Positions 1-64,000 of a DNA stretch of 64,000 nucleotides are shown piece after piece (the first letter of the stretch is position 1; each line of letters starts with the position of its first letter). The position numbers and the translations under genes were made by a program. The notes beneath the pieces were generated by a model that saw only the letters and a list, made by a program, of their open reading frames with translations, was not told the origin of the DNA and made no database searches. The stretch comes from Pseudonocardia sp. HH130629-09. GTDB taxonomy: Bacteria; Actinomycetota; Actinomycetes; Mycobacteriales; Pseudonocardiaceae. The DNA lies in contig NZ_CP011868.1 in NCBI RefSeq assembly GCF_001294645.1, positions 992,001-1,056,000 of the forward strand, written 5' to 3'.

Positions 1-42
1 GCGGCGCAGCGGGTCGGCGTCCCGGTCCATCACCTCGGTCAT
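1..42 (-). CDS. N-terminus of an unidentified gene running off the left edge
   Basis: Only the first 14 codons are in the window (M-T-E-V-M-D-R-D-A-D-P-L-R-R), reading leftwards. The ATG overlaps the stop of the siderophore-interacting protein gene as ATGA, so the two are probably translationally coupled in one transcript. The fragment is too short to assign a family. An internal ATG at codon 5 is an alternative start. Confidence 0.45.
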   Translation of the reverse strand, partial: MTEVMDRDADPLRR

Positions 43-854
43 GCTAGGAGCACACCGCACGGACCTGTGCGACGGCTGTGCGTTCGCTGTCGGTTCACCG
101 CGCGCCAGTACCCCGTGGCGTAGACGGCGCGCCGGTCGAACCCCCGTTCGTCGAGCAGGTGCGCGCGCAGCTCCTTGACCGCGGCGGACTCCCCGGACAG
201 CCACGCCTGGCCGCGGCCGTCGGGCAGCTCGGCGGCCCGCACTGCCGCGACCAGCGGCTCACCCGCCGGGGCGGCGCCGCGGTGCACCCAGGTGACGGCG
301 ACGTCGCCGGGCAGGGTCTGCTCCTCGCCGGCGTCGGCGACCTCGGCGACGACCCGGACCGGCACCCCGGGGGCCGCCTCGGCGAGGGTCTCGCACACGG
401 TCGCGATGGCGGGCAGGGCGGACTCGTCGCCGATCACGAGGTGGTGCGCGGCGGCCGGGTCCGGCTCCCAGCGCCCGCCGGGCTCGGACACCCCGACCCA
501 GTCCCCGGGGGCGGCCGACACGGCCCAGGCGGCGGCCGGCCCGTGCCCGGCGTGGACGACGAAGTCGACGTCGAGTTCACCGTGGCCGCCGGCGTCGGGG
601 GCGAAGCGGCGCACCGTGTAGGTGCGGATCGCCGGGCGGGCCTCCCCGGCGGGCCAGACCGGGCCGCCGGTCGAGGCGCGCGGCACGGCGGGTCGTTCCT
701 GGCCCTCGACCGGGAAGAACATCTTGATCCGGCGGTCCGGGCCGTGCCCGGGGAACCCGGCCAGCTCCTCGCCGGTCAGGGTCACCCGGACCATGCCGGG
801 GGTGACCCGCTCGGTGCGGGCCACCTGCAGCAGGCGTGGTGCGGTCGTGCTCAT
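39..854 (-). CDS. Siderophore-interacting protein (FAD/NAD(P)H ferric-siderophore reductase)
   Basis: A 271-residue cytoplasmic flavoprotein of the SIP/ViuB family, which reduces imported ferric siderophores and releases the iron. The FAD-binding motif RTYTVRR lies near residue 77. The pyridine-nucleotide half has GDESALPAI near residue 142 and the C-terminal YATGYWR signature of this family near residue 245. Length matches the family (about 250-280 residues). The ATG at 852-854 follows a short gap after the TetR gene transcribed in the same direction, so the two may be co-transcribed; the next gene starts inside this stop codon. No siderophore synthase or ABC uptake gene lies in the window. 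A candidate iron box lies about 2.3 kb away and is not obviously upstream of this gene. Confidence 0.9.
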   Translation of the reverse strand: MSTTAPRLLQVARTERVTPGMVRVTLTGEELAGFPGHGPDRRIKMFFPVEGQERPAVPRASTGGPVWPAGEARPAIRTYTVRRFAPDAGGHGELDVDFVVHAGHGPAAAWAVSAAPGDWVGVSEPGGRWEPDPAAAHHLVIGDESALPAIATVCETLAEAAPGVPVRVVAEVADAGEEQTLPGDVAVTWVHRGAAPAGEPLVAAVRAAELPDGRGQAWLSGESAAVKELRAHLLDERGFDRRAVYATGYWRAVNRQRTHSRRTGPCGVLLA

Positions 855-880
855 GGCCGGGAATTGTCCCGGACGCGCGC

Positions 881-1486
881 TCAGGTCCGGTCGCCGAGGC
901 CCGCCAGGCCGGTCCAGACCAGGTCCATCAGGAACTCGGTGGCCTGGTCCGCGGTGATCGCCTCGTCCTGGCCGCGCCAGACGGCGAGCCGCTCGCAGGC
1001 CCCGACGATCACCTGCGCCCAGCCGGTCAGCCGGGTCGGCTCGGTGCCGGGGACCTGCGCGGCGAGCAGGGCGGCGATGAAGTCGGTCTGCTGGGCGCGG
1101 ATCTCCTCCAGCGCGGTGTCGGTGACCCCGGCCTCGGAGCAGAACAGCTGCCAGGCCGGAGCCCGGCGGTCCAGGTAGTGGAAGAAGGCCAGCGTCCCGC
1201 CCCGCAGCATCGCCTCCGGCGAGTCCGCGGCCCCCGCCGCCTGCGCGACGACGTCGAGCAGCTCGGACCGGGCCCGCGCGATCGCGGCCAGCAGCAGGCC
1301 CTCCTTGGACCCGAAGTGGGTGTAGAGCACCGGCTTGGTGACACCCACCCGCTCAGCGACCTGCTCCATCGAGACCTCGGCGTAGCCCCGCTCGCCGAAG
1401 ACGGCGACGGCCGCGTCGACGATCTGGCGCTCGCGCTCCGCCCTGGGCACGCGGCGGCGGGGGCCGGGTACGGTCTGCGCGGTCAC
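881..1486 (-). CDS. TetR/AcrR-family transcriptional regulator
   Basis: A 201-residue regulator. The N-terminal helix-turn-helix occupies about residues 20-65, with the typical core VGVTKPVLYTHFGSKEGLL after VFGERGY. The C-terminal ligand-binding half is divergent and gives no ligand. The GTG start at 1484-1486 sits 16 bp from a perfect 15-bp palindrome (1503-1517), a plausible autoregulatory operator. The divergent neighbour is menC and the downstream neighbour is the siderophore-interacting protein, so either could be controlled. The family assignment is safe; the regulated pathway is inferred only from position. Confidence 0.88.
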   Translation of the reverse strand: MTAQTVPGPRRRVPRAERERQIVDAAVAVFGERGYAEVSMEQVAERVGVTKPVLYTHFGSKEGLLLAAIARARSELLDVVAQAAGAADSPEAMLRGGTLAFFHYLDRRAPAWQLFCSEAGVTDTALEEIRAQQTDFIAALLAAQVPGTEPTRLTGWAQVIVGACERLAVWRGQDEAITADQATEFLMDLVWTGLAGLGDRT

Positions 1487-1502
1487 GTCGGAGACTTTAC
1501 CC

Positions 1503-1517
1503 TCAGTAAGTTACTGA
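1503..1517. promoter_or_regulatory. Palindromic TetR-type operator candidate between TetR gene and menC
   Basis: TCAGTAAGTTACTGA is a perfect inverted repeat (7-bp arms around a central G) placed 17 bp from the TetR start and 19 bp from the menC start. A site in the middle of a divergent intergenic region next to a TetR gene is typical of an autoregulatory operator. Binding is inferred. Confidence 0.55.
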
Positions 1518-1536
1518 CGGTAGGAAGTGAGCGGGA

Positions 1537-2508
1537 ATGGACGTCTACTCCCTGCCGATGACCACCCGGTTCCGCGGGATCACCGTGCGCGAGGGCCTGC
1601 TGCTGTCCGGCCCGGCCGGCTGGGGCGAGTTCTGCCCCTTCCCCGAGTACGACGACCGCGAGGCCGTCGCGTGGCTGGCCGCGGCCCGCGAGGCGGCCGG
1701 GACGGGCTGGCCGGAACCGGTGCGCGACCGGGTGCCGGTCAACTGCACCGTGCCCGCCGTCGGGCCCGAGCGGGCCCAGCGGATCGTGCGCGCCTCCGGC
1801 TGCACCACCGCGAAGGTCAAGGTCGCCGACCCGGGTGCTCCGCTGTCCGAGGACGTCGAGCGCGTCGCCGCCGTCCGCGACGCGCTCGGCCCCGCCGGGC
1901 TGGTCCGGGTGGACGCCAACGCCGCCTGGGACGTCGCGACGGCCGTCGCCGCGATCGGCGAGCTCGACCGGGCCGCCGGGGGTCTGGAGTACGTCGAGCA
2001 GCCCTGCTGGGAGGTCGACGACCTCGCCGCCGTCCGCCGGGCGGTGGACGTGCCGATCGCCGCGGACGAGTCGATCCGCCGCGCCGAGGACCCGATGCGG
2101 GTGGTGCGGGCCGGAGCGGCCGACGTCGTCGTGCTGAAGGTGTCGCCGCTGGGCGGGGTGCGCCGGGCCCTGCGGATCGCCGAGGAGGTCGGGCTGCCGG
2201 TCGTGGTGTCCTCGGCGGTGGAGTCGAGCGTCGGTCTCGCCGCCGGGCTCGCGCTGGCCGGGGCGCTGCCGGAGCTGCACCACGCCTGCGGGCTCGGGAC
2301 GGTCTCGCTGCTGGCCGCCGACGTCGTCGCCGAGCCGTACGTCCCCGAGCGGGGGTTCCTGCCCGTGCCGCGGGTCGCGCCCGAGCCGGTGCACCGGGCC
2401 GGGGTCGCGGCCGACGCCGACCGCGCCGCCTGGTGGCGCGACCGGCACGACCGCGTCGCCGCGCTGCTCGACGCCGCGGCCGGGGCCGACCGGGTCAGTA
2501 CTGGTTGA
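1537..2508 (+). CDS. menC: o-Succinylbenzoate synthase (MenC, enolase superfamily)
   Basis: A 323-residue enolase-superfamily enzyme that dehydrates SHCHC to o-succinylbenzoate in menaquinone biosynthesis. The ordered catalytic set is visible: the KVK lysines near residue 92, the metal ligands in RVDANAAWD (near 126), YVEQP (near 151) and AADES (near 176), and the second lysine in VVLKVSPLGG (near 203). The length fits actinobacterial MenC. The ATG at 1537 lies just downstream of the palindromic site. Its 3' end overlaps the convergent PPOX gene by 14 bp. Other men genes are not in the window, so menC stands alone here, which is usual in actinomycetes with split men loci. Confidence 0.9.
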   Translation: MDVYSLPMTTRFRGITVREGLLLSGPAGWGEFCPFPEYDDREAVAWLAAAREAAGTGWPEPVRDRVPVNCTVPAVGPERAQRIVRASGCTTAKVKVADPGAPLSEDVERVAAVRDALGPAGLVRVDANAAWDVATAVAAIGELDRAAGGLEYVEQPCWEVDDLAAVRRAVDVPIAADESIRRAEDPMRVVRAGAADVVVLKVSPLGGVRRALRIAEEVGLPVVVSSAVESSVGLAAGLALAGALPELHHACGLGTVSLLAADVVAEPYVPERGFLPVPRVAPEPVHRAGVAADADRAAWWRDRHDRVAALLDAAAGADRVSTG

Positions 2509-3106
2509 CCCGGCTGTCGCGGCGCATGGCCGCGTCGATCACCCGCGCCGGGCCGGGCATCCGGTACTGGCCCTTCACCAGCTTCCCGGCGCTGGGCACC
2601 GCGCCCCGGTCCGGCCAGGTCGCGGTGTCCCACAGCGACGAGCGCAGGAACGCCTTCGCGCAGTGCAGGAACAGCTCGTCGACCTCGACGACGATCGCCA
2701 CCTCGGGCGTCGAGCCCTTCACGGTGAGCCGCTCGGCGAAGTCCGGCCGGTACACGATCCGGGCCCGTCCGTTGATCCGCACGGTGTCGTTCGACCCCGG
2801 CACGACGACGATCATCCCGACCCGCGGGTCGTGCAGGATGTTGCGCATCGAGTCGAGCCTGCGGTTCCCCTTGCGGTCGGCGAAGGCGACCGTGTGCTCG
2901 TCGAGCACCAGCAGGCAGCCCGCCGGGTCGCCCCGGGGTGAGACGTCGACGCCGTCGGGCCCGGTCGTCGCCAGCAGGAAGAACGGCGACGCCGCCAGGA
3001 ACTCCGCAGTCACCGGGTCGATGCGCTCACGCGCCTTGTCCCGGATGAACGCGGGCACCTCGCCGATGATCTCGCGGAGTCTGGCCTCGTCGGTCACGTG
3101 TTCCAT
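2495..3106 (-). CDS. PPOX-class FMN-dependent flavoprotein (MSMEG_1061-like)
   Basis: A 203-residue split-barrel protein of the pyridoxamine 5'-phosphate oxidase superfamily. Typical segments are FFLLATTGPDGVDVSPRGDP near residue 42, a central DRKGNRRLDSMRNILHDPR, and RINGRARIV. These match the mycobacterial MSMEG_1061-like group of FMN-dependent PPOX proteins, whose substrate is unknown. The ATG at 3104-3106 lies 15 bp from a candidate iron box shared with the divergent oxidoreductase gene. The last 14 bp overlap the convergent menC. No pyridoxine biosynthesis genes are nearby, so a PdxH role is unlikely. Confidence 0.82.
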   Translation of the reverse strand: MEHVTDEARLREIIGEVPAFIRDKARERIDPVTAEFLAASPFFLLATTGPDGVDVSPRGDPAGCLLVLDEHTVAFADRKGNRRLDSMRNILHDPRVGMIVVVPGSNDTVRINGRARIVYRPDFAERLTVKGSTPEVAIVVEVDELFLHCAKAFLRSSLWDTATWPDRGAVPSAGKLVKGQYRMPGPARVIDAAMRRDSRVNQY

Positions 3107-3121
3107 CGCGTCCCTTCGCTC

Positions 3122-3140
3122 TTAGGGCACCCTAACCGTG
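3122..3140. promoter_or_regulatory. Candidate IdeR/DtxR iron box
   Basis: TTAGGGCACCCTAACCGTG, in the divergent promoter between the PPOX gene and the amine oxidase gene, keeps TTAGG at positions 1-5 and CTAACC at positions 11-16 of the 19-bp IdeR/DtxR consensus. By eye about 11 of the 15 specified positions match; the last three are off. It also contains a perfect TTAGGG-CA-CCCTAA inverted repeat. Confidence 0.35.
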
Positions 3141-3179
3141 AACATGCTTCACTGGCGACCCCCGCCTAGGGTCCCGGGG

Positions 3180-4133
3180 ATGGGCGTGATCGTGATCGGG
3201 GCCGGCATCGCCGGGGTGACCTGCGCCGCGGAGCTGGCGGCCCGCGGTGTCGACGTGACGGTGTACGAGCGGTCCCGCGAGGTCGGAGGACGGCTGGCGG
3301 TGCACCGCCACGGGGACCGTCCCGCCGACATCGGTGCCGCCTACTTCACCGTCTCCGACGACCGGTTCGACGCCCGTGTCCGACGTTGGCGCGACGACGG
3401 CCTGGTCCGCGGGTGGACCGACACCCTCGCGGTGTTCGACGGCGCCATCCGGGGCCCGGACAGCTCCGGCCCGCTGCGGTTCGCGGCACCGGCCGGGCTG
3501 CGGTCGCTGGTCACCGACACCGCCCGCGGCCTGGACGTCCGTACCGGCCGGACCGTCGAGCGGGTCCGCCCCGGCCCGGACGGCCCGACCGTCGACGGCG
3601 AGCGCGCCGACGCCGTCGTCCTGGCGATGCCCGACCCGCAGGCCGCCCGGCTGCTCGACCCGGACACCCCCGCGGGCGCCGCCGTCGCCGGGCGGGCGTG
3701 GAACCCGGTGCTCGCCCTGACCGCCGGGTTCGCCGGCCGGGACTGGCCGCGGCTGCCCGCGGCGTTCGTCAACGACCACCCCGTCCTGTCCCTCGTCGCC
3801 GACGACGGCGACCGCCGCGGCGACGACGCGCCCGTGCTCGTCGCGCACTCCACCGGTGACCTCGTGCGCGCCCACGACGCCGATCCCGCCGCCGCGGTGC
3901 CCGCGATGACCGCCGCGGTCCGTGAGCTGCTGGGCGTCACCGCCGCGCCGGAGTGGACGCACGTGCACCGCTGGCGCTTCGCCGCCCCCGCCGCGCAGCG
4001 CGAGCAGACCTTCCACCTCGGCGACGACGGCGTCGCTCTGGCCGGGGACGGCTGGGGCCGGTCCCGGGTGCAGACGGCCTGGCTGTCCGGGCTGGAGCTG
4101 GCGGGGGAGCTCGCGGGGCGCCTGGGTCGCTGA
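3180..4133 (+). CDS. FAD-dependent NAD(P)-binding amine oxidase, renalase-like
   Basis: A 317-residue flavoprotein. The N-terminal Rossmann dinucleotide site reads GAGIAGVTCA, followed by YERSREVGGRLA, the layout of renalase and other monoamine-oxidase-fold proteins. The C-terminal FAD-contacting segment contains GDGWGRSRVQTAWLSG. The ATG at 3180 places the glycine motif five residues in, as expected; an in-frame ATG at 3138 would add a Pro/Arg stretch and is not preferred. The gene is divergent from the PPOX flavoprotein and shares the candidate iron box. Substrate is unknown; bacterial renalases oxidise misreduced NAD(P)H isomers, but that activity is inferred only from the family. Confidence 0.8.
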   Translation: MGVIVIGAGIAGVTCAAELAARGVDVTVYERSREVGGRLAVHRHGDRPADIGAAYFTVSDDRFDARVRRWRDDGLVRGWTDTLAVFDGAIRGPDSSGPLRFAAPAGLRSLVTDTARGLDVRTGRTVERVRPGPDGPTVDGERADAVVLAMPDPQAARLLDPDTPAGAAVAGRAWNPVLALTAGFAGRDWPRLPAAFVNDHPVLSLVADDGDRRGDDAPVLVAHSTGDLVRAHDADPAAAVPAMTAAVRELLGVTAAPEWTHVHRWRFAAPAAQREQTFHLGDDGVALAGDGWGRSRVQTAWLSGLELAGELAGRLGR

Positions 4134-4250
4134 ACCCCGCACGCACCGCCCCCGCCCGCCACGCCCCGTCGACGAGCCCCGGCAGGCCCCGGGGAGGGTG
4201 GGTAGTGGCGGGCCCTGGCCGCGTGGGCGTCGGCGACCTACCGTCGGGTC

Positions 4251-5735
4251 ATGCCCGACCGCGTCACCGCCGCCGCCCCCGTCGTCGTACCGGAGGGGCG
4301 GCCCTTCGGCGGGTCCACCGCGCCCGTGGAGCTGGACGCCTCCGGCCCGGACGCCGCGGGGCGCGCGGTGCTCGCCGAGCTGGCGGCCGCGCTCGACGCC
4401 GACCGGGTCCTGACCGACCCCGACGTCGTGCGTCCCTACGTGCGCGACGAGGCCGAGTGGGCCGAGTACGGCACACCGCTGTGCGTGGTGCGGGCGCGGA
4501 CCACCGCCGACGTCGCCGCGACCGTGCGGGCCTGCGCCGCGCACCGGGTGCCGGTCGTCGCGCGGGGTGCGGGCACCGGGCTGTCCGGCGGGGCGAACGC
4601 CGTCGACGGCTGCGTGCTGGTCAGCCTGGAACTGATGACCGCGATCCGGGAGATCTCGGCGGGGGAGCGGCTCGCCGTCGTCGAACCGGGGGTGGTCAAC
4701 GACGACCTGCGCGCCGCCTGCGCGGAGCGGGGCCTCTGGTACCCGCCGGACCCGGCGTCGGCGCCCTGGTCGACGATCGGCGGCAACGTCGCGACCAACG
4801 CGGGCGGGCTGTGCTGCGTCAAGTACGGCGTCACCTGCGACTACGTGCTCGCCCTGGAGGTCGTCACCGCCACCGGTGAGGTCGTGCGGGTCGGGCGGCG
4901 CACCGCGAAGGGAGTCGTCGGCTACGACCTCGCCGGGCTGATGGTCGGCTCGGAGGGGACGCTCGGGATCATCACCGAGATCACCGTGAAGCTGCGCCCG
5001 GCCCGCCCGGCCGCGCCGCGCACCGTCGTCGGGTTCTTCGACTCCCTCGCCGACTGCGGGGCCGCGGTCGCCGCCGTCACCGAGCAGGGGCTGCAGCCCG
5101 CGGTGTTCGAGCTGGTCGACCGGGAGTGCCTGGCCGCGGTCAACGCCTGGCGCAACGCCGGGCTGCCCGAGGGGGCCGCCGCGCTGCTGCTCGCCCAGAC
5201 CGACCTGCCCGAGCCCGCCGCGACCGCCGAGGCCGACGCGATCCTCGCGGCCTTCGAACAGCACGGCGCGACCGAGGCGATGGCCGCGACCGACGCGACC
5301 GAGTCCGAGGCGCTGTTCGCCGCCCGCCGGATGGCCTACCCGGCGCTGGAGCAGCTCGGGATGGGCATGCTGACCGAGGACGTCTGCGTCCCCCGCCCCC
5401 GGATGGCGGAGATGCTCGCCCGGATCGAGGACATCGGCCGTCGCCGCGGGGTCCGGATCGCGACCGTCGCGCACGCCGGCGACGGGAACCTGCACCCGCT
5501 GATGCTCACCCCGCACGACGACCCGGACGCCCGGGACCGCACCCGCGCCGCGTTCGACGAGATCATCGACGCGGCCGTCGAACTGGGTGGGACGGTCACC
5601 GGGGAGCACGGCGTCGGCCTGCTCAAGCGCGACGGCATGGAACGCGAGCTGGGCCCCGGGGTGCTGGCCCTGCAGCGCTCGGTGAAGGTCGCGCTCGACC
5701 CGGACGGCATCCTGAACCCGGGCAAGGCGGTCTGA
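4251..5735 (+). CDS. FAD-linked oxidase, GlcD / D-2-hydroxyacid dehydrogenase family
   Basis: A 494-residue FAD oxidoreductase. The PCMH-type FAD-binding domain spans roughly residues 65-245, with RGAGTGLSGGANA near residue 104, the PPDPAS motif near 165 and GSEGTLGIITE near 228. The C-terminal substrate/cap domain ends with GDGNLHP, GEHGVGLLKR and LNPGKAV. This is the pattern of glycolate oxidase subunit GlcD and D-lactate dehydrogenases. There is no adjacent GlcE/GlcF, so it is probably a single-subunit D-2-hydroxyacid dehydrogenase. The ATG at 4251 is the first plausible start after the preceding stop. It lies 59 bp upstream of the CYTH-CHAD gene on the same strand. Confidence 0.88.
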   Translation: MPDRVTAAAPVVVPEGRPFGGSTAPVELDASGPDAAGRAVLAELAAALDADRVLTDPDVVRPYVRDEAEWAEYGTPLCVVRARTTADVAATVRACAAHRVPVVARGAGTGLSGGANAVDGCVLVSLELMTAIREISAGERLAVVEPGVVNDDLRAACAERGLWYPPDPASAPWSTIGGNVATNAGGLCCVKYGVTCDYVLALEVVTATGEVVRVGRRTAKGVVGYDLAGLMVGSEGTLGIITEITVKLRPARPAAPRTVVGFFDSLADCGAAVAAVTEQGLQPAVFELVDRECLAAVNAWRNAGLPEGAAALLLAQTDLPEPAATAEADAILAAFEQHGATEAMAATDATESEALFAARRMAYPALEQLGMGMLTEDVCVPRPRMAEMLARIEDIGRRRGVRIATVAHAGDGNLHPLMLTPHDDPDARDRTRAAFDEIIDAAVELGGTVTGEHGVGLLKRDGMERELGPGVLALQRSVKVALDPDGILNPGKAV

Positions 5736-5794
5736 ACCGCGCGTGTCGCCCGGATGGCCGCGCGTGGTCGCCGGGAGAGCGGGAACACTCTCGG

Positions 5795-7378
5795 ATGAGC
5801 ACCACCGACCCGGCCCTCGTCCCTTCCGCCCTCGCGCTGACCTACCGCGGTCCGTCGCACACCGGTGCGCCGCGCCTGACCGGCGTCGCCGGGGTCGCCG
5901 AGGTCGTGCCGGTGGTCGAGGCCGAGGTCCGAGAGGTGGAGCGGGTCGACACCGCGGACCTGCGGCTGGTCGCCGCGGGCATCGAGCTCGTCGTCGAACA
6001 CACCGTGCCGGACCGCGCGTCGGCGGTGCCGCCGTCCACGACCTGGGTGCTGCGCCTGCCCGACGCCGACGAGCCGCTGCGCGTGCCGCTGCCCGCGAGC
6101 GAGGTCGAGGGCGTCACCGGTGAGCGCGCCGTCCCGGACGGTGTCGACGCCCTGGTCCGCGGGGTCCGCGGCGACGAGCCGCTCGTCCCGGTCGGTCGGG
6201 TGCACGTGACCCGCCAGGTCGACCGGCTGCGCGACGCGACCGGGACGGACCTCGCCACGCTGGCCCGCGAGCAGGTCGACGTCGCGCTGCTCGGGGCGGT
6301 CGCGACCGTCGAGAGCTGGACCGAGGCCGTCGTGGAGCCGGGGGCGGCCGACACCGCCGGGCTCCGGCAGCTGGACGAGGCGCTGCGTGACACCGGACTC
6401 GTGCGTGCACCGCGCGGCGCGCACGCCCGGCTCGCCGCGCTGCTCGCCGCCGCCGCGCCCGCCGACCCGCCGCGCCGCACCGGCCGGAAGGGCAGCGCGG
6501 GGGCACTGCTCCTGCGCTACCTCGGCGACCAGGTCGACACCCTGGGCGCCCGCGAGGCCGACCTGCGCGCCGACCGGCCCGACGCCGTTCACCAGATGCG
6601 CATCGCCGCCCGCCGGCTCCGCAGCGCGCTGCGCACCTTCGGCGGGCTCCTGGAGGGGCCGCGGGTCGGGCACCTCGTCGGCGAGCTGCGCTGGCTCGGC
6701 CGGGCCCTGGCCGGGGAGCGCGACGCCGAGGTGCAGGAGGAGCACCTGACCGCCCGGCTGGCCGCGCTGGAGCCCGAGCTGCTGCTCGGACCGGTGCAGG
6801 CCGCGGTCACCCGGCACTTCGCCCGCACCCGCGCCGAGACCGGGGCCGCCGTGCTGGAGGTCGTCGACGGCGAGCGCTACGCCGCGCTGCAGGGCGCCCT
6901 GCGCCGGCTGCTCGCCGACCCGCCGTTGTCGCGCCGGGCCCGGAGACCCGCCGCGACGGTCGTCCCGGCGATGGTGGGGCGCACGGCCCGCAAGCTGGAG
7001 CGGCGGATGGAGCGGGCGCTGGCCGACCTCGACGCCGGCCACGTCGCACCCGAGTCGCTGCACGACGCCCGCAAGACCGGCAAGCAGCTCCGCTACGCCA
7101 CCGAGGTCGCCCGGCCCAGCGTCGGGAAGGATGCGCGGGCGTTCGCGAAGCGGCTCAAGAAGGTCTCCGACGTGCTCGGCGAGCACCAGGACGCCGTCGT
7201 CTCCCGCGAGACCCTGCGGACCCTCGGGGCCCGCGCCGGAGCGGAGCACGGCAACGGGTTCACCTTCGGTGTGCTGCACGGCCGGGACACCGCGACCATG
7301 CTCGACCTCGAGCGCAGGCTGCCCACGGTGTGGGAGACGGCGTGGACGCGGCGCGCCCGCCGGTGGATGGGCCGCTAG
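5795..7378 (+). CDS. CYTH-CHAD domain protein
   Basis: A 527-residue cytoplasmic protein with two phosphate-related domains. The N-terminal CYTH (triphosphate tunnel) part covers about residues 1-200 and shows DTADLRLVAAGIELVVEHTV and the WVLRLP strand, but it lacks an obvious N-terminal EXEXK, so activity may be lost. The CHAD domain (about residues 230-520) has the conserved helices VHQMRIAARRLRSALRTFGG and LHDARKTGKQLRYATEVA; its basic His/Arg/Lys residues bind polyphosphate in characterised CHAD proteins. The ATG at 5795 is favoured because the reading frame open upstream is an alternate frame of the GlcD gene. The PHP gene follows 10 bp later and may be coupled. A polyphosphate link is inferred. 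Confidence 0.85.
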   Translation: MSTTDPALVPSALALTYRGPSHTGAPRLTGVAGVAEVVPVVEAEVREVERVDTADLRLVAAGIELVVEHTVPDRASAVPPSTTWVLRLPDADEPLRVPLPASEVEGVTGERAVPDGVDALVRGVRGDEPLVPVGRVHVTRQVDRLRDATGTDLATLAREQVDVALLGAVATVESWTEAVVEPGAADTAGLRQLDEALRDTGLVRAPRGAHARLAALLAAAAPADPPRRTGRKGSAGALLLRYLGDQVDTLGAREADLRADRPDAVHQMRIAARRLRSALRTFGGLLEGPRVGHLVGELRWLGRALAGERDAEVQEEHLTARLAALEPELLLGPVQAAVTRHFARTRAETGAAVLEVVDGERYAALQGALRRLLADPPLSRRARRPAATVVPAMVGRTARKLERRMERALADLDAGHVAPESLHDARKTGKQLRYATEVARPSVGKDARAFAKRLKKVSDVLGEHQDAVVSRETLRTLGARAGAEHGNGFTFGVLHGRDTATMLDLERRLPTVWETAWTRRARRWMGR

Positions 7379-7388
7379 CCTGCGCGGG

Positions 7389-8423
7389 GTGAGAGACGCC
7401 GTCGCCGACCTGCGCCGGATCGCGTTCCTGCTCGAACGCGCGCAGGAGTCGACCTACCGGGTCCGTGCGTTCCGCACCGCGGCCGCCGCCCTGCGCGGCC
7501 GCAGCGCCGAGGAGCTGGCCCGGCTACACGCCGCGGGCGGCCTGACCGACCTCAAGGGCGTCGGCGAGGTGACCGCGCGCTGCGTGGGGGAGTCGGTCGC
7601 CGGGGAGGAGCCGGTCTACCTGCGACGGCTGGAGGACTCCGTCGCCCGCGCCGACGCCACCGGGATCCCCCTGGCGGAGGCGGCCCGGCGGCTGCGCGGG
7701 TCCCTGCGCGGGGACTGCCACAGCCACACCGACGCCTCCGACGGCGGCTCCCCGCTCGCCGAGATGGCCGAGACCGCGATCGGGCTGGGCCACGACTACC
7801 TCGTGATCACCGACCACTCGCCGCGCCTGACCGTCGCCAACGGGCTGTCGGCGGACCGGCTGCGCCGCCAGGTCGAGCAGATCGCGGAGCTCGACGAGCG
7901 GATCGCCGCGTCCGGGTCGGACTTCCGGGTGCTCACCGGCATCGAGGTGGACATCCTCGACGACGGCGCCCTCGACCAGTCCGAGGACCTGCTCGCCTCG
8001 CTCGACGTGGTGGTGGCCAGCGTGCACTCGAAGCTGCGGATGCCCCGCGACGAGATGACCGAGCGGATGCTCACCGCCGTCGCGAACCCGCACGTCGACG
8101 TGCTCGGGCACTGCACCGGGCGGATGGTCACCGGCCGCCGGAAGCGCCCGGAGTCGGAGTTCGACGCGCCCGCTTTGTTCGCCGCCTGCGCAGCGAACGG
8201 GGTCGCGGTCGAGATCAACTCCCGGCCGGAACGCCTGGACCCGCCGAAGCGGCTGCTGCGCCTGGCCGTCGAGGCGGGGTGCGAGTTCACGATCGACACC
8301 GACGCGCACGCCCCCGGGCAGCTCGACTGGCTCGACCACGGCTGCGCCCGCGCCGTCGCCTGCGGGGTGGACCCGGAGCGGATCCGCAACACCCGCGACC
8401 GGGCCGGCCTGCTGCGCCGCTGA
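7389..8423 (+). CDS. PHP-domain metal-dependent phosphoesterase with N-terminal helix-hairpin-helix region
   Basis: A 344-residue protein resembling the C-terminal half of PolX. Residues 1-105 carry a helical region with LKGVGEVTARCV, a helix-hairpin-helix-like motif. The PHP domain follows: HSHTDASDGG near residue 115, LVITDHS near 138, GIEVDI near 181, VHSK near 214, LGHCTG near 240 and DTDAHAP near 302. All the metal-binding His/Asp positions are present, so it should be catalytically competent. No polymerase X palm is present. The GTG at 7389 is chosen because it lies 10 bp after the CHAD gene and gives the expected N-terminus; upstream codons are a shadow of that gene. Confidence 0.85.
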   Translation: MRDAVADLRRIAFLLERAQESTYRVRAFRTAAAALRGRSAEELARLHAAGGLTDLKGVGEVTARCVGESVAGEEPVYLRRLEDSVARADATGIPLAEAARRLRGSLRGDCHSHTDASDGGSPLAEMAETAIGLGHDYLVITDHSPRLTVANGLSADRLRRQVEQIAELDERIAASGSDFRVLTGIEVDILDDGALDQSEDLLASLDVVVASVHSKLRMPRDEMTERMLTAVANPHVDVLGHCTGRMVTGRRKRPESEFDAPALFAACAANGVAVEINSRPERLDPPKRLLRLAVEAGCEFTIDTDAHAPGQLDWLDHGCARAVACGVDPERIRNTRDRAGLLRR

Positions 8424-8433
8424 GCCCGTCCCC

Positions 8434-8835
8434 TCAGCGCAGCTCGAAGTCGGCGACGTCGAAGCCGGGGGAGACGACGCAGCTGACCAGGACCGGGCCC
8501 GGCCCGACCGGCTCCGCCCGCTGCCACACCCCGGCCGGGACCTCCTGCTGCGGGCTTCCCGGCCCGAGCCGCAACCGGGCCGCGGGGACGGGGTCCGGCC
8601 CGTCGCCACCGAGGACCAGGTCGGCCTCCGGGCCCGAGTGCCGGCACCACAGCTCGGTGGACCGGACGCGGTGCCAGCGGCCGGGGGCGTCGAACAGGTA
8701 GAGGATCGCCGTCGCCGAGGGACGCGGACCGTACGGCGTCCCGACGACGACCGGCGAGGTCCAGGTCCGCCGGTACCAGCCGCCCTCCGGGTGCGGGGCG
8801 AGGTCCAGCGCGACGGCGAGGTCGGGGCGAGCCAC
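8434..8835 (-). CDS. Cupin superfamily protein (DUF985, cupin_5)
   Basis: A 133-residue small cupin. Characteristic segments are LAPHPEGGWYRRTW at the N-terminus, SATAILYLF, and HRVRSTELWCRHSG, where the His/Glu residues of the beta-barrel lie, then QQEVPAGVWQRAEP and a C-terminal SCVVSPGFDVADFEL. These match the DUF985 family (YML079w-like), of unknown function. The GTG at 8833-8835 is selected because the family begins directly before the LAPHPEGG motif; the frame stays open further upstream but with no family similarity. It converges on the PHP gene with a 10-bp gap. Confidence 0.82.
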   Translation of the reverse strand: MARPDLAVALDLAPHPEGGWYRRTWTSPVVVGTPYGPRPSATAILYLFDAPGRWHRVRSTELWCRHSGPEADLVLGGDGPDPVPAARLRLGPGSPQQEVPAGVWQRAEPVGPGPVLVSCVVSPGFDVADFELR

Positions 8836-9207
8836 GCCGCCACTGTGGCAGGCGGACGCACGGTCCGTCCCCGGTCCCCCACCTCGTGGTGCCTTGGGGG
8901 CATCGGCCCCGGGGCGCGTCGCACCCCTGGTGCGGTCGCCGCACCCGTCGTGGCGGGTGCGGGAGTCCCGCCGGGTGCGACACCTCCGTCCGCGGGGCGC
9001 CCCGCGCGGCGACGGGTGCCACACCCGCCGCCGCACACCGGCCGGTCACCCGACGTCACCGGTGCCCGCAGGAGGATCACCGTCCGTCCACGGGCGACCG
9101 CATCCCACCCGTCCGCGCGCTCCCTGGACGGGTGGTTCGACTGGTGCTCCTCACCCACCGCACGTGAGATGGGACCGCAGGTGACCGAGTGACAGGAGTG
9201 ATCCACG
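8836..9207. other. Intergenic region upstream of cupin and GH16 genes
   Basis: About 370 bp of divergent promoter region between the cupin gene and the GH16 gene. It is G+C-rich with short inverted repeats, but no convincing promoter, RNA gene or small coding sequence was recognised. A ribosome-binding site (GACAGGAG, about 9191-9198) serves the GH16 gene. Confidence 0.4.
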
Positions 9208-10356
9208 GTGCGGACCAGGACCAGGACGACGGTGGCGATGCTGGCCGCGACGCTCGCGCTCTCGGCGGTCACGACGGCCGGCGCGTCGACGGCGTCGGAA
9301 GCACCCGCCGGTCCGGCGGGCGTCGTGAGCCGGACGGTCGCCGAGGACCCGGCACCCCCGGCGGACGACAACGACGCATCCCCGGCCGCCGGCGCCGCGA
9401 CCCCAGCCACCCCGGCCGGCCCGGCTGCCGGAAGCGCGACTCCGGCCGATCCGGCTGCCGGCCCCGCGACCCCGAACGACCAGGTCGCCGGAACCGCGCC
9501 CCCGGACGACCCGGCCGGCGGGACGGCGAAGGCGACCCCGGCCGACCCTGCCGCACCCCCGGCGTCGTCGCACTGCACCGAGACCGCGGCACAGAAGCTC
9601 GGCTGGGGCGCCCCCACCCGCGAGTCCGACTTCGACGGCACCACGGTCCCGCCGGACTGGCACCCCTACGGTCCCGAGCCCGGCCACAACAAGAAGGGCA
9701 CCCGCACCCCGGAGGCGGTCACCGTCGCCGACGGGGCGATGAGCATCTCCGCCGACGCCGACGGCAACACCGGCGCCGTCAGCTGGCACCCCGGCCAGCG
9801 CTACGGCCGGTGGGAGGCCTGCGTGAAGTCGGACGAGGGACAGGGCGGGATCAACGCGCTGCTGCTGCTCTGGCCGGTCGCCGAGGACTTCCCGGTCGGC
9901 GGCGAGATCGACTGGATGGAGATCATGGACGACTCCCGCCAGAAGACCAGCTTCTTCCTGCACTACGGACCCGACAACGACCAGGACTACGGGTCGGTGA
10001 AGCACGACTCGACGCAGTGGTCGGCCTACGCGCTGGAGTGGACCCCGGAGAAGATCACCGGGTACGTGAACGGGAAGGAGTGGTACTCCAACACCGACAC
10101 CGACCAGTTCCCGCCCCGCGCGATGAACATGACCATGCAGCTCGACTACTTCGGCGACGCCGGCGGCCCGACCGCCATGCACATGGACTGGGCCCGGCAG
10201 TGGGCGCTGCCGCAGAGCAGCGCGGCCACGCTGAGCCTGCCGCCCGGCTCGGCCGCGACCGGGCAGCCCCGCGACTTCCCGGGCCGGAAGCCGCGCGAGC
10301 TGTCCGGGCCCGAACAGCAGGCGCAGACCGCGATGCTCGCCCGCGAGCAGCGCTGA
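9208..10356 (+). CDS. Secreted glycoside hydrolase family 16 (endo-beta-glucanase-like)
   Basis: A 382-residue exported enzyme. An Arg-rich start and a hydrophobic stretch (TVAMLAATLALSAVTTAGA) form a Sec signal peptide. A Pro/Ala/Asp-rich linker of about 90 low-complexity residues follows, then the GH16 jelly-roll domain (about residues 130-345). The catalytic ExDxxE triad is in GEIDWMEIMDD near residue 232. WHPYGP, WEACVKS and YALEWTPEKI are other family landmarks. GH16 members cleave beta-1,3/1,4-glucans or galactans; laminarinase or similar activity is plausible. The GTG start follows GACAGGAG by 9 bp. The stop codon abuts a 13-bp tandem repeat that was later hit by an IS3-family element. 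Confidence 0.9.
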   Translation: MRTRTRTTVAMLAATLALSAVTTAGASTASEAPAGPAGVVSRTVAEDPAPPADDNDASPAAGAATPATPAGPAAGSATPADPAAGPATPNDQVAGTAPPDDPAGGTAKATPADPAAPPASSHCTETAAQKLGWGAPTRESDFDGTTVPPDWHPYGPEPGHNKKGTRTPEAVTVADGAMSISADADGNTGAVSWHPGQRYGRWEACVKSDEGQGGINALLLLWPVAEDFPVGGEIDWMEIMDDSRQKTSFFLHYGPDNDQDYGSVKHDSTQWSAYALEWTPEKITGYVNGKEWYSNTDTDQFPPRAMNMTMQLDYFGDAGGPTAMHMDWARQWALPQSSAATLSLPPGSAATGQPRDFPGRKPRELSGPEQQAQTAMLAREQR

Positions 10357-10533
10357 GGCCGGACCGCGGGGCCGGACCGCGGGGCCGGACCGTGGGGCCG
10401 GACCGTGGGGCCGGACCGTGGGGCCGGACCGTGGGGTCGGACCGTGGGGTCGGACCGTGGGGTCGGACCGTGGGGTCGGACCGTGGGGTCGGACCGTGGG
10501 GTCGGACCGTGGGGTCGGACCGTGGGGTCGGAC
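10357..10533. repeat. 13-bp tandem repeat (left part, interrupted by IS)
   Basis: Thirteen complete units of consensus GGTCGGACCGTGG plus an eight-base start of a fourteenth. The first six units carry GGCC instead of GGTC, and the first two also have CGCGG endings. The array starts on the base after the GH16 stop codon. The remaining units lie beyond the IS element at 11805-11851. It reads as a minisatellite between convergent genes. Confidence 0.95.
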
Positions 10534-10562
10534 TGCGGTTCCCCCGAGATCGTGGAGGGTTC

Positions 10563-11471
10563 TTATGCCGCGTCTCGGGTGAGGGCGGCGTTCTCGTAGT
10601 TGATCGGTGAGAGCCCGGCGGCGGCACTGTGTCGCCGCCGGTGGTTGTAGAAGCCGTAACACCAGTCGATGACCGCCGCCCGCGCCCTACTGATGGTGTC
10701 GAAGTCGTTGCGGGACAGCACTTCCCACTCCAGGCTGGAGAAGAACGCCTCCGCCGCGGCATTGTCGAAACACGACCCGACCCGGCCCATCGACTGACGG
10801 ATGTCGAGCCGCCGACACAGAGCGGTGAACGCGCCCGCGGTGTAGGTCGACCCGCGGTCGGTGTGGAAGATCACCCCGGCGATTCGGTCCGCCCCGCCGC
10901 GGGCCGCCACCGCCATCCGGATCGCCGCACACGCCAGCTCGGGGTTCGGGTGCAGCCCCGTGGCCGCGCCGAGCAGCCGCCGCGAGTACAGGTCGATCAC
11001 CGTGGCCAGATACAACTTCCCGGCCGCGGTGGGGATCTCGGTCATGTCCCCGACCCATCTGCGGTTCGGCTCGGCCGCAGTGAAACCCCGACGAAGCAGG
11101 TCCGGGAACTTCGGCGCCGTGCGGTCCTGGCGGGTCAGCCCGTTGTGCCGCTTGATCCGGCGGGCGACCAGGCCCTGGCGGCGCATCGAGTCCGCCACGG
11201 TCTTCTCCGACACCCGCCATCCGGCCTCACACAGGTCGGCGTGCAGACGGGGTGAGCCGTGTAGCCGCTGGGCGTCGTCGAACGCCACGGCCACGGCGGC
11301 GTCCAACGCGCAGCGGCGCTTCTCGGTCGCGGTGGCACCACCGTCGGAACGCGCGGCGCGGTCGAGCCACTTGTACAGCCAGGAGATCGACACCCCCAAC
11401 AGGGCGCAGGCCAGCGTGTGCGGCACCCGGTGGAAGGTCCTCTGGTCGGCGATGAAACGGGCCACGCTCAC
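10563..11471 (-). CDS. IS3-family transposase OrfB (DDE integrase core), copy A
   Basis: A roughly 302-residue rve-type integrase. The N-terminal HTH_21-like region includes SPRLHADLCEAGW. The catalytic core starts at RRWVGDMTEIPT (first Asp), continues with IFHTDRGSTYT (second Asp) and ends at SCFDNAAAEAFFSSLEWE (Glu). I favour the GTG at 11469-11471: it overlaps the orfA stop as GTGA and follows AAGGAGG by about 6 bp, so OrfB can be made by coupling rather than only by frameshift. A longer version starting at 11492 is open in the same frame. It appears intact. Confidence 0.92.
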   Translation of the reverse strand: MSVARFIADQRTFHRVPHTLACALLGVSISWLYKWLDRAARSDGGATATEKRRCALDAAVAVAFDDAQRLHGSPRLHADLCEAGWRVSEKTVADSMRRQGLVARRIKRHNGLTRQDRTAPKFPDLLRRGFTAAEPNRRWVGDMTEIPTAAGKLYLATVIDLYSRRLLGAATGLHPNPELACAAIRMAVAARGGADRIAGVIFHTDRGSTYTAGAFTALCRRLDIRQSMGRVGSCFDNAAAEAFFSSLEWEVLSRNDFDTISRARAAVIDWCYGFYNHRRRHSAAAGLSPINYENAALTRDAA

Positions 11472-11758
11472 TTCGTCGCCTCCTTGACCCACAGGACCAC
11501 GGATCGCTTGAGGACATCACGCTCCATCCGCAGCTCGGCGTTCTCCGCGCGCAGCCGCTTGAGCTCCTCGACGCCGCCGCGAGACAGGCCCTCGGTGTCC
11601 TCGCGGGCCTCTCGTGCACGGGCCACCCAGTTGCCCAGCGTGCCCTCGTTGACCCCCAGGTCACGGGCGACCTGGGCGATCGGCTTGCCCGTCTCCTCCA
11701 CGACCCGGACCGCTCCGTCACGGAACTCCCGGTCGTAGCGCTTCCGTACCTCTGGCAT
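11468..11758 (-). CDS. IS3-family transposase OrfA (HTH, leucine zipper), copy A
   Basis: A 96-residue DNA-binding subunit. It starts MPEVRKRYDREFRDGAVRVV, the standard HTH_Tnp_1 opening, with IAQVARDLGVNEGTLGNWV as the helix-turn-helix. The C-terminal EELKRLRAENAELRMERDVL heptads form a leucine zipper for multimerisation. GGGGTAGCG precedes the ATG. The orfB frame is -1 relative to it, as is usual in IS3 elements. Confidence 0.92.
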   Translation of the reverse strand: MPEVRKRYDREFRDGAVRVVEETGKPIAQVARDLGVNEGTLGNWVARAREAREDTEGLSRGGVEELKRLRAENAELRMERDVLKRSVVLWVKEATK

Positions 11759-11804
11759 CGCTACCCCTTATAGCTGATGCCTCCCCGATCATGGGGGAAC
11801 CGCA

Positions 11805-11851
11805 GACCGTGGGGTCGGACCGTGGGGTCGGACCGTGGGGTCGGACCGTGG
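11805..11851. repeat. 13-bp tandem repeat (right part)
   Basis: The right half of the interrupted array: the GAC target duplication with the rest of the split unit, then three full copies of GGTCGGACCGTGG. It ends 2 bp before the stop codon of the convergent sugar kinase gene at 11854. Confidence 0.93.
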
Positions 11852-11853
11852 TG

Positions 11854-12864
11854 TCAGATGGCGGCGTCGAGCTCCGCCCGGGTGGGCGGGTTCGCGCCGT
11901 GCCGCGAACAGGTGATCGCCGACGCCGCGACGGCCTCGGTCAGCACGGCCTCCAGCGTCGGCCGGTCGATGCGGTAGAGGTCGTCGCGGGCGGTCGCGCC
12001 GAGCAGCCCGCGTCGGTGCAGCCCGGCGAGCAGCGCGGCGGAGAAGCTGTCCCCGGCCCCCACCGTGTCGACGACCTCGACAGTGCGGCCGGGCTGCACC
12101 AGGTGCAGTCCCGACGACGTCCCGGCCAGCACCCCGTCCGCCCCGAGGGTGACCACGACGACCGCCGGGCCCAGCTCGAGCCACTCGCCGACGACGTCGC
12201 CGGGCTTGCGGCCCGGGTGCAGCCAGGCCAGGTCCTCCTCGCTGACCTTCACCACGTCGGCCACGCCCAGCAGCTCGTGCACGCCGGGCAGGACCTCCTC
12301 CGGTGAGCCCATCAGCATCGGCCGGAAGTTCGGGTCGTAGCTGACCGTCGCGGTGTCCACGGCGGAGGCGAGCAGCTCGCGCAGCGCGTCGTGGCCGGGC
12401 GCGGTCGTCAGCGCCAGCGATCCCGAGTGGACGGCGACGACCGGGCCGGTCGGGCCGTCGTCGAGGGCACCGGCGAGCTCGTCGTCGGTCCACTGCCAGT
12501 CCGCGGTGCCCGCGATCCGGAAGTCGTAGGACGCCTGCCCGTCGGCTGCCAGCTCCACGATCGCCAGCGACGACGGCTCGGCCGCCTCGACCGAGTGCGA
12601 CAGGTCGACCCCGTTGTCGGAGAGGTGGGCGCGCAGCTTGCGCCCCAGCAGGTCGTCGGCGAGGCGGGCCAGCATCCGGGCCGGCACGTCGAGGCGGGAC
12701 AGTCCGACCGCGACGTTCGCCGGGCTGCCGCCGGGCGCGAACTGCCAGTACTGCTCGGCGGGTGTGCGGCCCGCCTGCGTCGGCGCGGGGACGATGTCGA
12801 CGAGTGCTTCTCCGGCGACGGCGATCACTCCGCGTGGCGGGCGTCCGGCGGCTGTGTCGGGCAT
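11854..12864 (-). CDS. PfkB-family carbohydrate kinase (fructokinase/ribokinase-like)
   Basis: A 336-residue ribokinase-fold sugar kinase. The N-terminal GEALVDIVP and FAPGGSPANVAVGLSRL contain the di-Gly substrate-binding motif. The C-terminal VEVVDTVGAGDSFSAALLAG holds the anion hole and catalytic Asp (DTVGAGD). Sequence order resembles fructokinases more than adenosine kinases, but the substrate cannot be fixed. The ATG at 12862-12864 gives an N-terminus just before the first beta strand; upstream in-frame codons look non-coding. The gene stands alone, divergent from the CobW gene, and its stop abuts the 13-bp repeat. Confidence 0.88.
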   Translation of the reverse strand: MPDTAAGRPPRGVIAVAGEALVDIVPAPTQAGRTPAEQYWQFAPGGSPANVAVGLSRLDVPARMLARLADDLLGRKLRAHLSDNGVDLSHSVEAAEPSSLAIVELAADGQASYDFRIAGTADWQWTDDELAGALDDGPTGPVVAVHSGSLALTTAPGHDALRELLASAVDTATVSYDPNFRPMLMGSPEEVLPGVHELLGVADVVKVSEEDLAWLHPGRKPGDVVGEWLELGPAVVVVTLGADGVLAGTSSGLHLVQPGRTVEVVDTVGAGDSFSAALLAGLHRRGLLGATARDDLYRIDRPTLEAVLTEAVAASAITCSRHGANPPTRAELDAAI

Positions 12865-12905
12865 GGCCGCACTGTAGTGGTCCGATCGGGGGCCCCGGCC
12901 AGGTC

Positions 12906-12919
12906 CGTGACGGGTCACG
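12906..12919. promoter_or_regulatory. Palindrome in the divergent kinase/CobW promoter region
   Basis: CGTGACGGGTCACG is a perfect inverted repeat (6-bp arms, GG centre), followed about 5 bp later by another CGTCACG. It lies 42 bp from the kinase start and 44 bp from the CobW start. It may be an operator; it does not resemble a Zur box. Confidence 0.3.
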
Positions 12920-12962
12920 ACCACGTCACGGTGCGTCGACACGCACGTGGTAGGCATGACGG

Positions 12963-13964
12963 ATGCCCCGGAAGATCCCGGTCGTGGTGCTGGCCGGATT
13001 CCTCGGAGCCGGCAAGACGACACTGCTGAACCACCTCCTCGCCGCGGGCGGGGACGCGCGGATCGGCGTGGTCGTCAACGACTTCGGGTCGGTCGGCATC
13101 GACGCGATGCGCGTGGCCGGTCAGGCCGGCGACGTCGTCGGGCTCGGCAACGGCTGCCTGTGCTGCGAGGTCGGTGAGGGCGGCGTCTCCTCGGTGCTGG
13201 AGACGCTGACCCGCCGCCGCGACGAGATCGACGTCGTCGTCATCGAGGCCAGCGGCATCGCCGAGCCCGGCACGCTGGTCCAGCTCGTGCTCGACGCGCT
13301 GGGCCAGCACCTGAGCTTCGGCGGGCTCGTCGTGGTCGTCGACGCCGCGGAGTTCGAGACCTCGCGGCGCCGTCACCCCCAGCTCGACAAGCACGTCGCG
13401 ATGGCCGACCTCGTCGTCCTGAACAAGATCGACAGGGTGGGACCGGGGCCGCTCTGGCGGGTCCGCAGGCTGTGCCGCGAGGCCAACCCGCGGGCACCGA
13501 TCGTCCCGGTCCGCGACGGCGCGGTGGACCCGGCGCTGCTGTTCGACATCGAGATCGTGCCGGGACGGCAGCTGATGCTCGGCGAGCGCGTCGACGAACC
13601 GCACGCCCAGCACCTGCACGCCGGATACCAGAGCCTGACGTTCCTCAGTGACGAACCGCTCGACGCCGCCCGCCTGCAGGACCTGCTCGACGCCAGGCCG
13701 TCCGGGCTTTACCGGATCAAGGGCTCGGTGCGCTTCGCGGCCGCCCCGGCCCGGGAACGCTGGGACCTCCACACCGTCGGCCGGTACGTGCGGTTCCACC
13801 GGACCCGGTGGGACGTCGACGAGCCCCGGCGCACCACCCTGGTCCTGATCGGCACCGGTCTCGACTCCGACGCGCTGCACCGGTCACTGCGGGCCTGCGT
13901 CGCGACCGACGCCGACCGCCGCGACGCCGACGCCTTGCTCCCGGTCGCCCGCTACGCGGTCTGA
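12963..13964 (+). CDS. CobW/COG0523-family GTP-binding metallochaperone
   Basis: A 333-residue G3E P-loop GTPase. Walker A is FLGAGKTTLLNHLL near residue 13, Mg-binding VVNDFGSVGID near 37, and the CxCC metal-binding motif is GNGCLCCEVGEG near residue 62. Walker B-like VVVIEASGIAEPG and the guanine-specificity VLNKID follow. The CobW_C domain (about residues 215-330) has YRIKGSVRFA and WDLHTVGRYVRF. Family members insert or deliver metals (Zn, Co) to client proteins. No client or Zur-regulated gene is adjacent, so the metal is unassigned. The ATG at 12963 puts Walker A near the N-terminus as expected. Confidence 0.9.
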   Translation: MPRKIPVVVLAGFLGAGKTTLLNHLLAAGGDARIGVVVNDFGSVGIDAMRVAGQAGDVVGLGNGCLCCEVGEGGVSSVLETLTRRRDEIDVVVIEASGIAEPGTLVQLVLDALGQHLSFGGLVVVVDAAEFETSRRRHPQLDKHVAMADLVVLNKIDRVGPGPLWRVRRLCREANPRAPIVPVRDGAVDPALLFDIEIVPGRQLMLGERVDEPHAQHLHAGYQSLTFLSDEPLDAARLQDLLDARPSGLYRIKGSVRFAAAPARERWDLHTVGRYVRFHRTRWDVDEPRRTTLVLIGTGLDSDALHRSLRACVATDADRRDADALLPVARYAV

Positions 13965-13981
13965 TGGCCCCGGGGGATTGC

Positions 13982-14554
13982 TCAGACCGAGGTGAGGTCC
14001 GGGCCCGTCGCCGGCTCGGCCAGCTGGGTCAGGGCATCGGCGGCCCAGGCCTCCCCACCGGCGACGGCGGTCCACAGCAGGACACCGAGGCTGCGGGACG
14101 GGTCGATCCGGCCCGCCTGCCAGGACGGCGTCGCCGCGAGCCGCTCGGCACGCGCGCAGAGCTGCCAGGAGGCGGTGTCGGACTCGGTGATGTCGCGGGC
14201 GAAGCGGGTGTGCCCGGTGCGGGCGCGGTAGGCCCGGACCGGGTCGGTGACCGCGTGGATGATCGACAGCACCCCGATCACCAGCCCGAGCGCGAGGGGC
14301 AGGCAGACGAGGAACGCGAGCGCCGACCGGGACCAGCTGTTCTCGCCCACGGTGAGGGCCACCACGACGGCCGCGACGACGGCGGTGCCGGTCAGCGCGC
14401 CGGCCGGGAGCCGGGTGTAGACGAGGTCGCCCGCGTCGTCGACGACGTAGTCGGTGCCGGCGATCAGGGCCGGGTCGTACACGCGGTACCCGGTACGTGT
14501 GCGGACGAGGGTGGGCAGGCGGTCGGCGGGAGCGCCGGCGACGAAGTCGTTCAT
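13982..14554 (-). CDS. Small membrane protein of unknown function
   Basis: A 190-residue protein with two adjacent predicted transmembrane helices in the middle (ALTGTAVVAAVVVALTV and ALAFLVCLPLALGLVIGVLS), flanked by soluble ends. The C-terminal region has several Trp and Ala-rich helices. No family was recognised. The ATG at 14552-14554 is preferred to one 42 bp upstream, since the extension is Ser/His-rich and lacks conservation hints. It converges with the CobW gene at a distance of 17 bp. Confidence 0.65.
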   Translation of the reverse strand: MNDFVAGAPADRLPTLVRTRTGYRVYDPALIAGTDYVVDDAGDLVYTRLPAGALTGTAVVAAVVVALTVGENSWSRSALAFLVCLPLALGLVIGVLSIIHAVTDPVRAYRARTGHTRFARDITESDTASWQLCARAERLAATPSWQAGRIDPSRSLGVLLWTAVAGGEAWAADALTQLAEPATGPDLTSV

Positions 14555-14718
14555 GGTCGTGCTCGATCTGTGAGAATGCTGCTGCTCGCGGCCCACCTGA
14601 TGGCCGTCTCGCCCGGTCAGTCGCCCACGATGCCGGTCCGTGTTACGGATTCACAACGTTCCTCGGCGCGTTCCGTCTGTGATGTTCGCCTCCACCACTT
14701 GCGAGCAACCTGCGAGGC

Positions 14719-15729
14719 TCACTCGGGTGGCCAGGCGTCGCCCCACACGGTGTCACGGGCGTGCCGGAACAGCTCCCGACGACTGCGCGGGACGGGGGTG
14801 TCCCGCAGCGTCCCGCCCGCCTCGCAGACACGCAGCGTCACCAGTCCCTTGCGGGTCTGCGGGTGCCGGACCACGCGGCCCGGGGCCCGGCCGACGCTCC
14901 CGTCGTCGCCGTCACGCACGCCGACGACGTAGGAGAACTTCTCGTCCTCGTGCCCCAGCGAGCCGGCCTTCAGCACCCGGTGCCGCGAGCTGCGTCCGAC
15001 GCGGACGGCGAAGTGGCACCAGTCGTCGCCGGTCACCGGGCAGGCCCCGTCGTGCGGGCAGGGCGCGGCGACGGTGAGGCCCGCGGCGAGCAGGCGGGTG
15101 CGGGCGTCGAGGATGCGCGCGTGCCCGGCCGGCGTCCCCGGTTCGACGAGCACGACGACCCGCGCGTCCCGGGCGGCGGCGTCGACGACGGCGTCGCGCA
15201 CCGGTACCGGCAGCTCACCGAGCAGGTAGCAGGCGGTCAGCAGGTCGGTCTCCGGCAGCACCGGGGCGGTGCCGAGCACCGCGGCCTCCCACCGGGCCGC
15301 CCGCAGCAGCGGCGACGGCGCACCGGAGGCGAGCCTGCGGCCCAGCGCCCGGGCCGGCGTGGCGGCCTCCAGCACCGTGGCCCACTCCAGCGACGGCCAC
15401 ACCTGTGCCGCCGCCCACACCGCGGCGCCGGTCCCGCCGCCGAGGTCGAGCAGCGACACCGGCTCGGGCACCCGCGCGGCCGCCCGCTCCAGCACGTCGA
15501 GGACCGCCGCGTGCGTGGCGGGCATCCGGTACGCGGCGTAGGCGGCCGCGTCGTCGTCGGTGCGCAGGATCGGCGCGGTGGGCACCGTGCCGCTGCGGTA
15601 GTCGCGGATCAGCCGCTCGACCACCGGCGCGAGCCGGGCGGCGGGGACGCGGTCGAGTGCGTCGTCGAGGGCGGCGGCCAGCGCGTCGGACAGTTCGTGG
15701 GACAGCGCGGAGGACGGCTCGGGGACCAC
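14719..15729 (-). CDS. Rsm22-family small-ribosomal-subunit methyltransferase-like protein
   Basis: A 336-residue protein of the Rsm22 family (bacterial relatives of a mitochondrial small-subunit assembly factor). The SAM-binding motif LLDLGGGTGAAVWAA lies near residue 93, after YRMPATHAAV. The family-specific cysteine region PCPHDGACPVTGDDWCHF, near residue 223, is thought to bind an Fe-S cluster or zinc, followed by the EDEKFSYV block. The start ATG is just after the upstream idi stop (24-bp gap), so the two genes are likely co-transcribed. The exact reaction in bacteria is not established. Confidence 0.85.
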   Translation of the reverse strand: MVPEPSSALSHELSDALAAALDDALDRVPAARLAPVVERLIRDYRSGTVPTAPILRTDDDAAAYAAYRMPATHAAVLDVLERAAARVPEPVSLLDLGGGTGAAVWAAAQVWPSLEWATVLEAATPARALGRRLASGAPSPLLRAARWEAAVLGTAPVLPETDLLTACYLLGELPVPVRDAVVDAAARDARVVVLVEPGTPAGHARILDARTRLLAAGLTVAAPCPHDGACPVTGDDWCHFAVRVGRSSRHRVLKAGSLGHEDEKFSYVVGVRDGDDGSVGRAPGRVVRHPQTRKGLVTLRVCEAGGTLRDTPVPRSRRELFRHARDTVWGDAWPPE

Positions 15730-15753
15730 CTGCCCATTCCACCAGTCCCGAGC

Positions 15754-16293
15754 TCAGCCCCGGGCGCCGACCAGCAGCGGGTCGGCCAGCGCGTCGAGCA
15801 GCGGAGCCTGCAGCCGGGCCCACGGCGACAGCCCGGAGTCCGGGTCGTCGGCGGCGGCGCGGAAGCGCGACCAGCTCCACCAGGCCAGGTCCTCGACCTC
15901 GTCGGGGCGCGGCTCGGGCTCACCGGTGATCCGGGCGACGAACACCGGGCAGAGCTCGTTCTCCTCGATCCCGTCCTGCGACGCGCGGTAGCTGAAGTCC
16001 GGCAGCACCATCCGCAGCTCGGTCGCACGGACGCCCAGCTCGTCGGCCAGCCTGCGGTGCACCGCGTCGGCCATCTCCTCACCGGGTGCGGGATGGCCGC
16101 AGCAGGTGTTGGTCCAGACCAGGGGGAAGGCGGTCTTGGTGCGGGCGCGCCGGGTTACCAGCAGCCGGCCGGCGTCGTCGACGCCGTAGCAGGAGAACGC
16201 CAGGTGCCGCGGGGTGCTCGCACCGTGCACGGTGGCCTTGTCCGCGACGCCGACCGGGTTGCCGTCGTCGTCCAGCAGCACAACCTGTTCCAT
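15754..16293 (-). CDS. idi: Isopentenyl-diphosphate delta-isomerase, type 1
   Basis: A 179-residue Nudix-fold IPP isomerase, matching the type 1 length (about 180). The active-site cysteine is in WTNTCCGHP near residue 64, the Nudix-like ADAVHRRLADELG follows, and the catalytic Glu is in IEENELCPVF near residue 113. It interconverts IPP and DMAPP in the cytosol. The ATG at 16291-16293 gives MEQVVLLDDDGNPVG, the standard N-terminus; the longer open frame upstream is a shadow of the reductase gene. It is 52 bp downstream of the geranylgeranyl-reductase-like gene, a logical isoprenoid pairing. Confidence 0.95.
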   Translation of the reverse strand: MEQVVLLDDDGNPVGVADKATVHGASTPRHLAFSCYGVDDAGRLLVTRRARTKTAFPLVWTNTCCGHPAPGEEMADAVHRRLADELGVRATELRMVLPDFSYRASQDGIEENELCPVFVARITGEPEPRPDEVEDLAWWSWSRFRAAADDPDSGLSPWARLQAPLLDALADPLLVGARG

Positions 16294-16345
16294 GCCGTCC
16301 TGTCTACCGGAGCCCGGCCGTGGCGGCTCCTGGGACGGGACCGGC

Positions 16346-17512
16346 TCACACGCCCGAGCGGGCGGCTGCCCGGCGCCGGACCACGGCGCCGAGCGCGGCA
16401 GCCGGCAGGTGCGCGGCGACGACCGCGAGCGCGGCGGGGGACACCGTGCCCCGCGCCAGCCCCAGCTCCACCGCGCAGTCGAACACCCGCTGGTGCCGTG
16501 CGGCGGCGCTGATCGCGGCGTCGAGGAACGCGGGGCGGGCCGCCAGCCGGGCGAGCGCACCGACGTGGCGGTGGTGCCGGGCGAAGGTCTGCTCCATGGC
16601 GGCGCGGTGGGCGGCGCCCGCGTCGTCACCGCGCAGCGCGCTGCGCCCGGCGAGGATCCCGGAGGCGACGGCGTCGAAGATCCCCTCGCCGGTCAGCGGG
16701 TTCACCTTCGCCGCGGCGTCACCGGCCAGCAGCACCCGTCCGTCGGGCTGGAACCGGGGCGCGGTCGACAGCGGGAGGTGGTGCGCGCGCAGCGTGGCCG
16801 GGTCGGGTTCCTGGCCGGGCAGCAGAGCGGCCAGCCGCTCCAGCAGCGACGCCCGGTTCCCGGCGCCGCGCTCGTCGAACACGCCGTAGCCGACGTTGGC
16901 GCCGCCGCCCGCGATCGGGAACGACCAGGCGTAGGCCGGGACGGCGCCGCCGGCGTACTCGATCGACAGCGTCCCCGGCTCGGCGGCCACCGGGGCGTAC
17001 CCGCGGATCGCCACCGCCGTCGACCACGGCGGCACGGCCGGCGCGCCGAGTGCGTGGCGGACCACCGAGTTCGCCCCGTCGGCGCCGATCACGACCCGGG
17101 CGGCGACGTCGTCGACCAGCACCCGGTCCCCGCGGGGGACGACGGTGCGGACCCGGTGGCGGCGCAGCTGCGCCCCGGCGGCGACGGCCGCGTCGACCAG
17201 CGCCGCGTCCAGCTCCCGGCGCGGGACCACCCGGTTCGGCCGGCGCGCGGTGCGGTGCACGACCCGGCCCGCCGGGGTGCGCAGGCGCAGTCGCGGTGCC
17301 GCGACGCCGAGCGTGCGGACCCCGGTGGAGCCCAGCTCGTCGAGCAGGTCGAACACCTCGGCCGCTATGCCGTCTCCGCAGGTCTTGTCGCGGGGGAAGG
17401 ACGCCGCGTCGAGCAGGAGCACCGACGCCGACGACCGCAGCCGCAACACGTTGAGCGCCGCGGCGCAGCCGGCGGGACCCGCCCCGACCACGACGACGTC
17501 GTAGGTGGACAT
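16346..17512 (-). CDS. Geranylgeranyl reductase family FAD-dependent oxidoreductase
   Basis: A 388-residue flavoprotein. It begins YDVVVVGAGPAGCAAAL (FAD Rossmann), has the family PxxYxWxFP-type motif as AYAWSFPIAGGGANVGYG near residue 200, and the GDAAAKVNPLTGEGI FAD motif near residue 265. Members reduce isoprenoid double bonds, for instance in menaquinone side chains (MenJ) or polyprenols. Its linkage with idi supports an isoprenoid substrate. The ATG at 17510-17512 places the Rossmann motif at residue 5; two upstream in-frame starts add an Arg-rich leader and are rejected. The MFS gene is divergent. Confidence 0.88.
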   Translation of the reverse strand: MSTYDVVVVGAGPAGCAAALNVLRLRSSASVLLLDAASFPRDKTCGDGIAAEVFDLLDELGSTGVRTLGVAAPRLRLRTPAGRVVHRTARRPNRVVPRRELDAALVDAAVAAGAQLRRHRVRTVVPRGDRVLVDDVAARVVIGADGANSVVRHALGAPAVPPWSTAVAIRGYAPVAAEPGTLSIEYAGGAVPAYAWSFPIAGGGANVGYGVFDERGAGNRASLLERLAALLPGQEPDPATLRAHHLPLSTAPRFQPDGRVLLAGDAAAKVNPLTGEGIFDAVASGILAGRSALRGDDAGAAHRAAMEQTFARHHRHVGALARLAARPAFLDAAISAAARHQRVFDCAVELGLARGTVSPAALAVVAAHLPAAALGAVVRRRAAARSGV

Positions 17513-17673
17513 GGCGCCATTGTCCCCCCGGCGCCGGGGGAAACGGTTCGCCATCGCCCCCCGGCCGTGGTCCACTCCCACACCGCCACCCCGTCGCCCG
17601 GCCGCGACGGGTGCCGGCGCCGTGCCGTCGGTGCCGTGGGTGGTGCGTCCGTCACGTCCACGAGGAGCACGTT

Positions 17674-19143
17674 GTGACCACCGAGCCGGCCCCCGACCGC
17701 GACACCGAGCGGCTGCCCGCCGGAGCCCTGCTGATCATCGGGCTGCTCGTCGGCTCGGCGTTCGTGATGATCCTGAACGAGACGATCATGAGCGTGGCGC
17801 TGCCCGCCCTTATCGCCGACCTGCGCGTCACCCCGGCGACCGCGCAGTGGCTGACCAGCGGATTCCTGCTGACGATGGCGGTGGTCATCCCGATCACGGG
17901 GTACCTGCTCGGGCGGTTCCCGCCGCGGTCGGTCTACCTCGCCTCCATGGGTCTGTTCAGCGTCGGGACCCTGCTGTGCGCGGTCGCGCCCGCGTTCGGG
18001 TTCCTGCTGGCCGGGCGGGTCGTGCAGGCCACCGGCACCGCGGTGATGGTCCCGCTGCTCATGACGACGATCCTGCGCCTGGTCCCGGCGAGCCGCCGCG
18101 GGCAGACGATGGGCACGATCTCGATCGTCATCGCGGTGGCGCCCGCGGTCGGCCCGACGCTGTCCGGGGTGATCCTCTCCGCGCTGGGCTGGCGCTGGAT
18201 GTTCTGGATCGTGCTGCCGATCGCCCTGGTCGCACTGGTCGCGGGTGCGCAGCGGCTGCGGGTCGAGGCGGAGACGACGCGGGCCACGCTCGACGTCGCC
18301 TCGGTCCTGATCTCGGCCGTCGCGTTCGCCGGGATCGTCTACGGGCTGTCCGCGATCGGCGAGTCCGCCGCCGGGGGCGCGCACACCGCGGTGCCGCCGT
18401 GGGTGCCGCTGGTGCTCGGAGCGGTGGCGCTCGCGGTGTTCGTGCACCGCCAGGTCCGCCTGCAGCGCGGCACCGGCACGGCCCCGCTGCTGGACCTGCG
18501 CCCGTTCACGGTCCGCCGGTACACGTTGTCGCTGGTCCTCGTCGCGACCGGGTTCATGTCGCTGTTCGGCGCGATCATCCTGCTGCCGCTCTACATCCAG
18601 GACGTGCTGGGTGACAGCGCGTTCGTCGCGGGCCTGGTGGTGCTGCCGGGCGGGCTGGTGATGGGGCTGCTGGGCCCGTTCGTCGGCCGCGCCTACGACC
18701 GGTTCGGCGCCCGTCCGCTGGTGCTGCCGGGCGCGGTGCTGCTCGCGGTCGTGATGTGGGGGTTCACCACCCTCGCCGCGACGACGCCGCTCTGGCTGGT
18801 CGTGGTGCTGCACGTGGGCCTGTCCGCGGCGCTGGCGCTGATGTTCACGCCACTGATGACCGACGCGCTGGGTTCGCTGCCGGGCGAGCTGTACTCGCAC
18901 GGCAGCGCCATACTCACCACGCTCCAGCAGGTCGCGGGCGCGGCGGGGACGGCGCTGTTCATCACCGTGATGACGCTGGCCGGGGCCGGGGCCGGGGCCG
19001 GGGCCGGGTCCGGTGTCGACGCGGCCGGGGTGCACGCGGCGTTCCTGGTCGCGGCGGTCGTATCCCTGGTGACGGTGGTCGTCGCGGTGGTCGCGTCCCG
19101 GCTGCCGGCCCCGGCGTCGGACCCGCAGGACGCCCGGGTCTGA
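17674..19143 (+). CDS. MFS transporter, DHA2 (EmrB/QacA) drug-efflux type
   Basis: A 489-residue polytopic protein with about 14 hydrophobic helices, the DHA2 number. Landmarks are the N-terminal MILNETIMSVALPALIADL (motif D1-like), TAQWLTSGFLLTMAVVIP, and GRVVQATGTAVMVPLLMTT in TM4/5 (antiporter motif C region). The GTG at 17674 follows GAGGAG by 7 bp and gives a short cytoplasmic N-terminus; an upstream ATG at 17611 adds a Cys/Arg/His leader unlike the family. Near the C-terminus an AGAGAGAG run is encoded by a tandem hexamer. It likely exports a hydrophobic compound or drug. No regulator is adjacent. Confidence 0.88.
   Translation: MTTEPAPDRDTERLPAGALLIIGLLVGSAFVMILNETIMSVALPALIADLRVTPATAQWLTSGFLLTMAVVIPITGYLLGRFPPRSVYLASMGLFSVGTLLCAVAPAFGFLLAGRVVQATGTAVMVPLLMTTILRLVPASRRGQTMGTISIVIAVAPAVGPTLSGVILSALGWRWMFWIVLPIALVALVAGAQRLRVEAETTRATLDVASVLISAVAFAGIVYGLSAIGESAAGGAHTAVPPWVPLVLGAVALAVFVHRQVRLQRGTGTAPLLDLRPFTVRRYTLSLVLVATGFMSLFGAIILLPLYIQDVLGDSAFVAGLVVLPGGLVMGLLGPFVGRAYDRFGARPLVLPGAVLLAVVMWGFTTLAATTPLWLVVVLHVGLSAALALMFTPLMTDALGSLPGELYSHGSAILTTLQQVAGAAGTALFITVMTLAGAGAGAGAGSGVDAAGVHAAFLVAAVVSLVTVVVAVVASRLPAPASDPQDARV
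18978..19013 (+). repeat. Tandem GGCCGG hexamer inside the MFS gene
   Basis: Five perfect GGCCGG units and a sixth variant (GTCCGG), coding for alternating Ala-Gly in a loop between helices of the transporter. Copy-number change by one unit would keep the frame. Confidence 0.85.
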
Positions 19144-19213
19144 GGCGGCCGGGCCGCCGCGTCGCTGAACACCCGGACCGTGACCGCGGGCGGACACCGG
19201 CGCGGGCCGGCGG

Positions 19214-20545
19214 TCAGCGGGTAGCGGCGCCCTCGGTGGTCCCCGCGGGTGCGGGGACGTCCGGGCCCGTCAGACCGTCGCGGGCGGTCTCGCGCAGCGC
19301 GAGCACCGACCCGACCGAGACCAGCGCGAGCAGCCCGATCACCGCCGACAGCACCCCGGTGCCGAAACCGGCGGCCTGCAGCGACGCGAACAGCACCGGC
19401 GACAGCCCCGCGCCCATCCCGGAGATCTGGTAGCCCAGCGAGACCCCGGTGTAGCGCGAGCCGGTGGAGAACATCTCCGAGTACAGGGCCGCGGACGGCC
19501 CGAACCAGGCCGCGTGCGTCACGCCCTGTCCGACCACCACGGCCAGGGTGAGCAGCACCGCCGAGCCGGTGTCGATCATGGGGAAGATCGCGACGCACCA
19601 CAGCCCGGTCGCGACCGCCACACCCAGGACGACCGGTCGGCGTCCGACCCGGTCCGACAGTGCGGAGAACCCGATGATGCCGACGATCGCGACCACCGAG
19701 GACAGGGTGATCGCGTTGAGCACGGTCTGACGCTCGAACCCGGCGCGCACGGCGTAGGAGATGAGGAAGGTGGTCAGCGTCCCCTGCGCGACGAAGGCCC
19801 CGAACCCCACGCCGACGGCGAGCAGCAGGTTGCGCGGGCGGGACAGCACCTCCAGCAGCGGCGCCCGGCGCGGCGCCGTCGGCCGGGCGGCGGCGGACGC
19901 GGCGAACACCGGGGTCTCGGTGACCGACAGCCGCACGAACAGCCCGATGCCCAGCAGCACCACGCTCAGCAGGAACGGGATCCGCCAGCCCCAGGTGAGG
20001 AACGCGTCCCCGGTCAGCGACGCCGACAGCGCCAGCACCAGCGTCGACAGCACCATGCCGCTCGGCGCGCCCGCGTTGGTGAAGCTCGCCCACAGCCCCC
20101 GCCGCGACGACGCGTGCTCGGCCGACATCAGGACCGCGCCGCCCCACTCCCCGCCGACCGCGACGCCCTGCACGACCCGCAGCACGATCAGCAGCACCGG
20201 TGCCAGCGCGCCGACCTGCGCGTAGGTCGGGAGCAGGCCGATCAGGGTGCTCGCCACCCCCATCAGCACCATGCTGATGACCAGCATCTTCTTGCGCCCG
20301 ACCCGGTCCCCGAAGTGGCCGAACACGATCCCGCCGAGTGGGCGGGCCAGGTAGCCGGTGGCCAGCGTGCCGAAGGCGGCGACGGTGCCGACCAGCGGGT
20401 CGAGGTCGGAGAAGAAGACCGCGTTGAACACGACGGCCGAGGCAGTCGCGTACAGCAGGAAGTCGTAGTACTCGATCAGGCTGCCGAGGTAGCTCGACAG
20501 GACCGCGCGCCGGCGCTGGGTCGGGGAGAACCGGGGGTGCGTCAT
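19214..20545 (-). CDS. MHS-family MFS symporter (aromatic/organic acid uptake candidate)
   Basis: A 443-residue 12-TM transporter of the metabolite:H+ symporter (MHS) group. It opens RRAVLSSYLGSLIEYYDFLLY, the diagnostic MHS start, and has GHFGDRVGRKKML between TM2 and TM3 and RVVQGVAVGGEWGGAVLM in TM4. Family members take up shikimate, citrate, proline/betaine or aromatic acids. It is divergent from the MarR gene with palindromic sites between, next to a CoA-dependent acid-degradation operon, so it probably imports the acid substrate, like CouT in Rhodococcus. Substrate is inferred from context. Confidence 0.88.
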   Translation of the reverse strand: MTHPRFSPTQRRRAVLSSYLGSLIEYYDFLLYATASAVVFNAVFFSDLDPLVGTVAAFGTLATGYLARPLGGIVFGHFGDRVGRKKMLVISMVLMGVASTLIGLLPTYAQVGALAPVLLIVLRVVQGVAVGGEWGGAVLMSAEHASSRRGLWASFTNAGAPSGMVLSTLVLALSASLTGDAFLTWGWRIPFLLSVVLLGIGLFVRLSVTETPVFAASAAARPTAPRRAPLLEVLSRPRNLLLAVGVGFGAFVAQGTLTTFLISYAVRAGFERQTVLNAITLSSVVAIVGIIGFSALSDRVGRRPVVLGVAVATGLWCVAIFPMIDTGSAVLLTLAVVVGQGVTHAAWFGPSAALYSEMFSTGSRYTGVSLGYQISGMGAGLSPVLFASLQAAGFGTGVLSAVIGLLALVSVGSVLALRETARDGLTGPDVPAPAGTTEGAATR

Positions 20546-20587
20546 CGCAGCTCCGTGCCTTCCGAGAGATGGAAAGCAGCTTTATAG

Positions 20588-20598
20588 CAAGTAACTTG
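20588..20598. promoter_or_regulatory. MarR-type operator candidate between symporter and marR-like gene
   Basis: CAAGTAACTTG is a perfect palindrome (5-bp arms around A) in the divergent promoter region, 43 bp from the symporter start. Together with the CTTGATATCAAG site upstream of the ligase it suggests one regulon controlled by the adjacent MarR protein. Confidence 0.5.
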
Positions 20599-20630
20599 TG
20601 ATTCGCGCCACGATCGTTAGGATCGCACAC

Positions 20631-21110
20631 GTGACGGATGCGGCGTCGGTACCGACGGGGACGCGGGGGCAGCGGCTGACCTACCTGGTCAAGCGCCTGC
20701 AGATGGCCGAGCGGGCCCGGATGGAGGAGGCGCTGCGCCCGCTGGGCGTGACGCTGGCCCAGTACACCGCGCTCAGCGTTCTGGAGCGCCGCGGCGGGCT
20801 GTCCTCGGCGCAGCTCGCGCGACGGCACTTCGTGACCCCGCAGGCGATGCAGCAGCTCGTCGCCGCGATGGAGCGCGACGGGATCGTCGAGCGCCGCCCG
20901 GACCCGGACAACCGCCGGATCCTGCAGGTCTGGCTCACCCCGCACGGCGACGCGACGTTGGCCCGCTGCCACACCGCGGCCGGGGTCGTCGAGCGCCGGA
21001 TGCTCGACGCGCTGGAGCCCGACCAGGCCGAGGTGTTCGCCGACGCCCTCGAACGGTGCCTCGCCGCACTGGCCGGTCGCGACGGGATCCCGCCGGACGG
21101 CGACGCTTGA
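20631..21110 (+). CDS. MarR-family transcriptional regulator (CouR-like by context)
   Basis: A 159-residue winged-helix regulator: LVKRLQMAERARMEEALRPL (dimer helix), LAQYTALSVLERRGGLSSAQ, recognition helix VTPQAMQQLVAAMERDGIVE, and the wing RRPDPDNRRILQVWLT. The GTG at 20631 begins TDAASVP and is preferred; a GTG at 20598 lies inside the operator palindrome. In cou-type pathways the MarR protein CouR represses the ligase operon and is released by the acyl-CoA product. Palindromes on both sides of this gene fit autoregulation plus control of the symporter and ligase operon. Confidence 0.85.
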   Translation: MTDAASVPTGTRGQRLTYLVKRLQMAERARMEEALRPLGVTLAQYTALSVLERRGGLSSAQLARRHFVTPQAMQQLVAAMERDGIVERRPDPDNRRILQVWLTPHGDATLARCHTAAGVVERRMLDALEPDQAEVFADALERCLAALAGRDGIPPDGDA

Positions 21111-21140
21111 CCCCATGGCAAGCACCTTGCTATCAACCTT

Positions 21141-21152
21141 CTTGATATCAAG
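21141..21152. promoter_or_regulatory. MarR-type operator candidate upstream of acyl-CoA ligase
   Basis: CTTGATATCAAG is a perfect 12-bp palindrome located 15 bp before the ligase start, extendable as TTCTTGATATCAAGGAA with one mismatch. The half-site CAAG/CTTG matches the palindrome at 20588-20598. A repressor bound here would block transcription initiation or elongation. Confidence 0.55.
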
Positions 21153-21167
21153 GAACGAGGGAGCCCC

Positions 21168-22680
21168 ATGAGCCCGATCACCGGTCCCGGCCTCGGGCTG
21201 GGCACCTGGCCCGCCCGCCGCGCGCGGATCAGCCCGTACGCCCCGGCCCTGTCCGACGGGCACCGGTCGGTCGACCACGCCGAGCTGGCCGAGCGCGCCG
21301 CCCGGATCGCGGGCGGCCTGGCGGAGCGGGGGGTCGGCCGGGGGGACCGGGTCGCCTGGATCGGGGTGAACGCCGTCGCCACCCTGGAGACCTGCTTCGC
21401 CGCCTGGCGGCTCGGCGCGGTCGCGGTCCCGCTGAACTTCCGCCTGGCCCCCGCCGAGATCGGCTACATGCTCGACGACTGCGGCGCGACGCTGCTCGTG
21501 CACGGCCCCGACGCCGACGACCTCGTCGCCGCGACCGCCCCACGGATCCCGGTCGTCCGCGGCGTCGAGGACCTGGCCCGCGGGCCCGCCCGCGACGACG
21601 CCGGTGCCGGTCTCGACGACCCGGCCGTGCTGCTCTACACCTCCGGCACCACCGGCCGTCCGAAGGCGGCGGTGCTGACCCACGGCAACCTGACCTGGAA
21701 CACGGTCAACCAGCTCGCCCACGTCGACGTCTGCTCCGACGAGCGCACGCTGTGCATCTCGCCGCTGTTCCACTGCGTCGGGCTCTCCCAGGTCACGCTG
21801 CCCACGCTGTTCAAGGGCGGCAGCGTCGAGCTCGTCGCCCGATTCGACCCGGTGGCTGTCCTCGACCGGATCGCCGACGCCCGGATCACCAGCTTCGCCG
21901 CCGTCCCGACGATGCTGCAGATGCTGTGCGAGTCCCCGGCATGGGAGCGGACCGACCTGTCGTCGCTGCGCACGGTGGTCTACGGCGGCTCCCCGGTGCA
22001 GGAGCGGGTCGCGCGGGCCTGGCTGGACCGCGGCGTCGCGCTGCAGCAGGGCTACGGGATGACCGAGGCCTCGCCCGGGGTGCACATGGCGACCCGCGAC
22101 GGAACGGCCGCGCACCCACCGACCTCGGTCGGGGTGCCGCACTTCTTCACCGACGTCGCCGTCGAGCGCGACGGCGAGCTCGTCCCCCTCGACGAGGAGC
22201 CCGGCGAGCTGCTGGTCCGCGGGCCGCACGTCAGGCCCGGGCTACTGGAACCGTCCGGACGGGACCGCGGCGTCGCGGCGGGGGGAGTGGTTCCGCACCG
22301 GTGACGTGCTCCGGGCCGGCGACGACGGCTGGGCGTTCGCCGTCGACCGGGTCAAGGACATGATCATCTCCGGCGGGGAGAACGTGTACCCGGCCGAGGT
22401 CGAGGCCGTCGCCGTCACCCACCCCGACATCGCCGACTGCGCCGTCGTCGGGGTCCCCGACCAGCGCTGGGGCGAGGTCGGCGCGGCCTGGGTGCAGCTG
22501 CGCCCAGGCGCTGACCTCGACGCAGACGCCGTGCGCGCACTGCTCGCCGGGCGGCTGGCCCGGTACAAGGTCCCGAAGTACGTGCGGTTCGTCGAGGAGC
22601 TGCCCCGCAACGCGTCCGGCAAGGTCCGGCGCGTCGACCTGCGTGCGGCCGCGGCCGCCGGGGAAGAGGTCACGTCGTGA
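21168..22680 (+). pseudogene. Acyl-CoA ligase (AMP-binding), frameshifted
   Basis: An ANL-superfamily acyl-CoA synthetase of about 504 residues, if the frame is restored. The P-loop LLYTSGTTGRPKAAVLTHGN, the A5 motif GYGMTEASPG and the C-terminal ISGGENVYPAEVE and NASGKVRR are all present, but the last two sit in a different frame. The shift is near 22236-22242, where CCCGGGCTACTGG needs one base fewer to read PGYWNRPDGTAASRRGEWF. It is either a real one-base insertion in a G run or an assembly error. It is first in the MarR-controlled operon and would activate the acid substrate (CouL-like role). The start ATG at 21168 follows GAGGGAG. Confidence 0.85.
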
Positions 22681-23453
22681 TGGGACTCCCGGAGTCGCTG
22701 ACGGTGGAGCGGCACGACGAGGTCGTCGTGCTGCGCCTGTCCCGGCCGCGCAAGCGCAACGCCCTCGACGACGCGACCGTGCTCGGCATCGAGGACTTCT
22801 TCGCCCGCCCGCCCGAGGGGGTGCGCGCCGTGGTCCTCGACGCCGAGGGCGACCACTTCTGCGCCGGGCTGGACCTGTCCGAGCTCGGCGACCGCGACGT
22901 CGTCGCGGCGATGGAGCACTCCCGGATGTGGCACCGCGCGTTCGCCCGGCTCGCCGAGGGACGGCTGCCGGTGGTCTCGGTGCTCAAGGGCGCCGTCGTC
23001 GGCGGCGGGCTGGAGCTGGCCTCGGCCACCCACCTGCGGGTCGCCGAGGACTCCACGTTCTACGCACTGCCCGAGGGCCAGCACGGCCTGTTCGTCGGCG
23101 GCGGCGGGTCGGTGCGGGTGCCGCGGCTCATCGGCGTGCACCGGATGACCGACATGATGCTGACCGGCCGTGTCCTCGACGCCGACGAGGGGCACACGCT
23201 GGGCCTGTCGCACTACCGCGCCGGGCCGGGGGAGGGGCTGGCCCGTGCCTGCGAACTGGCCCGCACCGTGGCCGGGAACTCCGCGATCACCAACGTCGCG
23301 GTGCTCCGGGCGCTGCCGCGGATCGCCGAGGCCTCCCCGGACCACGGCTTCATGATGGAGTCGCTGGTCGCCGCGGTGGCCTCGTCCAGTGCGGAGGCCC
23401 AGGAGCGGATGCGGGCCTTCCTCGACGGCCGCGGCGGCAAGGTGCGTCGGTGA
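22677..23453 (+). CDS. Enoyl-CoA hydratase/isomerase (crotonase) family protein
   Basis: A 258-residue crotonase-fold enzyme. The oxyanion-hole segments are HFCAGLDLSEL near residue 61 and LKGAVVGGGLELASATHLRV near residue 102; EDSTFYALPEGQHGLFVGGG carries an acidic residue in the expected catalytic loop. It hydrates or isomerises an acyl-CoA after the ligase step. GTG at 22677 overlaps the ligase stop as GTGA with AGAGG 7 bp upstream; ATG at 22680 is the alternative. The following gene again overlaps as GTGA. The reading frame is intact, unlike both neighbours. Confidence 0.88.
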   Translation: MMGLPESLTVERHDEVVVLRLSRPRKRNALDDATVLGIEDFFARPPEGVRAVVLDAEGDHFCAGLDLSELGDRDVVAAMEHSRMWHRAFARLAEGRLPVVSVLKGAVVGGGLELASATHLRVAEDSTFYALPEGQHGLFVGGGGSVRVPRLIGVHRMTDMMLTGRVLDADEGHTLGLSHYRAGPGEGLARACELARTVAGNSAITNVAVLRALPRIAEASPDHGFMMESLVAAVASSSAEAQERMRAFLDGRGGKVRR

Positions 23454-25395
23454 GCGAGCTGCTGCGCCCCGTCGCCGACGACGTCCGGGAGACCACGCAG
23501 ATCGGCCGGTTCGTCACCGCGGTCGAGCGCGAGCACGGCCTGGCCCTGCCCGACTACGCCGCGCTGCACCGCTGGTCGGTGGCCGAGCCCGAGGCGTTCT
23601 GGTCGGCGGTCGCGGCCCACCTCGGGGTGCGGTTCGACACCCCACCCCGGGCGGTGCTCGGGCGCCGGGAGATGCCGGGTGCCGAGTGGTTCCCCGGAGC
23701 GACCCTGAACTACGCCGCGCACGCCCTGGACGGGCCCGACGACCACACCGCCGTCGTCGCGTACTCCCAGACCCGCGACCGGGTCGAGCTGACCTGGGCG
23801 CAGCTGCGCGAGCAGGTCGCCCGCGCCCGCGCCGGGCTGCGCAGACTCGGTGTCGGCCGCGGCGACCGGGTCGCCGCCTACCTGCCGAACCTGTCCGAGA
23901 CGGTCGTCGCGTTCCTCGCGACGGCCTCGCTCGGCGCGGTCTGGACCGGCTGCGCACCCGAGTTCGGCGCGCGCAGCGTCCTCGACCGGTTCGGCCAGGT
24001 CGACCCGGTCGTGCTGCTCACCGTCGGCGGCTACGGCTGGGCCGGACGCGACGTCGACCGCCGCGACGAGGTCGCCGCCCTGCGCGCCGGGCTGCCCGGG
24101 GTGCGCCACGTCGTCGCCGTGCCCTACGGGCCGCACACCGTGCCCGAAGCCATGACCTGGGACGCACTGCTGGCCACCGACCCGGAGCCGGGCGCGGACC
24201 CGGTCCCGTTCGACCACCCGCTGTGCGTGCTGTTCTCCTCCGGCACCACCGGGCTGCCCAAGGCGATCGTGCACGGCCACGGCGGCATCCTGCTGGAGCA
24301 CCTCAAGAACCACGCCCTGAGCTGGGACCTCGGACCCGGCGACCGGATCCTCTGGTACTCCACGACCGCCTGGATGATGTGGAACGCGCTGGTCTCCGGG
24401 CTGCTGCGGCAGGCGTCGATCGTGCTGATCGACGGCAACCCCGCCCACCCCGACCTCGGCTGGCAGTGGCGCCTGGCTGCCGAGACCGGCGCGACGCTGC
24501 TGGGCGCGAGCCCCGGGTTCCTCATGGCCTCGCGCGCCGCGGGGCTGCGCCCGGCCGTCGAGCACGACCTGTCCGCGGTCCGCCAGATCGGCGCCGCGGG
24601 GAGCCCGCTGCCGCCGGAGGGCTACCGCTGGGTGACCGAGCAGTTCGGGCCGGACGTGCTGCTCAACGTGGGCAGCGGCGGGACCGACGTCTGCTCCGGC
24701 ATCGTGCAGGGGAGCCCGTTCCAGCCGGTGCGCTCCGGCGAGATCTCCGGGCCCTGCCTCGGGGTCGACGCCGCCGCGTTCGACGACGCGGGCCGCCCGG
24801 TCGTCGGCGAGCTCGGCGAGCTGGTCATCCGGGCCCCCATGCCGTCGATGCCGGTCGGCTTCTGGGGCGACCACGACGGCAGCCGCTACCGCGACACCTA
24901 CTTCGCCACCTGGCCCGGGGTGTGGCGGCACGGCGACTGGGTCCGCTTCTCCGCCGACGGCTCCGCGGTCGTCGCCGGCCGCTCCGACGCCACCCTCAAC
25001 CGGGGCGGCGTCCGGTTGGGGACGGCCGAGTTCTACCGCGTCGTGGAAGAGCTGCCCGAGGTCGAGGACTCGCTCGTCGTGCACCTGGAGGACCCCGCCG
25101 GCGGCAATGGCGAGCTGCTGCTGTTCGTGCAGCCCGCCGCCGACACCCCCTCGACGACGCCCTGGTCGCCCGCATCCGCACCGCGCTGCGCAGCGAGCTC
25201 ACCCCGCGCCACGTCCCGGACAGGGTCGAGGCGGTGCCGGTCGTGCCGCGCAACCGCACCGGCAAGAAGCTGGAGGTCCCCGTGAAACGGATCCTGCTCG
25301 GCGCGGTCGTCGACGACGTCGCCTCCCGCGACGTGCTCGCCGACCCCACCGCGCTCGACGCGTTCGTCCGCCTCGCCTCCGGGACACCGGCGTGA
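23450..25395 (+). pseudogene. Acetoacetyl-CoA synthetase-like ligase, frameshifted near the 3' end
   Basis: A roughly 648-residue AcsA/acetoacetyl-CoA-synthetase-like enzyme after frame correction. ANL motifs are LFSSGTTGLPKAIVHGHGG near residue 259 and the WYSTTAWMMWNALVSGL block typical of acetoacetyl-CoA synthetases. One C appears to be missing in ACACCCCCTCG at about 25143-25151: restoring it gives DTPLDDALVARIRTALR and the C-terminal RNRTGKKLEVPVKRIL. Without it the last 83 residues are lost, including the catalytic lysine region. The start GTG overlaps the crotonase stop as GTGA. It may act on a beta-keto acid of the same pathway; no cou gene I know of encodes this family, so its part is open. 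Confidence 0.8.
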
Positions 25396-26383
25396 GCGCG
25401 CCCGGGACCCCCGCCGGGACCGGCGACGGCACCGGCGAGGGCACCGGCGGGGCGGCCGGGATCGGCACCGTCGCCGTCGTGGGGACGGGCGTGATCGGCG
25501 TCGGCTGGACGGCGCTGTTCCTGTCCCGCGGCCTGCACGTGCGTGCCTTCGAGATCCCGCCCCGGGTGCCGAGGACCGGCTGCGCGTCGACCTCGCCGCG
25601 CTCGGCCCGTTCCCCGGCCACGACGGCCCGCTCCCGGTCGGCAACCTGACGTTCGCCGACAGCGCCGGTGCCGCCGCCGGGCCGGCCGGGTTCGTGCAGG
25701 AGAACGGCCCCGAGCGCGAGGACCTCAAGCACACCCTGTTCGGTGAGCTCGACGAGGCCGCCGCACCCGGTGTCGTGCTCGCCTCCAGCTCCTCGGGCCT
25801 GCTGCCGACGACGATCGCCCGCGGCGCGGCCCGGCACCCCGAGCGGGTGCTCGTCGGGCACCCGTTCCACCCGACCCAGGTCATCCCGCTGGTCGAGGTC
25901 GTCCCGGGCGAACGGACCGCGGAGGCCGCCGTGGACACCGCGACGGCCTTCTACACCGCGCTGGGCAAGCGACCGGTCCGGTTGCGGGCCGAGGTGCCGG
26001 GCCACCTGGCCAACCGGCTGCAGGCCGCGCTGTGGCAGGAGGCGTACTCGCTGGTCGAGCGGGGTGTCGCCACCGTCGCCGACGTCGACGCCGCCATCTC
26101 CCACGGCCCCGGCCTGCGCTGGGCGGTGCTCGGCCCGTTCGCCAACCAGCACCTGTCCGGCGGCCCCGGCGGGCTCGCACACATCCTGGAGCACCTCGGT
26201 CCGCCCACCGAGCGGTGGTGGCGCGACCTCGGACAGGTCACGCTCACCCCCGAGCTGGCCACGACCCTGGTCGACGGCGTCCACGCCGAGCTGGGCGACC
26301 TCGACGGCCCCGCGCTCGCCGCCCGCCGCGACGCCGTCCTCGCCGCGCTGCTCGAGGTCAAGTCCCGTACAGAGCTCCCCTGA
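25392..26383 (+). pseudogene. 3-Hydroxyacyl-CoA dehydrogenase, frameshifted
   Basis: About 330 residues after correction. The N-terminal part has a Gly/Thr-rich leader and the NAD-binding VAVVGTGVIGVGWTALFLSR; after about 25556-25567 the frame changes to AEDRLRVDLAALG and continues through SSSSGLLPTTIA, GHPFHPTQVIPLVEVVPG and RLQAALWQEAYSLVERGVA, the normal dehydrogenase order. One base seems to be missing around ATCCCGCCCC. The His of the GHPFHP motif is intact. The GTG start overlaps the preceding stop. It would oxidise the 3-hydroxyacyl-CoA to the 3-keto form (CouN-like role). The C-terminal region alone is open from 25694. Confidence 0.82.
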
Positions 26384-26397
26384 CGGAGGTTCCCCAC

Positions 26398-27270
26398 ATG
26401 CCCATCGACCCCGCCGGCGTCGTCGCGATCGACGTGCACGTCCACGTCGAGCAGGACGGCCACGGCTGTCTGGCCCTCGACCAGGAGCTGCTCGACGCGT
26501 CGGCCGCGTACTTCAAGGCCGACCAGGACCGCACCCCGACGATCGACGCGATCGCCGAGCACTACCGCGCGCGCCGGATCGCCGCGGTCGTGTTCACCGT
26601 CGACGCGCCGTCGGGCACCGGGCACCCGCCGCTGTCCAGCGAGGAGATCGCCGACGCGGCCGCCGCGCACGCCGACGTCCTGATCCCGTTCGGCTCGGTG
26701 GACCCGCACACCGGCAAGGCCGCCGTCGCCCGCGCCCGCCGCCTGGTCACCGAGCACGGGGTCCGCGGCTTCAAGTTCCACCCCAGCCTGCAGGCGTTCG
26801 AGCCGAACGACATGTGCTTCTACCCGCTCTACGACGCCATCGCCGAGCTCGGCGTGCCCGCGCTGTTCCACACCGGGCAGACCGGGATCGGCGCCGGGCT
26901 GCCGGGCGGGCGCGGGATCAAGCTGCGCTACTCGAACCCGATGCTGCTCGACGACGTCGCCGCCGACCACCCCGACCTCACCGTGGTGCTCGCCCACCCG
27001 TCGGTGCCCTGGCAGGACGAGGCGATCTCGATCGCCACCCACAAGTCCAACGTGTACATCGACCTGTCGGGATGGTCGCCGAAGTACTTCCCGCCGCAGC
27101 TGGTGCGCGCGGCGAACACGATGCTGCGCCGCAAGGTGCTGTTCGGCTCGGACTACCCGGTCATCACCCCGGACCGGTGGCTCGCGGACTTCGAGACCCT
27201 CGAGATGAAGCCCGAGGTCCGGCCGATGATCCTCAAGGACAACGCCGTGCGGGTGCTCGGCCTGGGGTGA
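26398..27270 (+). CDS. Amidohydrolase family 2 protein, probable beta-ketoacyl-CoA hydrolase (CouO-like)
   Basis: A 290-residue metal-dependent hydrolase with a TIM-barrel amidohydrolase-2 fold. Metal ligands fit AIDVHVHVE at the N-terminus, GFKFHPSLQAF near residue 122, LFHTGQTGIGAG near 158, VLAHPSVPWQ near 198 and LFGSDYPVITPDRW near 248. These segments match the CouO group, which in Rhodococcus jostii RHA1 p-hydroxycinnamate breakdown cleaves 4-hydroxyphenyl-beta-ketoacyl-CoA to the benzoate and acetyl-CoA. Position as the last gene after ligase, hydratase and dehydrogenase supports this. ATG at 26398 follows GGAGG by about 8 bp; the longer frame upstream overlaps the dehydrogenase and is a shadow. 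Confidence 0.85.
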   Translation: MPIDPAGVVAIDVHVHVEQDGHGCLALDQELLDASAAYFKADQDRTPTIDAIAEHYRARRIAAVVFTVDAPSGTGHPPLSSEEIADAAAAHADVLIPFGSVDPHTGKAAVARARRLVTEHGVRGFKFHPSLQAFEPNDMCFYPLYDAIAELGVPALFHTGQTGIGAGLPGGRGIKLRYSNPMLLDDVAADHPDLTVVLAHPSVPWQDEAISIATHKSNVYIDLSGWSPKYFPPQLVRAANTMLRRKVLFGSDYPVITPDRWLADFETLEMKPEVRPMILKDNAVRVLGLG

Positions 27271-27278
27271 TCGGCGCC

Positions 27279-27320
27279 GGTGAGGGGTCCGGTGCCGTAT
27301 CCGGCACCGGACCCCTCACC
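27279..27320 (+). terminator. Stem-loop terminator after the cou-like operon
   Basis: A perfect 19-bp stem (27279-27297 with 27302-27320) and a TATC loop, starting 8 bp after the amidohydrolase stop. No T tract follows, which is common for actinobacterial intrinsic terminators. Confidence 0.85.
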
Positions 27321-28041
27321 CGTCGCGACCACCGCTCGAACCGCGGCAGGACGCCGGATCCGGCTCGCCACGGTCCCCACCGGACGGCCAGGTGTCCGGA
27401 CTTCTTCCCGTAAAGATCATCAGCGGCGACGTCGCCGCAGGTCAGCGGCGTGGAGCGACCCGGTTCCCGACGTCGTTGACACGATCGGGTGATTCGTTCT
27501 GCCGCGTTCCGATGATCTGGAGTGGGTCGTCCCGGTCCGTCCGGCGTAGTCCAGGTCACCCCCCGCGCCCGTTTCGAGGGCACTGCGGGCCCGATCTCAC
27601 GATGTGAACCGGTCCAGTGGGGGGTTACTCCGAACGGGTCTGTTTACTGGTCCGCATGCACCTCGTCTCCCGGTTCGCGGTTCGGCGTCACGTCGACCTG
27701 CGCCGCCAGGCGAGCGCGCTCTGTTCCGGCGCCTGACCGCGCCCGGCTCCCGGGCGCGCCCGCGCTCCGCCGCTCGCCGTCCCCGCCACGGGGACCGCGG
27801 CCGCGGTAGCCACGGGACCGCCCCAGCACCCCGCTTCCCCGGTCGACCACCGCGCCCCCGCGCGGACCCTCCCGCCCCGCCTCCCGGCGGCCCGGGAGGT
27901 CGGAGTCCGACGCCCACCGCACGTCCGCGCCTGCCCGCGCCCCGCGACGCCGTCCACACCGGACGGTGCTGCGGTCCGCCGCTCGACGGACGTCCACATC
28001 GGCCCCGAACCGCTCCCCGTCACGAAAGAAGGAGACACGTC
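27321..28041. other. 720-bp intergenic region before the sulfur operon
   Basis: Open frames here are Arg/Pro-rich shadows without family features, and none has a good start site. The stretch around 27600-27660 is less G-rich and could hold the promoter for the operon starting at 28042, but no clear -35/-10 pair was recognised. The sequence AAGAAGGAGA at 28027-28036 is the ribosome-binding site of the first gene. The long untranslated leader leaves room for an RNA element that I cannot identify. Confidence 0.4.
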
Positions 28042-28392
28042 GTGCCTCAGCACCGCGCACGGTCCGCGTCCCGGGTCCGGCTGATCGCCGGTGGCGCCGC
28101 GCTCGCCGGCACCGCCCTGATCGGCCTCTCCGGCGCGGCCCAGGCGGCCACCCCGGACCTGGTCCCCGACCTCGGTCCGATCCTCAGCGCCCCCGACGAC
28201 GACCAGCCCGACCCGGCGCCGACGGCACCCCCGGTCGAGTCGTCCTACGAGGCGTTCGACTCCGACCAGCCGATCCAGCAGCTGCGCGACTTCGCCCCCG
28301 CGGGCGTCCCCGTCGCCGGGCTGGTCGACGTCGTGTCGAAGGCGCCGAAGCAGATCACCCCGACGTTCCTGAGCGGCGGGGCCGGCGAATGA
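28042..28392 (+). CDS. Small exported protein, first gene of sulfur operon
   Basis: A 116-residue protein. A basic N-terminus and the hydrophobic LIAGGAALAGTALIGLSGAAQA with an AxA-like site form a Sec signal peptide. The mature part is acidic and Pro-rich, then ends in LRDFAPAGVPVAGLVDVV, weakly similar in pattern to the end of the His-rich protein at 33585. No family was recognised. The GTG start follows AAGAAGGAG by about 7 bp. The stop overlaps the next start as ATGA, so it is coupled to the propeller protein and may be a partner or secretion helper for it. Confidence 0.75.
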   Translation: MPQHRARSASRVRLIAGGAALAGTALIGLSGAAQAATPDLVPDLGPILSAPDDDQPDPAPTAPPVESSYEAFDSDQPIQQLRDFAPAGVPVAGLVDVVSKAPKQITPTFLSGGAGE

Positions 28393-30221
28393 GCCTGCTC
28401 CCGCAGTCCCGCTGGGCGCGGCGGGGGCTGATCGCCCTCGCGAGCGCCGCTGTCGTCGCCGGGGTCGTCGCGATCCCCGCATCGGCCCAGGGCACGATCG
28501 ACAAGGTCAAGTCCGAGGTCACCGGCGCCGACGGCAAGAACTACTGGGTCGAGAACAACCTCACGCCCGAGGCCCGTCAGCAGTCCGCCGACGGGCCCAA
28601 GAAGGAGTACGCCCTCGTCTGGGCCGGCGACGAGAACATCGCCGACACCGCCGTGGCGGACGTGCGCAACCTGCCCGGGTCGCTGCTCGACCCGGTCGAC
28701 AAGGTCCGCGACGCCCTGCCGGGCCCGGACTTCCTGGCCGTCGTCGACGTCACCAAGGGCACCCCGGACTACGGCAAGGTCGTCAACACCGCGACCGTCG
28801 GCCCGCTCGTGGAGAACGAGCCGCACCACATGCAGTACTCGTGGCGCAAGGGCGACAAGATCTACGCGGGCGGCCTGTTCACCGCGGCGACCTACGTCTT
28901 CGACGTCGCCGCGCTGCCGGAGATCAAGCTCTCGGGCATCTCGCTGCCGTCGCAGACGCTGTGCGGGTCGGTCCCGGACGCCTACTGGGTCCTCAAGGAC
29001 GGCACCGCGTACGGCACCTACATGGGCGGCCCCGTCGCCCCGGGTCCGTGCCGCTACACCAACGGCGAGGTCCGCACCGGTAACGGCTTCGCGGGCGCCC
29101 CGGGCTCGGTCATCCGGTTCGACCAGGAGGGCCGCAACCTCGTCGAGGCCCCGGCCGCGACGGAGACGCCCGAGGACCCGACCCAGTGCCTCAACATGCC
29201 GGCCCTGGGCAACCCCACCTGCGCGAACCCGCACGGGATCCAGGTCCGCGAGGACCTGAACACCATGATCACCAGTGACTACGCCGAGCCGCGGACGATC
29301 ATCCTCGACCCGGTGAAGAACCCGTCGCCGTACCTGCGGCGGCCCACGGTGCGCACCTGGGACATCTCCGACCTGAACAAGCCGAAGGTCAAGTCGGTGC
29401 AGTACCTGCCGACCGGCCCGCGGAGCAACGGTGTCGACCCGCTGCGCAACGAGAACCGCGCCGTCATGGAGACCACGGTCACCAACCGGCCGGAGCACAA
29501 GGGCGCCTTCGCCCAGACGATGCAGGGCGGCGCGATCTTCTACACGCCCGACATCACCGCCGACAACCCGGAGTGGAAGGAGGTCTTCGACCTGGGGACC
29601 GCCGCGCCGCACCTGGGCGTCGGGGGCGAGAACGGTGGCCCGAGCGCGAACGGTGGCTGGATCCAGACCAGCGCCGACGACAAGACGCTCTACCACGCCA
29701 TGATCGGCCGCAAGGCCGGCACGCTGGGCCCGGACGACAAGGGCACCGCGGGCGGCGTCATCGCGCTCGACATCGAGAAGCTGCTGGCCTCGGGACCGAA
29801 CCCGAGCTGCTCGATCGACACGATCGAGGAGACCACCGCCGGTGGCGCCGAGGCCGACTGCCCGACCATCAAGGGCACCGTCGGCATCAACTCCGACCAG
29901 ACCGGCGCCGGCCCGCACTGGGGCGCGCTGGACAACCTGGAGCTCGGTGACGACGGCTACTACCACCACACCGACCAGCCCAAGCGCCTCGCGACCGCGA
30001 ACTACTTCGTGGCCCGCACCGGGCTGGACGGCGACCACCGCCTCTGCATGACCGACATCGCCCCGGACGGCTCGCTGTCCCTGGACGAGTCGTTCAAGGA
30101 CGAGGACACCGGTGAGACCTGCGTCAACTTCAACCGCGAGAACTGGCCGCACGGTGCGTTCGGCAATGCCAAGCCGCACTCGATGCTGTTCGTCGCCGCG
30201 GACGAGGACATCAAGGACTGA
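28389..30221 (+). CDS. Exported SBP56-like beta-propeller, probable methanethiol oxidase
   Basis: A 610-residue protein with a signal peptide (RRGLIALASAAVVAGVVAIPASAQG). The body reads as a selenium-binding-protein-56 propeller: DFLAVVDVTKGTPDYGKVVN, ENEPHHMQYSW, NPHGIQVREDLNTMITSDY, WDISDLNKPKV, GPHWGALDN and KPHSMLF. The HH, PHG and PHW histidines are candidate copper ligands. Bacterial SBP56 proteins (MtoX) oxidise methanethiol to formaldehyde, sulfide and peroxide in the periplasm. At 610 residues it is longer than typical MtoX (about 430). ATG at 28389 overlaps the preceding stop. The YeeE/YedE transporter downstream supports a sulfur role; activity is inferred. Confidence 0.7.
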   Translation: MSLLPQSRWARRGLIALASAAVVAGVVAIPASAQGTIDKVKSEVTGADGKNYWVENNLTPEARQQSADGPKKEYALVWAGDENIADTAVADVRNLPGSLLDPVDKVRDALPGPDFLAVVDVTKGTPDYGKVVNTATVGPLVENEPHHMQYSWRKGDKIYAGGLFTAATYVFDVAALPEIKLSGISLPSQTLCGSVPDAYWVLKDGTAYGTYMGGPVAPGPCRYTNGEVRTGNGFAGAPGSVIRFDQEGRNLVEAPAATETPEDPTQCLNMPALGNPTCANPHGIQVREDLNTMITSDYAEPRTIILDPVKNPSPYLRRPTVRTWDISDLNKPKVKSVQYLPTGPRSNGVDPLRNENRAVMETTVTNRPEHKGAFAQTMQGGAIFYTPDITADNPEWKEVFDLGTAAPHLGVGGENGGPSANGGWIQTSADDKTLYHAMIGRKAGTLGPDDKGTAGGVIALDIEKLLASGPNPSCSIDTIEETTAGGAEADCPTIKGTVGINSDQTGAGPHWGALDNLELGDDGYYHHTDQPKRLATANYFVARTGLDGDHRLCMTDIAPDGSLSLDESFKDEDTGETCVNFNRENWPHGAFGNAKPHSMLFVAADEDIKD

Positions 30222-32227
30222 TGACGTCCGTGTCGTTCTCGACGTCGTTCTCGACACTCGTGCCGGCCGGCGGGCTCCTGCCCGCCGGCCCGGCCGGGGA
30301 CGCCCCCGCCCTGCTCCGTGCAGTGGCGGGGGCCGCCCCGGCGGTCCTCGCCGCAGGACCCTCCGACGGTGTGCCGTTCGTGGACACGGCCCTGCGCCTG
30401 GTCCTGCTCACCGCGCTCGCCGTGGTGGCCGGGTCCGGCCTGGTGCGTGTCCTCGCCGACGCCCCCGGACGCGCCGAGCGGGTCGTCGCGGGAGTCGCGG
30501 CGCTCGTCGCCGTCTCCGCCGCGGTTGCCGCGGTGACCCGGTCCGGCGCCGGGATCTCCGGCTGGACCCTGCTGCTCCTGCTGGCGACGGTGGCGGTGCC
30601 CGCGCTGCTCGCCGGCCCGCGGCCGGTGCTCGCCGTCGCCCCCGCGCTGGTGGTGACCGGGCTGCTGGCGATCCAGCTGGCCGGGACCCCGTCGGCGCCG
30701 TGGTTCGCCCTCGACGCCGGGTACGCCGTCGTGGGGGCCCTGGCCGCCGGTGCCGCGCTGCACCTGGCCACCGCGACCGACCCGGCGCCGCGGGTCGCCC
30801 GGGTGCGGATCGTCGGCATCGCGGCGGGGACGGTCGCAGTGGTGCTCGCCGCGGTCCGGGTCGCCCTCACCGGACCGTTCTCGCTCACCGACCTGCACGG
30901 CACCGGCTACGGCCGGGCGGTGCTGGTCACCGTGCTGGCCCCGGCCGCGGTCGCGGCCCTGCTCGCCGTGCAGGCGTGGGTGACCCGCCGTGCAACGGCC
31001 GGGACCCGCTCCGACGGGGTGCGGGCCGCCGAGCTGCGCGACCGTCTCCGCACCCCGGTCGTGCTGGCCGCCCTCGCGGCGGTCGGTGCGGCGACGCTGC
31101 CGGCCGCACTGCCCTCCCCGGCCCCGGGGGCCACCCCCGGCCAGGCGCTGCTGCGCTCGGTCGACCTCGGTGCGGGCCCGCTGACCCTGGCGGTGTCCCC
31201 GATGCGCCCCGGACCCAACCTGGTGCAGCTCACCGGCGGCGGGGTCGAGGTGACCGGCCCGGACGCACGGATGCCCGCCGGGCACGGTGGTGACCCGGGC
31301 GCCCCCGCCGGGTACGCGGTGCGGGTGGGGGACCGGGCCGTCCCGTTCACCGCCCGTACGGAGGTCCGTGGCGGCTGGGCCCTCGTCGACCTGCCCGCGG
31401 GAACCTCGTCGATCACCCTCACCGCGGGTGGCCTGACCCGCTCGGTGCCGGTCGACGTCGGCACCGAGCGCACCGCCCCGGCGGGCGCGACCGGGCCCGA
31501 CGCCCCGGAGTGCCTGTCGGCCACGGTCGGGCGGATCGTCGCCGGTGGCGACGCCACCGTCGGGAACTGCCCGTCCGAGGCGCTCGACCCCGCCGACGCC
31601 GGTGCCCTGCGTGGCATCGTGCGTGCGCTCGGGGGCCAGGGGGCGCCGGGCCTCGCGATCGCCGGCGACGCGTCGCCGCGCTCGCGGGCCGCCGCCGACG
31701 TCGTGCGGGCCGAGGCCGCGGCCGCCGGGCTGCCCGTCCGCCCGGCCGCGGGTCCCCAGGACGCGCTGCTGGTCGTCTCGGGCTGGCAGCTCGCCGCCAC
31801 CACGGTGCGCGACACCGCCCGCGCGGCGCTCACCACGCCCACCGCGCTCGGCGGGACCTACCTTGCACCCTGGCTGCTGACCGGCGGCGTGCTCGGCCAG
31901 AGCCCGGGCACCCTGCTCCCGCTGGACTTCGGTCCGCAGGAGCCGGCCCCGCAGCGCTACGTGCGGCTGCTGGCCGCCGTCGCCCCGGGCTCGGCGCCGT
32001 CGCTGTCCGGGCTGCGCGCCTGGGCCGCCACGTCCGGCGAGACCTACGCCGACCCGGTGCCGTCGCTGTACGCCGCCGCACCGGTCGACGTGCCCATGAC
32101 CGCCGACACCGACGGCGGCCACCACGGGTCGCCCAACGAGGCGGCGTGGTTCCCGGGCGGCGCGGTCGTCCGGATCGGCTCCGCACTCGACACCGGTCCC
32201 GGCACCCCCGCCGGCCCGACCCCCTGA
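30221..32227 (+). CDS. Large membrane protein with extracytoplasmic C-terminal domain
   Basis: A 668-residue protein. About eight hydrophobic helices lie in the first 310 residues (for example LVLLTALAVVAGSGLVRVL and AVLVTVLAPAAVAALLAVQ), an arrangement reminiscent of CopD copper-import proteins. A beta-rich stretch with MRPGPNLVQLTGGGVEV, recalling CopC-like strands, follows, then an Ala-rich soluble domain with GLAIAGDASPRSRAAADVV. The last part carries HHGSPNEAAWFPGG. I cannot name a family with confidence. ATG at 30221 overlaps the propeller stop as TGATG, so the pair is translationally coupled. It could supply copper or handle product for the propeller enzyme; both are guesses. Confidence 0.6.
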   Translation: MTSVSFSTSFSTLVPAGGLLPAGPAGDAPALLRAVAGAAPAVLAAGPSDGVPFVDTALRLVLLTALAVVAGSGLVRVLADAPGRAERVVAGVAALVAVSAAVAAVTRSGAGISGWTLLLLLATVAVPALLAGPRPVLAVAPALVVTGLLAIQLAGTPSAPWFALDAGYAVVGALAAGAALHLATATDPAPRVARVRIVGIAAGTVAVVLAAVRVALTGPFSLTDLHGTGYGRAVLVTVLAPAAVAALLAVQAWVTRRATAGTRSDGVRAAELRDRLRTPVVLAALAAVGAATLPAALPSPAPGATPGQALLRSVDLGAGPLTLAVSPMRPGPNLVQLTGGGVEVTGPDARMPAGHGGDPGAPAGYAVRVGDRAVPFTARTEVRGGWALVDLPAGTSSITLTAGGLTRSVPVDVGTERTAPAGATGPDAPECLSATVGRIVAGGDATVGNCPSEALDPADAGALRGIVRALGGQGAPGLAIAGDASPRSRAAADVVRAEAAAAGLPVRPAAGPQDALLVVSGWQLAATTVRDTARAALTTPTALGGTYLAPWLLTGGVLGQSPGTLLPLDFGPQEPAPQRYVRLLAAVAPGSAPSLSGLRAWAATSGETYADPVPSLYAAAPVDVPMTADTDGGHHGSPNEAAWFPGGAVVRIGSALDTGPGTPAGPTP

Positions 32228-32250
32228 CCGCCACCCACGAGGAGAGTCCC

Positions 32251-33546
32251 GTGTCGATCACGAAGGATCCGTCCGGCCGGTCGCCGGGCTCCCTGGTCCG
32301 CGCCCTGCGCGAGCTGCCCGCCTCCGGGCGCACCGCCTACGGCCCGCAGGACCGCGAGGCCGCCCCGCCGCAGTGGCCGGTGGTCGCGGTCGGCCTGGTC
32401 CTGGCGGTGCTGTTCCTCGTCGGGGTGGGCGCCGTCGCCCCGGCGACGATGGTCGGCACCGCCGCGCTCGGCCTGGCCCTGGGCTTCACGCTGTTCCACT
32501 CCCGGTTCGGCTTCACCTCCGGCTGGCGTCAGCTCGTCGCCGTCGGGCAGGGCGCCGCGATCCGCGCGCACATGCTCATGCTGGCGACGGCGTCGGTGCT
32601 GTTCGCGGTGATCCTCTCGTCCGGGTTCGCGCTCGCCGGGGACCCGCGGGGCTTCACCAACCCGATCGGCATCGGGCTCGTCGTCGGCGCCTTCCTGTTC
32701 GGTGTCGGCATGCAGGTCGGCGGGTCGTGCGCGTCGGGGACGCTGTTCGCCGTCGGCAGCGGGCAGTCCGCGATCGTGCTGACGCTGTTCGGGTTCATCG
32801 TCGGGTCGATGTTCGCGGTGTTCACCCACACCTTCTGGACGCAGACCGTCCCGCAGGGTCCGAGCATCAACCTGGCCCAGCTGCTCGGCTACCCGGGTGC
32901 GGTCGCGGTGACGCTGCTGGTCACGGCAGGGATCACCGTGGTGACCTGGGTCGTCGCCCGGCGCCGCACCCCGCCCCCGGTCGAGCGGCCGCCGTCGGCC
33001 CGCGGTGCGGCACGCGTGCTGCGCGGCTCGTGGCCGATGTGGGTCGGCGCGCTCGTGCTCGCAGTGCTCAACGCGGCCGTCCTGTTCGTCTCCGCCGCCC
33101 CGTGGGGTGTGACCTCGGCGTTCGCGCTGTGGGGCTCGAAGGTCCTGCAGGTGGTCGGGTTCGACATGGCGGGGCTGGCCTACTGGCAGGTCCCGGCGAA
33201 CGCCCGGTCGCTGGCCGCGCCGGTGCTCGCCGACCGCATCTCCAACCTCGACGTCGGCATCATGATCGGCGCGCTGGTGGCCTCCGCGGTGGGCGGCGCG
33301 TTCGTGCTGCACAAGCGCATCCCCTGGAAGCTCGGCCTCGGCGCCGTCCTCGGCGGCATCGCGATGGGCTACGGCGCGCGCCTCGCGGGCGGCTGCAACA
33401 TCGGTGCCTACTTCTCCGGCATCGCCTCGTTCAGCCTGCACGGCTGGATCTGGGCCGTCGTCGCACTCGGCGGCACCTGGGTCGGGCTGCGGCTTCGGCC
33501 GCTGTTCGGCCTGACCAACCCCAAGCCGGTCGACTCGCTCTGCTGA
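32251..33546 (+). CDS. YeeE/YedE family sulfur-compound transporter
   Basis: A 431-residue integral membrane protein. Two DUF395-type repeats carry the hallmark cysteines: VGGSCASGTLFAVGSGQ near residue 160 and LAGGCNIGAYFSGIA near residue 375, as in the thiosulfate importer TsuA/YeeE, where conserved cysteines relay the substrate. GTG at 32251 lies 7 bp after GAGGAGAG. The last residue is a cysteine (DSLC). It follows the membrane protein by 23 bp. It probably imports thiosulfate or a related sulfur species released outside the cell. Confidence 0.88.
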   Translation: MSITKDPSGRSPGSLVRALRELPASGRTAYGPQDREAAPPQWPVVAVGLVLAVLFLVGVGAVAPATMVGTAALGLALGFTLFHSRFGFTSGWRQLVAVGQGAAIRAHMLMLATASVLFAVILSSGFALAGDPRGFTNPIGIGLVVGAFLFGVGMQVGGSCASGTLFAVGSGQSAIVLTLFGFIVGSMFAVFTHTFWTQTVPQGPSINLAQLLGYPGAVAVTLLVTAGITVVTWVVARRRTPPPVERPPSARGAARVLRGSWPMWVGALVLAVLNAAVLFVSAAPWGVTSAFALWGSKVLQVVGFDMAGLAYWQVPANARSLAAPVLADRISNLDVGIMIGALVASAVGGAFVLHKRIPWKLGLGAVLGGIAMGYGARLAGGCNIGAYFSGIASFSLHGWIWAVVALGGTWVGLRLRPLFGLTNPKPVDSLC

Positions 33547-33584
33547 GCACGCCGGACGCTCCCCCCACCAGAGAGGTTCACACC

Positions 33585-33914
33585 ATGACCGCACGCACCA
33601 CCGCCCGCGCACTGGCCGCCGTCGCCGGCGCCGGAGCGCTGGCCACCCTGGCCGGCGGGCTCGCGCACGCCGACGAGGGCCACCAGCGCCACGGCCACGG
33701 AGACGCCCACTACGACGGCACCGTCTGGCACTACGACGGCGAGGCGACCCCGAGCGACTCGGCCGAGCTGAACCCGTCCGCCGGTGACCGGCCGGGTGGG
33801 AACACCCCCGTGTACCTGCTCAAGGACGTCCCGGCGGCACCGCTGCCGAAGGACCTGCTGACCCCGGTCGACCTGACCGCGCCCGTGTTCGGGGCGCTCG
33901 ACGGCCTGAGCTGA
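33585..33914 (+). CDS. Small exported His-rich protein
   Basis: A 109-residue protein. TARALAAVAGAGALATLAGGLAHA is a signal peptide with an AHA cleavage site. The mature N-terminus is DEGHQRHGHGDAHYDGTVWH, six His with acidic residues, a probable Cu or Zn site. The tail VYLLKDVPAAPLPKDLL is neutral. GAGAGG precedes the ATG by about 9 bp. It is the last gene of the operon and is followed by a strong hairpin. No family was recognised; a periplasm-like copper carrier for the propeller oxidase is an attractive but untested role. Confidence 0.72.
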   Translation: MTARTTARALAAVAGAGALATLAGGLAHADEGHQRHGHGDAHYDGTVWHYDGEATPSDSAELNPSAGDRPGGNTPVYLLKDVPAAPLPKDLLTPVDLTAPVFGALDGLS

Positions 33915-33985
33915 CCGGTCCGCCCCGGACGGTCGCGCACAGGGCCGCCCGGGGTGCAACCGGCTCGCACGGGCAGGCGGGCCGG

Positions 33986-34021
33986 GATCGCCCCGTCCGG
34001 GATCTCCCGGGCGGGGCGATC
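33986..34021. terminator. Bidirectional hairpin between sulfur operon and yceI-like gene
   Basis: A 16-bp stem (33986-34001 with 34006-34021, one T-G wobble) closes an ATCT loop. It lies 71 bp after the His-rich gene and touches the stop codon of the convergent gene at 34020. Confidence 0.75.
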
Positions 34022-34832
34022 ACGCGTGCGGAGCGTCCTGCAGGACGGCCTGCACGTCGAGGTCGATCCGCAGCGTCCGCCCGACGGCGAGCACGCCGGC
34101 CAGCACCGACTGGTTCCAGTCGATCGCGAACTCGTCGCGGGAGATCTCGGTGGTGGCGGTGAACGCCGCCCGGGTGCCGCCCCACAGGTCGGGGCCGGTG
34201 CCGCCGTAGGTCATGTGCAGGTCGACCGGTGCCTTGACGCCCTTGAGCGAGAGCATCCCGTGCACCGTCCAGCGGGTGGCGTCGACCCGGGTCAGGCCGT
34301 CGCCCTCGTAGCCGATGGCCGGGTGGGTCTCGACGTCGAGGAAGTCCGCGGTCCGCAGGTGGGAGTCGCGGTCGGGGTCGTCGGAGTCCACCGATCCCGC
34401 GTCGATCGACACACTGACCGAGCTGGCCTCGAACGGGTCGGCCACCCGCAGATCGCCGGAGAACCGGCGCAGCCTGCCGTGGATGCGGCTCATGCCCAGG
34501 TGCAGCGCGGTGGCCCGGATGCTGGAGTGCTGCGGGTCGATCCGCCACAGCCCCGGGGTGGGCAGCACCGCGCCGCCGGCCCTGGCGAGCTCGACGCGGC
34601 CCAGGTCGACGCCGTCCCCGGCGAGGGAGACCGCCCGCGCGGAGGGCTCGTACCCCGCCGCGGCGACGACGACCGTGTGCGGGCCCGGCGCCAGCTCCGC
34701 CACCGCGAACCCGCCGTCGGCCCGGCTGGCCGCCCGGCCCCGCTGCACGCCGGTGGCGTCCATGACGGTGACCGTCGCGCCGGTCACCGGCCAGCCGTCG
34801 GGGGTGCTCAGCCGTCCGTGGAGCTCAGCCAT
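34020..34832 (-). CDS. YceI-family protein with N-terminal carboxypeptidase-regulatory-like domain
   Basis: A 270-residue two-domain protein. Residues 1-85 form a CnaB/carboxypeptidase-regulatory-like beta sandwich (LHGRLSTPDGWPVTGATVTV, GPHTVVVAAAGYEPSA). Residues 93-265 are a YceI lipocalin-like barrel: WRIDPQHSSIRATALHLGMS, SIDAGSVDSDDPDRDSHLR, GMLSLKGVKAPVDLHMTY and SRDEFAIDWN. YceI barrels bind polyprenoid lipids. No signal peptide is present, unlike E. coli YceI. The start overlaps the upstream repeat-protein gene by 8 bp, so the two form one operon. Confidence 0.85.
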   Translation of the reverse strand: MAELHGRLSTPDGWPVTGATVTVMDATGVQRGRAASRADGGFAVAELAPGPHTVVVAAAGYEPSARAVSLAGDGVDLGRVELARAGGAVLPTPGLWRIDPQHSSIRATALHLGMSRIHGRLRRFSGDLRVADPFEASSVSVSIDAGSVDSDDPDRDSHLRTADFLDVETHPAIGYEGDGLTRVDATRWTVHGMLSLKGVKAPVDLHMTYGGTGPDLWGGTRAAFTATTEISRDEFAIDWNQSVLAGVLAVGRTLRIDLDVQAVLQDAPHA

Positions 34833-35649
34833 GTCCGTGCTCCGTCCGCGTCGGGGCGCCGATCCGGTCGTCGTCGGTCGGGTCCGGGGCGCCGAAGCGC
34901 ACCTCGACCGGTGTGGTCGCCCCCCGCGCCACCTGCACCGCGACGACGACCGGCGCCCAGCCGCTCGCGGTCAGCTCGTGCCGTCCCGGCGGGAGCCCGT
35001 GCAGCTCGTAGCTGCCGTCCCGGCCGGTGGTGGTCTCGGCGACGGTGCGGCCGTCGCTGTCGCCGATCACGATCCGAGCCCCGGGCACCGGGCGGCCGTC
35101 GCCGCTGCGGGCGACACCGGCGATCCCGGCCAGGGCGGGGAACCGCAGCTCCACCGGCGGCGCGGCCGGGTCGGCGTCGACGGTGCGGGCCAGCGGCCCG
35201 TGCCCGGGTGCGGTCGCGGTGAGGGTGTGCGGGCCGGTGCCGGGGGTCTCGACCAGGAACCGGCCGGCCGGGTCGGTCGGCGTGTGTGCGACGACCTCAC
35301 CCGCGGTGTCGATCAGTGTGACGGCGGCGGCACCGACCGGGTGGCCCGTCGCGTCGGTCAGGGTGCCCCGCACCGTGCCCCCGCCGGCGACTGTCACGTC
35401 GTGCCGGGCGGGGGACGCGCCGACGGCGACCAGCCCGGCGTCGGGCCCGGCGCCGTCGGTGCGGGTCACCACCAGGTACGTCCCGCCGGTGCCCAGGGGC
35501 ACGGCGTAGGTGCCGTCGTCGCCGCTGGCGGTCCGCCCGTGCTGGCGGCCGTCGAGGTCGGTGACGGTGACGGTCGCGTCCGGCACGGGGGTGCCGGACC
35601 GCCCCCGCACGGTGCCGACGACCGCAGGTCCGTCCCGTTCCGGTGTCAC
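34825..35649 (-). CDS. Tandem carboxypeptidase-regulatory-like (CnaB-type) repeat protein
   Basis: A 274-residue protein built from three consecutive beta-sandwich repeats of about 80 residues, each starting like VVGTVRGRSGTPVPDATVTV or GIAGVARSGDGRPVPGARIV and ending in a DGSYELHGLPPGRHELTASG-like segment. There is no signal peptide or membrane anchor, which is odd for a fold usually found outside the cell. The gene overlaps the yceI-like gene whose N-terminal domain is a fourth such repeat. A 15-bp palindrome sits just upstream of the start. Function unknown; a scaffold or ligand-binding role with YceI is inferred. Confidence 0.78.
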   Translation of the reverse strand: MTPERDGPAVVGTVRGRSGTPVPDATVTVTDLDGRQHGRTASGDDGTYAVPLGTGGTYLVVTRTDGAGPDAGLVAVGASPARHDVTVAGGGTVRGTLTDATGHPVGAAAVTLIDTAGEVVAHTPTDPAGRFLVETPGTGPHTLTATAPGHGPLARTVDADPAAPPVELRFPALAGIAGVARSGDGRPVPGARIVIGDSDGRTVAETTTGRDGSYELHGLPPGRHELTASGWAPVVVAVQVARGATTPVEVRFGAPDPTDDDRIGAPTRTEHGHG

Positions 35650-35667
35650 GTCGCGACCTCCCAGTTA

Positions 35668-35682
35668 GTTGCGCATCGCAAC
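35668..35682. promoter_or_regulatory. Palindromic operator candidate upstream of the CnaB-YceI operon
   Basis: GTTGCGCATCGCAAC is a perfect inverted repeat (6-bp arms, CAT centre), 19 bp upstream of the start at 35649 and inside TTAGTTGC...GATAA. Its form suits a MarR- or TetR-type repressor; no such gene is adjacent. Confidence 0.45.
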
Positions 35683-35773
35683 GATAACCTCCCGGGTGGG
35701 CGGTACGTCACCCGCACCGGTGTCGTCGGCCGGTGATCGGGCCGCCGTGCGCTCCGGGGGGCTTGCGTCACGT

Positions 35774-35803
35774 GTAACCGGTGGTAACGTTACCGGTGGT
35801 TAC
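35774..35803. promoter_or_regulatory. 30-bp hyphenated palindrome upstream of the diiron oxygenase operon
   Basis: The core GGTAACGTTACC (35783-35794) is a perfect palindrome, and outer arms GTAACC (35774-35779) and GGTTAC (35798-35803) share the same centre. It ends 32 bp before the oxygenase start. The size and symmetry fit a TetR-family dimer pair, but no regulator is nearby. Confidence 0.6.
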
Positions 35804-35835
35804 AGCATTGACGTCGTTGTCTGCGAGGAGTCGAC

Positions 35836-36765
35836 ATGACCGCCACCGTTCCGGAGCACGGGCTCGAGGTCGGGAACGACCGGCACGCAGAGGATCGGCA
35901 CGACACCGCTGAGCGCCTCCTGCGGTCCTCCGAGGAGCTCTCGTTCGACCCGGCCACCCAGGTCGACTGGGACACGCCGCTGGACCGCGACTACCACGGC
36001 ATGAGCCCGGAGTGGAGCAGCCTCTACGGCACCCCCTACTGGGCGGAGCTGACCGAGGAGCAGCGCAAGGAGCTGACCCGCCAGGAGTCGGCGTCGGTCG
36101 CCTCGACCGGCATCTGGTTCGAGATGATCCTGCAGCAGCTGATCCTGCGGGACTTCTACGCGAAGGACCCGACCGACCCGGCGTTCCAGTGGGCACTGAC
36201 CGAGATCGCCGACGAGTGCCGCCACTCGATCATGTTCGCCCGCGGTTCGGCCAAGCTCGGCGCCCCGGCCTACATCCCGAAGAAGCGCGTCGTCGCGATG
36301 GGCCGGCTCTGCGCGGCCGTCTACTCCGGTGAGGCCGCCTACGCCTCCATCCTCGTCGCGGAGGAGGTCCTCGACGTGATGCAGCGGGACTGGATGCGCG
36401 ACGAGCGCGTCGTCCCGTTCGTCCGGACGATCAACAACATCCACGTGGTCGAGGAGTCGCGGCACATGAAGTTCGCCCGCGAGGAGACGCGTGACCGTCT
36501 CCGCGGGGCGGGCCCGCTGCGCCGCCAGGTCCAGGCCCTGTTCGTGGCCCTGGCCGCCTACGAGATCGTCACTGCCATGTGGAACGAGGATCTGTACGAG
36601 AACGCGGGCCTCGACCGGAAGCGCGCGCTGCGCGAGGCGCGGAACAACGAGCACCACAAGGCGCTGCTGCGGTCCTCCTGCGCCGGGCTCATGGAGTTCC
36701 TGTCCTCCTGCGGCCTGCTCACCAAGCCTGCGCTGGCCCTCTACCGTCGCGCCAACCTGATCTGA
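35836..36765 (+). CDS. AurF-type diiron oxygenase
   Basis: A 309-residue ferritin-like oxygenase of the p-aminobenzoate N-oxygenase (AurF) family. Iron ligands are visible in RQESASVASTGIWFEMIL, EIADECRHSIMFARG, AEEVLDVMQRDW, VEESRHMKFAREE and NNEHHKALL: the helical E/ExxH pattern expected for two irons. AurF-like enzymes oxidise amines or hydroxylate aliphatic substrates. It lies 13 bp upstream of a ferredoxin-fused reductase, an arrangement also known next to fprB in Mycobacterium. A large palindrome sits in its promoter. The substrate is unknown. Confidence 0.88.
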   Translation: MTATVPEHGLEVGNDRHAEDRHDTAERLLRSSEELSFDPATQVDWDTPLDRDYHGMSPEWSSLYGTPYWAELTEEQRKELTRQESASVASTGIWFEMILQQLILRDFYAKDPTDPAFQWALTEIADECRHSIMFARGSAKLGAPAYIPKKRVVAMGRLCAAVYSGEAAYASILVAEEVLDVMQRDWMRDERVVPFVRTINNIHVVEESRHMKFAREETRDRLRGAGPLRRQVQALFVALAAYEIVTAMWNEDLYENAGLDRKRALREARNNEHHKALLRSSCAGLMEFLSSCGLLTKPALALYRRANLI

Positions 36766-36778
36766 TCCGGAGCCGGCC

Positions 36779-38278
36779 GTGCCCTTCGCGATCACCCAGA
36801 CCTGCTGCACCGACGCGTCGTGCGTCGCCGCCTGCCCGGTCAACTGCATCCACCCCACGCCGGACGAGGCCGACTTCGCCACGACCGACATGCTCTACAT
36901 CGACCCGCGGGCGTGCATCGACTGCGGGGCCTGCGCCGACGCCTGCCCGGTGGACGCGATCTTCCCGGTGGAGCGGCTGAGCGCATCGCTCGCCGGGTAC
37001 GCCGAGGTCAACGCGGACTACTTCGAGGGCAAGCCGGTCGCCGGGAAGCTGGAGGGCGACTCCCCGCTGTTCCACGAGTGGTACCCGCTGCAGTTCACGC
37101 GGTCCCTGCCCGCGGACATGGCCCCGCTCGACGTCGCCGTCGTCGGGACCGGGCCCGCCGGGATGTACGCCGCACAGGATCTGCTGCTGCACACCTCGTC
37201 GACGGTCACGCTCTACGACCGGCTCGACGTCGCGGGCGGGCTGGTGCGGTTCGGGGTCGCGCCCGACCACCCGTCGACGAAGGGGATCGGGGAGTCCTTC
37301 GCCCGGTTCCACTCCCACCCGCGGGTGCGGATGCGGCTGGGCACCGAGGTCGGCCGGGACGTCTCGGCCGACGAGCTGGCCGCCCGGCACGACGCCGTGG
37401 TCTGGGCCGTCGGTGCGCCCGCGCCGCGCGACCTGGGCCTGCCGGGGGAGGTGTTGCCCGGCAGCATCGCCGCCGACACCGTCGTGGGCTGGTACAACGG
37501 CCACCCCGACGTGCCGCGCGACGCCGTCGACACCTCGGTGGAGCGCGTCGTCGTGGTCGGCACCGGCAACGTCGCGATCGACGTCGCCCGGGTCCTCACC
37601 GCGTCGGCCGCCGATCTGGAGGGCACGCCGATCGACCCGGCCGCGCTCGCCGCGCTGCGCACCGGTGCGATCACCGAGGTCGTGCTGCTCGCCCGCCGCG
37701 GCCCCGACGCCGTCGCCGCGACCGCACCGGAGCTGCGCGAGCTGCTCGGGCGCAGCGGCGTCGAGGTCGTGGTCGACGAGCACGACCCGCGCATCGCCGA
37801 GTCCCTCGACGGCCCCGCCGCGTCCCCGTCGCACGCGCTGCTGCGCGGTGCCCGCCGGGAGAAGATCGACTGGTCGGTGCCGGCCGAGCGCCCACGGGTG
37901 GTGTTCCGGTTCCACTCGGCGCCCGAGCGGATCGACGGCACCGTCCGGGCCCAGGGGGTGCACACCGCGGACGGGACCGACATCCCGGCCGGTCTGGTCG
38001 TGCGTGCCGTGGGGCACCGCGGCCGCCCGGTCGCCGGCCTGCCCTTCGACGACGACCGTGGCGTCGTCCCGCACGACGCCGGCCGCGTCGAGGGCCGTCC
38101 CGGCCACTACGTCGTCGGCTGGATCAAGCGGGGCCCGTCCGGGGGGATCGGCACCAACCGCACCTGCGCGGCCGAGACGATCGGGTCCCTGCTCGACGAC
38201 GCCGTCGCCGGCCTGCTCCCGTCGCGCCGCCCGATCTCCCGCTTGGGCGCCATCACCCGGCGGCTCCGCCGGAGCTGA
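36779..38278 (+). CDS. Ferredoxin-NADP+ reductase with N-terminal 2[4Fe-4S] ferredoxin domain (FprB-like)
   Basis: A 499-residue fusion. Residues 1-70 are a bacterial-type ferredoxin with two clusters: TCCTDASCVAACPVNC and ACIDCGACADACPVDAI. The rest is an adrenodoxin-reductase-like flavoprotein with FAD motif VAVVGTGPAGMYAAQDLL, PDHPSTKGIGESFARF, and NADP motif VVVVGTGNVAIDVARVL, ending GWIKRGPSGGIGTNR. This is the FprB layout. It is the electron donor predicted for the upstream diiron oxygenase, 13 bp away. GTG at 36779 starts PFAITQTCCTD, as in FprB. Two long hairpin arms follow the stop. Confidence 0.92.
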   Translation: MPFAITQTCCTDASCVAACPVNCIHPTPDEADFATTDMLYIDPRACIDCGACADACPVDAIFPVERLSASLAGYAEVNADYFEGKPVAGKLEGDSPLFHEWYPLQFTRSLPADMAPLDVAVVGTGPAGMYAAQDLLLHTSSTVTLYDRLDVAGGLVRFGVAPDHPSTKGIGESFARFHSHPRVRMRLGTEVGRDVSADELAARHDAVVWAVGAPAPRDLGLPGEVLPGSIAADTVVGWYNGHPDVPRDAVDTSVERVVVVGTGNVAIDVARVLTASAADLEGTPIDPAALAALRTGAITEVVLLARRGPDAVAATAPELRELLGRSGVEVVVDEHDPRIAESLDGPAASPSHALLRGARREKIDWSVPAERPRVVFRFHSAPERIDGTVRAQGVHTADGTDIPAGLVVRAVGHRGRPVAGLPFDDDRGVVPHDAGRVEGRPGHYVVGWIKRGPSGGIGTNRTCAAETIGSLLDDAVAGLLPSRRPISRLGAITRRLRRS

Positions 38279-38292
38279 CCGCCCACCCTGCG

Positions 38293-38354
38293 CGTCGATC
38301 AGTACCTCAGCGCTGTCCCGCTGTCGGACGACGACGCTCAGGTACTGATCGACG
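38293..38354. terminator. Long hairpin after the fprB-like gene
   Basis: A 15-bp arm CGTCGATCAGTACCT (38293-38307) pairs with AGGTACTGATCGACG (38340-38354), extended by AGCG/CGCT after one mismatch. The loop is about 22 nt. It is 14 bp after the reductase stop and precedes a convergent gene, so it probably ends transcription in both directions. Confidence 0.7.
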
Positions 38355-38407
38355 GCCGGGCCGCTCGGGCACGGGCCAGCTGGGCGGCCATGGGCGGTCG
38401 TCCCGGG

Positions 38408-39220
38408 TCAGCGGCTCAGGTCGAGCAGGGACAGCGCGCCGCGCAGCACGTCGTCGATCCGCGCGACCGGGACGCTGCGGCGCCACTCGTCGAGCGTGCC
38501 GCGCACCAGGATCCTTCCGGGGGTGAGGTCCAGCCCGTTCAGCCGCAGCGCGCCGGGCAGCCCGGGGAGGTCGGCCCGGCCCGAGCGGATCGCCGCCAGC
38601 GGGCTGCGGTCGACCATCGCCCGCACCGAGCGACGGGTGTCCGCCGAGCGGGGTGGTCCCATCCACCGCCCGGCGACGGTCAGGCCGGTGACCTTCCAGG
38701 ACAGGGTGTGCCCGTCCACCGACACCGCGAGGTCGGCGGCCCCGAGCCCGGGACGGCGACGCAGCCGGGCCCGGGCGACGCCGTCGTCGTCGACACCCAC
38801 CTCGACCTGCGGGAGGTGCTCCCGCAGCCGCCCGGCGACCCAGGCCGGGTCGAGCTCGGCCTCGATCTCCACCGGGCCGGTCACCAGCTCCGGCGCGAGG
38901 CCGGGACGCAGCCGCACGTCCGCGGCGGTCACGGTGAGCCCGCGCAGCGTGAGACCTGGCCGGACGACGTCGCGTGCGGCGACGGTCACCGTGGCGAACC
39001 GCCCGGTCGTCAGCGCCCGGGCACCGAGCCCCGACGACGCGACGGCCGTCGGCACCAGCCGCACCTGGGCCCCGCGGGAGCGCAGCGTGGTCGGGCGCCC
39101 GACGTAGCGCAGCCGCGCGGCCTCCAGCAGCGCGCGCAGGACCAACGCCGATCCGGGCGCCGTCCCCGCGTCGAGCAGGGCCGTCGCCGCGGAGGGGCCG
39201 GCCGGCGTCTCGACTGCCAT
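38408..39220 (-). CDS. DUF2993 (LmeA-like) protein
   Basis: A 270-residue protein. The middle part has the repeated beta-strand pattern of DUF2993 (TVTAADVRLRPGLAPELVTG, VEIEAELDPAWVAGRLREHL, LSWKVTGLTVAGRWMG), the family of the mycobacterial phospholipase LmeA, which acts in lipomannan maturation. No clear signal peptide precedes it, unlike LmeA. The last helix region is VARIDDVLRGALSLLDL. The ATG at 39218-39220 is taken as start; the open frame extending upstream lacks features. The kinase gene is divergent 350 bp away. Function inferred only at family level. Confidence 0.75.
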   Translation of the reverse strand: MAVETPAGPSAATALLDAGTAPGSALVLRALLEAARLRYVGRPTTLRSRGAQVRLVPTAVASSGLGARALTTGRFATVTVAARDVVRPGLTLRGLTVTAADVRLRPGLAPELVTGPVEIEAELDPAWVAGRLREHLPQVEVGVDDDGVARARLRRRPGLGAADLAVSVDGHTLSWKVTGLTVAGRWMGPPRSADTRRSVRAMVDRSPLAAIRSGRADLPGLPGALRLNGLDLTPGRILVRGTLDEWRRSVPVARIDDVLRGALSLLDLSR

Positions 39221-39570
39221 GACGCTGCTGGCTACCTCGAACGGTGGACGCGGTCGGTTCGAGCGTCGCAGGCCGGGCGCTCCTCCGCGCGGCCGCGTCG
39301 GGGATGTGCGACGACCCGCACGCCGTCGTCGGCCGGTGGCACGACGGCGGTCGGTCGGCACCGGCGCACGGCACGGCCCGCCGTCGACGGTCGCCCCGGT
39401 CGCGTGCCGCGGTCGACACCGGCCGGGGGCGGGCACCTCGCCGTCCGGCCGGTGTCCCACAAGGCATCCGGTCCTGGAACAGCCTCATCGGGGCGTTTAG
39501 GACTACCCGGGAGAGTGATGGACGGGCTCCGGCCTGGACACGGGCCCGGGTGGTGGCGGCACCGTCTGTC
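39221..39570. other. Divergent intergenic region between DUF2993 and kinase genes
   Basis: A 350-bp region. A stretch near 39475-39505 (TGGAACAG then CGTTTAGG about 14 bp later) slightly resembles an ECF sigma promoter, but the spacing is short of the usual 16-18. Frames reading through are Arg-rich and without family traits. Nothing else was recognised. Confidence 0.35.
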
Positions 39571-40425
39571 ATGGCAGTGATGCGCTCTGCGGTCCCGGAG
39601 ACCGACGTGATCGCCGGCCGCTACATCCTCGCGACCCATGTCGGCATCGGGTCGACCGCGACCGTCTACCGGGCGTGGGACCCGCACGAGGACCGGGCGG
39701 TCGCGGTCAAGCTGTTCCTCGACCGCTGCGAGGACGGCAGCCTCGACCGCCTGTGCCGTGAGCTGCGGACCATGGCGCACCTGGACCACCGGAGCCTGGT
39801 GCCGCTGCTGGGCGGGGGCGTCGACCGCGGCCGCCCGTTCATGGTGTCCGAGCTCGTCGTCGGCGGGACGCTCGCGGCTCGGCTGGCCCATGGTCCGCTG
39901 CCGGTCGAGCAGGTCGCCGGGATCGGTGCCGACATCGCGTCCGGCCTCGCGCACCTGCACGCCCGTGGGGTGGTGCACCGCGACGTCAAGCCCGCCAACA
40001 TCCTGCTCTGCGCCGGGACCGGCCGGGCACGTCTCACCGACTTCGGCGTCGCCCGCGTGCTGGGCTGCTCGGCGCTGACCCGGACCGACGCCGTCCTGGG
40101 CACCGCGGCCTACCTCGCGCCCGAGCAGGTCGCCGGTGAGACGGTCGGCCCCGCCGCGGACGTGTACGCCCTGGGCCTGGTCCTGCTCGAAGCGCTCAGC
40201 GGGGAGCGGGAGTACCCGGGGACCACGGTGGAGTCCGCCGTCGCCCGGCTGCACCGGCCTCCGCGGGTCCCCGGGGAGCTGCCGCCCCGGCTGCGCCGGG
40301 CGTTGTCCGCCGCGGCCTGCCGGCACCCGGAGGAACGGTCGGCCGCCGACGACCTCGCCCTGCTCCTCCGGCACCACCGGCGACCGATGGATCTCCGGCG
40401 AGCCGGCGGCCCCGGACCGTCGTAG
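39571..40425 (+). CDS. Serine/threonine protein kinase, cytoplasmic
   Basis: A 284-residue Hanks-type kinase that is almost only a catalytic domain. Motifs: Gly loop VGIGSTATVY near residue 23, Lys in AVAVKLFLD near 44, catalytic loop VVHRDVKPANIL near 136, DFG in LTDFGVARVLG near 158, activation/P+1 loop GTAAYLAPEQVAG near 178, and Asp in DVYALGLVLLEAL near 198. No transmembrane helix or PASTA domain follows, so it is not PknB. The ATG at 39571 is consistent with the kinase fold boundary. It ends 10 bp before the hemerythrin gene, so it may be in the same transcript as the encapsulin system. Confidence 0.88.
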   Translation: MAVMRSAVPETDVIAGRYILATHVGIGSTATVYRAWDPHEDRAVAVKLFLDRCEDGSLDRLCRELRTMAHLDHRSLVPLLGGGVDRGRPFMVSELVVGGTLAARLAHGPLPVEQVAGIGADIASGLAHLHARGVVHRDVKPANILLCAGTGRARLTDFGVARVLGCSALTRTDAVLGTAAYLAPEQVAGETVGPAADVYALGLVLLEALSGEREYPGTTVESAVARLHRPPRVPGELPPRLRRALSAAACRHPEERSAADDLALLLRHHRRPMDLRRAGGPGPS

Positions 40426-40435
40426 CCTGGCGCGG

Positions 40436-41008
40436 GTGCCGGACATCACCACCTTGATCCTCGACGACCACGCCTGGTTCCGCCGACAGTTCGCAGCCCT
40501 GGACGAGCTCCAGGCGCGCGACGCCGACCCCCGTGAGCTCGCCCGCCTCTGGGAGCCGCTCGCCGCGCGCCTCGACGTGCACGCCCTGGCCGAGGAGAAG
40601 ATCTTCTACCCGCAGCTGCTCGCCCACGGAGAGGACCCGGAGGACGAGACGCTCGACGCCATCGGGGACCACAACGAGATCCGTGACGGCGTGGCGCAGG
40701 CCGAGCGCTGCCCGGTCGGCAGCGGCCAGTGGTGGGAGGGTGTCTGGGCTGCCCGCCGTGCGAACGACGAGCACATGGGCGAGGAGGAGAACGAGGGCCT
40801 CGCCAACTTCCGCCTGAACGCCACCACCGGCCTGCGTGATGCCCTCGGCCAGCAGTTCGCGGAGTTCCTCGACGCCCACCCCACCACCGCGGGCCTCGAC
40901 AACTCCGACAAGGACCCCGAGAACTACGTCGAGGCGATCCAGGCCGAGATCGACCCGTCCGACCCGACCCGCGACGGGCTCGGCATCGGCAGCCTGAAGG
41001 GAAAGTAG
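40436..41008 (+). CDS. Hemerythrin-domain encapsulin cargo protein
   Basis: A 190-residue protein. The HHE four-helix hemerythrin domain (about residues 1-150) has metal ligands in LILDDHAWFRRQF, LDVHALAEEKIFYP, IGDHNEIRDGV and RRANDEHMGEEENE. An acidic/Pro linker leads to a C-terminal DGLGIGSLKGK, the classic encapsulin cargo-loading peptide (LGIGSLKG core). It binds O2 or NO-type ligands, and in Streptomyces such cargo protects against oxidative and nitrosative stress. The GTG start is 10 bp after the kinase stop. The shell gene follows with 2 bp between them. Confidence 0.93.
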   Translation: MPDITTLILDDHAWFRRQFAALDELQARDADPRELARLWEPLAARLDVHALAEEKIFYPQLLAHGEDPEDETLDAIGDHNEIRDGVAQAERCPVGSGQWWEGVWAARRANDEHMGEEENEGLANFRLNATTGLRDALGQQFAEFLDAHPTTAGLDNSDKDPENYVEAIQAEIDPSDPTRDGLGIGSLKGK

Positions 41009-41010
41009 AC

Positions 41011-41832
41011 ATGGCCGTGCACGACCACCTCATGCGGGAGAAGGCGCCGATCCCCACGACGGCCTGGAAGGCCGTCGACGACGAGGCCCGCGAGCGCCTC
41101 ACGCCGCTGCTGGCCGGGCGTCGTCTGGCGGACTGGACCGGGACCGCGGGCTGGCAGACGTCCTCGGTCGACCTCGGCCGCTCGCAGCGGCTCGACGGGC
41201 CGCCGCCCGGTGTGGCCGGTGACGGCGTCACCGCGCGCCTGCGCCGGGTGCAGCCGTTCGCCGAGTTCCGGGTCCCGTTCACGGTCTCCCGCGACGAGAT
41301 CGACGACCTGCAGCGCGGCGCGAAGGACCCGGAGTTCGACGACCTCGCCCGCGCCGCCCGCGCGGCCGCCGCGATCGAGAACCGCGCGATCTTCCACGGC
41401 TGGCCCGAGGCCGGCTTCGAGGGCATCGCGGGCGTCTCGCCGTACGACACGGTGGCCCTGGGCGACGACCCCGAGACCTACCCGGGGGCCGTCGCCCGTG
41501 CGGTGGACCAGCTGCGCCGCAACGGTATCGAGGGCCCCTACGCGATGGCGATCGCGCCCGAGGGCTACACCCGCATCGTGGAGACCGCCGAGCACGGCGG
41601 CTACCCGCTGTTCGAGCACCTGAGCCGGATCCTCGGCGGGCAGATCCTGCGCGCACACGGTCTCGACGGTGCCGTCGTCGTCAGCCAGCGCGGCGGGGAC
41701 TTCCTGCTCGACGTCGGCCAGGACCTGGCGATCGGCTACTCCGACCACGACGCGCGCGAGGTGCACCTCTACCTGGAGGAGAGCTTCACCTTCCGTGCCG
41801 TCGAGCCGGACGCGAGCGTGCGCCTGCGCTGA
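41011..41832 (+). CDS. Family 1 encapsulin shell protein
   Basis: A 273-residue HK97-fold nanocompartment shell protein, the standard family 1 length (about 265-275). The N-terminal arm begins MAVHDHLMREKAPIPTTAWK; the P-domain has LDGPPPGVAGDGVTARLRRV, the E-loop-like PFAEFRVPFTVSRDEIDDL, and the A-domain ends HDAREVHLYLEESFTFRAVE. The hemerythrin gene with a cargo-loading peptide is 2 bp upstream, so shell and cargo are co-expressed. AAGGGAAA before the ATG serves as the ribosome-binding site. Its 3' end is duplicated at 56784-56846. Confidence 0.95.
   Translation: MAVHDHLMREKAPIPTTAWKAVDDEARERLTPLLAGRRLADWTGTAGWQTSSVDLGRSQRLDGPPPGVAGDGVTARLRRVQPFAEFRVPFTVSRDEIDDLQRGAKDPEFDDLARAARAAAAIENRAIFHGWPEAGFEGIAGVSPYDTVALGDDPETYPGAVARAVDQLRRNGIEGPYAMAIAPEGYTRIVETAEHGGYPLFEHLSRILGGQILRAHGLDGAVVVSQRGGDFLLDVGQDLAIGYSDHDAREVHLYLEESFTFRAVEPDASVRLR
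41742..41804 (+). repeat. Direct repeat: encapsulin 3' end, left copy
   Basis: The 63 bases match 56784-56846 in the same orientation at 60 positions by eye; differences are at 41761, 41782 and 41796. Beyond 41804 similarity drops but a GCGTGCGCC block and a hairpin are still shared. The pair flanks the IS-rich island. Confidence 0.9.
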
Positions 41833-41850
41833 CCTGCCGCTCGTCCGCGA

Positions 41851-41885
41851 GACCGTGCCCCGTCGTCGTCCGGCGGGGCACGGTC
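41851..41885 (+). terminator. Hairpin terminator after encapsulin
   Basis: A 12-bp stem (GACCGTGCCCCG with CGGGGCACGGTC) around an 11-nt loop, 18 bp after the encapsulin stop. No T tract. Confidence 0.8.
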
Positions 41886-42183
41886 GTGTGTCGGGCGGTC
41901 CCAGACCTCCGTGGCTCCTCGGATCCACGCTCCGTCGCCGCGCACGACCCGGACGGATTCCTTTCTCGACAGGTGCACGGGCGATGGCTCCGGTCGCTCG
42001 CACGATGGCTGTGTCCCTGCGGTAGGTCCGGCAGCGCACCGATCCCGCGACCCCTTCCCGAGCCGGAGATCCTGATGTCCCGAGGTCCCGACCGACCGCT
42101 GCCCGCGTGGATGTCGACGACGGGCTCAGACTGACCCCCTAGCGTCGGCTTGGGATTGACCCCCTCTGCACGACGCTGAGGGG

Positions 42184-43443
42184 GTGTTGTCGGTGGAGGA
42201 CTGGGCCGAGATCCGTCGTCTGCATCGGGCCGAGGGTGTCCCGATCAAGGAGATCGCCCGCCGGCTGGGGGTGGCCCGCAACACGGTGCGCTCCGCGTTG
42301 CGGGCGCCGGGCCCGCCGAAGCGGGAACGGGGCCCGCGGGGATCGCTGGCGGATGCGGTCGAGCCGCAGGTGCGGGCATTGCTGGCGCAGTTCCCACGCA
42401 TGCCGGCCACGGTGATCGCAGAGCGGATCGGGTGGGAGCACTCGCTGACCGTGCTCAAGGACCGGATCCGCCAGATCCGCCCCGAGTATGTCGGGATCGA
42501 CCCGGTCGACCGGGTCGCCTACGCACCGGGCGAGATCACCCAGTGCGACCTGTGGTTCCCCGAGACCACGATCCCCGTCGGCCCAGGCCAGGAACGGGTC
42601 CTACCGGTGCTGGTGATGACGCTGGGCTACTCGCGGTTCTTGTCCGCGACGATGATCCCCTCGCGCCAGGCCGGGGACATCCTGTCCGGGATGTGGCAGC
42701 TGATCAGCGACGTCGGGCGGGTGACCCGCACGCTGGTCTGGGACCGGGAGTCTGCGATCGGCGGGACCGGGCGGGTCTCGGCACCGGCCGCTGCGTTCGC
42801 CGGCACTCTGGCCACCCGGATCCGGCTTGCCCCACCGCGGGATCCGGAGTTCAAGGGGCTGGTCGAACGCAACAACGGCTACTTCGAGACCTCGTTCCTG
42901 CCCGGACGTCGCTTCGCCTCCCCAGCCGACTTCAACCACCAGATCGACGACTGGCTGGCCCGGGCCAACACCCGCACCGTCCGAGCGATCGGCGGCCGCC
43001 CGGTGGACGTGCTCGCCCACGACTACGCGGCGATGACTCCGCTGCCGCCGCTGGACCCGCCGATCGGGCTGGCCCAGCGGATCCGGCTGGCACGGGACTA
43101 CTACGTCCGCGTCGATGCCAACGACTACTCCGTGGATCCGCAGATGATCGGCCGGTTCGTCGATGTCGCCGCCTCACCGCGCGAGGTCGTCGTCTACTGC
43201 GCCGGCCAGGTCGTCGCCCGTCACGACCGCAGCTGGGCCCGCCACGCGGTGATCACCGACCCGGCGCACCAGCACACCGCCGCGGCGATGCGCCGCGCCC
43301 TGGCCCACGACCGCAACACCCGACAGGCCGCAGCACGCCGTCACCTCGACGGCCACCCGGTGACCCTGCGCGCACTGCCCGACTACGACGCCCTGTTCGG
43401 TGTCGACTTCGTCTCCACTGCCGAGGAAGCGAGCAGCTCATGA
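42184..43443 (+). CDS. istA: IS21-family transposase IstA
   Basis: A 419-residue transposase. The N-terminal HTH is IKEIARRLGVARNTVRSAL. The rve core begins QCDLWFPETTIPVG (first Asp), runs through TLVWDRESAIGG (second Asp) and has the Glu in FKGLVERNNGYFETSF. A C-terminal Mu-like domain includes YYVRVDANDYSVDP. It starts with TTG/GTG-type codon usage near 42184 and its stop overlaps the istB start as ATGA. Confidence 0.95.
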   Translation: MLSVEDWAEIRRLHRAEGVPIKEIARRLGVARNTVRSALRAPGPPKRERGPRGSLADAVEPQVRALLAQFPRMPATVIAERIGWEHSLTVLKDRIRQIRPEYVGIDPVDRVAYAPGEITQCDLWFPETTIPVGPGQERVLPVLVMTLGYSRFLSATMIPSRQAGDILSGMWQLISDVGRVTRTLVWDRESAIGGTGRVSAPAAAFAGTLATRIRLAPPRDPEFKGLVERNNGYFETSFLPGRRFASPADFNHQIDDWLARANTRTVRAIGGRPVDVLAHDYAAMTPLPPLDPPIGLAQRIRLARDYYVRVDANDYSVDPQMIGRFVDVAASPREVVVYCAGQVVARHDRSWARHAVITDPAHQHTAAAMRRALAHDRNTRQAAARRHLDGHPVTLRALPDYDALFGVDFVSTAEEASSS

Positions 43444-44291
43444 CAACCACACCACCGAAGATCACCACCGACCCCGCTGGGAGCTCGGGGCCGGCCGGTC
43501 CGGTGCTGGCCGCGGTCCCCGACGGACTGCCGGCGATGATCGCCTACCTGACCCGGGTCCTGAAGACCCCGACCATCGCGGCCAGCTGGGAACAGCTTGC
43601 CGCCCAGGCCCGTGAGGAGAACTGGTCGCACGAGGAGTATCTGGGCGCGCTGCTGCAGCGCCAGGTCGCCGACCGCGAGTCCAAGGGCACGGTCATGCGG
43701 ATCCGCACCGCGCACTTCCCCCAGGTCAAGACCTTGGAGGACTTCAACCTCGACCATCTGCCCTCGCTGCGCCGCGACATCCTGGCCCACCTGGCCACGA
43801 GCACGTTCGTCGCCAAGTGCGAGAACGTGATCCTGCTCGGCCCGCCCGGGATCGGGAAGACCCACCTCGCGATCGGGCTCGGCGTCAAAGCCGCCCACGC
43901 CGGCTACTCGGTCCTGTTCGACACCGCCAGCAACTGGATCACCAGACTCGCCGCCGCGCACCAGAGCGGCCGGCTCGAGGCCGAGCTGAAGAAGATCCGC
44001 CGCTACAAACTGATCATCATCGACGAGGTCGGCTACATCCCGTTCGACCAGGACGCAGCGAACCTGTTCTTCCAGCTCATCGCTTCCCGCTATGAACAAG
44101 GCAGCGTCATGGTCACCAGCAATCTGCCCTTCGGCCGCTGGGGCGAGACCTTCTCCGACGACGTCGTCGCCGCAGCCATGATCGACCGCCTCGTCCACCA
44201 CGCCGAAGTCCTGACCCTGTCCGGGGACTCCTACCGCACCCGCGCCCGACGCGAGCTCCTGGCCAAACACAACCGCGCCAGCAACGACTGA
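43440..44291 (+). CDS. istB: IS21-family helper ATPase IstB
   Basis: A 283-residue AAA+ ATPase of the DnaC/IstB family that assembles the IstA strand-transfer complex. Walker A is LLGPPGIGKTHLAIGLG near residue 141, Walker B is KLIIIDEVGYIPFD near residue 200, and VMVTSNLPFGRWGE is sensor I. An N-terminal IstB_N extension carries the IstA-binding region. The start overlaps istA by 4 bp. It appears intact. Confidence 0.95.
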   Translation: MTTTPPKITTDPAGSSGPAGPVLAAVPDGLPAMIAYLTRVLKTPTIAASWEQLAAQAREENWSHEEYLGALLQRQVADRESKGTVMRIRTAHFPQVKTLEDFNLDHLPSLRRDILAHLATSTFVAKCENVILLGPPGIGKTHLAIGLGVKAAHAGYSVLFDTASNWITRLAAAHQSGRLEAELKKIRRYKLIIIDEVGYIPFDQDAANLFFQLIASRYEQGSVMVTSNLPFGRWGETFSDDVVAAAMIDRLVHHAEVLTLSGDSYRTRARRELLAKHNRASND

Positions 44292-44953
44292 CCATCACCA
44301 CACCACGCCGGGGGTCAGTTCCAATCCGTCGCTACGGGGTCACTCCCAACCCGCCGTTGACAGTGGACGTGGGACGACGAGGTAGCGACCGCACGACGAC
44401 TGCGCTTCCAGCAGTGGACCCGGTGGAACTCGTCGAGGCTGGTCGACCAGCTCGAGCAGTACCTGCACCCGGCGTTCCTCTACGTCAGCGTCTTCGGCCG
44501 CCGCTACGACCGTGACGGCTACCTGACGCTCGTCCGGAGCCTCGAACCAGGAGCGACCTACATCGTCCACCGAGCCGCGGCCCGCGTGAACGGCCCGATC
44601 GCCCAGCTCGACGGCGACTACGTCACCCACTCCGTGACCAACGACGGGGAGGACCTCTCCGAGCACACCCGGTTCACCGCAACCTGGGTTGACGGGAGCG
44701 ACGGCTGGCGGTGCCTGAACCAGCAGGGAACCAGCTACGAACCCGACGACCACACGCGGGATGAGGTCGCCGCACTTCTCCGCGACCAGCAGGGCCGGTG
44801 AGCGGTCCCGCCGAGTGACGTGCCCACGTCTGGAGGCGACGTCCGCCGACGACGAGCACACCCGTGCCAGGAGCAACCGACTCATTGTGTAGGTGAGTGC
44901 CCCCGGCAGGGCACCCCAAAGATGGGAACGGGAAGACTGACCATGACCGGTGC

Positions 44954-45872
44954 TCATGGGATTTCGACCGTCTCGTGGTCGTCCCGTTGGGCAGCGTAGA
45001 ACGCCTGCTCGTACTCGGCCGGCGGCCGGTCGTCGAGGTAGCCGTGCAGACGCGTGGTGTTGTGCCAGTGCACCCAGCCCAGCGTGGCGAGCTCGACGTC
45101 CTCGACGGTCTTCCACGGCTGCTGGCGGGCAGGTCCGCGGATCAGCTCGGCCTTGTAGTAGCCGTTCACGGTCTCGGCCAGAGCGTTGTCGAACCAGTCG
45201 CCGACCGAGCCGATGGAGGGAACCGCGCCGATCTCGGCGAGCCGCTCGCCGTATCGCACCGATGTGAATTGCGCTCCTGCGTCGGGGTGACACCGCAGCC
45301 CGTCCAGGCGGGTGCCGCGTGACCAGCGGGCCATCTCGATGGCGTCGAGCACCATGCTGGTACGCATGTGGGGCGCGACGCGCCACCCGACGATCGTGCG
45401 GGAGAAACGCGTCGACGATGAAGCAGACGAAGGCGACTCCGGCCCAGGTCGGGACGTAGGTCAGGTCGGTGCCCCACAGCCGGTTCGGCGCCTCTGCCTG
45501 GAAGCGACGTTGTACCAGGTCGGGGTGCCGGGCGGCGGCCGGATCGGGCCGGGTGATGCGAGTCTTCTTCCTCCGTCGCACGCCCTCGATCCCGGCCACA
45601 CGCATGAGCCGGGCGACCTGGTCCCGCCCCACACCCAGGCCGGCGCGGTGGGCTGCCTTCCAGAGCTTGCGGGCTCGGTAGACGCGGTAGTTGTTCTCCC
45701 ACAACGTGACCAGCTGGGGCGTGAGCTCCGCGTCCCGGCACGCCCGCGCCGAGAGCGGACGTGTCTTGGCGGCGTAGTAGGTGCTCGGGGCCACCTGCAG
45801 GACCCGGCAGATGGGCTCGACCCCGAGTGGCTTGCCCTCGACCACGTCGTGGCGGTGGGCGTCGATGAACAC
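44954..45872 (-). pseudogene. IS3-family transposase OrfB, frameshifted
   Basis: A DDE integrase-type OrfB. The upstream part reads FIDAHRHDVVEGKPLGVEPI, RPLSARACRDAELTPQL and NRLWGTDLTYVPTWAGVAF, ending FIVDAF; then an extra T near 45406-45409 shifts the frame before SRTIVGWRVAPHMRTSM. The downstream part keeps DAGAQFTSVRYGERLAEIG and WFDNALAETVNGYYKAELI (second Asp and Glu). Catalytic residues are split between the two frames. It is either a dead transposase or an assembly indel. Confidence 0.82.
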
Positions 45873-45926
45873 GACTACCTGCGATGCTGGCGGCCGAGCT
45901 CCGCCCCGAAGAAACTCGCCTTGGAC

Positions 45927-46229
45927 TCAACCGGCCCGCTTGAGGATCTCGTTGGCCCGGCGCAGCTCGCGGACCTCCTGCTCCAGCTCACGCACCCGGG
46001 CGGCCTCGTCGGTACTGACACCGGGAGCGTGGCCGTCGTCGATGTCGGCCCGGTTGACCCACAAGCGCACCGACTCGATCCCGTAGCCGAGCTGCTCGGC
46101 CACCCGCTTCACGGTCCCGTGATCGTGGCCCAACTCCGCGCGCAGGGTCCGGACCATCCGCACCGCGGCGGCCTTCTCCTCGGAGTACCGACGCGTGGTC
46201 GGCCTACCCAGCGACTGCTCTCTCGGCAT
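45927..46229 (-). CDS. IS3-family transposase OrfA
   Basis: A 100-residue HTH protein: MPREQSLGRPTTRRYSEEKA, VAEQLGYGIESVRLWVNR as helix-turn-helix, and a C-terminal EAARVRELEQEVRELRRANE zipper. The ATG at 46227-46229 is the family start; a longer frame upstream adds 12 residues. OrfB lies downstream in the -1 frame. Confidence 0.85.
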   Translation of the reverse strand: MPREQSLGRPTTRRYSEEKAAAVRMVRTLRAELGHDHGTVKRVAEQLGYGIESVRLWVNRADIDDGHAPGVSTDEAARVRELEQEVRELRRANEILKRAG

Positions 46230-46308
46230 GGCTCCATCCTCGTTTCCAAGGTCAAGAGCCTCCACCGAACCCAGGGCGAGTCACTGAGCCTTTGCCAACC
46301 TGGTCAGG

Positions 46309-47713
46309 GGGACTGTTTCAAGATCGGTGTTTTCGGCCCGACACGCCGGGCTGAGGTCCGGCGAGATGGGCACGGACAGTGATGACATCGGACCTTGTGG
46401 ATCCAAGCGAGGGTGACCCGAAGCCTGCTCGGCAGGCGTCGGCGGAGCGGGCCGCTGCGGCGGCGATGGTGGCCGAGGCGAAGGCGCGCGGGCTGGCGTT
46501 GACCGGCCCGGACGGCCTGTTGAAGCTCTTTACCAAGAATGTTCTGGAAACGGCGCTGAACGAGGAGATGACCGAGCACCTCGGGCACGACAAGAACCGG
46601 GCCGACCCCGGCCGGGAATCCACCAACGTGCGGAACGGGTCCCGCTCGAAGACGGTTCTCTCGGATGCCGCGGGTGACGTGGAGATCGACGTTCCGAGAG
46701 ACAGGGCCAGCACTTTCGAGCCGCAGATCGTGAAGAAGCGTCAGCGGCGCCTCACAGATGTCGACGAGGTCGTACTGTCGCTGTATGTGAAAGGGATGAC
46801 GACCGGGGAGGTTTCCGCACATTTCGCTGACATCTATGGGGCGTCAGTATCGAAGGAGACGGTCTCGCGGATCACCGACAAGGTCGTCGCCGAGATGAAT
46901 GACTGGGTTGGTCGGCCGTTGGATTCGGTGTACGCCGCGGTGTTCATCGACGCTGTCCACGTCAAGGTCCGGGACGGGCAGGTCGCCAACCGGCCGGTCT
47001 ACGCAGCCATCGGCGTCACCGTGGACGGCTGCAAGGACGTGCTGGGGCTGTGGATGGGCGTCGGCAGTGAGGGCGCGAAGTTCTGGATGAGCGTGCTGGT
47101 CGACCTGAAGAACCGCGGCGTGCGTGACGTGCTGTTCCTGGTCTGCGACGGCCTCAAAGGACTCCCGGAGGTCGTGGCCAACGTGTGGCCGCAAACCATT
47201 GTCCAAACCTGCGTCGTGCACCTGATCCGAAACACTTTCCGGCTGGTGGGTCGACAGGACTGGGACGCGGTGAAGCGCGACATCAAACCAATCTATGCCG
47301 CGCCCAACCCGAATGCAGCACTTATCGCTATGGATGAGCTCGACGAGAAATGGGGCCGTAAGTACGCGGCGATGATCCGGCTATGGCGCAACGCGTGGGA
47401 AGAGTTCGTGCCGTTCTTGGACTACGACGTCGAGATTCGAAGGGTGATCTGCTCTACGAATGCGATCGAATCGCTTAACGCCCGCTACCGGCGCGCGGTG
47501 CGGGCGCGTGGTCATTTCCCCACTGAGCAGGCTACGATGAAATGCTTGTATCTTGTGACTCGCAGCCTGGACCCGACCGGGACGGGCCGCACGAGGTGGA
47601 CGATGCGTTGGAAGCCCGTGATCAACGCGTTCGCCATCACGTTCGGTGACCGCTGGCCGGGAGCCGAGACCTACTGAGCAACGACGCCGAAACACCGATC
47701 ACGAGACAGGCCC
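46309..47713 (+). mobile_element. IS256-family element, copy 1 (about 1.4 kb)
   Basis: Left end GGGACTGTTTCAAGATCGG and right end (complement) GGGCCTGTCTCGTGATCGG are imperfect inverted repeats that both continue into GTGTTT(T)CGGC. No 8-9 bp target duplication is visible at the flanks. One intact transposase gene. Confidence 0.85.
46382..47677 (+). CDS. IS256-family (mutator) transposase, copy 1
   Basis: A 431-residue DDE transposase: LETALNEEMTEHLGHDKNR, the first catalytic Asp in VFIDAVHVKVRDGQVANRP, the second in LVCDGLKGLPEVV, the C/H segment CVVHLIRNTFR, and the Glu in CSTNAIESLNARYRRAVR. Differs from copy 2 by only two residues (Val/Ala in LSLY-KGMT and Thr/Ala in EQA-MKCLY). ATG at 46382 follows a GTG at 46379; either could start it. 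Likely functional. Confidence 0.95.
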   Translation: MTSDLVDPSEGDPKPARQASAERAAAAAMVAEAKARGLALTGPDGLLKLFTKNVLETALNEEMTEHLGHDKNRADPGRESTNVRNGSRSKTVLSDAAGDVEIDVPRDRASTFEPQIVKKRQRRLTDVDEVVLSLYVKGMTTGEVSAHFADIYGASVSKETVSRITDKVVAEMNDWVGRPLDSVYAAVFIDAVHVKVRDGQVANRPVYAAIGVTVDGCKDVLGLWMGVGSEGAKFWMSVLVDLKNRGVRDVLFLVCDGLKGLPEVVANVWPQTIVQTCVVHLIRNTFRLVGRQDWDAVKRDIKPIYAAPNPNAALIAMDELDEKWGRKYAAMIRLWRNAWEEFVPFLDYDVEIRRVICSTNAIESLNARYRRAVRARGHFPTEQATMKCLYLVTRSLDPTGTGRTRWTMRWKPVINAFAITFGDRWPGAETY

Positions 47714-47715
47714 TT

Positions 47716-48618
47716 CCCAGTAGGTGCTGGTTGATCATGTGGTTCGGTCGTGCTCGACGTGGAGCAGGACGAGCGCGGCGGCGGTGATCGCGCCGATCCG
47801 CCAGGGGCAGAAGCTGACCCGACGTAGCGCCTTGAAGGTGGTCTTGAGCAGGGAGTTCCCGCGTTCGGCCACAGCCCTGACGGCGGAGTGCAGCGTGTTG
47901 ACGGTGCGTTTGTCCACCGACAGTCCGCCGCCGGTGGGGGTCTTGAACGGGCAGGTCAGGCGGGTGTTCTCACCGTCGTAGCCGAGGTCGGCGAGCACGA
48001 CGTGGGTGTCGTCGGTCCAGTCCTCGATCGCGTCGAGCAGGCCGGGGTGGCCGCGGGCGCAGGTGGTGTCGTGCTCGCGGCCCGGGCGCACCGGGGAGGT
48101 CCACAACGGCCACCCGTCAGGCGCGGTGAGGACCTGAACGTTCCCGCCGTGGACGTGGTGCTTACCCGACCACCACAGATCCACTCCCGGGGTCGGTCCG
48201 GGAGTGCGGGAGCGGTCAGTGTGGATCACGGTGCCGTCGAGGTGAACGTGGGTGTGCCCGGCGGTGCGGGCCGCGAGCAGCGCGCCGGGCAGTCCAGGCG
48301 CGGCGGCGGCCAGAACGTCGATGCCTTCGTGCAGGTAGCGGTAGGTACTCGACAGGCTCAGCTGGTTGTCGGCGGCGAGCTGGGCGACCCGGGTCGCGTC
48401 GAGGAACCAGCGCAGCACCAGCACCGCGTGGCGGTCACAGTCCAGCGCCCGACGCCCGCGCCGGGTCCCGCGCCGGAGGCGTTCCTCGGCCAACAGCCGC
48501 GACAACATGGACGCGGTGGGCTCCCCGATCGGGAGCACGGCGGTGTAGGTGACAGGATCGGGCACGCGGGACCTCGGTGGTGAGTCGATCTTTGAGCGGA
48601 CCGATCTCTTCTACTGGG
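47716..48618 (-). mobile_element. IS5-like element (about 0.9 kb)
   Basis: Eight-base inverted ends CCCAGTAG (47716-47723) and CTACTGGG (48611-48618) flank one transposase gene. The end is 3 bp from the IS256 copy 1 terminus, so one element landed beside the other. No target duplication is evident. Ends are provisional. Confidence 0.6.
47735..48565 (-). CDS. IS5-family transposase (DDE_Tnp_4 type)
   Basis: A 276-residue protein. An N-terminal HTH region (VAQLAADNQLSLSSTYRYL) precedes the DDE domain: THVHLDGTVIHTDRS (first Asp), VVLADLGYDGENTRLTC (second Asp) and RAVAERGNSLLKTTFKAL (Glu). This is the pattern of HTH plus DDE_Tnp_4 transposases common in actinomycetes. GTG at 48563-48565 is the start. 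It appears intact. Confidence 0.85.
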   Translation of the reverse strand: MPDPVTYTAVLPIGEPTASMLSRLLAEERLRRGTRRGRRALDCDRHAVLVLRWFLDATRVAQLAADNQLSLSSTYRYLHEGIDVLAAAAPGLPGALLAARTAGHTHVHLDGTVIHTDRSRTPGPTPGVDLWWSGKHHVHGGNVQVLTAPDGWPLWTSPVRPGREHDTTCARGHPGLLDAIEDWTDDTHVVLADLGYDGENTRLTCPFKTPTGGGLSVDKRTVNTLHSAVRAVAERGNSLLKTTFKALRRVSFCPWRIGAITAAALVLLHVEHDRTT

Positions 48619-48655
48619 GTCCCGCACCCTCGTTGAGCACCTCCACGCCCCCGGC

Positions 48656-49177
48656 GTGTCGCCGCCAGCCGCTCCCCACTACTGGGAAAGGCTCAGTGGG
48701 CTCGGCAAGGGAAGTCTGTACGGGGCATTCGGAGATAAACAGAGCCTGTTCCTGCGCGTGCTGCGCGAGTACGACCGGGCCAACGACCGGATGCTGCGAA
48801 CGTGGTTGGAGCAGGCCGACCGCGCGATCGAGGTGATCCGTGGTTTCGTCACCGGACCTGTACGCGATCCCAGCGGGGAGCAGGCCCGTCGGGGTTGCCT
48901 GCTCGCCAACACCGCGATGGAGCTTTCTGTGAGCGTCTCGGAGGTGGCGGCCGAGGCTCGGCGCAGCTACGCCTCGACTACTTCCGTGTTGCTCGAGGCC
49001 GTACGGCGATCGCAGGGCGAGGGCGATGTCGCACCCCATCTCGACCCGGACCGCACCGCCCGTGCAGTGCTGGCGGGCCAGCTCGGACTGATCGTTCTCG
49101 GCCGGGTCGGTCAGGACCCGGCCACCTTGTCGGCGTTGGCCGAGACCCTGCTCGACGGGCTCCTGCCCGCACCCTGA
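48656..49177 (+). pseudogene. TetR-family regulator with damaged DNA-binding domain
   Basis: A C-terminal TetR fragment: GLGKGSLYGAFGDKQSLFLR (end of the helix-turn-helix) then the ligand domain with GCLLANTAMELSVSVSEVA and ending SALAETLLDGLLPAP. The sequence before GLGKG does not look like helix 1-2 of a TetR HTH, and the IS5-like element ends 37 bp upstream, so the start has been lost or rearranged. It pairs with the SDR fragment downstream and two TGGACCGG palindromes, a familiar TetR/SDR module. Confidence 0.75.
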
Positions 49178-49216
49178 GCGCTCTCTCGGGTGACCTGGGG
49201 CACGATGCTCGAGTTC

Positions 49217-49260
49217 TGGACCGGATGGTCCATATGAGATTCCCTGGACCGGACAGTCCA
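49217..49260. promoter_or_regulatory. Two tandem TetR-type operators upstream of SDR
   Basis: TGGACCGGATGGTCCA (49217-49232) is a perfect inverted repeat with 6-bp arms. TGGACCGGACAGTCCA (49245-49260) is a second copy with 5-bp arms, 28 bp downstream. They lie between the TetR relic and the SDR start, probably the former binding sites of that TetR protein. Confidence 0.65.
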
Positions 49261-49279
49261 CAACGGTGACAGGGGTATC

Positions 49280-49500
49280 GTGGTGAAGGTCCTGGACAAC
49301 AAGGTCGCAGTCGTGACCGGCGGGAACGCGGGTATCGGTCGGGAGATCGCGCGCGCCTACCGTGCCGAGGGCGCACGGGTCTTCGTCGCAGGCCGTCGAC
49401 AAGACGAACTCGACAGGGTCGAGGCAGAGTTCGGACCTGAGGTGACCGGGGTGCGATGCGACGTGGGTCGGCTCGGGGACCTCGACGCGCTCTACGCGAC
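49280..49500 (+). pseudogene. Short-chain dehydrogenase, N-terminal fragment
   Basis: About 73 residues of an SDR: KVAVVTGGNAGIGREIARAY holds the TGxxxGIG cofactor motif, followed by VFVAGRRQDELDRVEAEFG and VRCDVGRLGDLDALYATV. The similarity stops at about 49500, where IS1380-type sequence begins; the NNAG and YxxxK parts are absent from the window. The open frame runs on into IS sequence. It was presumably the gene controlled by the neighbouring TetR. Confidence 0.88.
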
Positions 49501-49501
49501 A

Positions 49502-50726
49502 GTGAGCCTTTTTCAACCTGACCAGCGAGCTTCTGCGTCAGGAGATCGCGAAGGTTGCAGCGCAACTGCTCTGACCCGAATCCGCGAGTAGGTCATGAGC
49601 TGATCTTGGTCGGCCAAAGTTGATGTTGCTTGGGTCGGGAGTTGGGTGGTGGGCAAGCGGGCGGCCCGAGTGTCGCCTCGGGTGGCGGGTTCCTGTGCTG
49701 GTCGGGGCCGGTGCGGCCGGGTCAGGACGGAGCGGGCAGGGCGCGGACGCGGGCGAGGACCTCGGCGAGTAGGTGCTCGCCGGGTGGTAGGCGCAGGGTG
49801 AGGCCGCGGGCGTGGCGCACGAGGCGGGCGGGGATGGTGATCAGCCGCCGGCGCAGGGTGGCGATCATGGCCTGGCCGCCGCGGACGCCGTGCCCGACCA
49901 GGCGCCCGTCGCGGGTGCGGGCGGTGAGGTGGTGCAGCCACCCGCTGGTGGTGGCGGCCAGGAGTGCGCCCCACATCCAGGCTCGGTTCACCGCGAGGTG
50001 TCCGGAGGGGAGGTGGCGCAGCGCGGCGCCGTGCTTGGTGTCGCGGAACAGGTTCTCCACCTTCGTGCGGTGGCGGTACCAGTACTCGGCCTGCGCGGCT
50101 GCGGCAGGTGTGGAGACGTCGAGGTTGGTCACGATGAACGAGTAGGCGAACACCCCGTCGACCTTGGCCACCGTAGCGAGGTCGTCGAGCGGGAGCGCCC
50201 GCTGGGCGGGGTGCAGGGTGCGTCGGCGCCGCGCTCGCGGGTCACCGGAGACCTGGCCGTGGTCCAGGTCGAGCCGGACCCGACGGATCAGCAGCTGGGT
50301 CGCTGCGGGCCACCAGTTCGGGCAATAGTCGGCCACCGCGACCTGCGCGCCGGTCATGTCGATCGCGTCGGTCCACCCGTCGGCCGCGACGCCGTCGAGG
50401 ATGCGCCACAGCGGCGCGATGCGTCGGGCGCCGATGGCGAACTCCACGCCGACGAACAGGGCTGCGCGGGCGAGCTGCCCGGCGAAGTAGCCCGCGTCCG
50501 CACGCACGCGGACTCGCCCCGCCCGCGCCTGCGCGGGGAGCGCGGCCAGCGCCCGGTAGAACAGCTCGGCGCTGGTGGCGCGGGGGTCATCCCGGCCCGA
50601 ACCGAGGTCAGCGGCCAGCACCACCGCGGTGTCGGCCCAGGTCGCGACGTGCGGGCGGGCGACCCGCTGGCCTTGGTGGTTGAACGCCACGCCCTGCTTG
50701 AGCCGGCCGTAAACCTCGACATCGGT
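49502..50726 (-). mobile_element. IS1380-family element, truncated copy
   Basis: The 3' side starts at the SDR break with TGAGCCTTTTTCAACCTGACC and covers the C-terminal two thirds of a transposase. The other side stops at the IS3 element at 50727. The missing third is not found beyond that IS3, so this copy was deleted, not merely interrupted. Left boundary estimated from the SDR break. Confidence 0.7.
49722..50726 (-). pseudogene. IS1380-family transposase, N-terminally truncated
   Basis: About 334 residues: TDVEVYGRLKQGVAFNHQGQ and WADTAVVLAADLGSG at the upstream end, RVRADAGYFAGQLA in the middle, and EYWYRHRTKVENLFRDTKHG with the catalytic Glu near the C-terminal third. The C-terminal part HLAVNRAWMWGALLA ends near VRALPAP. 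About 130-140 N-terminal residues are missing at the IS3 junction. Not functional. Confidence 0.85.
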
Positions 50727-50759
50727 TGTCAAGTCCCGGGTTCGATAGAGGCTCGGTTC

Positions 50760-51629
50760 TCACGCTCCGGCGGGTTGCCGGGCGGGTTCTGTGACGGCGT
50801 GCAGGGCCTCGTGCTCAACGGGCGGGATCAGGCCGAGCTCGCCGTGTAGGCGGCGGTGGTTGTACCAGTCGATGTACTCGGCGACGGCCAGCTCGAGGTC
50901 GTCGGTGCCTCGCCACGGGCCCCGGTTGCGGACGAGTTCAGCCTTGAACAGCGAGTTGAACGCCTCCGCCATCGCATTATCGTAGGAATCGCCGACCGAC
51001 CCGACTGAAGCCACAGCGTCGACTTCGGCGAGTCGCTCGCCGTACCGCACGGCGACATATTGGACTCCGCGATCCGAATGGTGTATCAACTCGGAGAGGT
51101 CCGCGCCCGCCCGTTGCCGGGTCCAGATCCCCATGTTGAGCGCGTCCAGCGCGAGATCGGTGTACAGGTTACGAGAGAGCTGCCAGCCCACGATCCGTCG
51201 GGAGAACACGTCCATCACGAAAGCCGCGTACACCCATCCAGAGAACGTGCGGATGTAGGTGATGTCAGCGACCCACAGGCGGTCCTGGGCGGGTGCGGTG
51301 AAGTCCCGTTCGACCAGGTCCGGGCGCCTGTCCGCGCCCTTGGCTCGGACCGTGGTGCGCGGCACACGCAGCCGGGACACTCCACGGAGCCCGTTGCGGC
51401 GCATCAGTCGTTCCACGGTGCAGCGAGCGACCCGGCGGCCGCCTACTCCGCCTTCCCGACATAACGCCGCCCACACCTTCCGGCTGCCGTAGACGCTGAA
51501 GTTGTCGCGATGCACCCGTTCGATCTCTTTCAAAGTCTCGGCGTCGGTGAGTGCCCGCGCCGAGGGCGGTCGCTTCTTCGACGCATGGAAAGTGGACGGG
51601 GCGATCGGAACACCGGCGTCCTTCAACAC
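50760..51629 (-). CDS. IS3-family transposase OrfB
   Basis: A 289-residue integrase: SVYGSRKVWAALCREGG (HTH_21), LWVADITYIRTFSGWVYAAF (first Asp), LIHHSDRGVQYVAVRYGERL (second Asp), GDSYDNAMAEAFNSLFKAEL (Glu) and YNHRRLHGELGLIPP. Start GTG 51627-51629; in IS3 elements the true product is usually an OrfAB fusion by -1 frameshift, and the same frame is open upstream toward orfA. Appears intact. Confidence 0.9.
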   Translation of the reverse strand: MLKDAGVPIAPSTFHASKKRPPSARALTDAETLKEIERVHRDNFSVYGSRKVWAALCREGGVGGRRVARCTVERLMRRNGLRGVSRLRVPRTTVRAKGADRRPDLVERDFTAPAQDRLWVADITYIRTFSGWVYAAFVMDVFSRRIVGWQLSRNLYTDLALDALNMGIWTRQRAGADLSELIHHSDRGVQYVAVRYGERLAEVDAVASVGSVGDSYDNAMAEAFNSLFKAELVRNRGPWRGTDDLELAVAEYIDWYNHRRLHGELGLIPPVEHEALHAVTEPARQPAGA

Positions 51630-51685
51630 CGCGCAGATCGGCTCGACCCCGAACTGTGTCTTGTTCTCCTCGATATAGTCGAGGA

Positions 51686-52000
51686 CTACCTGCTGGGGCG
51701 GTCGAGCTCCGCCGCGAAGAAAGCCGACTTGAGAATGGCGTTCGCCCGGCGCAACTCCCGAACCTCACGTTCGAGCTCTGCGAGCCGGGTCGCGTCGTCG
51801 GTGGTCGTGCCCGGCCTGGTGCCGTTGTCGATCTCGACCTGCTTGACCCAGCCCCGCAGCGTCTCCGGGTTGATCCCCAGCTGCTCGCCGATGCGCTTGA
51901 AGATGTTCCCGCCCGCGGACGCCGGGTCGGCCTTGGCGTCCAACACGAGCCGGATCGCTCGCTCCCGCAGCTCGTCGGGGTACTTCCTCGGGGCGGCCAT
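51686..52000 (-). CDS. IS3-family transposase OrfA
   Basis: A 104-residue HTH protein: PRKYPDELRERAIRLVLDAK, IGEQLGINPETLRGWVKQV, and the zipper ATRLAELEREVRELRRANAI. It ends in KSAFFAAELDRPSR, where GCTTTCTTC may be the slippery region for the -1 shift into orfB. Shares the class of, but is clearly different from, the OrfA of the 1,271-bp IS3 copies. Confidence 0.9.
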   Translation of the reverse strand: MAAPRKYPDELRERAIRLVLDAKADPASAGGNIFKRIGEQLGINPETLRGWVKQVEIDNGTRPGTTTDDATRLAELEREVRELRRANAILKSAFFAAELDRPSR

Positions 52001-52052
52001 CGGTCGATCATCCTCCAGGCTTGATGGTCTCCATCAAACCCGGGACGAGACA

Positions 52053-53412
52053 AGGTCCGGCGAGATGGGCACGGACAGTGATGACATCGGACCTTGTGGA
52101 TCCAAGCGAGGGTGACCCGAAGCCTGCTCGGCAGGCGTCGGCGGAGCGGGCCGCTGCGGCGGCGATGGTGGCCGAGGCGAAGGCGCGCGGGCTGGCGTTG
52201 ACCGGCCCGGACGGCCTGTTGAAGCTCTTTACCAAGAATGTTCTGGAAACGGCGCTGAACGAGGAGATGACCGAGCACCTCGGGCACGACAAGAACCGGG
52301 CCGACCCCGGCCGGGAATCCACCAACGTGCGGAACGGGTCCCGCTCGAAGACGGTTCTCTCGGATGCCGCGGGTGACGTGGAGATCGACGTTCCGAGAGA
52401 CAGGGCCAGCACTTTCGAGCCGCAGATCGTGAAGAAGCGTCAGCGGCGCCTCACAGATGTCGACGAGGTCGTACTGTCGCTGTATGCGAAAGGGATGACG
52501 ACCGGGGAGGTTTCCGCACATTTCGCTGACATCTATGGGGCGTCAGTATCGAAGGAGACGGTCTCGCGGATCACCGACAAGGTCGTCGCCGAGATGAATG
52601 ACTGGGTTGGTCGGCCGTTGGATTCGGTGTACGCCGCGGTGTTCATCGACGCTGTCCACGTCAAGGTCCGGGACGGGCAGGTCGCCAACCGGCCGGTCTA
52701 CGCAGCCATCGGCGTCACCGTGGACGGCTGCAAGGACGTGCTGGGGCTGTGGATGGGCGTCGGCAGTGAGGGCGCGAAGTTCTGGATGAGCGTGCTGGTC
52801 GACCTGAAGAACCGCGGCGTGCGTGACGTGCTGTTCCTGGTCTGCGACGGCCTCAAAGGACTCCCGGAGGTCGTGGCCAACGTGTGGCCGCAAACCATTG
52901 TCCAAACCTGCGTCGTGCACCTGATCCGAAACACTTTCCGGCTGGTGGGTCGACAGGACTGGGACGCGGTGAAGCGCGACATCAAACCAATCTATGCCGC
53001 GCCCAACCCGAATGCAGCACTTATCGCTATGGATGAGCTCGACGAGAAATGGGGCCGTAAGTACGCGGCGATGATCCGGCTATGGCGCAACGCGTGGGAA
53101 GAGTTCGTGCCGTTCTTGGACTACGACGTCGAGATTCGAAGGGTGATCTGCTCTACGAATGCGATCGAATCGCTTAACGCCCGCTACCGGCGCGCGGTGC
53201 GGGCGCGTGGTCATTTCCCCACTGAGCAGGCTGCGATGAAATGCTTGTATCTTGTGACTCGCAGCCTGGACCCGACCGGGACGGGCCGCACGAGGTGGAC
53301 GATGCGTTGGAAGCCCGTGATCAACGCGTTCGCCATCACGTTCGGTGACCGCTGGCCGGGAGCCGAGACCTACTGAGCAACGACGCCGAAACACCGATCA
53401 CGAGACAGGCCC
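52053..53412 (+). mobile_element. IS256-family element, copy 2, left end missing
   Basis: Near-identical to copy 1 from AGGTCCGGCGAGATGG (52053 / 46355) through the right terminus GAGACAGGCCC at 53412. The first 45 bp of the element, including the left inverted repeat, are replaced by the IS3 element. Without that end it cannot transpose on its own. Confidence 0.9.
52081..53376 (+). CDS. IS256-family transposase, copy 2
   Basis: A 431-residue protein identical to copy 1 except for Ala instead of Val in LSLYAKGMT and Ala instead of Thr in EQAAMKCLY. All DDE motifs are present, so the protein may act in trans on copy 1. An open frame extends upstream into the IS3 end (from 52021), but the ATG at 52081 corresponds to the copy 1 start. 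Confidence 0.93.
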   Translation: MTSDLVDPSEGDPKPARQASAERAAAAAMVAEAKARGLALTGPDGLLKLFTKNVLETALNEEMTEHLGHDKNRADPGRESTNVRNGSRSKTVLSDAAGDVEIDVPRDRASTFEPQIVKKRQRRLTDVDEVVLSLYAKGMTTGEVSAHFADIYGASVSKETVSRITDKVVAEMNDWVGRPLDSVYAAVFIDAVHVKVRDGQVANRPVYAAIGVTVDGCKDVLGLWMGVGSEGAKFWMSVLVDLKNRGVRDVLFLVCDGLKGLPEVVANVWPQTIVQTCVVHLIRNTFRLVGRQDWDAVKRDIKPIYAAPNPNAALIAMDELDEKWGRKYAAMIRLWRNAWEEFVPFLDYDVEIRRVICSTNAIESLNARYRRAVRARGHFPTEQAAMKCLYLVTRSLDPTGTGRTRWTMRWKPVINAFAITFGDRWPGAETY

Positions 53413-54578
53413 TGGACATCACATCTAGCCCGGGGCTTTCATCGCGGTTCGCCGAGCGGGGCGTGTCAGAAGGCTGGAGGGTGCCACTGACCAGCAAGGA
53501 TGGGGATTGCTGAGGTCCCGTATCCGCGCGAATCAGGAGCACCCTCCAGGTGAAGAAGGCTATCGGGTTCTACTCGTGCCCGGACATCGACACGGCCGCG
53601 ACAGCGGTGGTGTCGCATGCCGGGACGAGGCTGCTGACCGAGACCATCGGCAAGGTCGGGCTCGACCACGCTCTGTCGCAGGCGTTGGAACCGTGGCGGC
53701 CGCGGTTGGCGGTGCACGACCCGGCGAAGGTCCTGCTCGATCTCGCGTTGACGCTGGCCGCCGGCGGGGACTGCCTGTCCGACATCGCGCTGTTGCGTGC
53801 GGAGCCCGCTCTGTTCGGTCCGGTGGCCTCAGACCCGACGGTCTCCCGCACGGTAGATCGCCTCGCCGCCGACTCGACCGCGGTGTTGGCGGCGATCGAT
53901 GCCGCCCGCGCCACGGCTCGGGCGAAGGTGTGGGCGCTGGCCGGTTCCGCCGCTCCCGACCACCAGACGGACGCGGCGAACCCGCTGGTCATCGACGTGG
54001 ATGCCACCCTGATCACCGCCCACTCGGACAAGCAGGGCGCCGCACCGACGTTCAAGAAGGGCTTCGGGCACCATCCGTTGTGGGCGTTCTGCGACCACGG
54101 CGCGGCCGGGACCGGTGAGCCTCTCGCGGCGCTGCTACGCCCCGGGAACGCCGGGTCGAACACCGCCACCGACCACGTCACCGTCATCCGGGCGGCGCTG
54201 CGCCAGCTCCCCGACCACCGCCCGGGCAACCGTCCCGGCCGCAAAGTTCTGATCCGGGTCGACGGCGCAGGTGCCTCGCATGAGCTCCTCGACTGGCTGG
54301 CCGGGCAGCGTCTGTCCTATTCAGTCGGCTTCGGGCTGTCCCAGGCTCTGGTCGACCAGCTCGCCGCGCTCCCGGCCACGGACTGGCAGACCGCGCTCGA
54401 TGCCGACCGCGAGCCCCGTCCCGGAGCCTGGGTCATCGAGGCGACCGGCCTGATGAACTTGACCTCCTGGCCGAAAGGGATGCGGGTGATCGTCCGCCGC
54501 GAGCGCCCGCACCCCGGCGCGCAGCTACGGATTGCGGTTCCCCCATGATCGGGGAGGCATCAGCTATAAGGGGTAGCG

Positions 54579-54869
54579 ATGCCAGAGGTACGGAAGCGCT
54601 ACGACCGGGAGTTCCGTGACGGAGCGGTCCGGGTCGTGGAGGAGACGGGCAAGCCGATCGCCCAGGTCGCCCGTGACCTGGGGGTCAACGAGGGCACGCT
54701 GGGCAACTGGGTGGCCCGTGCACGAGAGGCCCGCGAGGACACCGAGGGCCTGTCTCGCGGCGGCGTCGAGGAGCTCAAGCGGCTGCGCGCGGAGAACGCC
54801 GAGCTGCGGATGGAGCGTGATGTCCTCAAGCGATCCGTGGTCCTGTGGGTCAAGGAGGCGACGAAGTGA
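54579..54869 (+). CDS. IS3-family transposase OrfA, copy B
   Basis: Ninety-six residues identical to the copy A OrfA, with the HTH IAQVARDLGVNEGTLGNWV and C-terminal leucine zipper. GGGGTAGCG precedes the ATG. The stop TGA overlaps the OrfB GTG. Confidence 0.93.
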   Translation: MPEVRKRYDREFRDGAVRVVEETGKPIAQVARDLGVNEGTLGNWVARAREAREDTEGLSRGGVEELKRLRAENAELRMERDVLKRSVVLWVKEATK

Positions 54870-55774
54870 GCGTGGCCCGTTTCATCGCCGACCAGAGGAC
54901 CTTCCACCGGGTGCCGCACACGCTGGCCTGCGCCCTGTTGGGGGTGTCGATCTCCTGGCTGTACAAGTGGCTCGACCGCGCCGCGCGTTCCGACGGTGGT
55001 GCCACCGCGACCGAGAAGCGCCGCTGTGCGTGGGACGCCGCCGTGGCCGTGGCGTTCGACGACGCCCAGCGGCTACACGGCTCACCCCGTCTGCACGCCG
55101 ACCTGTGTGAGGCCGGATGGCGGGTGTCGGAGAAGACCGTGGCGGACTCGATGCGCCGCCAGGGCCTGGTCGCCCGCCGGATCAAGCGGCACAACGGGCT
55201 GACCCGCCAGGACCGCACGGCGCCGAAGTTCCCGGACCTGCTTCGTCGGGGTTTCACTGCGGCCGAGCCGAACCGCAGATGGGTCGGGGACATGACCGAG
55301 ATCCCCACCGCGGCCGGGAAGTTGTATCTGGCCACGGTGATCGACCTGTACTCGCGGCGGCTGCTCGGCGCGGCCACGGGGCTGCACCCGAACGCCGAGC
55401 TGGCGTGTGCGGCGATCCGGATGGCGGTGGCGGCCCGCGGCGGGGCGGACCGAATCGCCGGGGTGATCTTCCACACCGACCGCGGGTCGACCTACACCGC
55501 GGGCGCGTTCACCGCTCTGTGTCGGCGGCTCGACATCCGTCAGTCGATGGGCCGGGTCGGGTCGTGTTTCGACAATGCCGCGGCGGAGGCGTTCTTCTCC
55601 AGCCTGGAGTGGGAAGTGCTGTCCCGCAACGACTTCGACACCATCAGTAGGGCGCGGGCGGCGGTCATCGACTGGTGTTACGGCTTCTACAACCACCGGC
55701 GGCGACACAGTGCCGCCGCCGGGCTCTCACCGATCAACTACGAGAACGCCGCCCTCACCCGAGACGCGGCATAA
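54866..55774 (+). CDS. IS3-family transposase OrfB, copy B
   Basis: About 302 residues with the D-D-E set in WVGDMTEIPT, FHTDRGSTYT and SCFDNAAAEAFFSS. It differs from copy A at two positions (Trp for Leu in RRCAWDAAV; Ala for Pro in LHPNAELAC). GTG at 54866 overlaps the orfA stop and has AAGGAGG about 6 bp upstream. Probably functional. Confidence 0.93.
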   Translation: MSVARFIADQRTFHRVPHTLACALLGVSISWLYKWLDRAARSDGGATATEKRRCAWDAAVAVAFDDAQRLHGSPRLHADLCEAGWRVSEKTVADSMRRQGLVARRIKRHNGLTRQDRTAPKFPDLLRRGFTAAEPNRRWVGDMTEIPTAAGKLYLATVIDLYSRRLLGAATGLHPNAELACAAIRMAVAARGGADRIAGVIFHTDRGSTYTAGAFTALCRRLDIRQSMGRVGSCFDNAAAEAFFSSLEWEVLSRNDFDTISRARAAVIDWCYGFYNHRRRHSAAAGLSPINYENAALTRDAA

Positions 55775-56364
55775 GAACCCTCCACGATCTCGGGGGAACC
55801 GCAGATCACCGACCCGGACGGGTTGCGCTACACTGCATTCGCCACCAACACACACCCCGGTGGAGCGGGCCGCCAACTCGCCGACCTCGAGCTACGACAC
55901 CGCCGCCGGGCCCGCGCCGAGGACCGCATCCGGGCGGCGAAGGACACCGGGCTGACCAACCTGCCCTTGCACGAGCTCGACCAGAACCGGATCTGGCAGG
56001 CCGTTGTCGCGCTCGCCTGCGAGATCACCGCCTGGGCGCAGATGCTCGCCTACACCGACCACCCGGCGCGGCGCTGGGAACCGAAACGACTCCGGCTGCG
56101 GCTGTTCTCCCAGCCCGCACAGCGAGCCCGGCACGCCCGCCGAACCGTCCTGCACCTGCCCGCCCACGCACCCTGGGCCAGGCTGCTCTGCGAAGGCCTC
56201 GCCCGGCTGCGCGCACTCGCCGTCCCCGGCTGAGCCCGACCCCGCCGTCACGACGACCCAGGACCCCGACCGGACCAGTGGAAACCGGCGCCCACCCGAG
56301 CGACCTCGGCTGAACTGTCACACCCGCCAGGCAGAATCAGCGCCACCACACCGACGAGCACCGG

Positions 56365-56385
56365 CACCGATCTTGAAACAGTCCC
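56365..56385 (-). repeat. Isolated IS256 left-terminal repeat
   Basis: A 21-bp exact inverted copy of the left end of IS256 copy 1 (46309-46329), without any attached transposase gene. It marks where another IS256-type element, or the lost end of copy 2, once lay. Confidence 0.75.
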
Positions 56386-56391
56386 TGTCGA

Positions 56392-56558
56392 TCAAGCCGG
56401 GACTGCCCGACGAAAGATCCGGGCTAGGACTGGCCGGAGCTGCTGCCGGTATACGGCTTCGGTGATGGCCGTACCGCTGTGCCGGACCAGTCGTGAGATG
56501 TGCTCCAGTGGCTTCCGGAGTCCGAGAGCAGCGAGACGAAGCTGTGCCGCATTTCCCC
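56392..56558 (-). pseudogene. Tyrosine recombinase (pSAM2-like integrase) C-terminal remnant
   Basis: On the minus strand the sequence reads MRHSFVSLLSDSG and, after a one-base frameshift, KPLEHISRLVRHSGTAITEA then VYRQQLRPVLARIFRRAVPA and stop at 56392. This is the end of a phage/AICE tyrosine integrase: the RHSFVSLLSD helix with catalytic Arg-His, LVxHSGT with the second His, and the Tyr nucleophile in AVYRQQ. The upstream part is cut at a run of 13 G (C on this strand). No excision or replication genes are nearby. Not functional. Confidence 0.8.
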
Positions 56559-56571
56559 GGGGGGGGGGGGG
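56559..56571. repeat. Homopolymer of 13 G
   Basis: A run of 13 G following CCCC, at the break of the integrase remnant. Nothing comparable occurs elsewhere in the window. It may be an assembly artefact or a slippage-prone joint. Confidence 0.9.
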
Positions 56572-56783
56572 TCCACTCGGCCGCGTTCAGGCCGGCGACG
56601 GGCGACCCTGCGGAATGAGCGGCGGACGTTGTGGGCGTCGATCGCCGATCCGGTTCGGGTGGCGACGACCGGCGAGTCCGGTGCACTGTTTCCTCGCCTC
56701 GGCCGAGCTCGACCGCCGACTTCGGTGATCGTCGACCAACTCGACGATCATCGGGACCGTGTCGGGGTCGAGTCGGTCTGCGG

Positions 56784-56866
56784 CGACCACGACGCGCGCG
56801 AGATGCACCTCTACCTGGAGGAGCGCTTCACCTTCCGCGCCGTCGAACTGAGGCGGGCGTGCGCCC
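56784..56866 (+). pseudogene. Encapsulin 3'-end fragment (right copy)
   Basis: Translates as DHDAREMHLYLEERFTFRAV then E and diverging residues, against DHDAREVHLYLEESFTFRAV in the intact encapsulin. Sixty of the first 63 bases match 41742-41804. Before 56784 no further encapsulin sequence is recognisable, and 21 bp after 56866 a hairpin sits where the intact gene has its terminator. It is either the end of a second, deleted encapsulin gene or an attachment-site duplication. Confidence 0.82.
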
Positions 56867-56886
56867 GCGCCGGCTCGCGTACCCAC

Positions 56887-56922
56887 CGAGCGTGCCCGTC
56901 CTGATCCGGCGGAGCACGCTCG
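56887..56922 (+). terminator. Hairpin after the encapsulin fragment
   Basis: CGAGCGTGC (56887-56895) pairs with GCACGCTCG (56914-56922) around an 18-nt loop. It occupies the same relative place as the terminator after the intact encapsulin gene. Confidence 0.6.
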
Positions 56923-57021
56923 TCCGGGCGCCACCGACCGGAAACTGGGGTTCTTCCGGGCCGGGGCGCGGTCGGATGGGGGCATGCACACGCGCAGGAG
57001 TCCGAAGGAGTGGTGGGGACA

Positions 57022-57804
57022 GTGACGGCACCGGGCACGACGACCGACTGGCTGCGCCGGTTCCACTCGCCCGGGAGGGACGAGGCCCGCCTCGTGTGCT
57101 TCCCGCACGCGGGGGGCTCGGCGACCTTCTTCCACCCGGTGTCGGCGCGGTTCGCCCCCGCCGCTGAGGTGCTGGCCGTCCAGTACCCGGGCCGCCAGGA
57201 CCGTCACCGCGAGCCGTGTCTGACGTCGGTGGCGGAGCTGGCCGACCGGCTCGCCATCGAGCTCGCCGCGCTCCCGGCCCGGCCGACGGTGTTCTTCGGC
57301 CACAGCATGGGTGCGCTGGTCGGGTTCGAGGCCGCGCGCAGGCTCGAGCGGGACGCGCCGGGCTCCGCCCCCCGCTCGCTCGTGGTGTCCGGCCGTCGGG
57401 CCCCGAGCACCCGGCGCCCGGAACGGGTGCACGAGCTCGACGACGCAGGCCTGCTGGCCGAGGTGCGGGCCCTCGACGGGCCGGACATGAGTGCCCTCGA
57501 CGACGACTTCCTGGCCCTGGTCCTTCCCGCGCTCCGCAACGACTACCGGGCGGTCGAGACCTACCGCGCCGACGACGGCGCCGTCGTCGGATGCCCGGTG
57601 CTCGCCCTGACCGGCCGGGACGACCCCCGCACCACGCAGGAGGAGGCCGACGCCTGGCGTCGGCACACCGACGGCGGCTTCGAGCTCGAGGTCATGCCCG
57701 GCCACCACTTCTTCCTGGTCGACCAGGCACGGGCGGTCTGCGACCGGCTGGACGAGCAGCTGGCCCTCGCGCACGGGGGCAGTGCCCGACCGCCCCGGGG
57801 CTGA
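57022..57804 (+). CDS. Type II thioesterase of the polyketide cluster
   Basis: A 260-residue alpha/beta hydrolase that removes stalled or wrong acyl groups from PKS carrier domains. The nucleophile Ser is in FFGHSMGALVGFEAAR near residue 94, the Asp in LALTGRDDPRTTQEEAD near residue 200, and the His in MPGHHFFLVD near residue 231. RLVCFPHAGGSATFFHPV is the typical N-terminal signature. GTG at 57022 gives TAPGTTTDWLRRF; GTG codons at 57010 and 57013 are alternatives, but AAGGAG at 57005-57010 is too close to them. It precedes a GDP-mannose dehydratase and a modular PKS, as NysE/AmphE-type enzymes do in polyene clusters. Confidence 0.9.
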   Translation: MTAPGTTTDWLRRFHSPGRDEARLVCFPHAGGSATFFHPVSARFAPAAEVLAVQYPGRQDRHREPCLTSVAELADRLAIELAALPARPTVFFGHSMGALVGFEAARRLERDAPGSAPRSLVVSGRRAPSTRRPERVHELDDAGLLAEVRALDGPDMSALDDDFLALVLPALRNDYRAVETYRADDGAVVGCPVLALTGRDDPRTTQEEADAWRRHTDGGFELEVMPGHHFFLVDQARAVCDRLDEQLALAHGGSARPPRG

Positions 57805-58033
57805 TCCGGGTCCGGCGATTCCCGGGATTTCCCCACTGTTGGCTGCGCTAGTTTTCCACCGGGTGCGCCGGAAAAAAGGGGCGCGTACCCAGGTCCGGCA
57901 TTTCCACTGGTGGTAGCCGTAGTTCTCCCGGTATTTCTTGACCCTCCCCCCGGGGGGCTGCGAGCGTCCGTTCTGTTATCGGTCGAGCATATTCCTCGTG
58001 CCGCTTCGTACTCGGGTCCAGGAAAGGAAAGAC

Positions 58034-59065
58034 ATGGCCAAGCGTGCACTGATCACCGGAATCACCGGGCAGGACGGGTCCTATCTGGCGGAGCACCTGC
58101 TCTCGCTCGGGTACCAGGTGTGGGGGTTGACCCGGGGCCAGGCCAATCCGCACAAGATGCGGGTGCAGAAGCTGGCCTCGGAGCTCTCCTTCGTCGACGG
58201 CGACCTCATGGACCAGGGGAGCCTGGTCTCGGCGGTCGACCGGGTGCAGCCGGACGAGGTCTACAACCTCGGCGCGATCTCGTTCGTGGCGATGTCGTGG
58301 CAGCAGGCCGAGCTCGTGACCGAGGTCAACGCCGTGGGCGTGCTGCGGATGCTCGAGGCGATCCGCATGGTCAGCGGGCTCACCACGTCCCGGCAGGCTG
58401 CCGACGGGCAGATCCGCTTCTACCAGGCGTCGTCGTCGGAGATGTTCGGCAAGGTCACCGAGAGCCCGCAGAACGAGCAGACGGTGCTGCACCCGCGCAG
58501 CCCCTACGGTGTGTCAAAGGCCTACGGCCACCTGATGACCCGCAACTACCGTGAGTCCTACGGCATGTTCGGGGTCTCCGGGATCCTGTTCAACCACGAG
58601 TCGCCCCGGCGCGGGCCCGAGTTCGTCACCCGGAAGATCTCGCTCGCGGTGGCCCAGATCAAGCTCGGCCTCCAGAAGGAACTGCGGCTGGGCAACCTCG
58701 ACGCGGTCCGCGACTGGGGCTTCGCCGGTGACTACGTCCGGGCCATGCGGCTGATGCTGGCCCAGGACGAGCCGGTTGACCACGTGGTCGGGACCGGCCG
58801 GGTGCACTCGGTGCGCGACGCGGTCCGGATCGCGTTCGAGTGCGTCGGCCTGAACTGGGAGGACCACGTCGTGGTCGACCCGGCCCTGGTACGCCCGGCC
58901 GAGGTCGAGCTGCTCTGTGCGGACTCGACCCGGGCCCGGGAGAACCTGGGCTGGGAACCGAGCATCGACTTCCCGGAACTGATGCAGATGATGGTCGAAT
59001 CCGACCTGCGCCGGGCCGGGCGCGAACGGGACTACGCAGAGGTCCTCTCCGCCGGCAGTTGGTGA
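58034..59065 (+). CDS. gmd: GDP-mannose 4,6-dehydratase
   Basis: A 343-residue extended SDR. The NAD(P) motif is LITGITGQDGSYLAEHLLSL at residue 6, the substrate-specific SSSEMFGKVTESPQNE near residue 136, the catalytic YGVSKAYGHL (YxxxK) near residue 158, then LFNHESPRRGPEFVTRKIS and LGNLDAVRDWGFAGDYVRAM, all diagnostic for GMD. It converts GDP-mannose to GDP-4-keto-6-deoxymannose. In polyene clusters (nysDIII, amphDIII) this is the first step to mycosamine; here it sits just before a PKS gene. ATG at 58034 follows GGAAAGGAAAG. The 229-bp leader upstream is less GC-rich and probably contains its promoter. Confidence 0.93.
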   Translation: MAKRALITGITGQDGSYLAEHLLSLGYQVWGLTRGQANPHKMRVQKLASELSFVDGDLMDQGSLVSAVDRVQPDEVYNLGAISFVAMSWQQAELVTEVNAVGVLRMLEAIRMVSGLTTSRQAADGQIRFYQASSSEMFGKVTESPQNEQTVLHPRSPYGVSKAYGHLMTRNYRESYGMFGVSGILFNHESPRRGPEFVTRKISLAVAQIKLGLQKELRLGNLDAVRDWGFAGDYVRAMRLMLAQDEPVDHVVGTGRVHSVRDAVRIAFECVGLNWEDHVVVDPALVRPAEVELLCADSTRARENLGWEPSIDFPELMQMMVESDLRRAGRERDYAEVLSAGSW

Positions 59066-59158
59066 TCCCGCGGGCTGTCGCGGCCCCGGTTTCCGACGCA
59101 CATTCCGCCAGTAATGCATTCGGGCCGATCGCGGCCCTGTGAACGGGTGTGGGAGCAC

Positions 59159-62100
59159 ATGGACAACGAGCAGAAGCTCCGGGACTACCTCAAGCGCGCC
59201 AGCGCGGACCTGCAGCGCACGCGTCAGCGTGTGCAGGAGCTGGAGGAGGCGTCCCGCGAGCCGATCGCGATCGTCGGCATGAGCTGCCGCTACCCCGGTG
59301 GGGTGGCCGGCCCGGACGACCTGTGGCAGATGGTGGCCACCGGCTCCGACGGGATCTCCGGCCTGCCCACCGACCGGGGCTGGGACCTCGACGGCGAGCT
59401 GGCCGCCGCCGCGACCTCGGGCGGGTTCCTGCACGACGCCGCCGAGTTCGACGCGGACTTCTTCGGCATCTCCCCGCGCGAGGCCCTGGCGATGGACCCG
59501 CAGCAGCGGATCCTGCTGGAGGTCGCGTGGGAGGCGTTCGAGCGGGCCGGGGTGGACCCGGCGTCGGTGCGGGGCAGCCGGACCGGCATGTTCATCGGCG
59601 CGATGGCCCAGGACTACCGGGTCGGGCCCGACGACGGCGTCGAGGGCTTCGTGCTCACCGGGAGCAGCAGCTCGGTGGTGTCCGGGCGCCTGGCCTACTC
59701 CTTCGGCACCGTCGGACCGGCGGTCACGGTCGACACCGCCTGCTCCTCGTCGCTGGTGTCGCTGCACCTGGCCGCCCACGCCCTGCGCGCCGGCGAGTGC
59801 TCGATGGCGCTGGCCGGTGGCATCACCGTGATGTCCACCCCGGCGACGTTCCTGGAGTTCGCCCGGCAGGGCGGGCTGGCCACCGACGGGCGCTGCCGCT
59901 CCTTCGCCGACTCCGCGGCCGGCACCGGCTGGGCCGAGGGCGTCGGCGTACTGGTCCTCGAACGGCTGTCCGACGCCCAGCGCAACGGACACGAGGTGCT
60001 CGCCGTCGTCCGCGGGTCGGCGGTCAACCAGGACGGCGCGTCGAACGGGCTGACCGCCCCCAACGGGCCCTCGCAGCAGCGGGTGATCTCCGAGGCGCTG
60101 ACCCGCTCCGGGCTGTCCGCCGACCAGGTCGACGTGGTCGAGGCGCACGGGACCGGCACCACACTCGGCGACCCGGTGGAGGCCCAGGCACTGCTGGCCA
60201 CCTACGGGCAGCGCCGCGAGCGGCCGCTCTGGCTGGGCTCGGTGAAGTCCAACATCAGCCACACCCAGGCCGCGGCCGGTGTCGCCGGCGTGATCAAGAT
60301 GGTGGAGGCGATCCGGAACGGCGTCCTGCCGGCGACGCTGCACGTCGACACCCCGTCGACGAAGGTGGACTGGGACTCCGGACAGGTCCGGCTGCTCACC
60401 GAGTCGATGCCCTGGCCCGCGACCGGTGCGCCGCGGCGCGCCGCCGTCTCGTCGTTCGGGATCAGCGGCACGAACGCGCACACGATCCTGGAGCAGGCCC
60501 CGGACACCCCGGATGCCCCCGTCGTCGTGCCGGCCCACGACGCCGACGGGGCCGGTCCGGCCCCGCTGCTGCTCTCCGGACGTACCGCCGAGGCGCTGTC
60601 CGCGCAGGCGGAGCGCCTGCTCGACCGGCTCGACGCCGCGGACGCCCCGGACCTGCGCGACGTCGCGTTCTCGCTGGCCACCGGCCGGGCGTCGCTGGAG
60701 CACCGGGCCGTGCTCCCCGCCGACGACGCCGAGCAGACCCGCGCCGGGCTGCGGGCACTCGCGGAGGGCACCATCGCGCCCGGGGCGGTCCGCGGCACCA
60801 GCCGCCGGCGTCCGTCGACGGCGTTCCTGTTCGCCGGCCAGGGCTCGCAGCGGCTCGGGATGGGCCGGGAGCTGTACCGGCGCTTCCCGGTGTTCGCCGA
60901 GGCGTTCGACGCGGTGTGCGAGCACCTGGACCCGTCGGTGCGCGAGATCGTGTGGGGCACCGACGCCGACGCGCTGAACGACACCGGGGTGGCGCAGCCC
61001 GCGCTGTTCGCGCTGGAGGTGGCGCTCCACCGGCTCGTCTCCTCCTACGGGGTCCGGCCCACCCAGCTGATCGGGCACTCGATCGGCGAGATCGCGGCCG
61101 CACACGTGGCCGGGGTGTTCTCGCTGCCCGACGCGTGCGCGCTGGTCACCGCCCGCGGACGCCTGATGCGCTCGCTGCCGGCCGGTGGCGCGATGGTCGC
61201 GATCGCCGCGTCCGAGGAGGAGGTCGCTCCGCACCTGACCGACGGGGTGTCGCTGGCGGCGGTGAACGGGCCGTCGTCGGTGGTCGTCTCCGGGACGGAG
61301 GCCGAGGTCCACGACGTGGTCGAGCACTTCGCCGACCGCCGGACCCGGCGGCTGCGGGTGAGCCACGCGTTCCACTCGCCGCTGATGGAGCCGATGCTCG
61401 CCGAGTTCCGTGCAGTCGTCGCCGGGCTCGACGCGTGCGCCCCGACGCTGCCGATCGTGTCCACCCTGACTGGGCGGCCGGCGACCGCCGAGGAGCTCGG
61501 CTCGGCCGAGTACTGGGCCGCCCACGCCCGCGGCACCGTCCGCTTCGCCGACGCCGTCGCCACGGCCCGCACGCTCGGCGTCACCGACCTGCTGGAGCTG
61601 GGACCGGACGCCACCCTGTGCGGCGCCGCCCGCAGCTGCCTGGACGCGGCCGGAGCCGAGGACGCAGCGACGCTGCCGGTGCTGCGTGCCGACCGGGACG
61701 AGGCCGCCACGCTGACCGAGGCGATGGCCGGGCTGCACGTGCGCGGGGTCGCCGTCGACCGGAACACGCTGGTCGACGGCACCGGCGCACACCGCGTCGA
61801 CCTGCCCACCTACGCGTTCCGGCGTCGCCGGTTCTGGCCGAAGGGGCCGGCCGCGGCCGGCGGGGACGTGCGCGCCGCCGGGCTCGGTGCCGCGCACCAC
61901 CCGCTGCTGGCCGCCGCCGTCGCGCTCGCCGACTCCGACGGGGTCCTGCTCACCGGCAGGCTCTCGATCGCCGCCCAGCCGTGGCTGGCCGACCACGCCG
62001 TGCACGGCCGCGTGCTGCTGCCCGGCACCGCGTTCCTGGAGCTGGCCATCCGGGCCGGCGACGAGGTCGGCGCCGACCACGTCGAGGAGCTCACCCTGGC

Positions 62101-64000
62101 CGCGCCGCTCGTGCTGCCCGAGAGCGGTGGCGTCGGCGTGCAGGTGTGGCTGGGCAGCCCGGACGCCTCCGGGCGGCGCGTGGTCACCGTCTACTCCCGC
62201 CCCGACGACGCCGACGACGAGCCGTGGACCCGGCACGCCACCGGTGTGCTCGGCCGCGGCGGCCCCGCCGCGGACACCGCGCCCGCGACCACCGGCCCCG
62301 AGTGGCCGCCCGCCGGCGCCGAGGCCCTCGACGTGACCGGCGCCTACGACAGCCTGGCCGCCGCCGGCCTGGAGTACGGGACCACCTTCCAGGGGCTGCG
62401 TGCGGCGTGGCGCCGCGACGACGAGGTGTTCGCCGAGGTCGCCCTGCCGCAGTCGGCAGGTACCGAGGGCTTCGGGGTGCACCCGGCCCTGCTCGACGCC
62501 GCCCTGCACGCACTCGCCATCGCCGGGAGCGGCGAGGACACCGGTACGTCGCTGCCGTTCTCCTGGGAGGGCGCCCGGCTGCACGCCGGCGGCGCGTCCG
62601 CGGTCCGGGTACGGATCACCGGTGCCGGGACCGACACGGTCTCGCTGGTCGTGAGCGACCCGGCCGGCGACCCGGTCGCCACCGTCGCGTCGCTGGCACT
62701 GCGCCCCCTGCCGGCCGGCGGCGTCGCCGGCGACACCGCCGGCCGGACGCCGCTGTTCGCGGTCGAGCCGACCCCGGTCCGGCTCGGCGAGGCACCCGCC
62801 TCGTTCGCCCTGCTCGACCCGGCCGGGCTGCTCGGCTCCACCTTCGCCCCGGCTCCGCTGTACGACTCGCTGGCCGAGCTCGCCGACGCCGGGGTCCCCG
62901 AGGTCGTCGCCGCCCCGGTCCCGGCGGTCGAGGGCGACGTGCCCGGTGCCGTGCGGGCCGTCACCGCGTGGGCGCTGGACCTGCTGCAGCGCTGGCTCGC
63001 CGACGAGCGGTTCGCCGGGTCCCGGCTGGTGCTGCTGACCCGCGGTGCCGACCTCGACCCGGTGCACGCCTCCGTCGTCGGCCTCGCCCGGACCGCCCAG
63101 GCCGAACAACCGGGCCGGGTCGCCGTACTCGACCTCGGCCCCGACGGCTCCGCCGCGGACACGCCGTCGCCCGCCACCGTCGTCGCCGCGCTGGGCACCG
63201 CCGACGAGCCGGAGCTCGCGCTGCGCGGCGAGGACGCGGTCGCGCCCCGCCTGACCCGCCTGCTCCCGCCCGGGGCCGCCGGCACGCCCGCCCCGTTCGA
63301 CGCCGACTCCACCGTGCTGATCACCGGCGGGACCGGGGGACTCGGTGCGGTCATCGCCCGCCACCTGGTCGCCGGACACGGTGTCCGGTCGCTGGTGCTG
63401 GCCGGACGCCGCGGGCCGGAGGCCCCCGGTGCCGCCGAGCTGGCCGCCGAGCTGACCGAGGCCGGGGCCGAGGTCGCCGTCGTGGCCTGCGACGCCGCCG
63501 ACCGCGACCAGCTGGCCGCGCTGCTGGCAGAGCACCCGGTCACCGCCGTCGTGCACTCCGCCGGGGTCCTCGACGACGCGACCATCACCTCCCTCACCCC
63601 GGCCGCGTTCGAGACCGTGCTGGCGCCCAAGGTCGACGCCGCCCAGAACCTGCACGAGCTGGCCGGGGACCTCACGGCGTTCGTGCTGTTCTCCTCGGTC
63701 GCCGGCACCGCCGGTGCGGCCGGGCAGGGGAACTACGCCGCGGCGAACGCGGCCCTGGACTCGCTCGCCGCGCGCCGTCGCGCCGCGGGTCTGCCGGCGA
63801 CGTCGCTGGCCTGGGGCCCGTGGTCGGCCACGGGCGGCATGACCGGCGAGCTCACCGACGCCGACCTGGCACGCCTGGCCCGCGCCGGAACCCCCGCGCT
63901 GGAGCCGGAGCAGGGTCGCGAGCTCTTCGACGCCGCGCTGGCGGCCGACCGCGCCACGGTCGTCCCCGTGCGGCTCGACCTGGCGGTGCTGCGCGCCCGC
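59159..64000 (+). CDS. Type I modular polyketide synthase, first module (runs off window)
   Basis: At least 1,614 residues, no stop before the window end. An N-terminal docking helix ([20 protein letters not shown]) precedes a KS with DTACSSS (Cys near residue 195), EAHGTGT and [10 protein letters not shown]. The AT has GHSIGE (Ser near 641) and HAFHSP near 735, the malonyl-CoA signature. The DH has HxxxGxxxxP in [11 protein letters not shown] (His near 946) and [12 protein letters not shown]. The KR starts [12 protein letters not shown] near 1385, contains the LDD motif of B-type reductases and the Ser/Tyr/Asn set in [20 protein letters not shown]. So the module builds a malonate unit with a double bond, fitting a polyene module; the order after gmd matches nysI/amphI. 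The ACP lies outside. Confidence 0.93.

Follow-up and report, generated by a model that had tools for sequence, protein, structure and literature searches.

Which reaction could be served by five nearly contiguous plus-strand genes that code for an exported propeller, a membrane protein, a YeeE/YedE transporter and two small exported proteins? These genes occupy the positions 28042-33914 of the window (the whole stretch of 64,000 nucleotides that was analysed), in a host genome of 6.3 Mb distributed on 2 contigs. A previous interpretation of the same DNA (the sequence-only reading) had proposed an operon for the extracytoplasmic oxidation of methanethiol, or of another C1-sulfur compound, with copper, followed by the uptake of the sulfur product. 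Extracytoplasmic methanethiol oxidation of the MtoX type and sulfur import of the YeeE type are each known, separately, and extracts of PMC12423496 report a single Hyphomicrobium that has both MtoX and YeeE-type transporters, though not in one operon. In the open-access literature searched (one library, articles represented by extracts), no such cluster is described. Judging from the sequences, the propeller belongs to the SBP56 superfamily but differs in its metal site and in its partners.

Layout and distribution of the cluster

The first gene, g1 (28042..28392, plus strand), has a GTG start with AGAAGGAGA upstream and codes for a small exported protein of 116 amino acids that belongs to the S1 family. 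It overlaps by 4 bp with g2 (28389..30221, plus strand), which encodes the exported seven-bladed SBP56-like propeller of 610 amino acids, and g2 overlaps by 1 bp with g3 (30221..32227, plus strand), which encodes the membrane protein of 668 amino acids. The YeeE/YedE transporter g4 (32251..33546, plus strand, 431 amino acids, matched by PF04143) follows after a gap of 23 bp, and g5 (33585..33914, plus strand), a small exported protein of 109 amino acids matched by the profile of the S2 family, after a gap of 38 bp. The five ORFs thus lie where the sequence-only reading had placed them, with overlaps or short gaps, and all were retained by a gene caller based on codon-position GC. A promoter scan gave no candidate, and two terminator-like sites were detected, both on the minus strand (0.8 expected).

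Related loci were represented by the best 80 of 129, 81 with the window. Among the 72 loci with enough flanking sequence (window included), g3 is present in 71, S1 in 65, S2 in 65 and YeeE in 46, and all five families are found together in 39. When YeeE is disregarded, the four other families are united in 64 of these 72 loci. YeeE is therefore not obligatory, since 26 of them lack it in the vicinity of the propeller. A further alignment (A3) comprises 14 of 30 loci. In 200 genomes of the host family, the propeller is found in 70, g3 in 79 and both in 66, and in each of these 66 genomes the two genes are adjacent within 2 kb. The Fisher p values are 2e-34 for propeller and g3 and 1e-17 for propeller and YeeE, both nominal for genomes that are related. 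The grouping of the cluster genes is far beyond chance, and the co-occurrence of the five families, which the sequence-only reading had named as a check of its proposal, is borne out.

Two of the four genomes with a propeller only (G110 and G112) give nothing more than short fragments. Thirteen genomes have g3 without the propeller; the six neighbourhoods inspected all contain g3-type proteins, with 35-40% identity and in other contexts. In a seventh of these genomes, G006, g3 is localized at the extreme end of a contig with YeeE adjoining, so the propeller may be cut off. A full YeeE match is present in 63 of the 70 propeller genomes versus 37 of the 130 others. Within these 63 genomes, YeeE lies at most 6 kb from the propeller in 48, at a nearly fixed distance of 1.9-3.0 kb, and is distant or on another contig in 15. 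Outside the host family, the propeller is rare and was detected in 4 of 395 other genomes sampled from the phylum, one of these being a weak match inside a canonical SBP56; named hits outside the family include Nocardioides and Fodinicola.

The propeller and its metal site

The resemblance of g2 to SBP56, as claimed by the sequence-only reading, holds for the fold and for profile homology, but it is remote. The score of g2 is 16.7 bits with the Pfam family SBP56 (PF05694, curated cut-off 34) and 26.5 bits with the NCBIfam family MtoX (equivalog cut-off 650), both below the cut-off, and its identity to three actinobacterial SBP56 is 21-24%. The NCBIfam MtoX family nevertheless matches all 49 propellers of the alignment A1 (49 of the 81 propellers, g2 of the window included). 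We consider g2 as a real but remote homolog of SBP56, with the same fold and a detectable profile homology. Searched against solved structures, the sequence of g2 alone gave nothing relevant, the propeller profile gave 2ece with an E value no better than 0.32, and with a second aligner the surface-layer propeller 1l0q ties with 2ece for g2. A profile search of the host genome for a canonical SBP56 gave no match at E 0.001. Export by the Sec pathway is likelier than by Tat, because the RR motif is present in 8 of 77 propellers.

MtoX and SELENBP1 share with g2 the seven-bladed propeller, an HH pair, a Glu and a C-terminal His, and MtoX is exported too, although it counts 435 amino acids (extract of PMC5739008) against the 610 of g2. 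The known ligands are His73/His74, the HxxH residues His137/His140, Asp189 and Glu252 in SELENBP1 (extract of PMC10362175), and His89/His90 and the C-terminal His412 in MtoX (extract of PMC5739008). Equivalence to human SELENBP1 and Hyphomicrobium MtoX is based on motif order, these two proteins being unaligned with the family. Two alignments were used: A1, and an alignment of 12 sequences composed of nine members (the window, five fairly close and three distant relatives) and the three actinobacterial SBP56.

In the 49 close members sampled, the residues His146, His147, His282, Glu361, His510, His550, His588 and His597 are invariant, and Glu144, His146, His147 and His597 are invariant in the 12-sequence alignment. 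His146-His147 (28824..28829, plus strand) correspond to the HH motif of SBP56, and Glu361 (29469..29471, plus strand), conserved in 11 of the 12 sequences, to the inferred equivalent of SELENBP1 Glu252. His597 (30177..30179, plus strand) corresponds to the invariant C-terminal His of SBP56 and is taken as the equivalent of MtoX His412, since no other C-terminal His is invariant among the aligned SBP56. Two other histidines are family-specific. His282 (29232..29234, plus strand), beside the position equated with SELENBP1 Asp189, is kept in 8 of the 9 members, distant relatives included, and in none of the three SBP56; His510 (29916..29918, plus strand) is kept in 9 of 9 members and again in none of the three SBP56. 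The predicted secondary structure places His146/147, His282 and His597 in strands and His510 just ahead of one.

Other parts of the SBP56 site are replaced. The column of the first His of HxxH contains an Asp in 8 of the 9 members and an Ala in one, whereas the three SBP56 have His; the column equated with Asp189 is Gly283 in all nine members, with the new His282 beside it, whereas it is Asp in the three SBP56. The MTOs of Rhodobacteraceae require substrate-binding cysteines, included in the motifs GWNACS, HTVHC and GGDCS (extract of PMC10936201), and these three motifs are absent from the propeller alignment. The sequence-only reading had left the presence of the SBP56 copper site to be checked; at the level of sequence, the HH pair, the Glu and the C-terminal His are kept but HxxH and Asp are not. 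We read this as a metal site related to that of SBP56 but rebuilt, one part being retained and the other replaced, and the propeller would probably bind copper.

Copper genes are close to some relatives of g2, as they are for MtoX/SELENBP1. They are of three kinds, coming from 5 loci: CopC-CopD-Peripla_BP fusions, CopC with CopD, and PpoB2; DUF1775 is also associated with propeller relatives. These assignments derive from a Pfam run on 26 of the 92 listed neighbour proteins and on 4 others. With ligands that are partly conserved and copper neighbours of three kinds, the link to copper is the better supported part of the interpretation, ahead of the link to sulfur. The partners are different from those of mtoX, which is accompanied by SCO1 and MauG, whereas g2 has a CopD/PBP-type protein and YeeE; neither SCO1/SenC nor MauG was detected among the 10 window proteins scanned.

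Some relatives are found in very different contexts. In the locus L157 (7295-9037, genome G114), a paralogous propeller that shares 54% identity with its best family match lies among EryCIII-like glycosyltransferase genes, with an NDP-hexose dehydratase and an aminotransferase as further neighbours, a composition resembling a glycosylated natural-product cluster. In L148 (4757-15108, G320), three genes with MlaD domains (Mce-type) lie next to a distant propeller and the CopC-CopD-Peripla_BP protein that accompanies it. The propeller of L156 (7853-12949, G039), whose genome gave no match to g3, has Fer2_2 and molybdopterin-binding (MoCoBD) genes as neighbours. These three contexts point to a broader family of extracytoplasmic enzymes, and with relatives in neighbourhoods as unlike as glycosyltransferase, MlaD and molybdopterin genes, sulfur may not be involved in the chemistry. 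A ComA-type phosphosulfolactate synthase is encoded a few kb from a distant propeller in L147 (11595-12857, G299), a genome that also has a canonical SBP56.

The partner proteins

The protein g3 is composed of a bundle of eight long membrane helices (residues ~48-301), a beta domain (~306-410) and a lobe of periplasmic-binding type 1 (~418-662), and its end is rich in Met and His. The fold of the C-terminal domain is that of periplasmic binding proteins of type 1, a domain overlooked by the sequence-only reading. The label "CopD-like" given there was not confirmed by profile: CopD (PF05425) matches neither g3 nor any of the 43 sampled members (alignment A2, 43 of 77 g3 proteins, window included, where some rows begin at the furthest-upstream codon and their first residues are possibly spurious). 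The label is nevertheless backed by the fold and by the neighbours of two distant propellers; g3 shares with CopC/CopD a membrane helix bundle combined with extracytoplasmic domains. Beside the two distant propellers, the counterpart of g3 carries CopC, CopD and Peripla_BP_6, with CopD at 29.1 and 31.3 bits (cut-off 32.1) and the two other domains above their cut-offs. DUF6239 matches 6 of the 43 sampled members (best 3.5e-4), which is uninformative, and NCBIfam gave nothing useful on g3. Unlike CopD, g3 is fused to the periplasmic-binding type 1 domain, and we know of no described CopD protein with such a fusion. The loci L150-L155, from six genomes, contain g3-type proteins in genomes without a propeller match; a HxlR regulator is found near the g3-type gene in L151, and a GMC oxidoreductase with a carboxymuconolactone decarboxylase-like gene in L155.

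The transporter g4 matches PF04143 over its full length with 222 bits (cut-off 27), and no other protein of the host genome matches this family. Its residues Cys160 and Cys382 align with Cys91 and Cys293 of TsuA, two cysteines that are indispensable there (extract of PMC11582611), so the assignment to YeeE/YedE with both key cysteines is confirmed. Full-length PF04143 and invariance at these two positions are shared with TsuA/YeeE and SoxT. Cys160, Cys382 and Cys431 are all conserved in 44 of 44 family members. Cys22 of TsuA, in contrast, is replaced by a glycine, Gly87, in 44 of 44 YeeE members, in a register read from the TsuA alignment, the solved chain being a C22A mutant (extract of PMC11073785). 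The g4 protein is also longer than TsuA/YeeE (431 versus 330-350 amino acids; extract of PMC11582611), and the search for a TusA/YeeD (TsuB) partner gave no family match in the genome, the control search being positive in 11 of 14. The last residue of YeeE is a cysteine in 44 of 44 members (window 33541-33543), a possible stand-in for TsuA Cys22 or for a TusA-type partner. With the NCBIfam TsuA families, g4 scores 69 and 48.1 bits, below the cut-offs of 400 and 645; the best NCBIfam match is YedE/FdhT (NF033796) with 147 bits, below the cut-off of 350.

The S1 and S2 proteins, mostly of ~60-120 amino acids with signal-peptide-like N-termini, have relatives in 70 and 68 of the 81 loci, respectively, counts that are partly circular because the profiles were built from the same loci. 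The g5 of the window was kept outside the S2 profile and is matched by it at 2e-11. Neither g1 nor g5 has a Pfam match. S1 is located upstream of the propeller in Pseudonocardia loci and follows g3/g4 in the listed loci of other genera, so that the association is kept though the gene order changes. The sequence-only reading had described g5 as an exported His-rich peptide. This is accurate for g5 itself and for its nearest relative L164, which has the same His-rich insert, but not for the family: among three close relatives the insert is absent from L041 and L165, and 58 members of S2 total 14 His in 2600 mature residues (mature part defined by a crude rule). The His-richness of g5 is a local, lineage-specific trait of S2.

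Possible functions of the cluster

The best reading, which we adopt tentatively and short of even confidence, is that of an extracytoplasmic copper oxidoreductase acting on a reduced sulfur compound, with YeeE importing the sulfur product. The sulfur link is due to YeeE, the only PF04143 member of the genome. Oxidation and import of sulfur are the likeliest functions because MTO products include sulfane sulfur (extract of PMC10936201) and YeeE-like proteins import sulfur (extract of PMC11582611). The computed observations are the fold and homology of the proteins, their conservation and co-occurrence, and the copper genes located next to some relatives; from these we infer the copper occupancy, the catalysis, the substrate, which way the transport runs and what g3, S1 and S2 do, as follows. 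In the exported propeller, copper would sit where the central channel opens, bound by some of the residues His146/His147, His597 and Glu361 and the newly acquired His282 and His510; the protein would oxidise a thiol or thioether outside the membrane. The protein g3, CopD-like and with its periplasmic-binding domain, may supply or sense copper or a ligand for the propeller. The released sulfur, as sulfane sulfur or thiosulfate, would be taken in by g4 through Cys382 and Cys160, Cys431 perhaps replacing the missing TsuA Cys22 and TusA-type partner, and S1 and S2 would be small secreted accessory proteins.

A bolder form of this proposal appears doubtful to us. It supposes a new family of extracytoplasmic copper enzymes, a sister group of SBP56 whose His site has been rebuilt, that would break C-S bonds or oxidise thiols and deliver sulfane sulfur straight to a TusA-independent YeeE via its C-terminal Cys; copper would come via a CopD-type membrane protein that incorporates a binding-protein domain, and relatives of the enzyme would have been recruited into natural-product and lipid-transport neighbourhoods.

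The substrate could also be a compound without sulfur (a cell-envelope component, a secreted metabolite or a lipid), YeeE being optional and bringing sulfur for other ends. Such a copper oxidoreductase would account for the 26 of 72 loci without g4, the relatives beside EryCIII-like glycosyltransferase/deoxysugar genes and MlaD genes, and the absence of the MTO cysteines; the nearly constant distance between YeeE and propeller in 48 of the 63 genomes with both, and the unique status of g4 in its genome, make it unlikely. Rather less probable again is a copper-handling module devoid of catalysis, where the propeller would be a copper binder or buffer and g3 a CopD-type transporter or sensor. 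The association of relatives with CopC, CopD, DUF1775 and PpoB2 and the Met/His-rich end of g3 point in this direction, but PpoB2 serves an oxidase (extract of PMC2855505), those SBP56 propellers that have a related site act as oxidases (extracts of PMC10362175 and PMC5739008), and a sulfur transporter would have no clear place in the module.

In its strict form, a methanethiol oxidase equivalent to MtoX with uptake of its sulfur, the initial proposal is improbable. The MtoX family does match the 49 sampled members, and the HH pair, the Glu and the C-terminal His are common to both, yet 26.5 bits is far from 650, HxxH, the Asp and the substrate cysteines are lost, and SCO1 and MauG are missing among the window proteins scanned. 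The parts of the functional reading that are supported are the conserved operon-like cluster, the SBP56 type of the propeller, the link to copper and the YeeE-type transporter for sulfur; methanethiol, or another C1-sulfur compound, is at most a candidate substrate. Selenium uptake or binding, suggested by the name of SBP56 (selenium-binding) and by YedE/FdhT as best NCBIfam match of g4, is very hard to credit given that NF033796 reaches 147 bits, well under its cut-off of 350, that the SelD-family matches of the genome are all under the cut-off, and that the oxidase activity of SELENBP1 is largely independent of selenium binding (extract of PMC10362175).

Under the favoured reading of sulfur oxidation and import, the cluster hints at an undescribed sulfur-scavenging route in soil actinobacteria. 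If true, sulfur scavenging would be extended to a large group of soil actinomycetes (propeller in 70 of the 200 family genomes sampled), the unplaced relatives of SBP56 would receive a testable role, and natural variation of the copper site would become available in a family for which the identity of the sulfur product is debated (H2S versus sulfane sulfur; extracts of PMC10362175 and PMC10936201).

Downstream of the cluster, at 35836-36765 of the window, is a gene for an AurF-type N-oxygenase (329 bits), with no link to the cluster seen. Two minus-strand genes are present at 34020-35649, one coding for a YceI domain with a carboxypeptidase-regulatory domain and the other for three such regulatory domains alone; the YceI-type gene groups with genes of two other loci only, L031 and L041.
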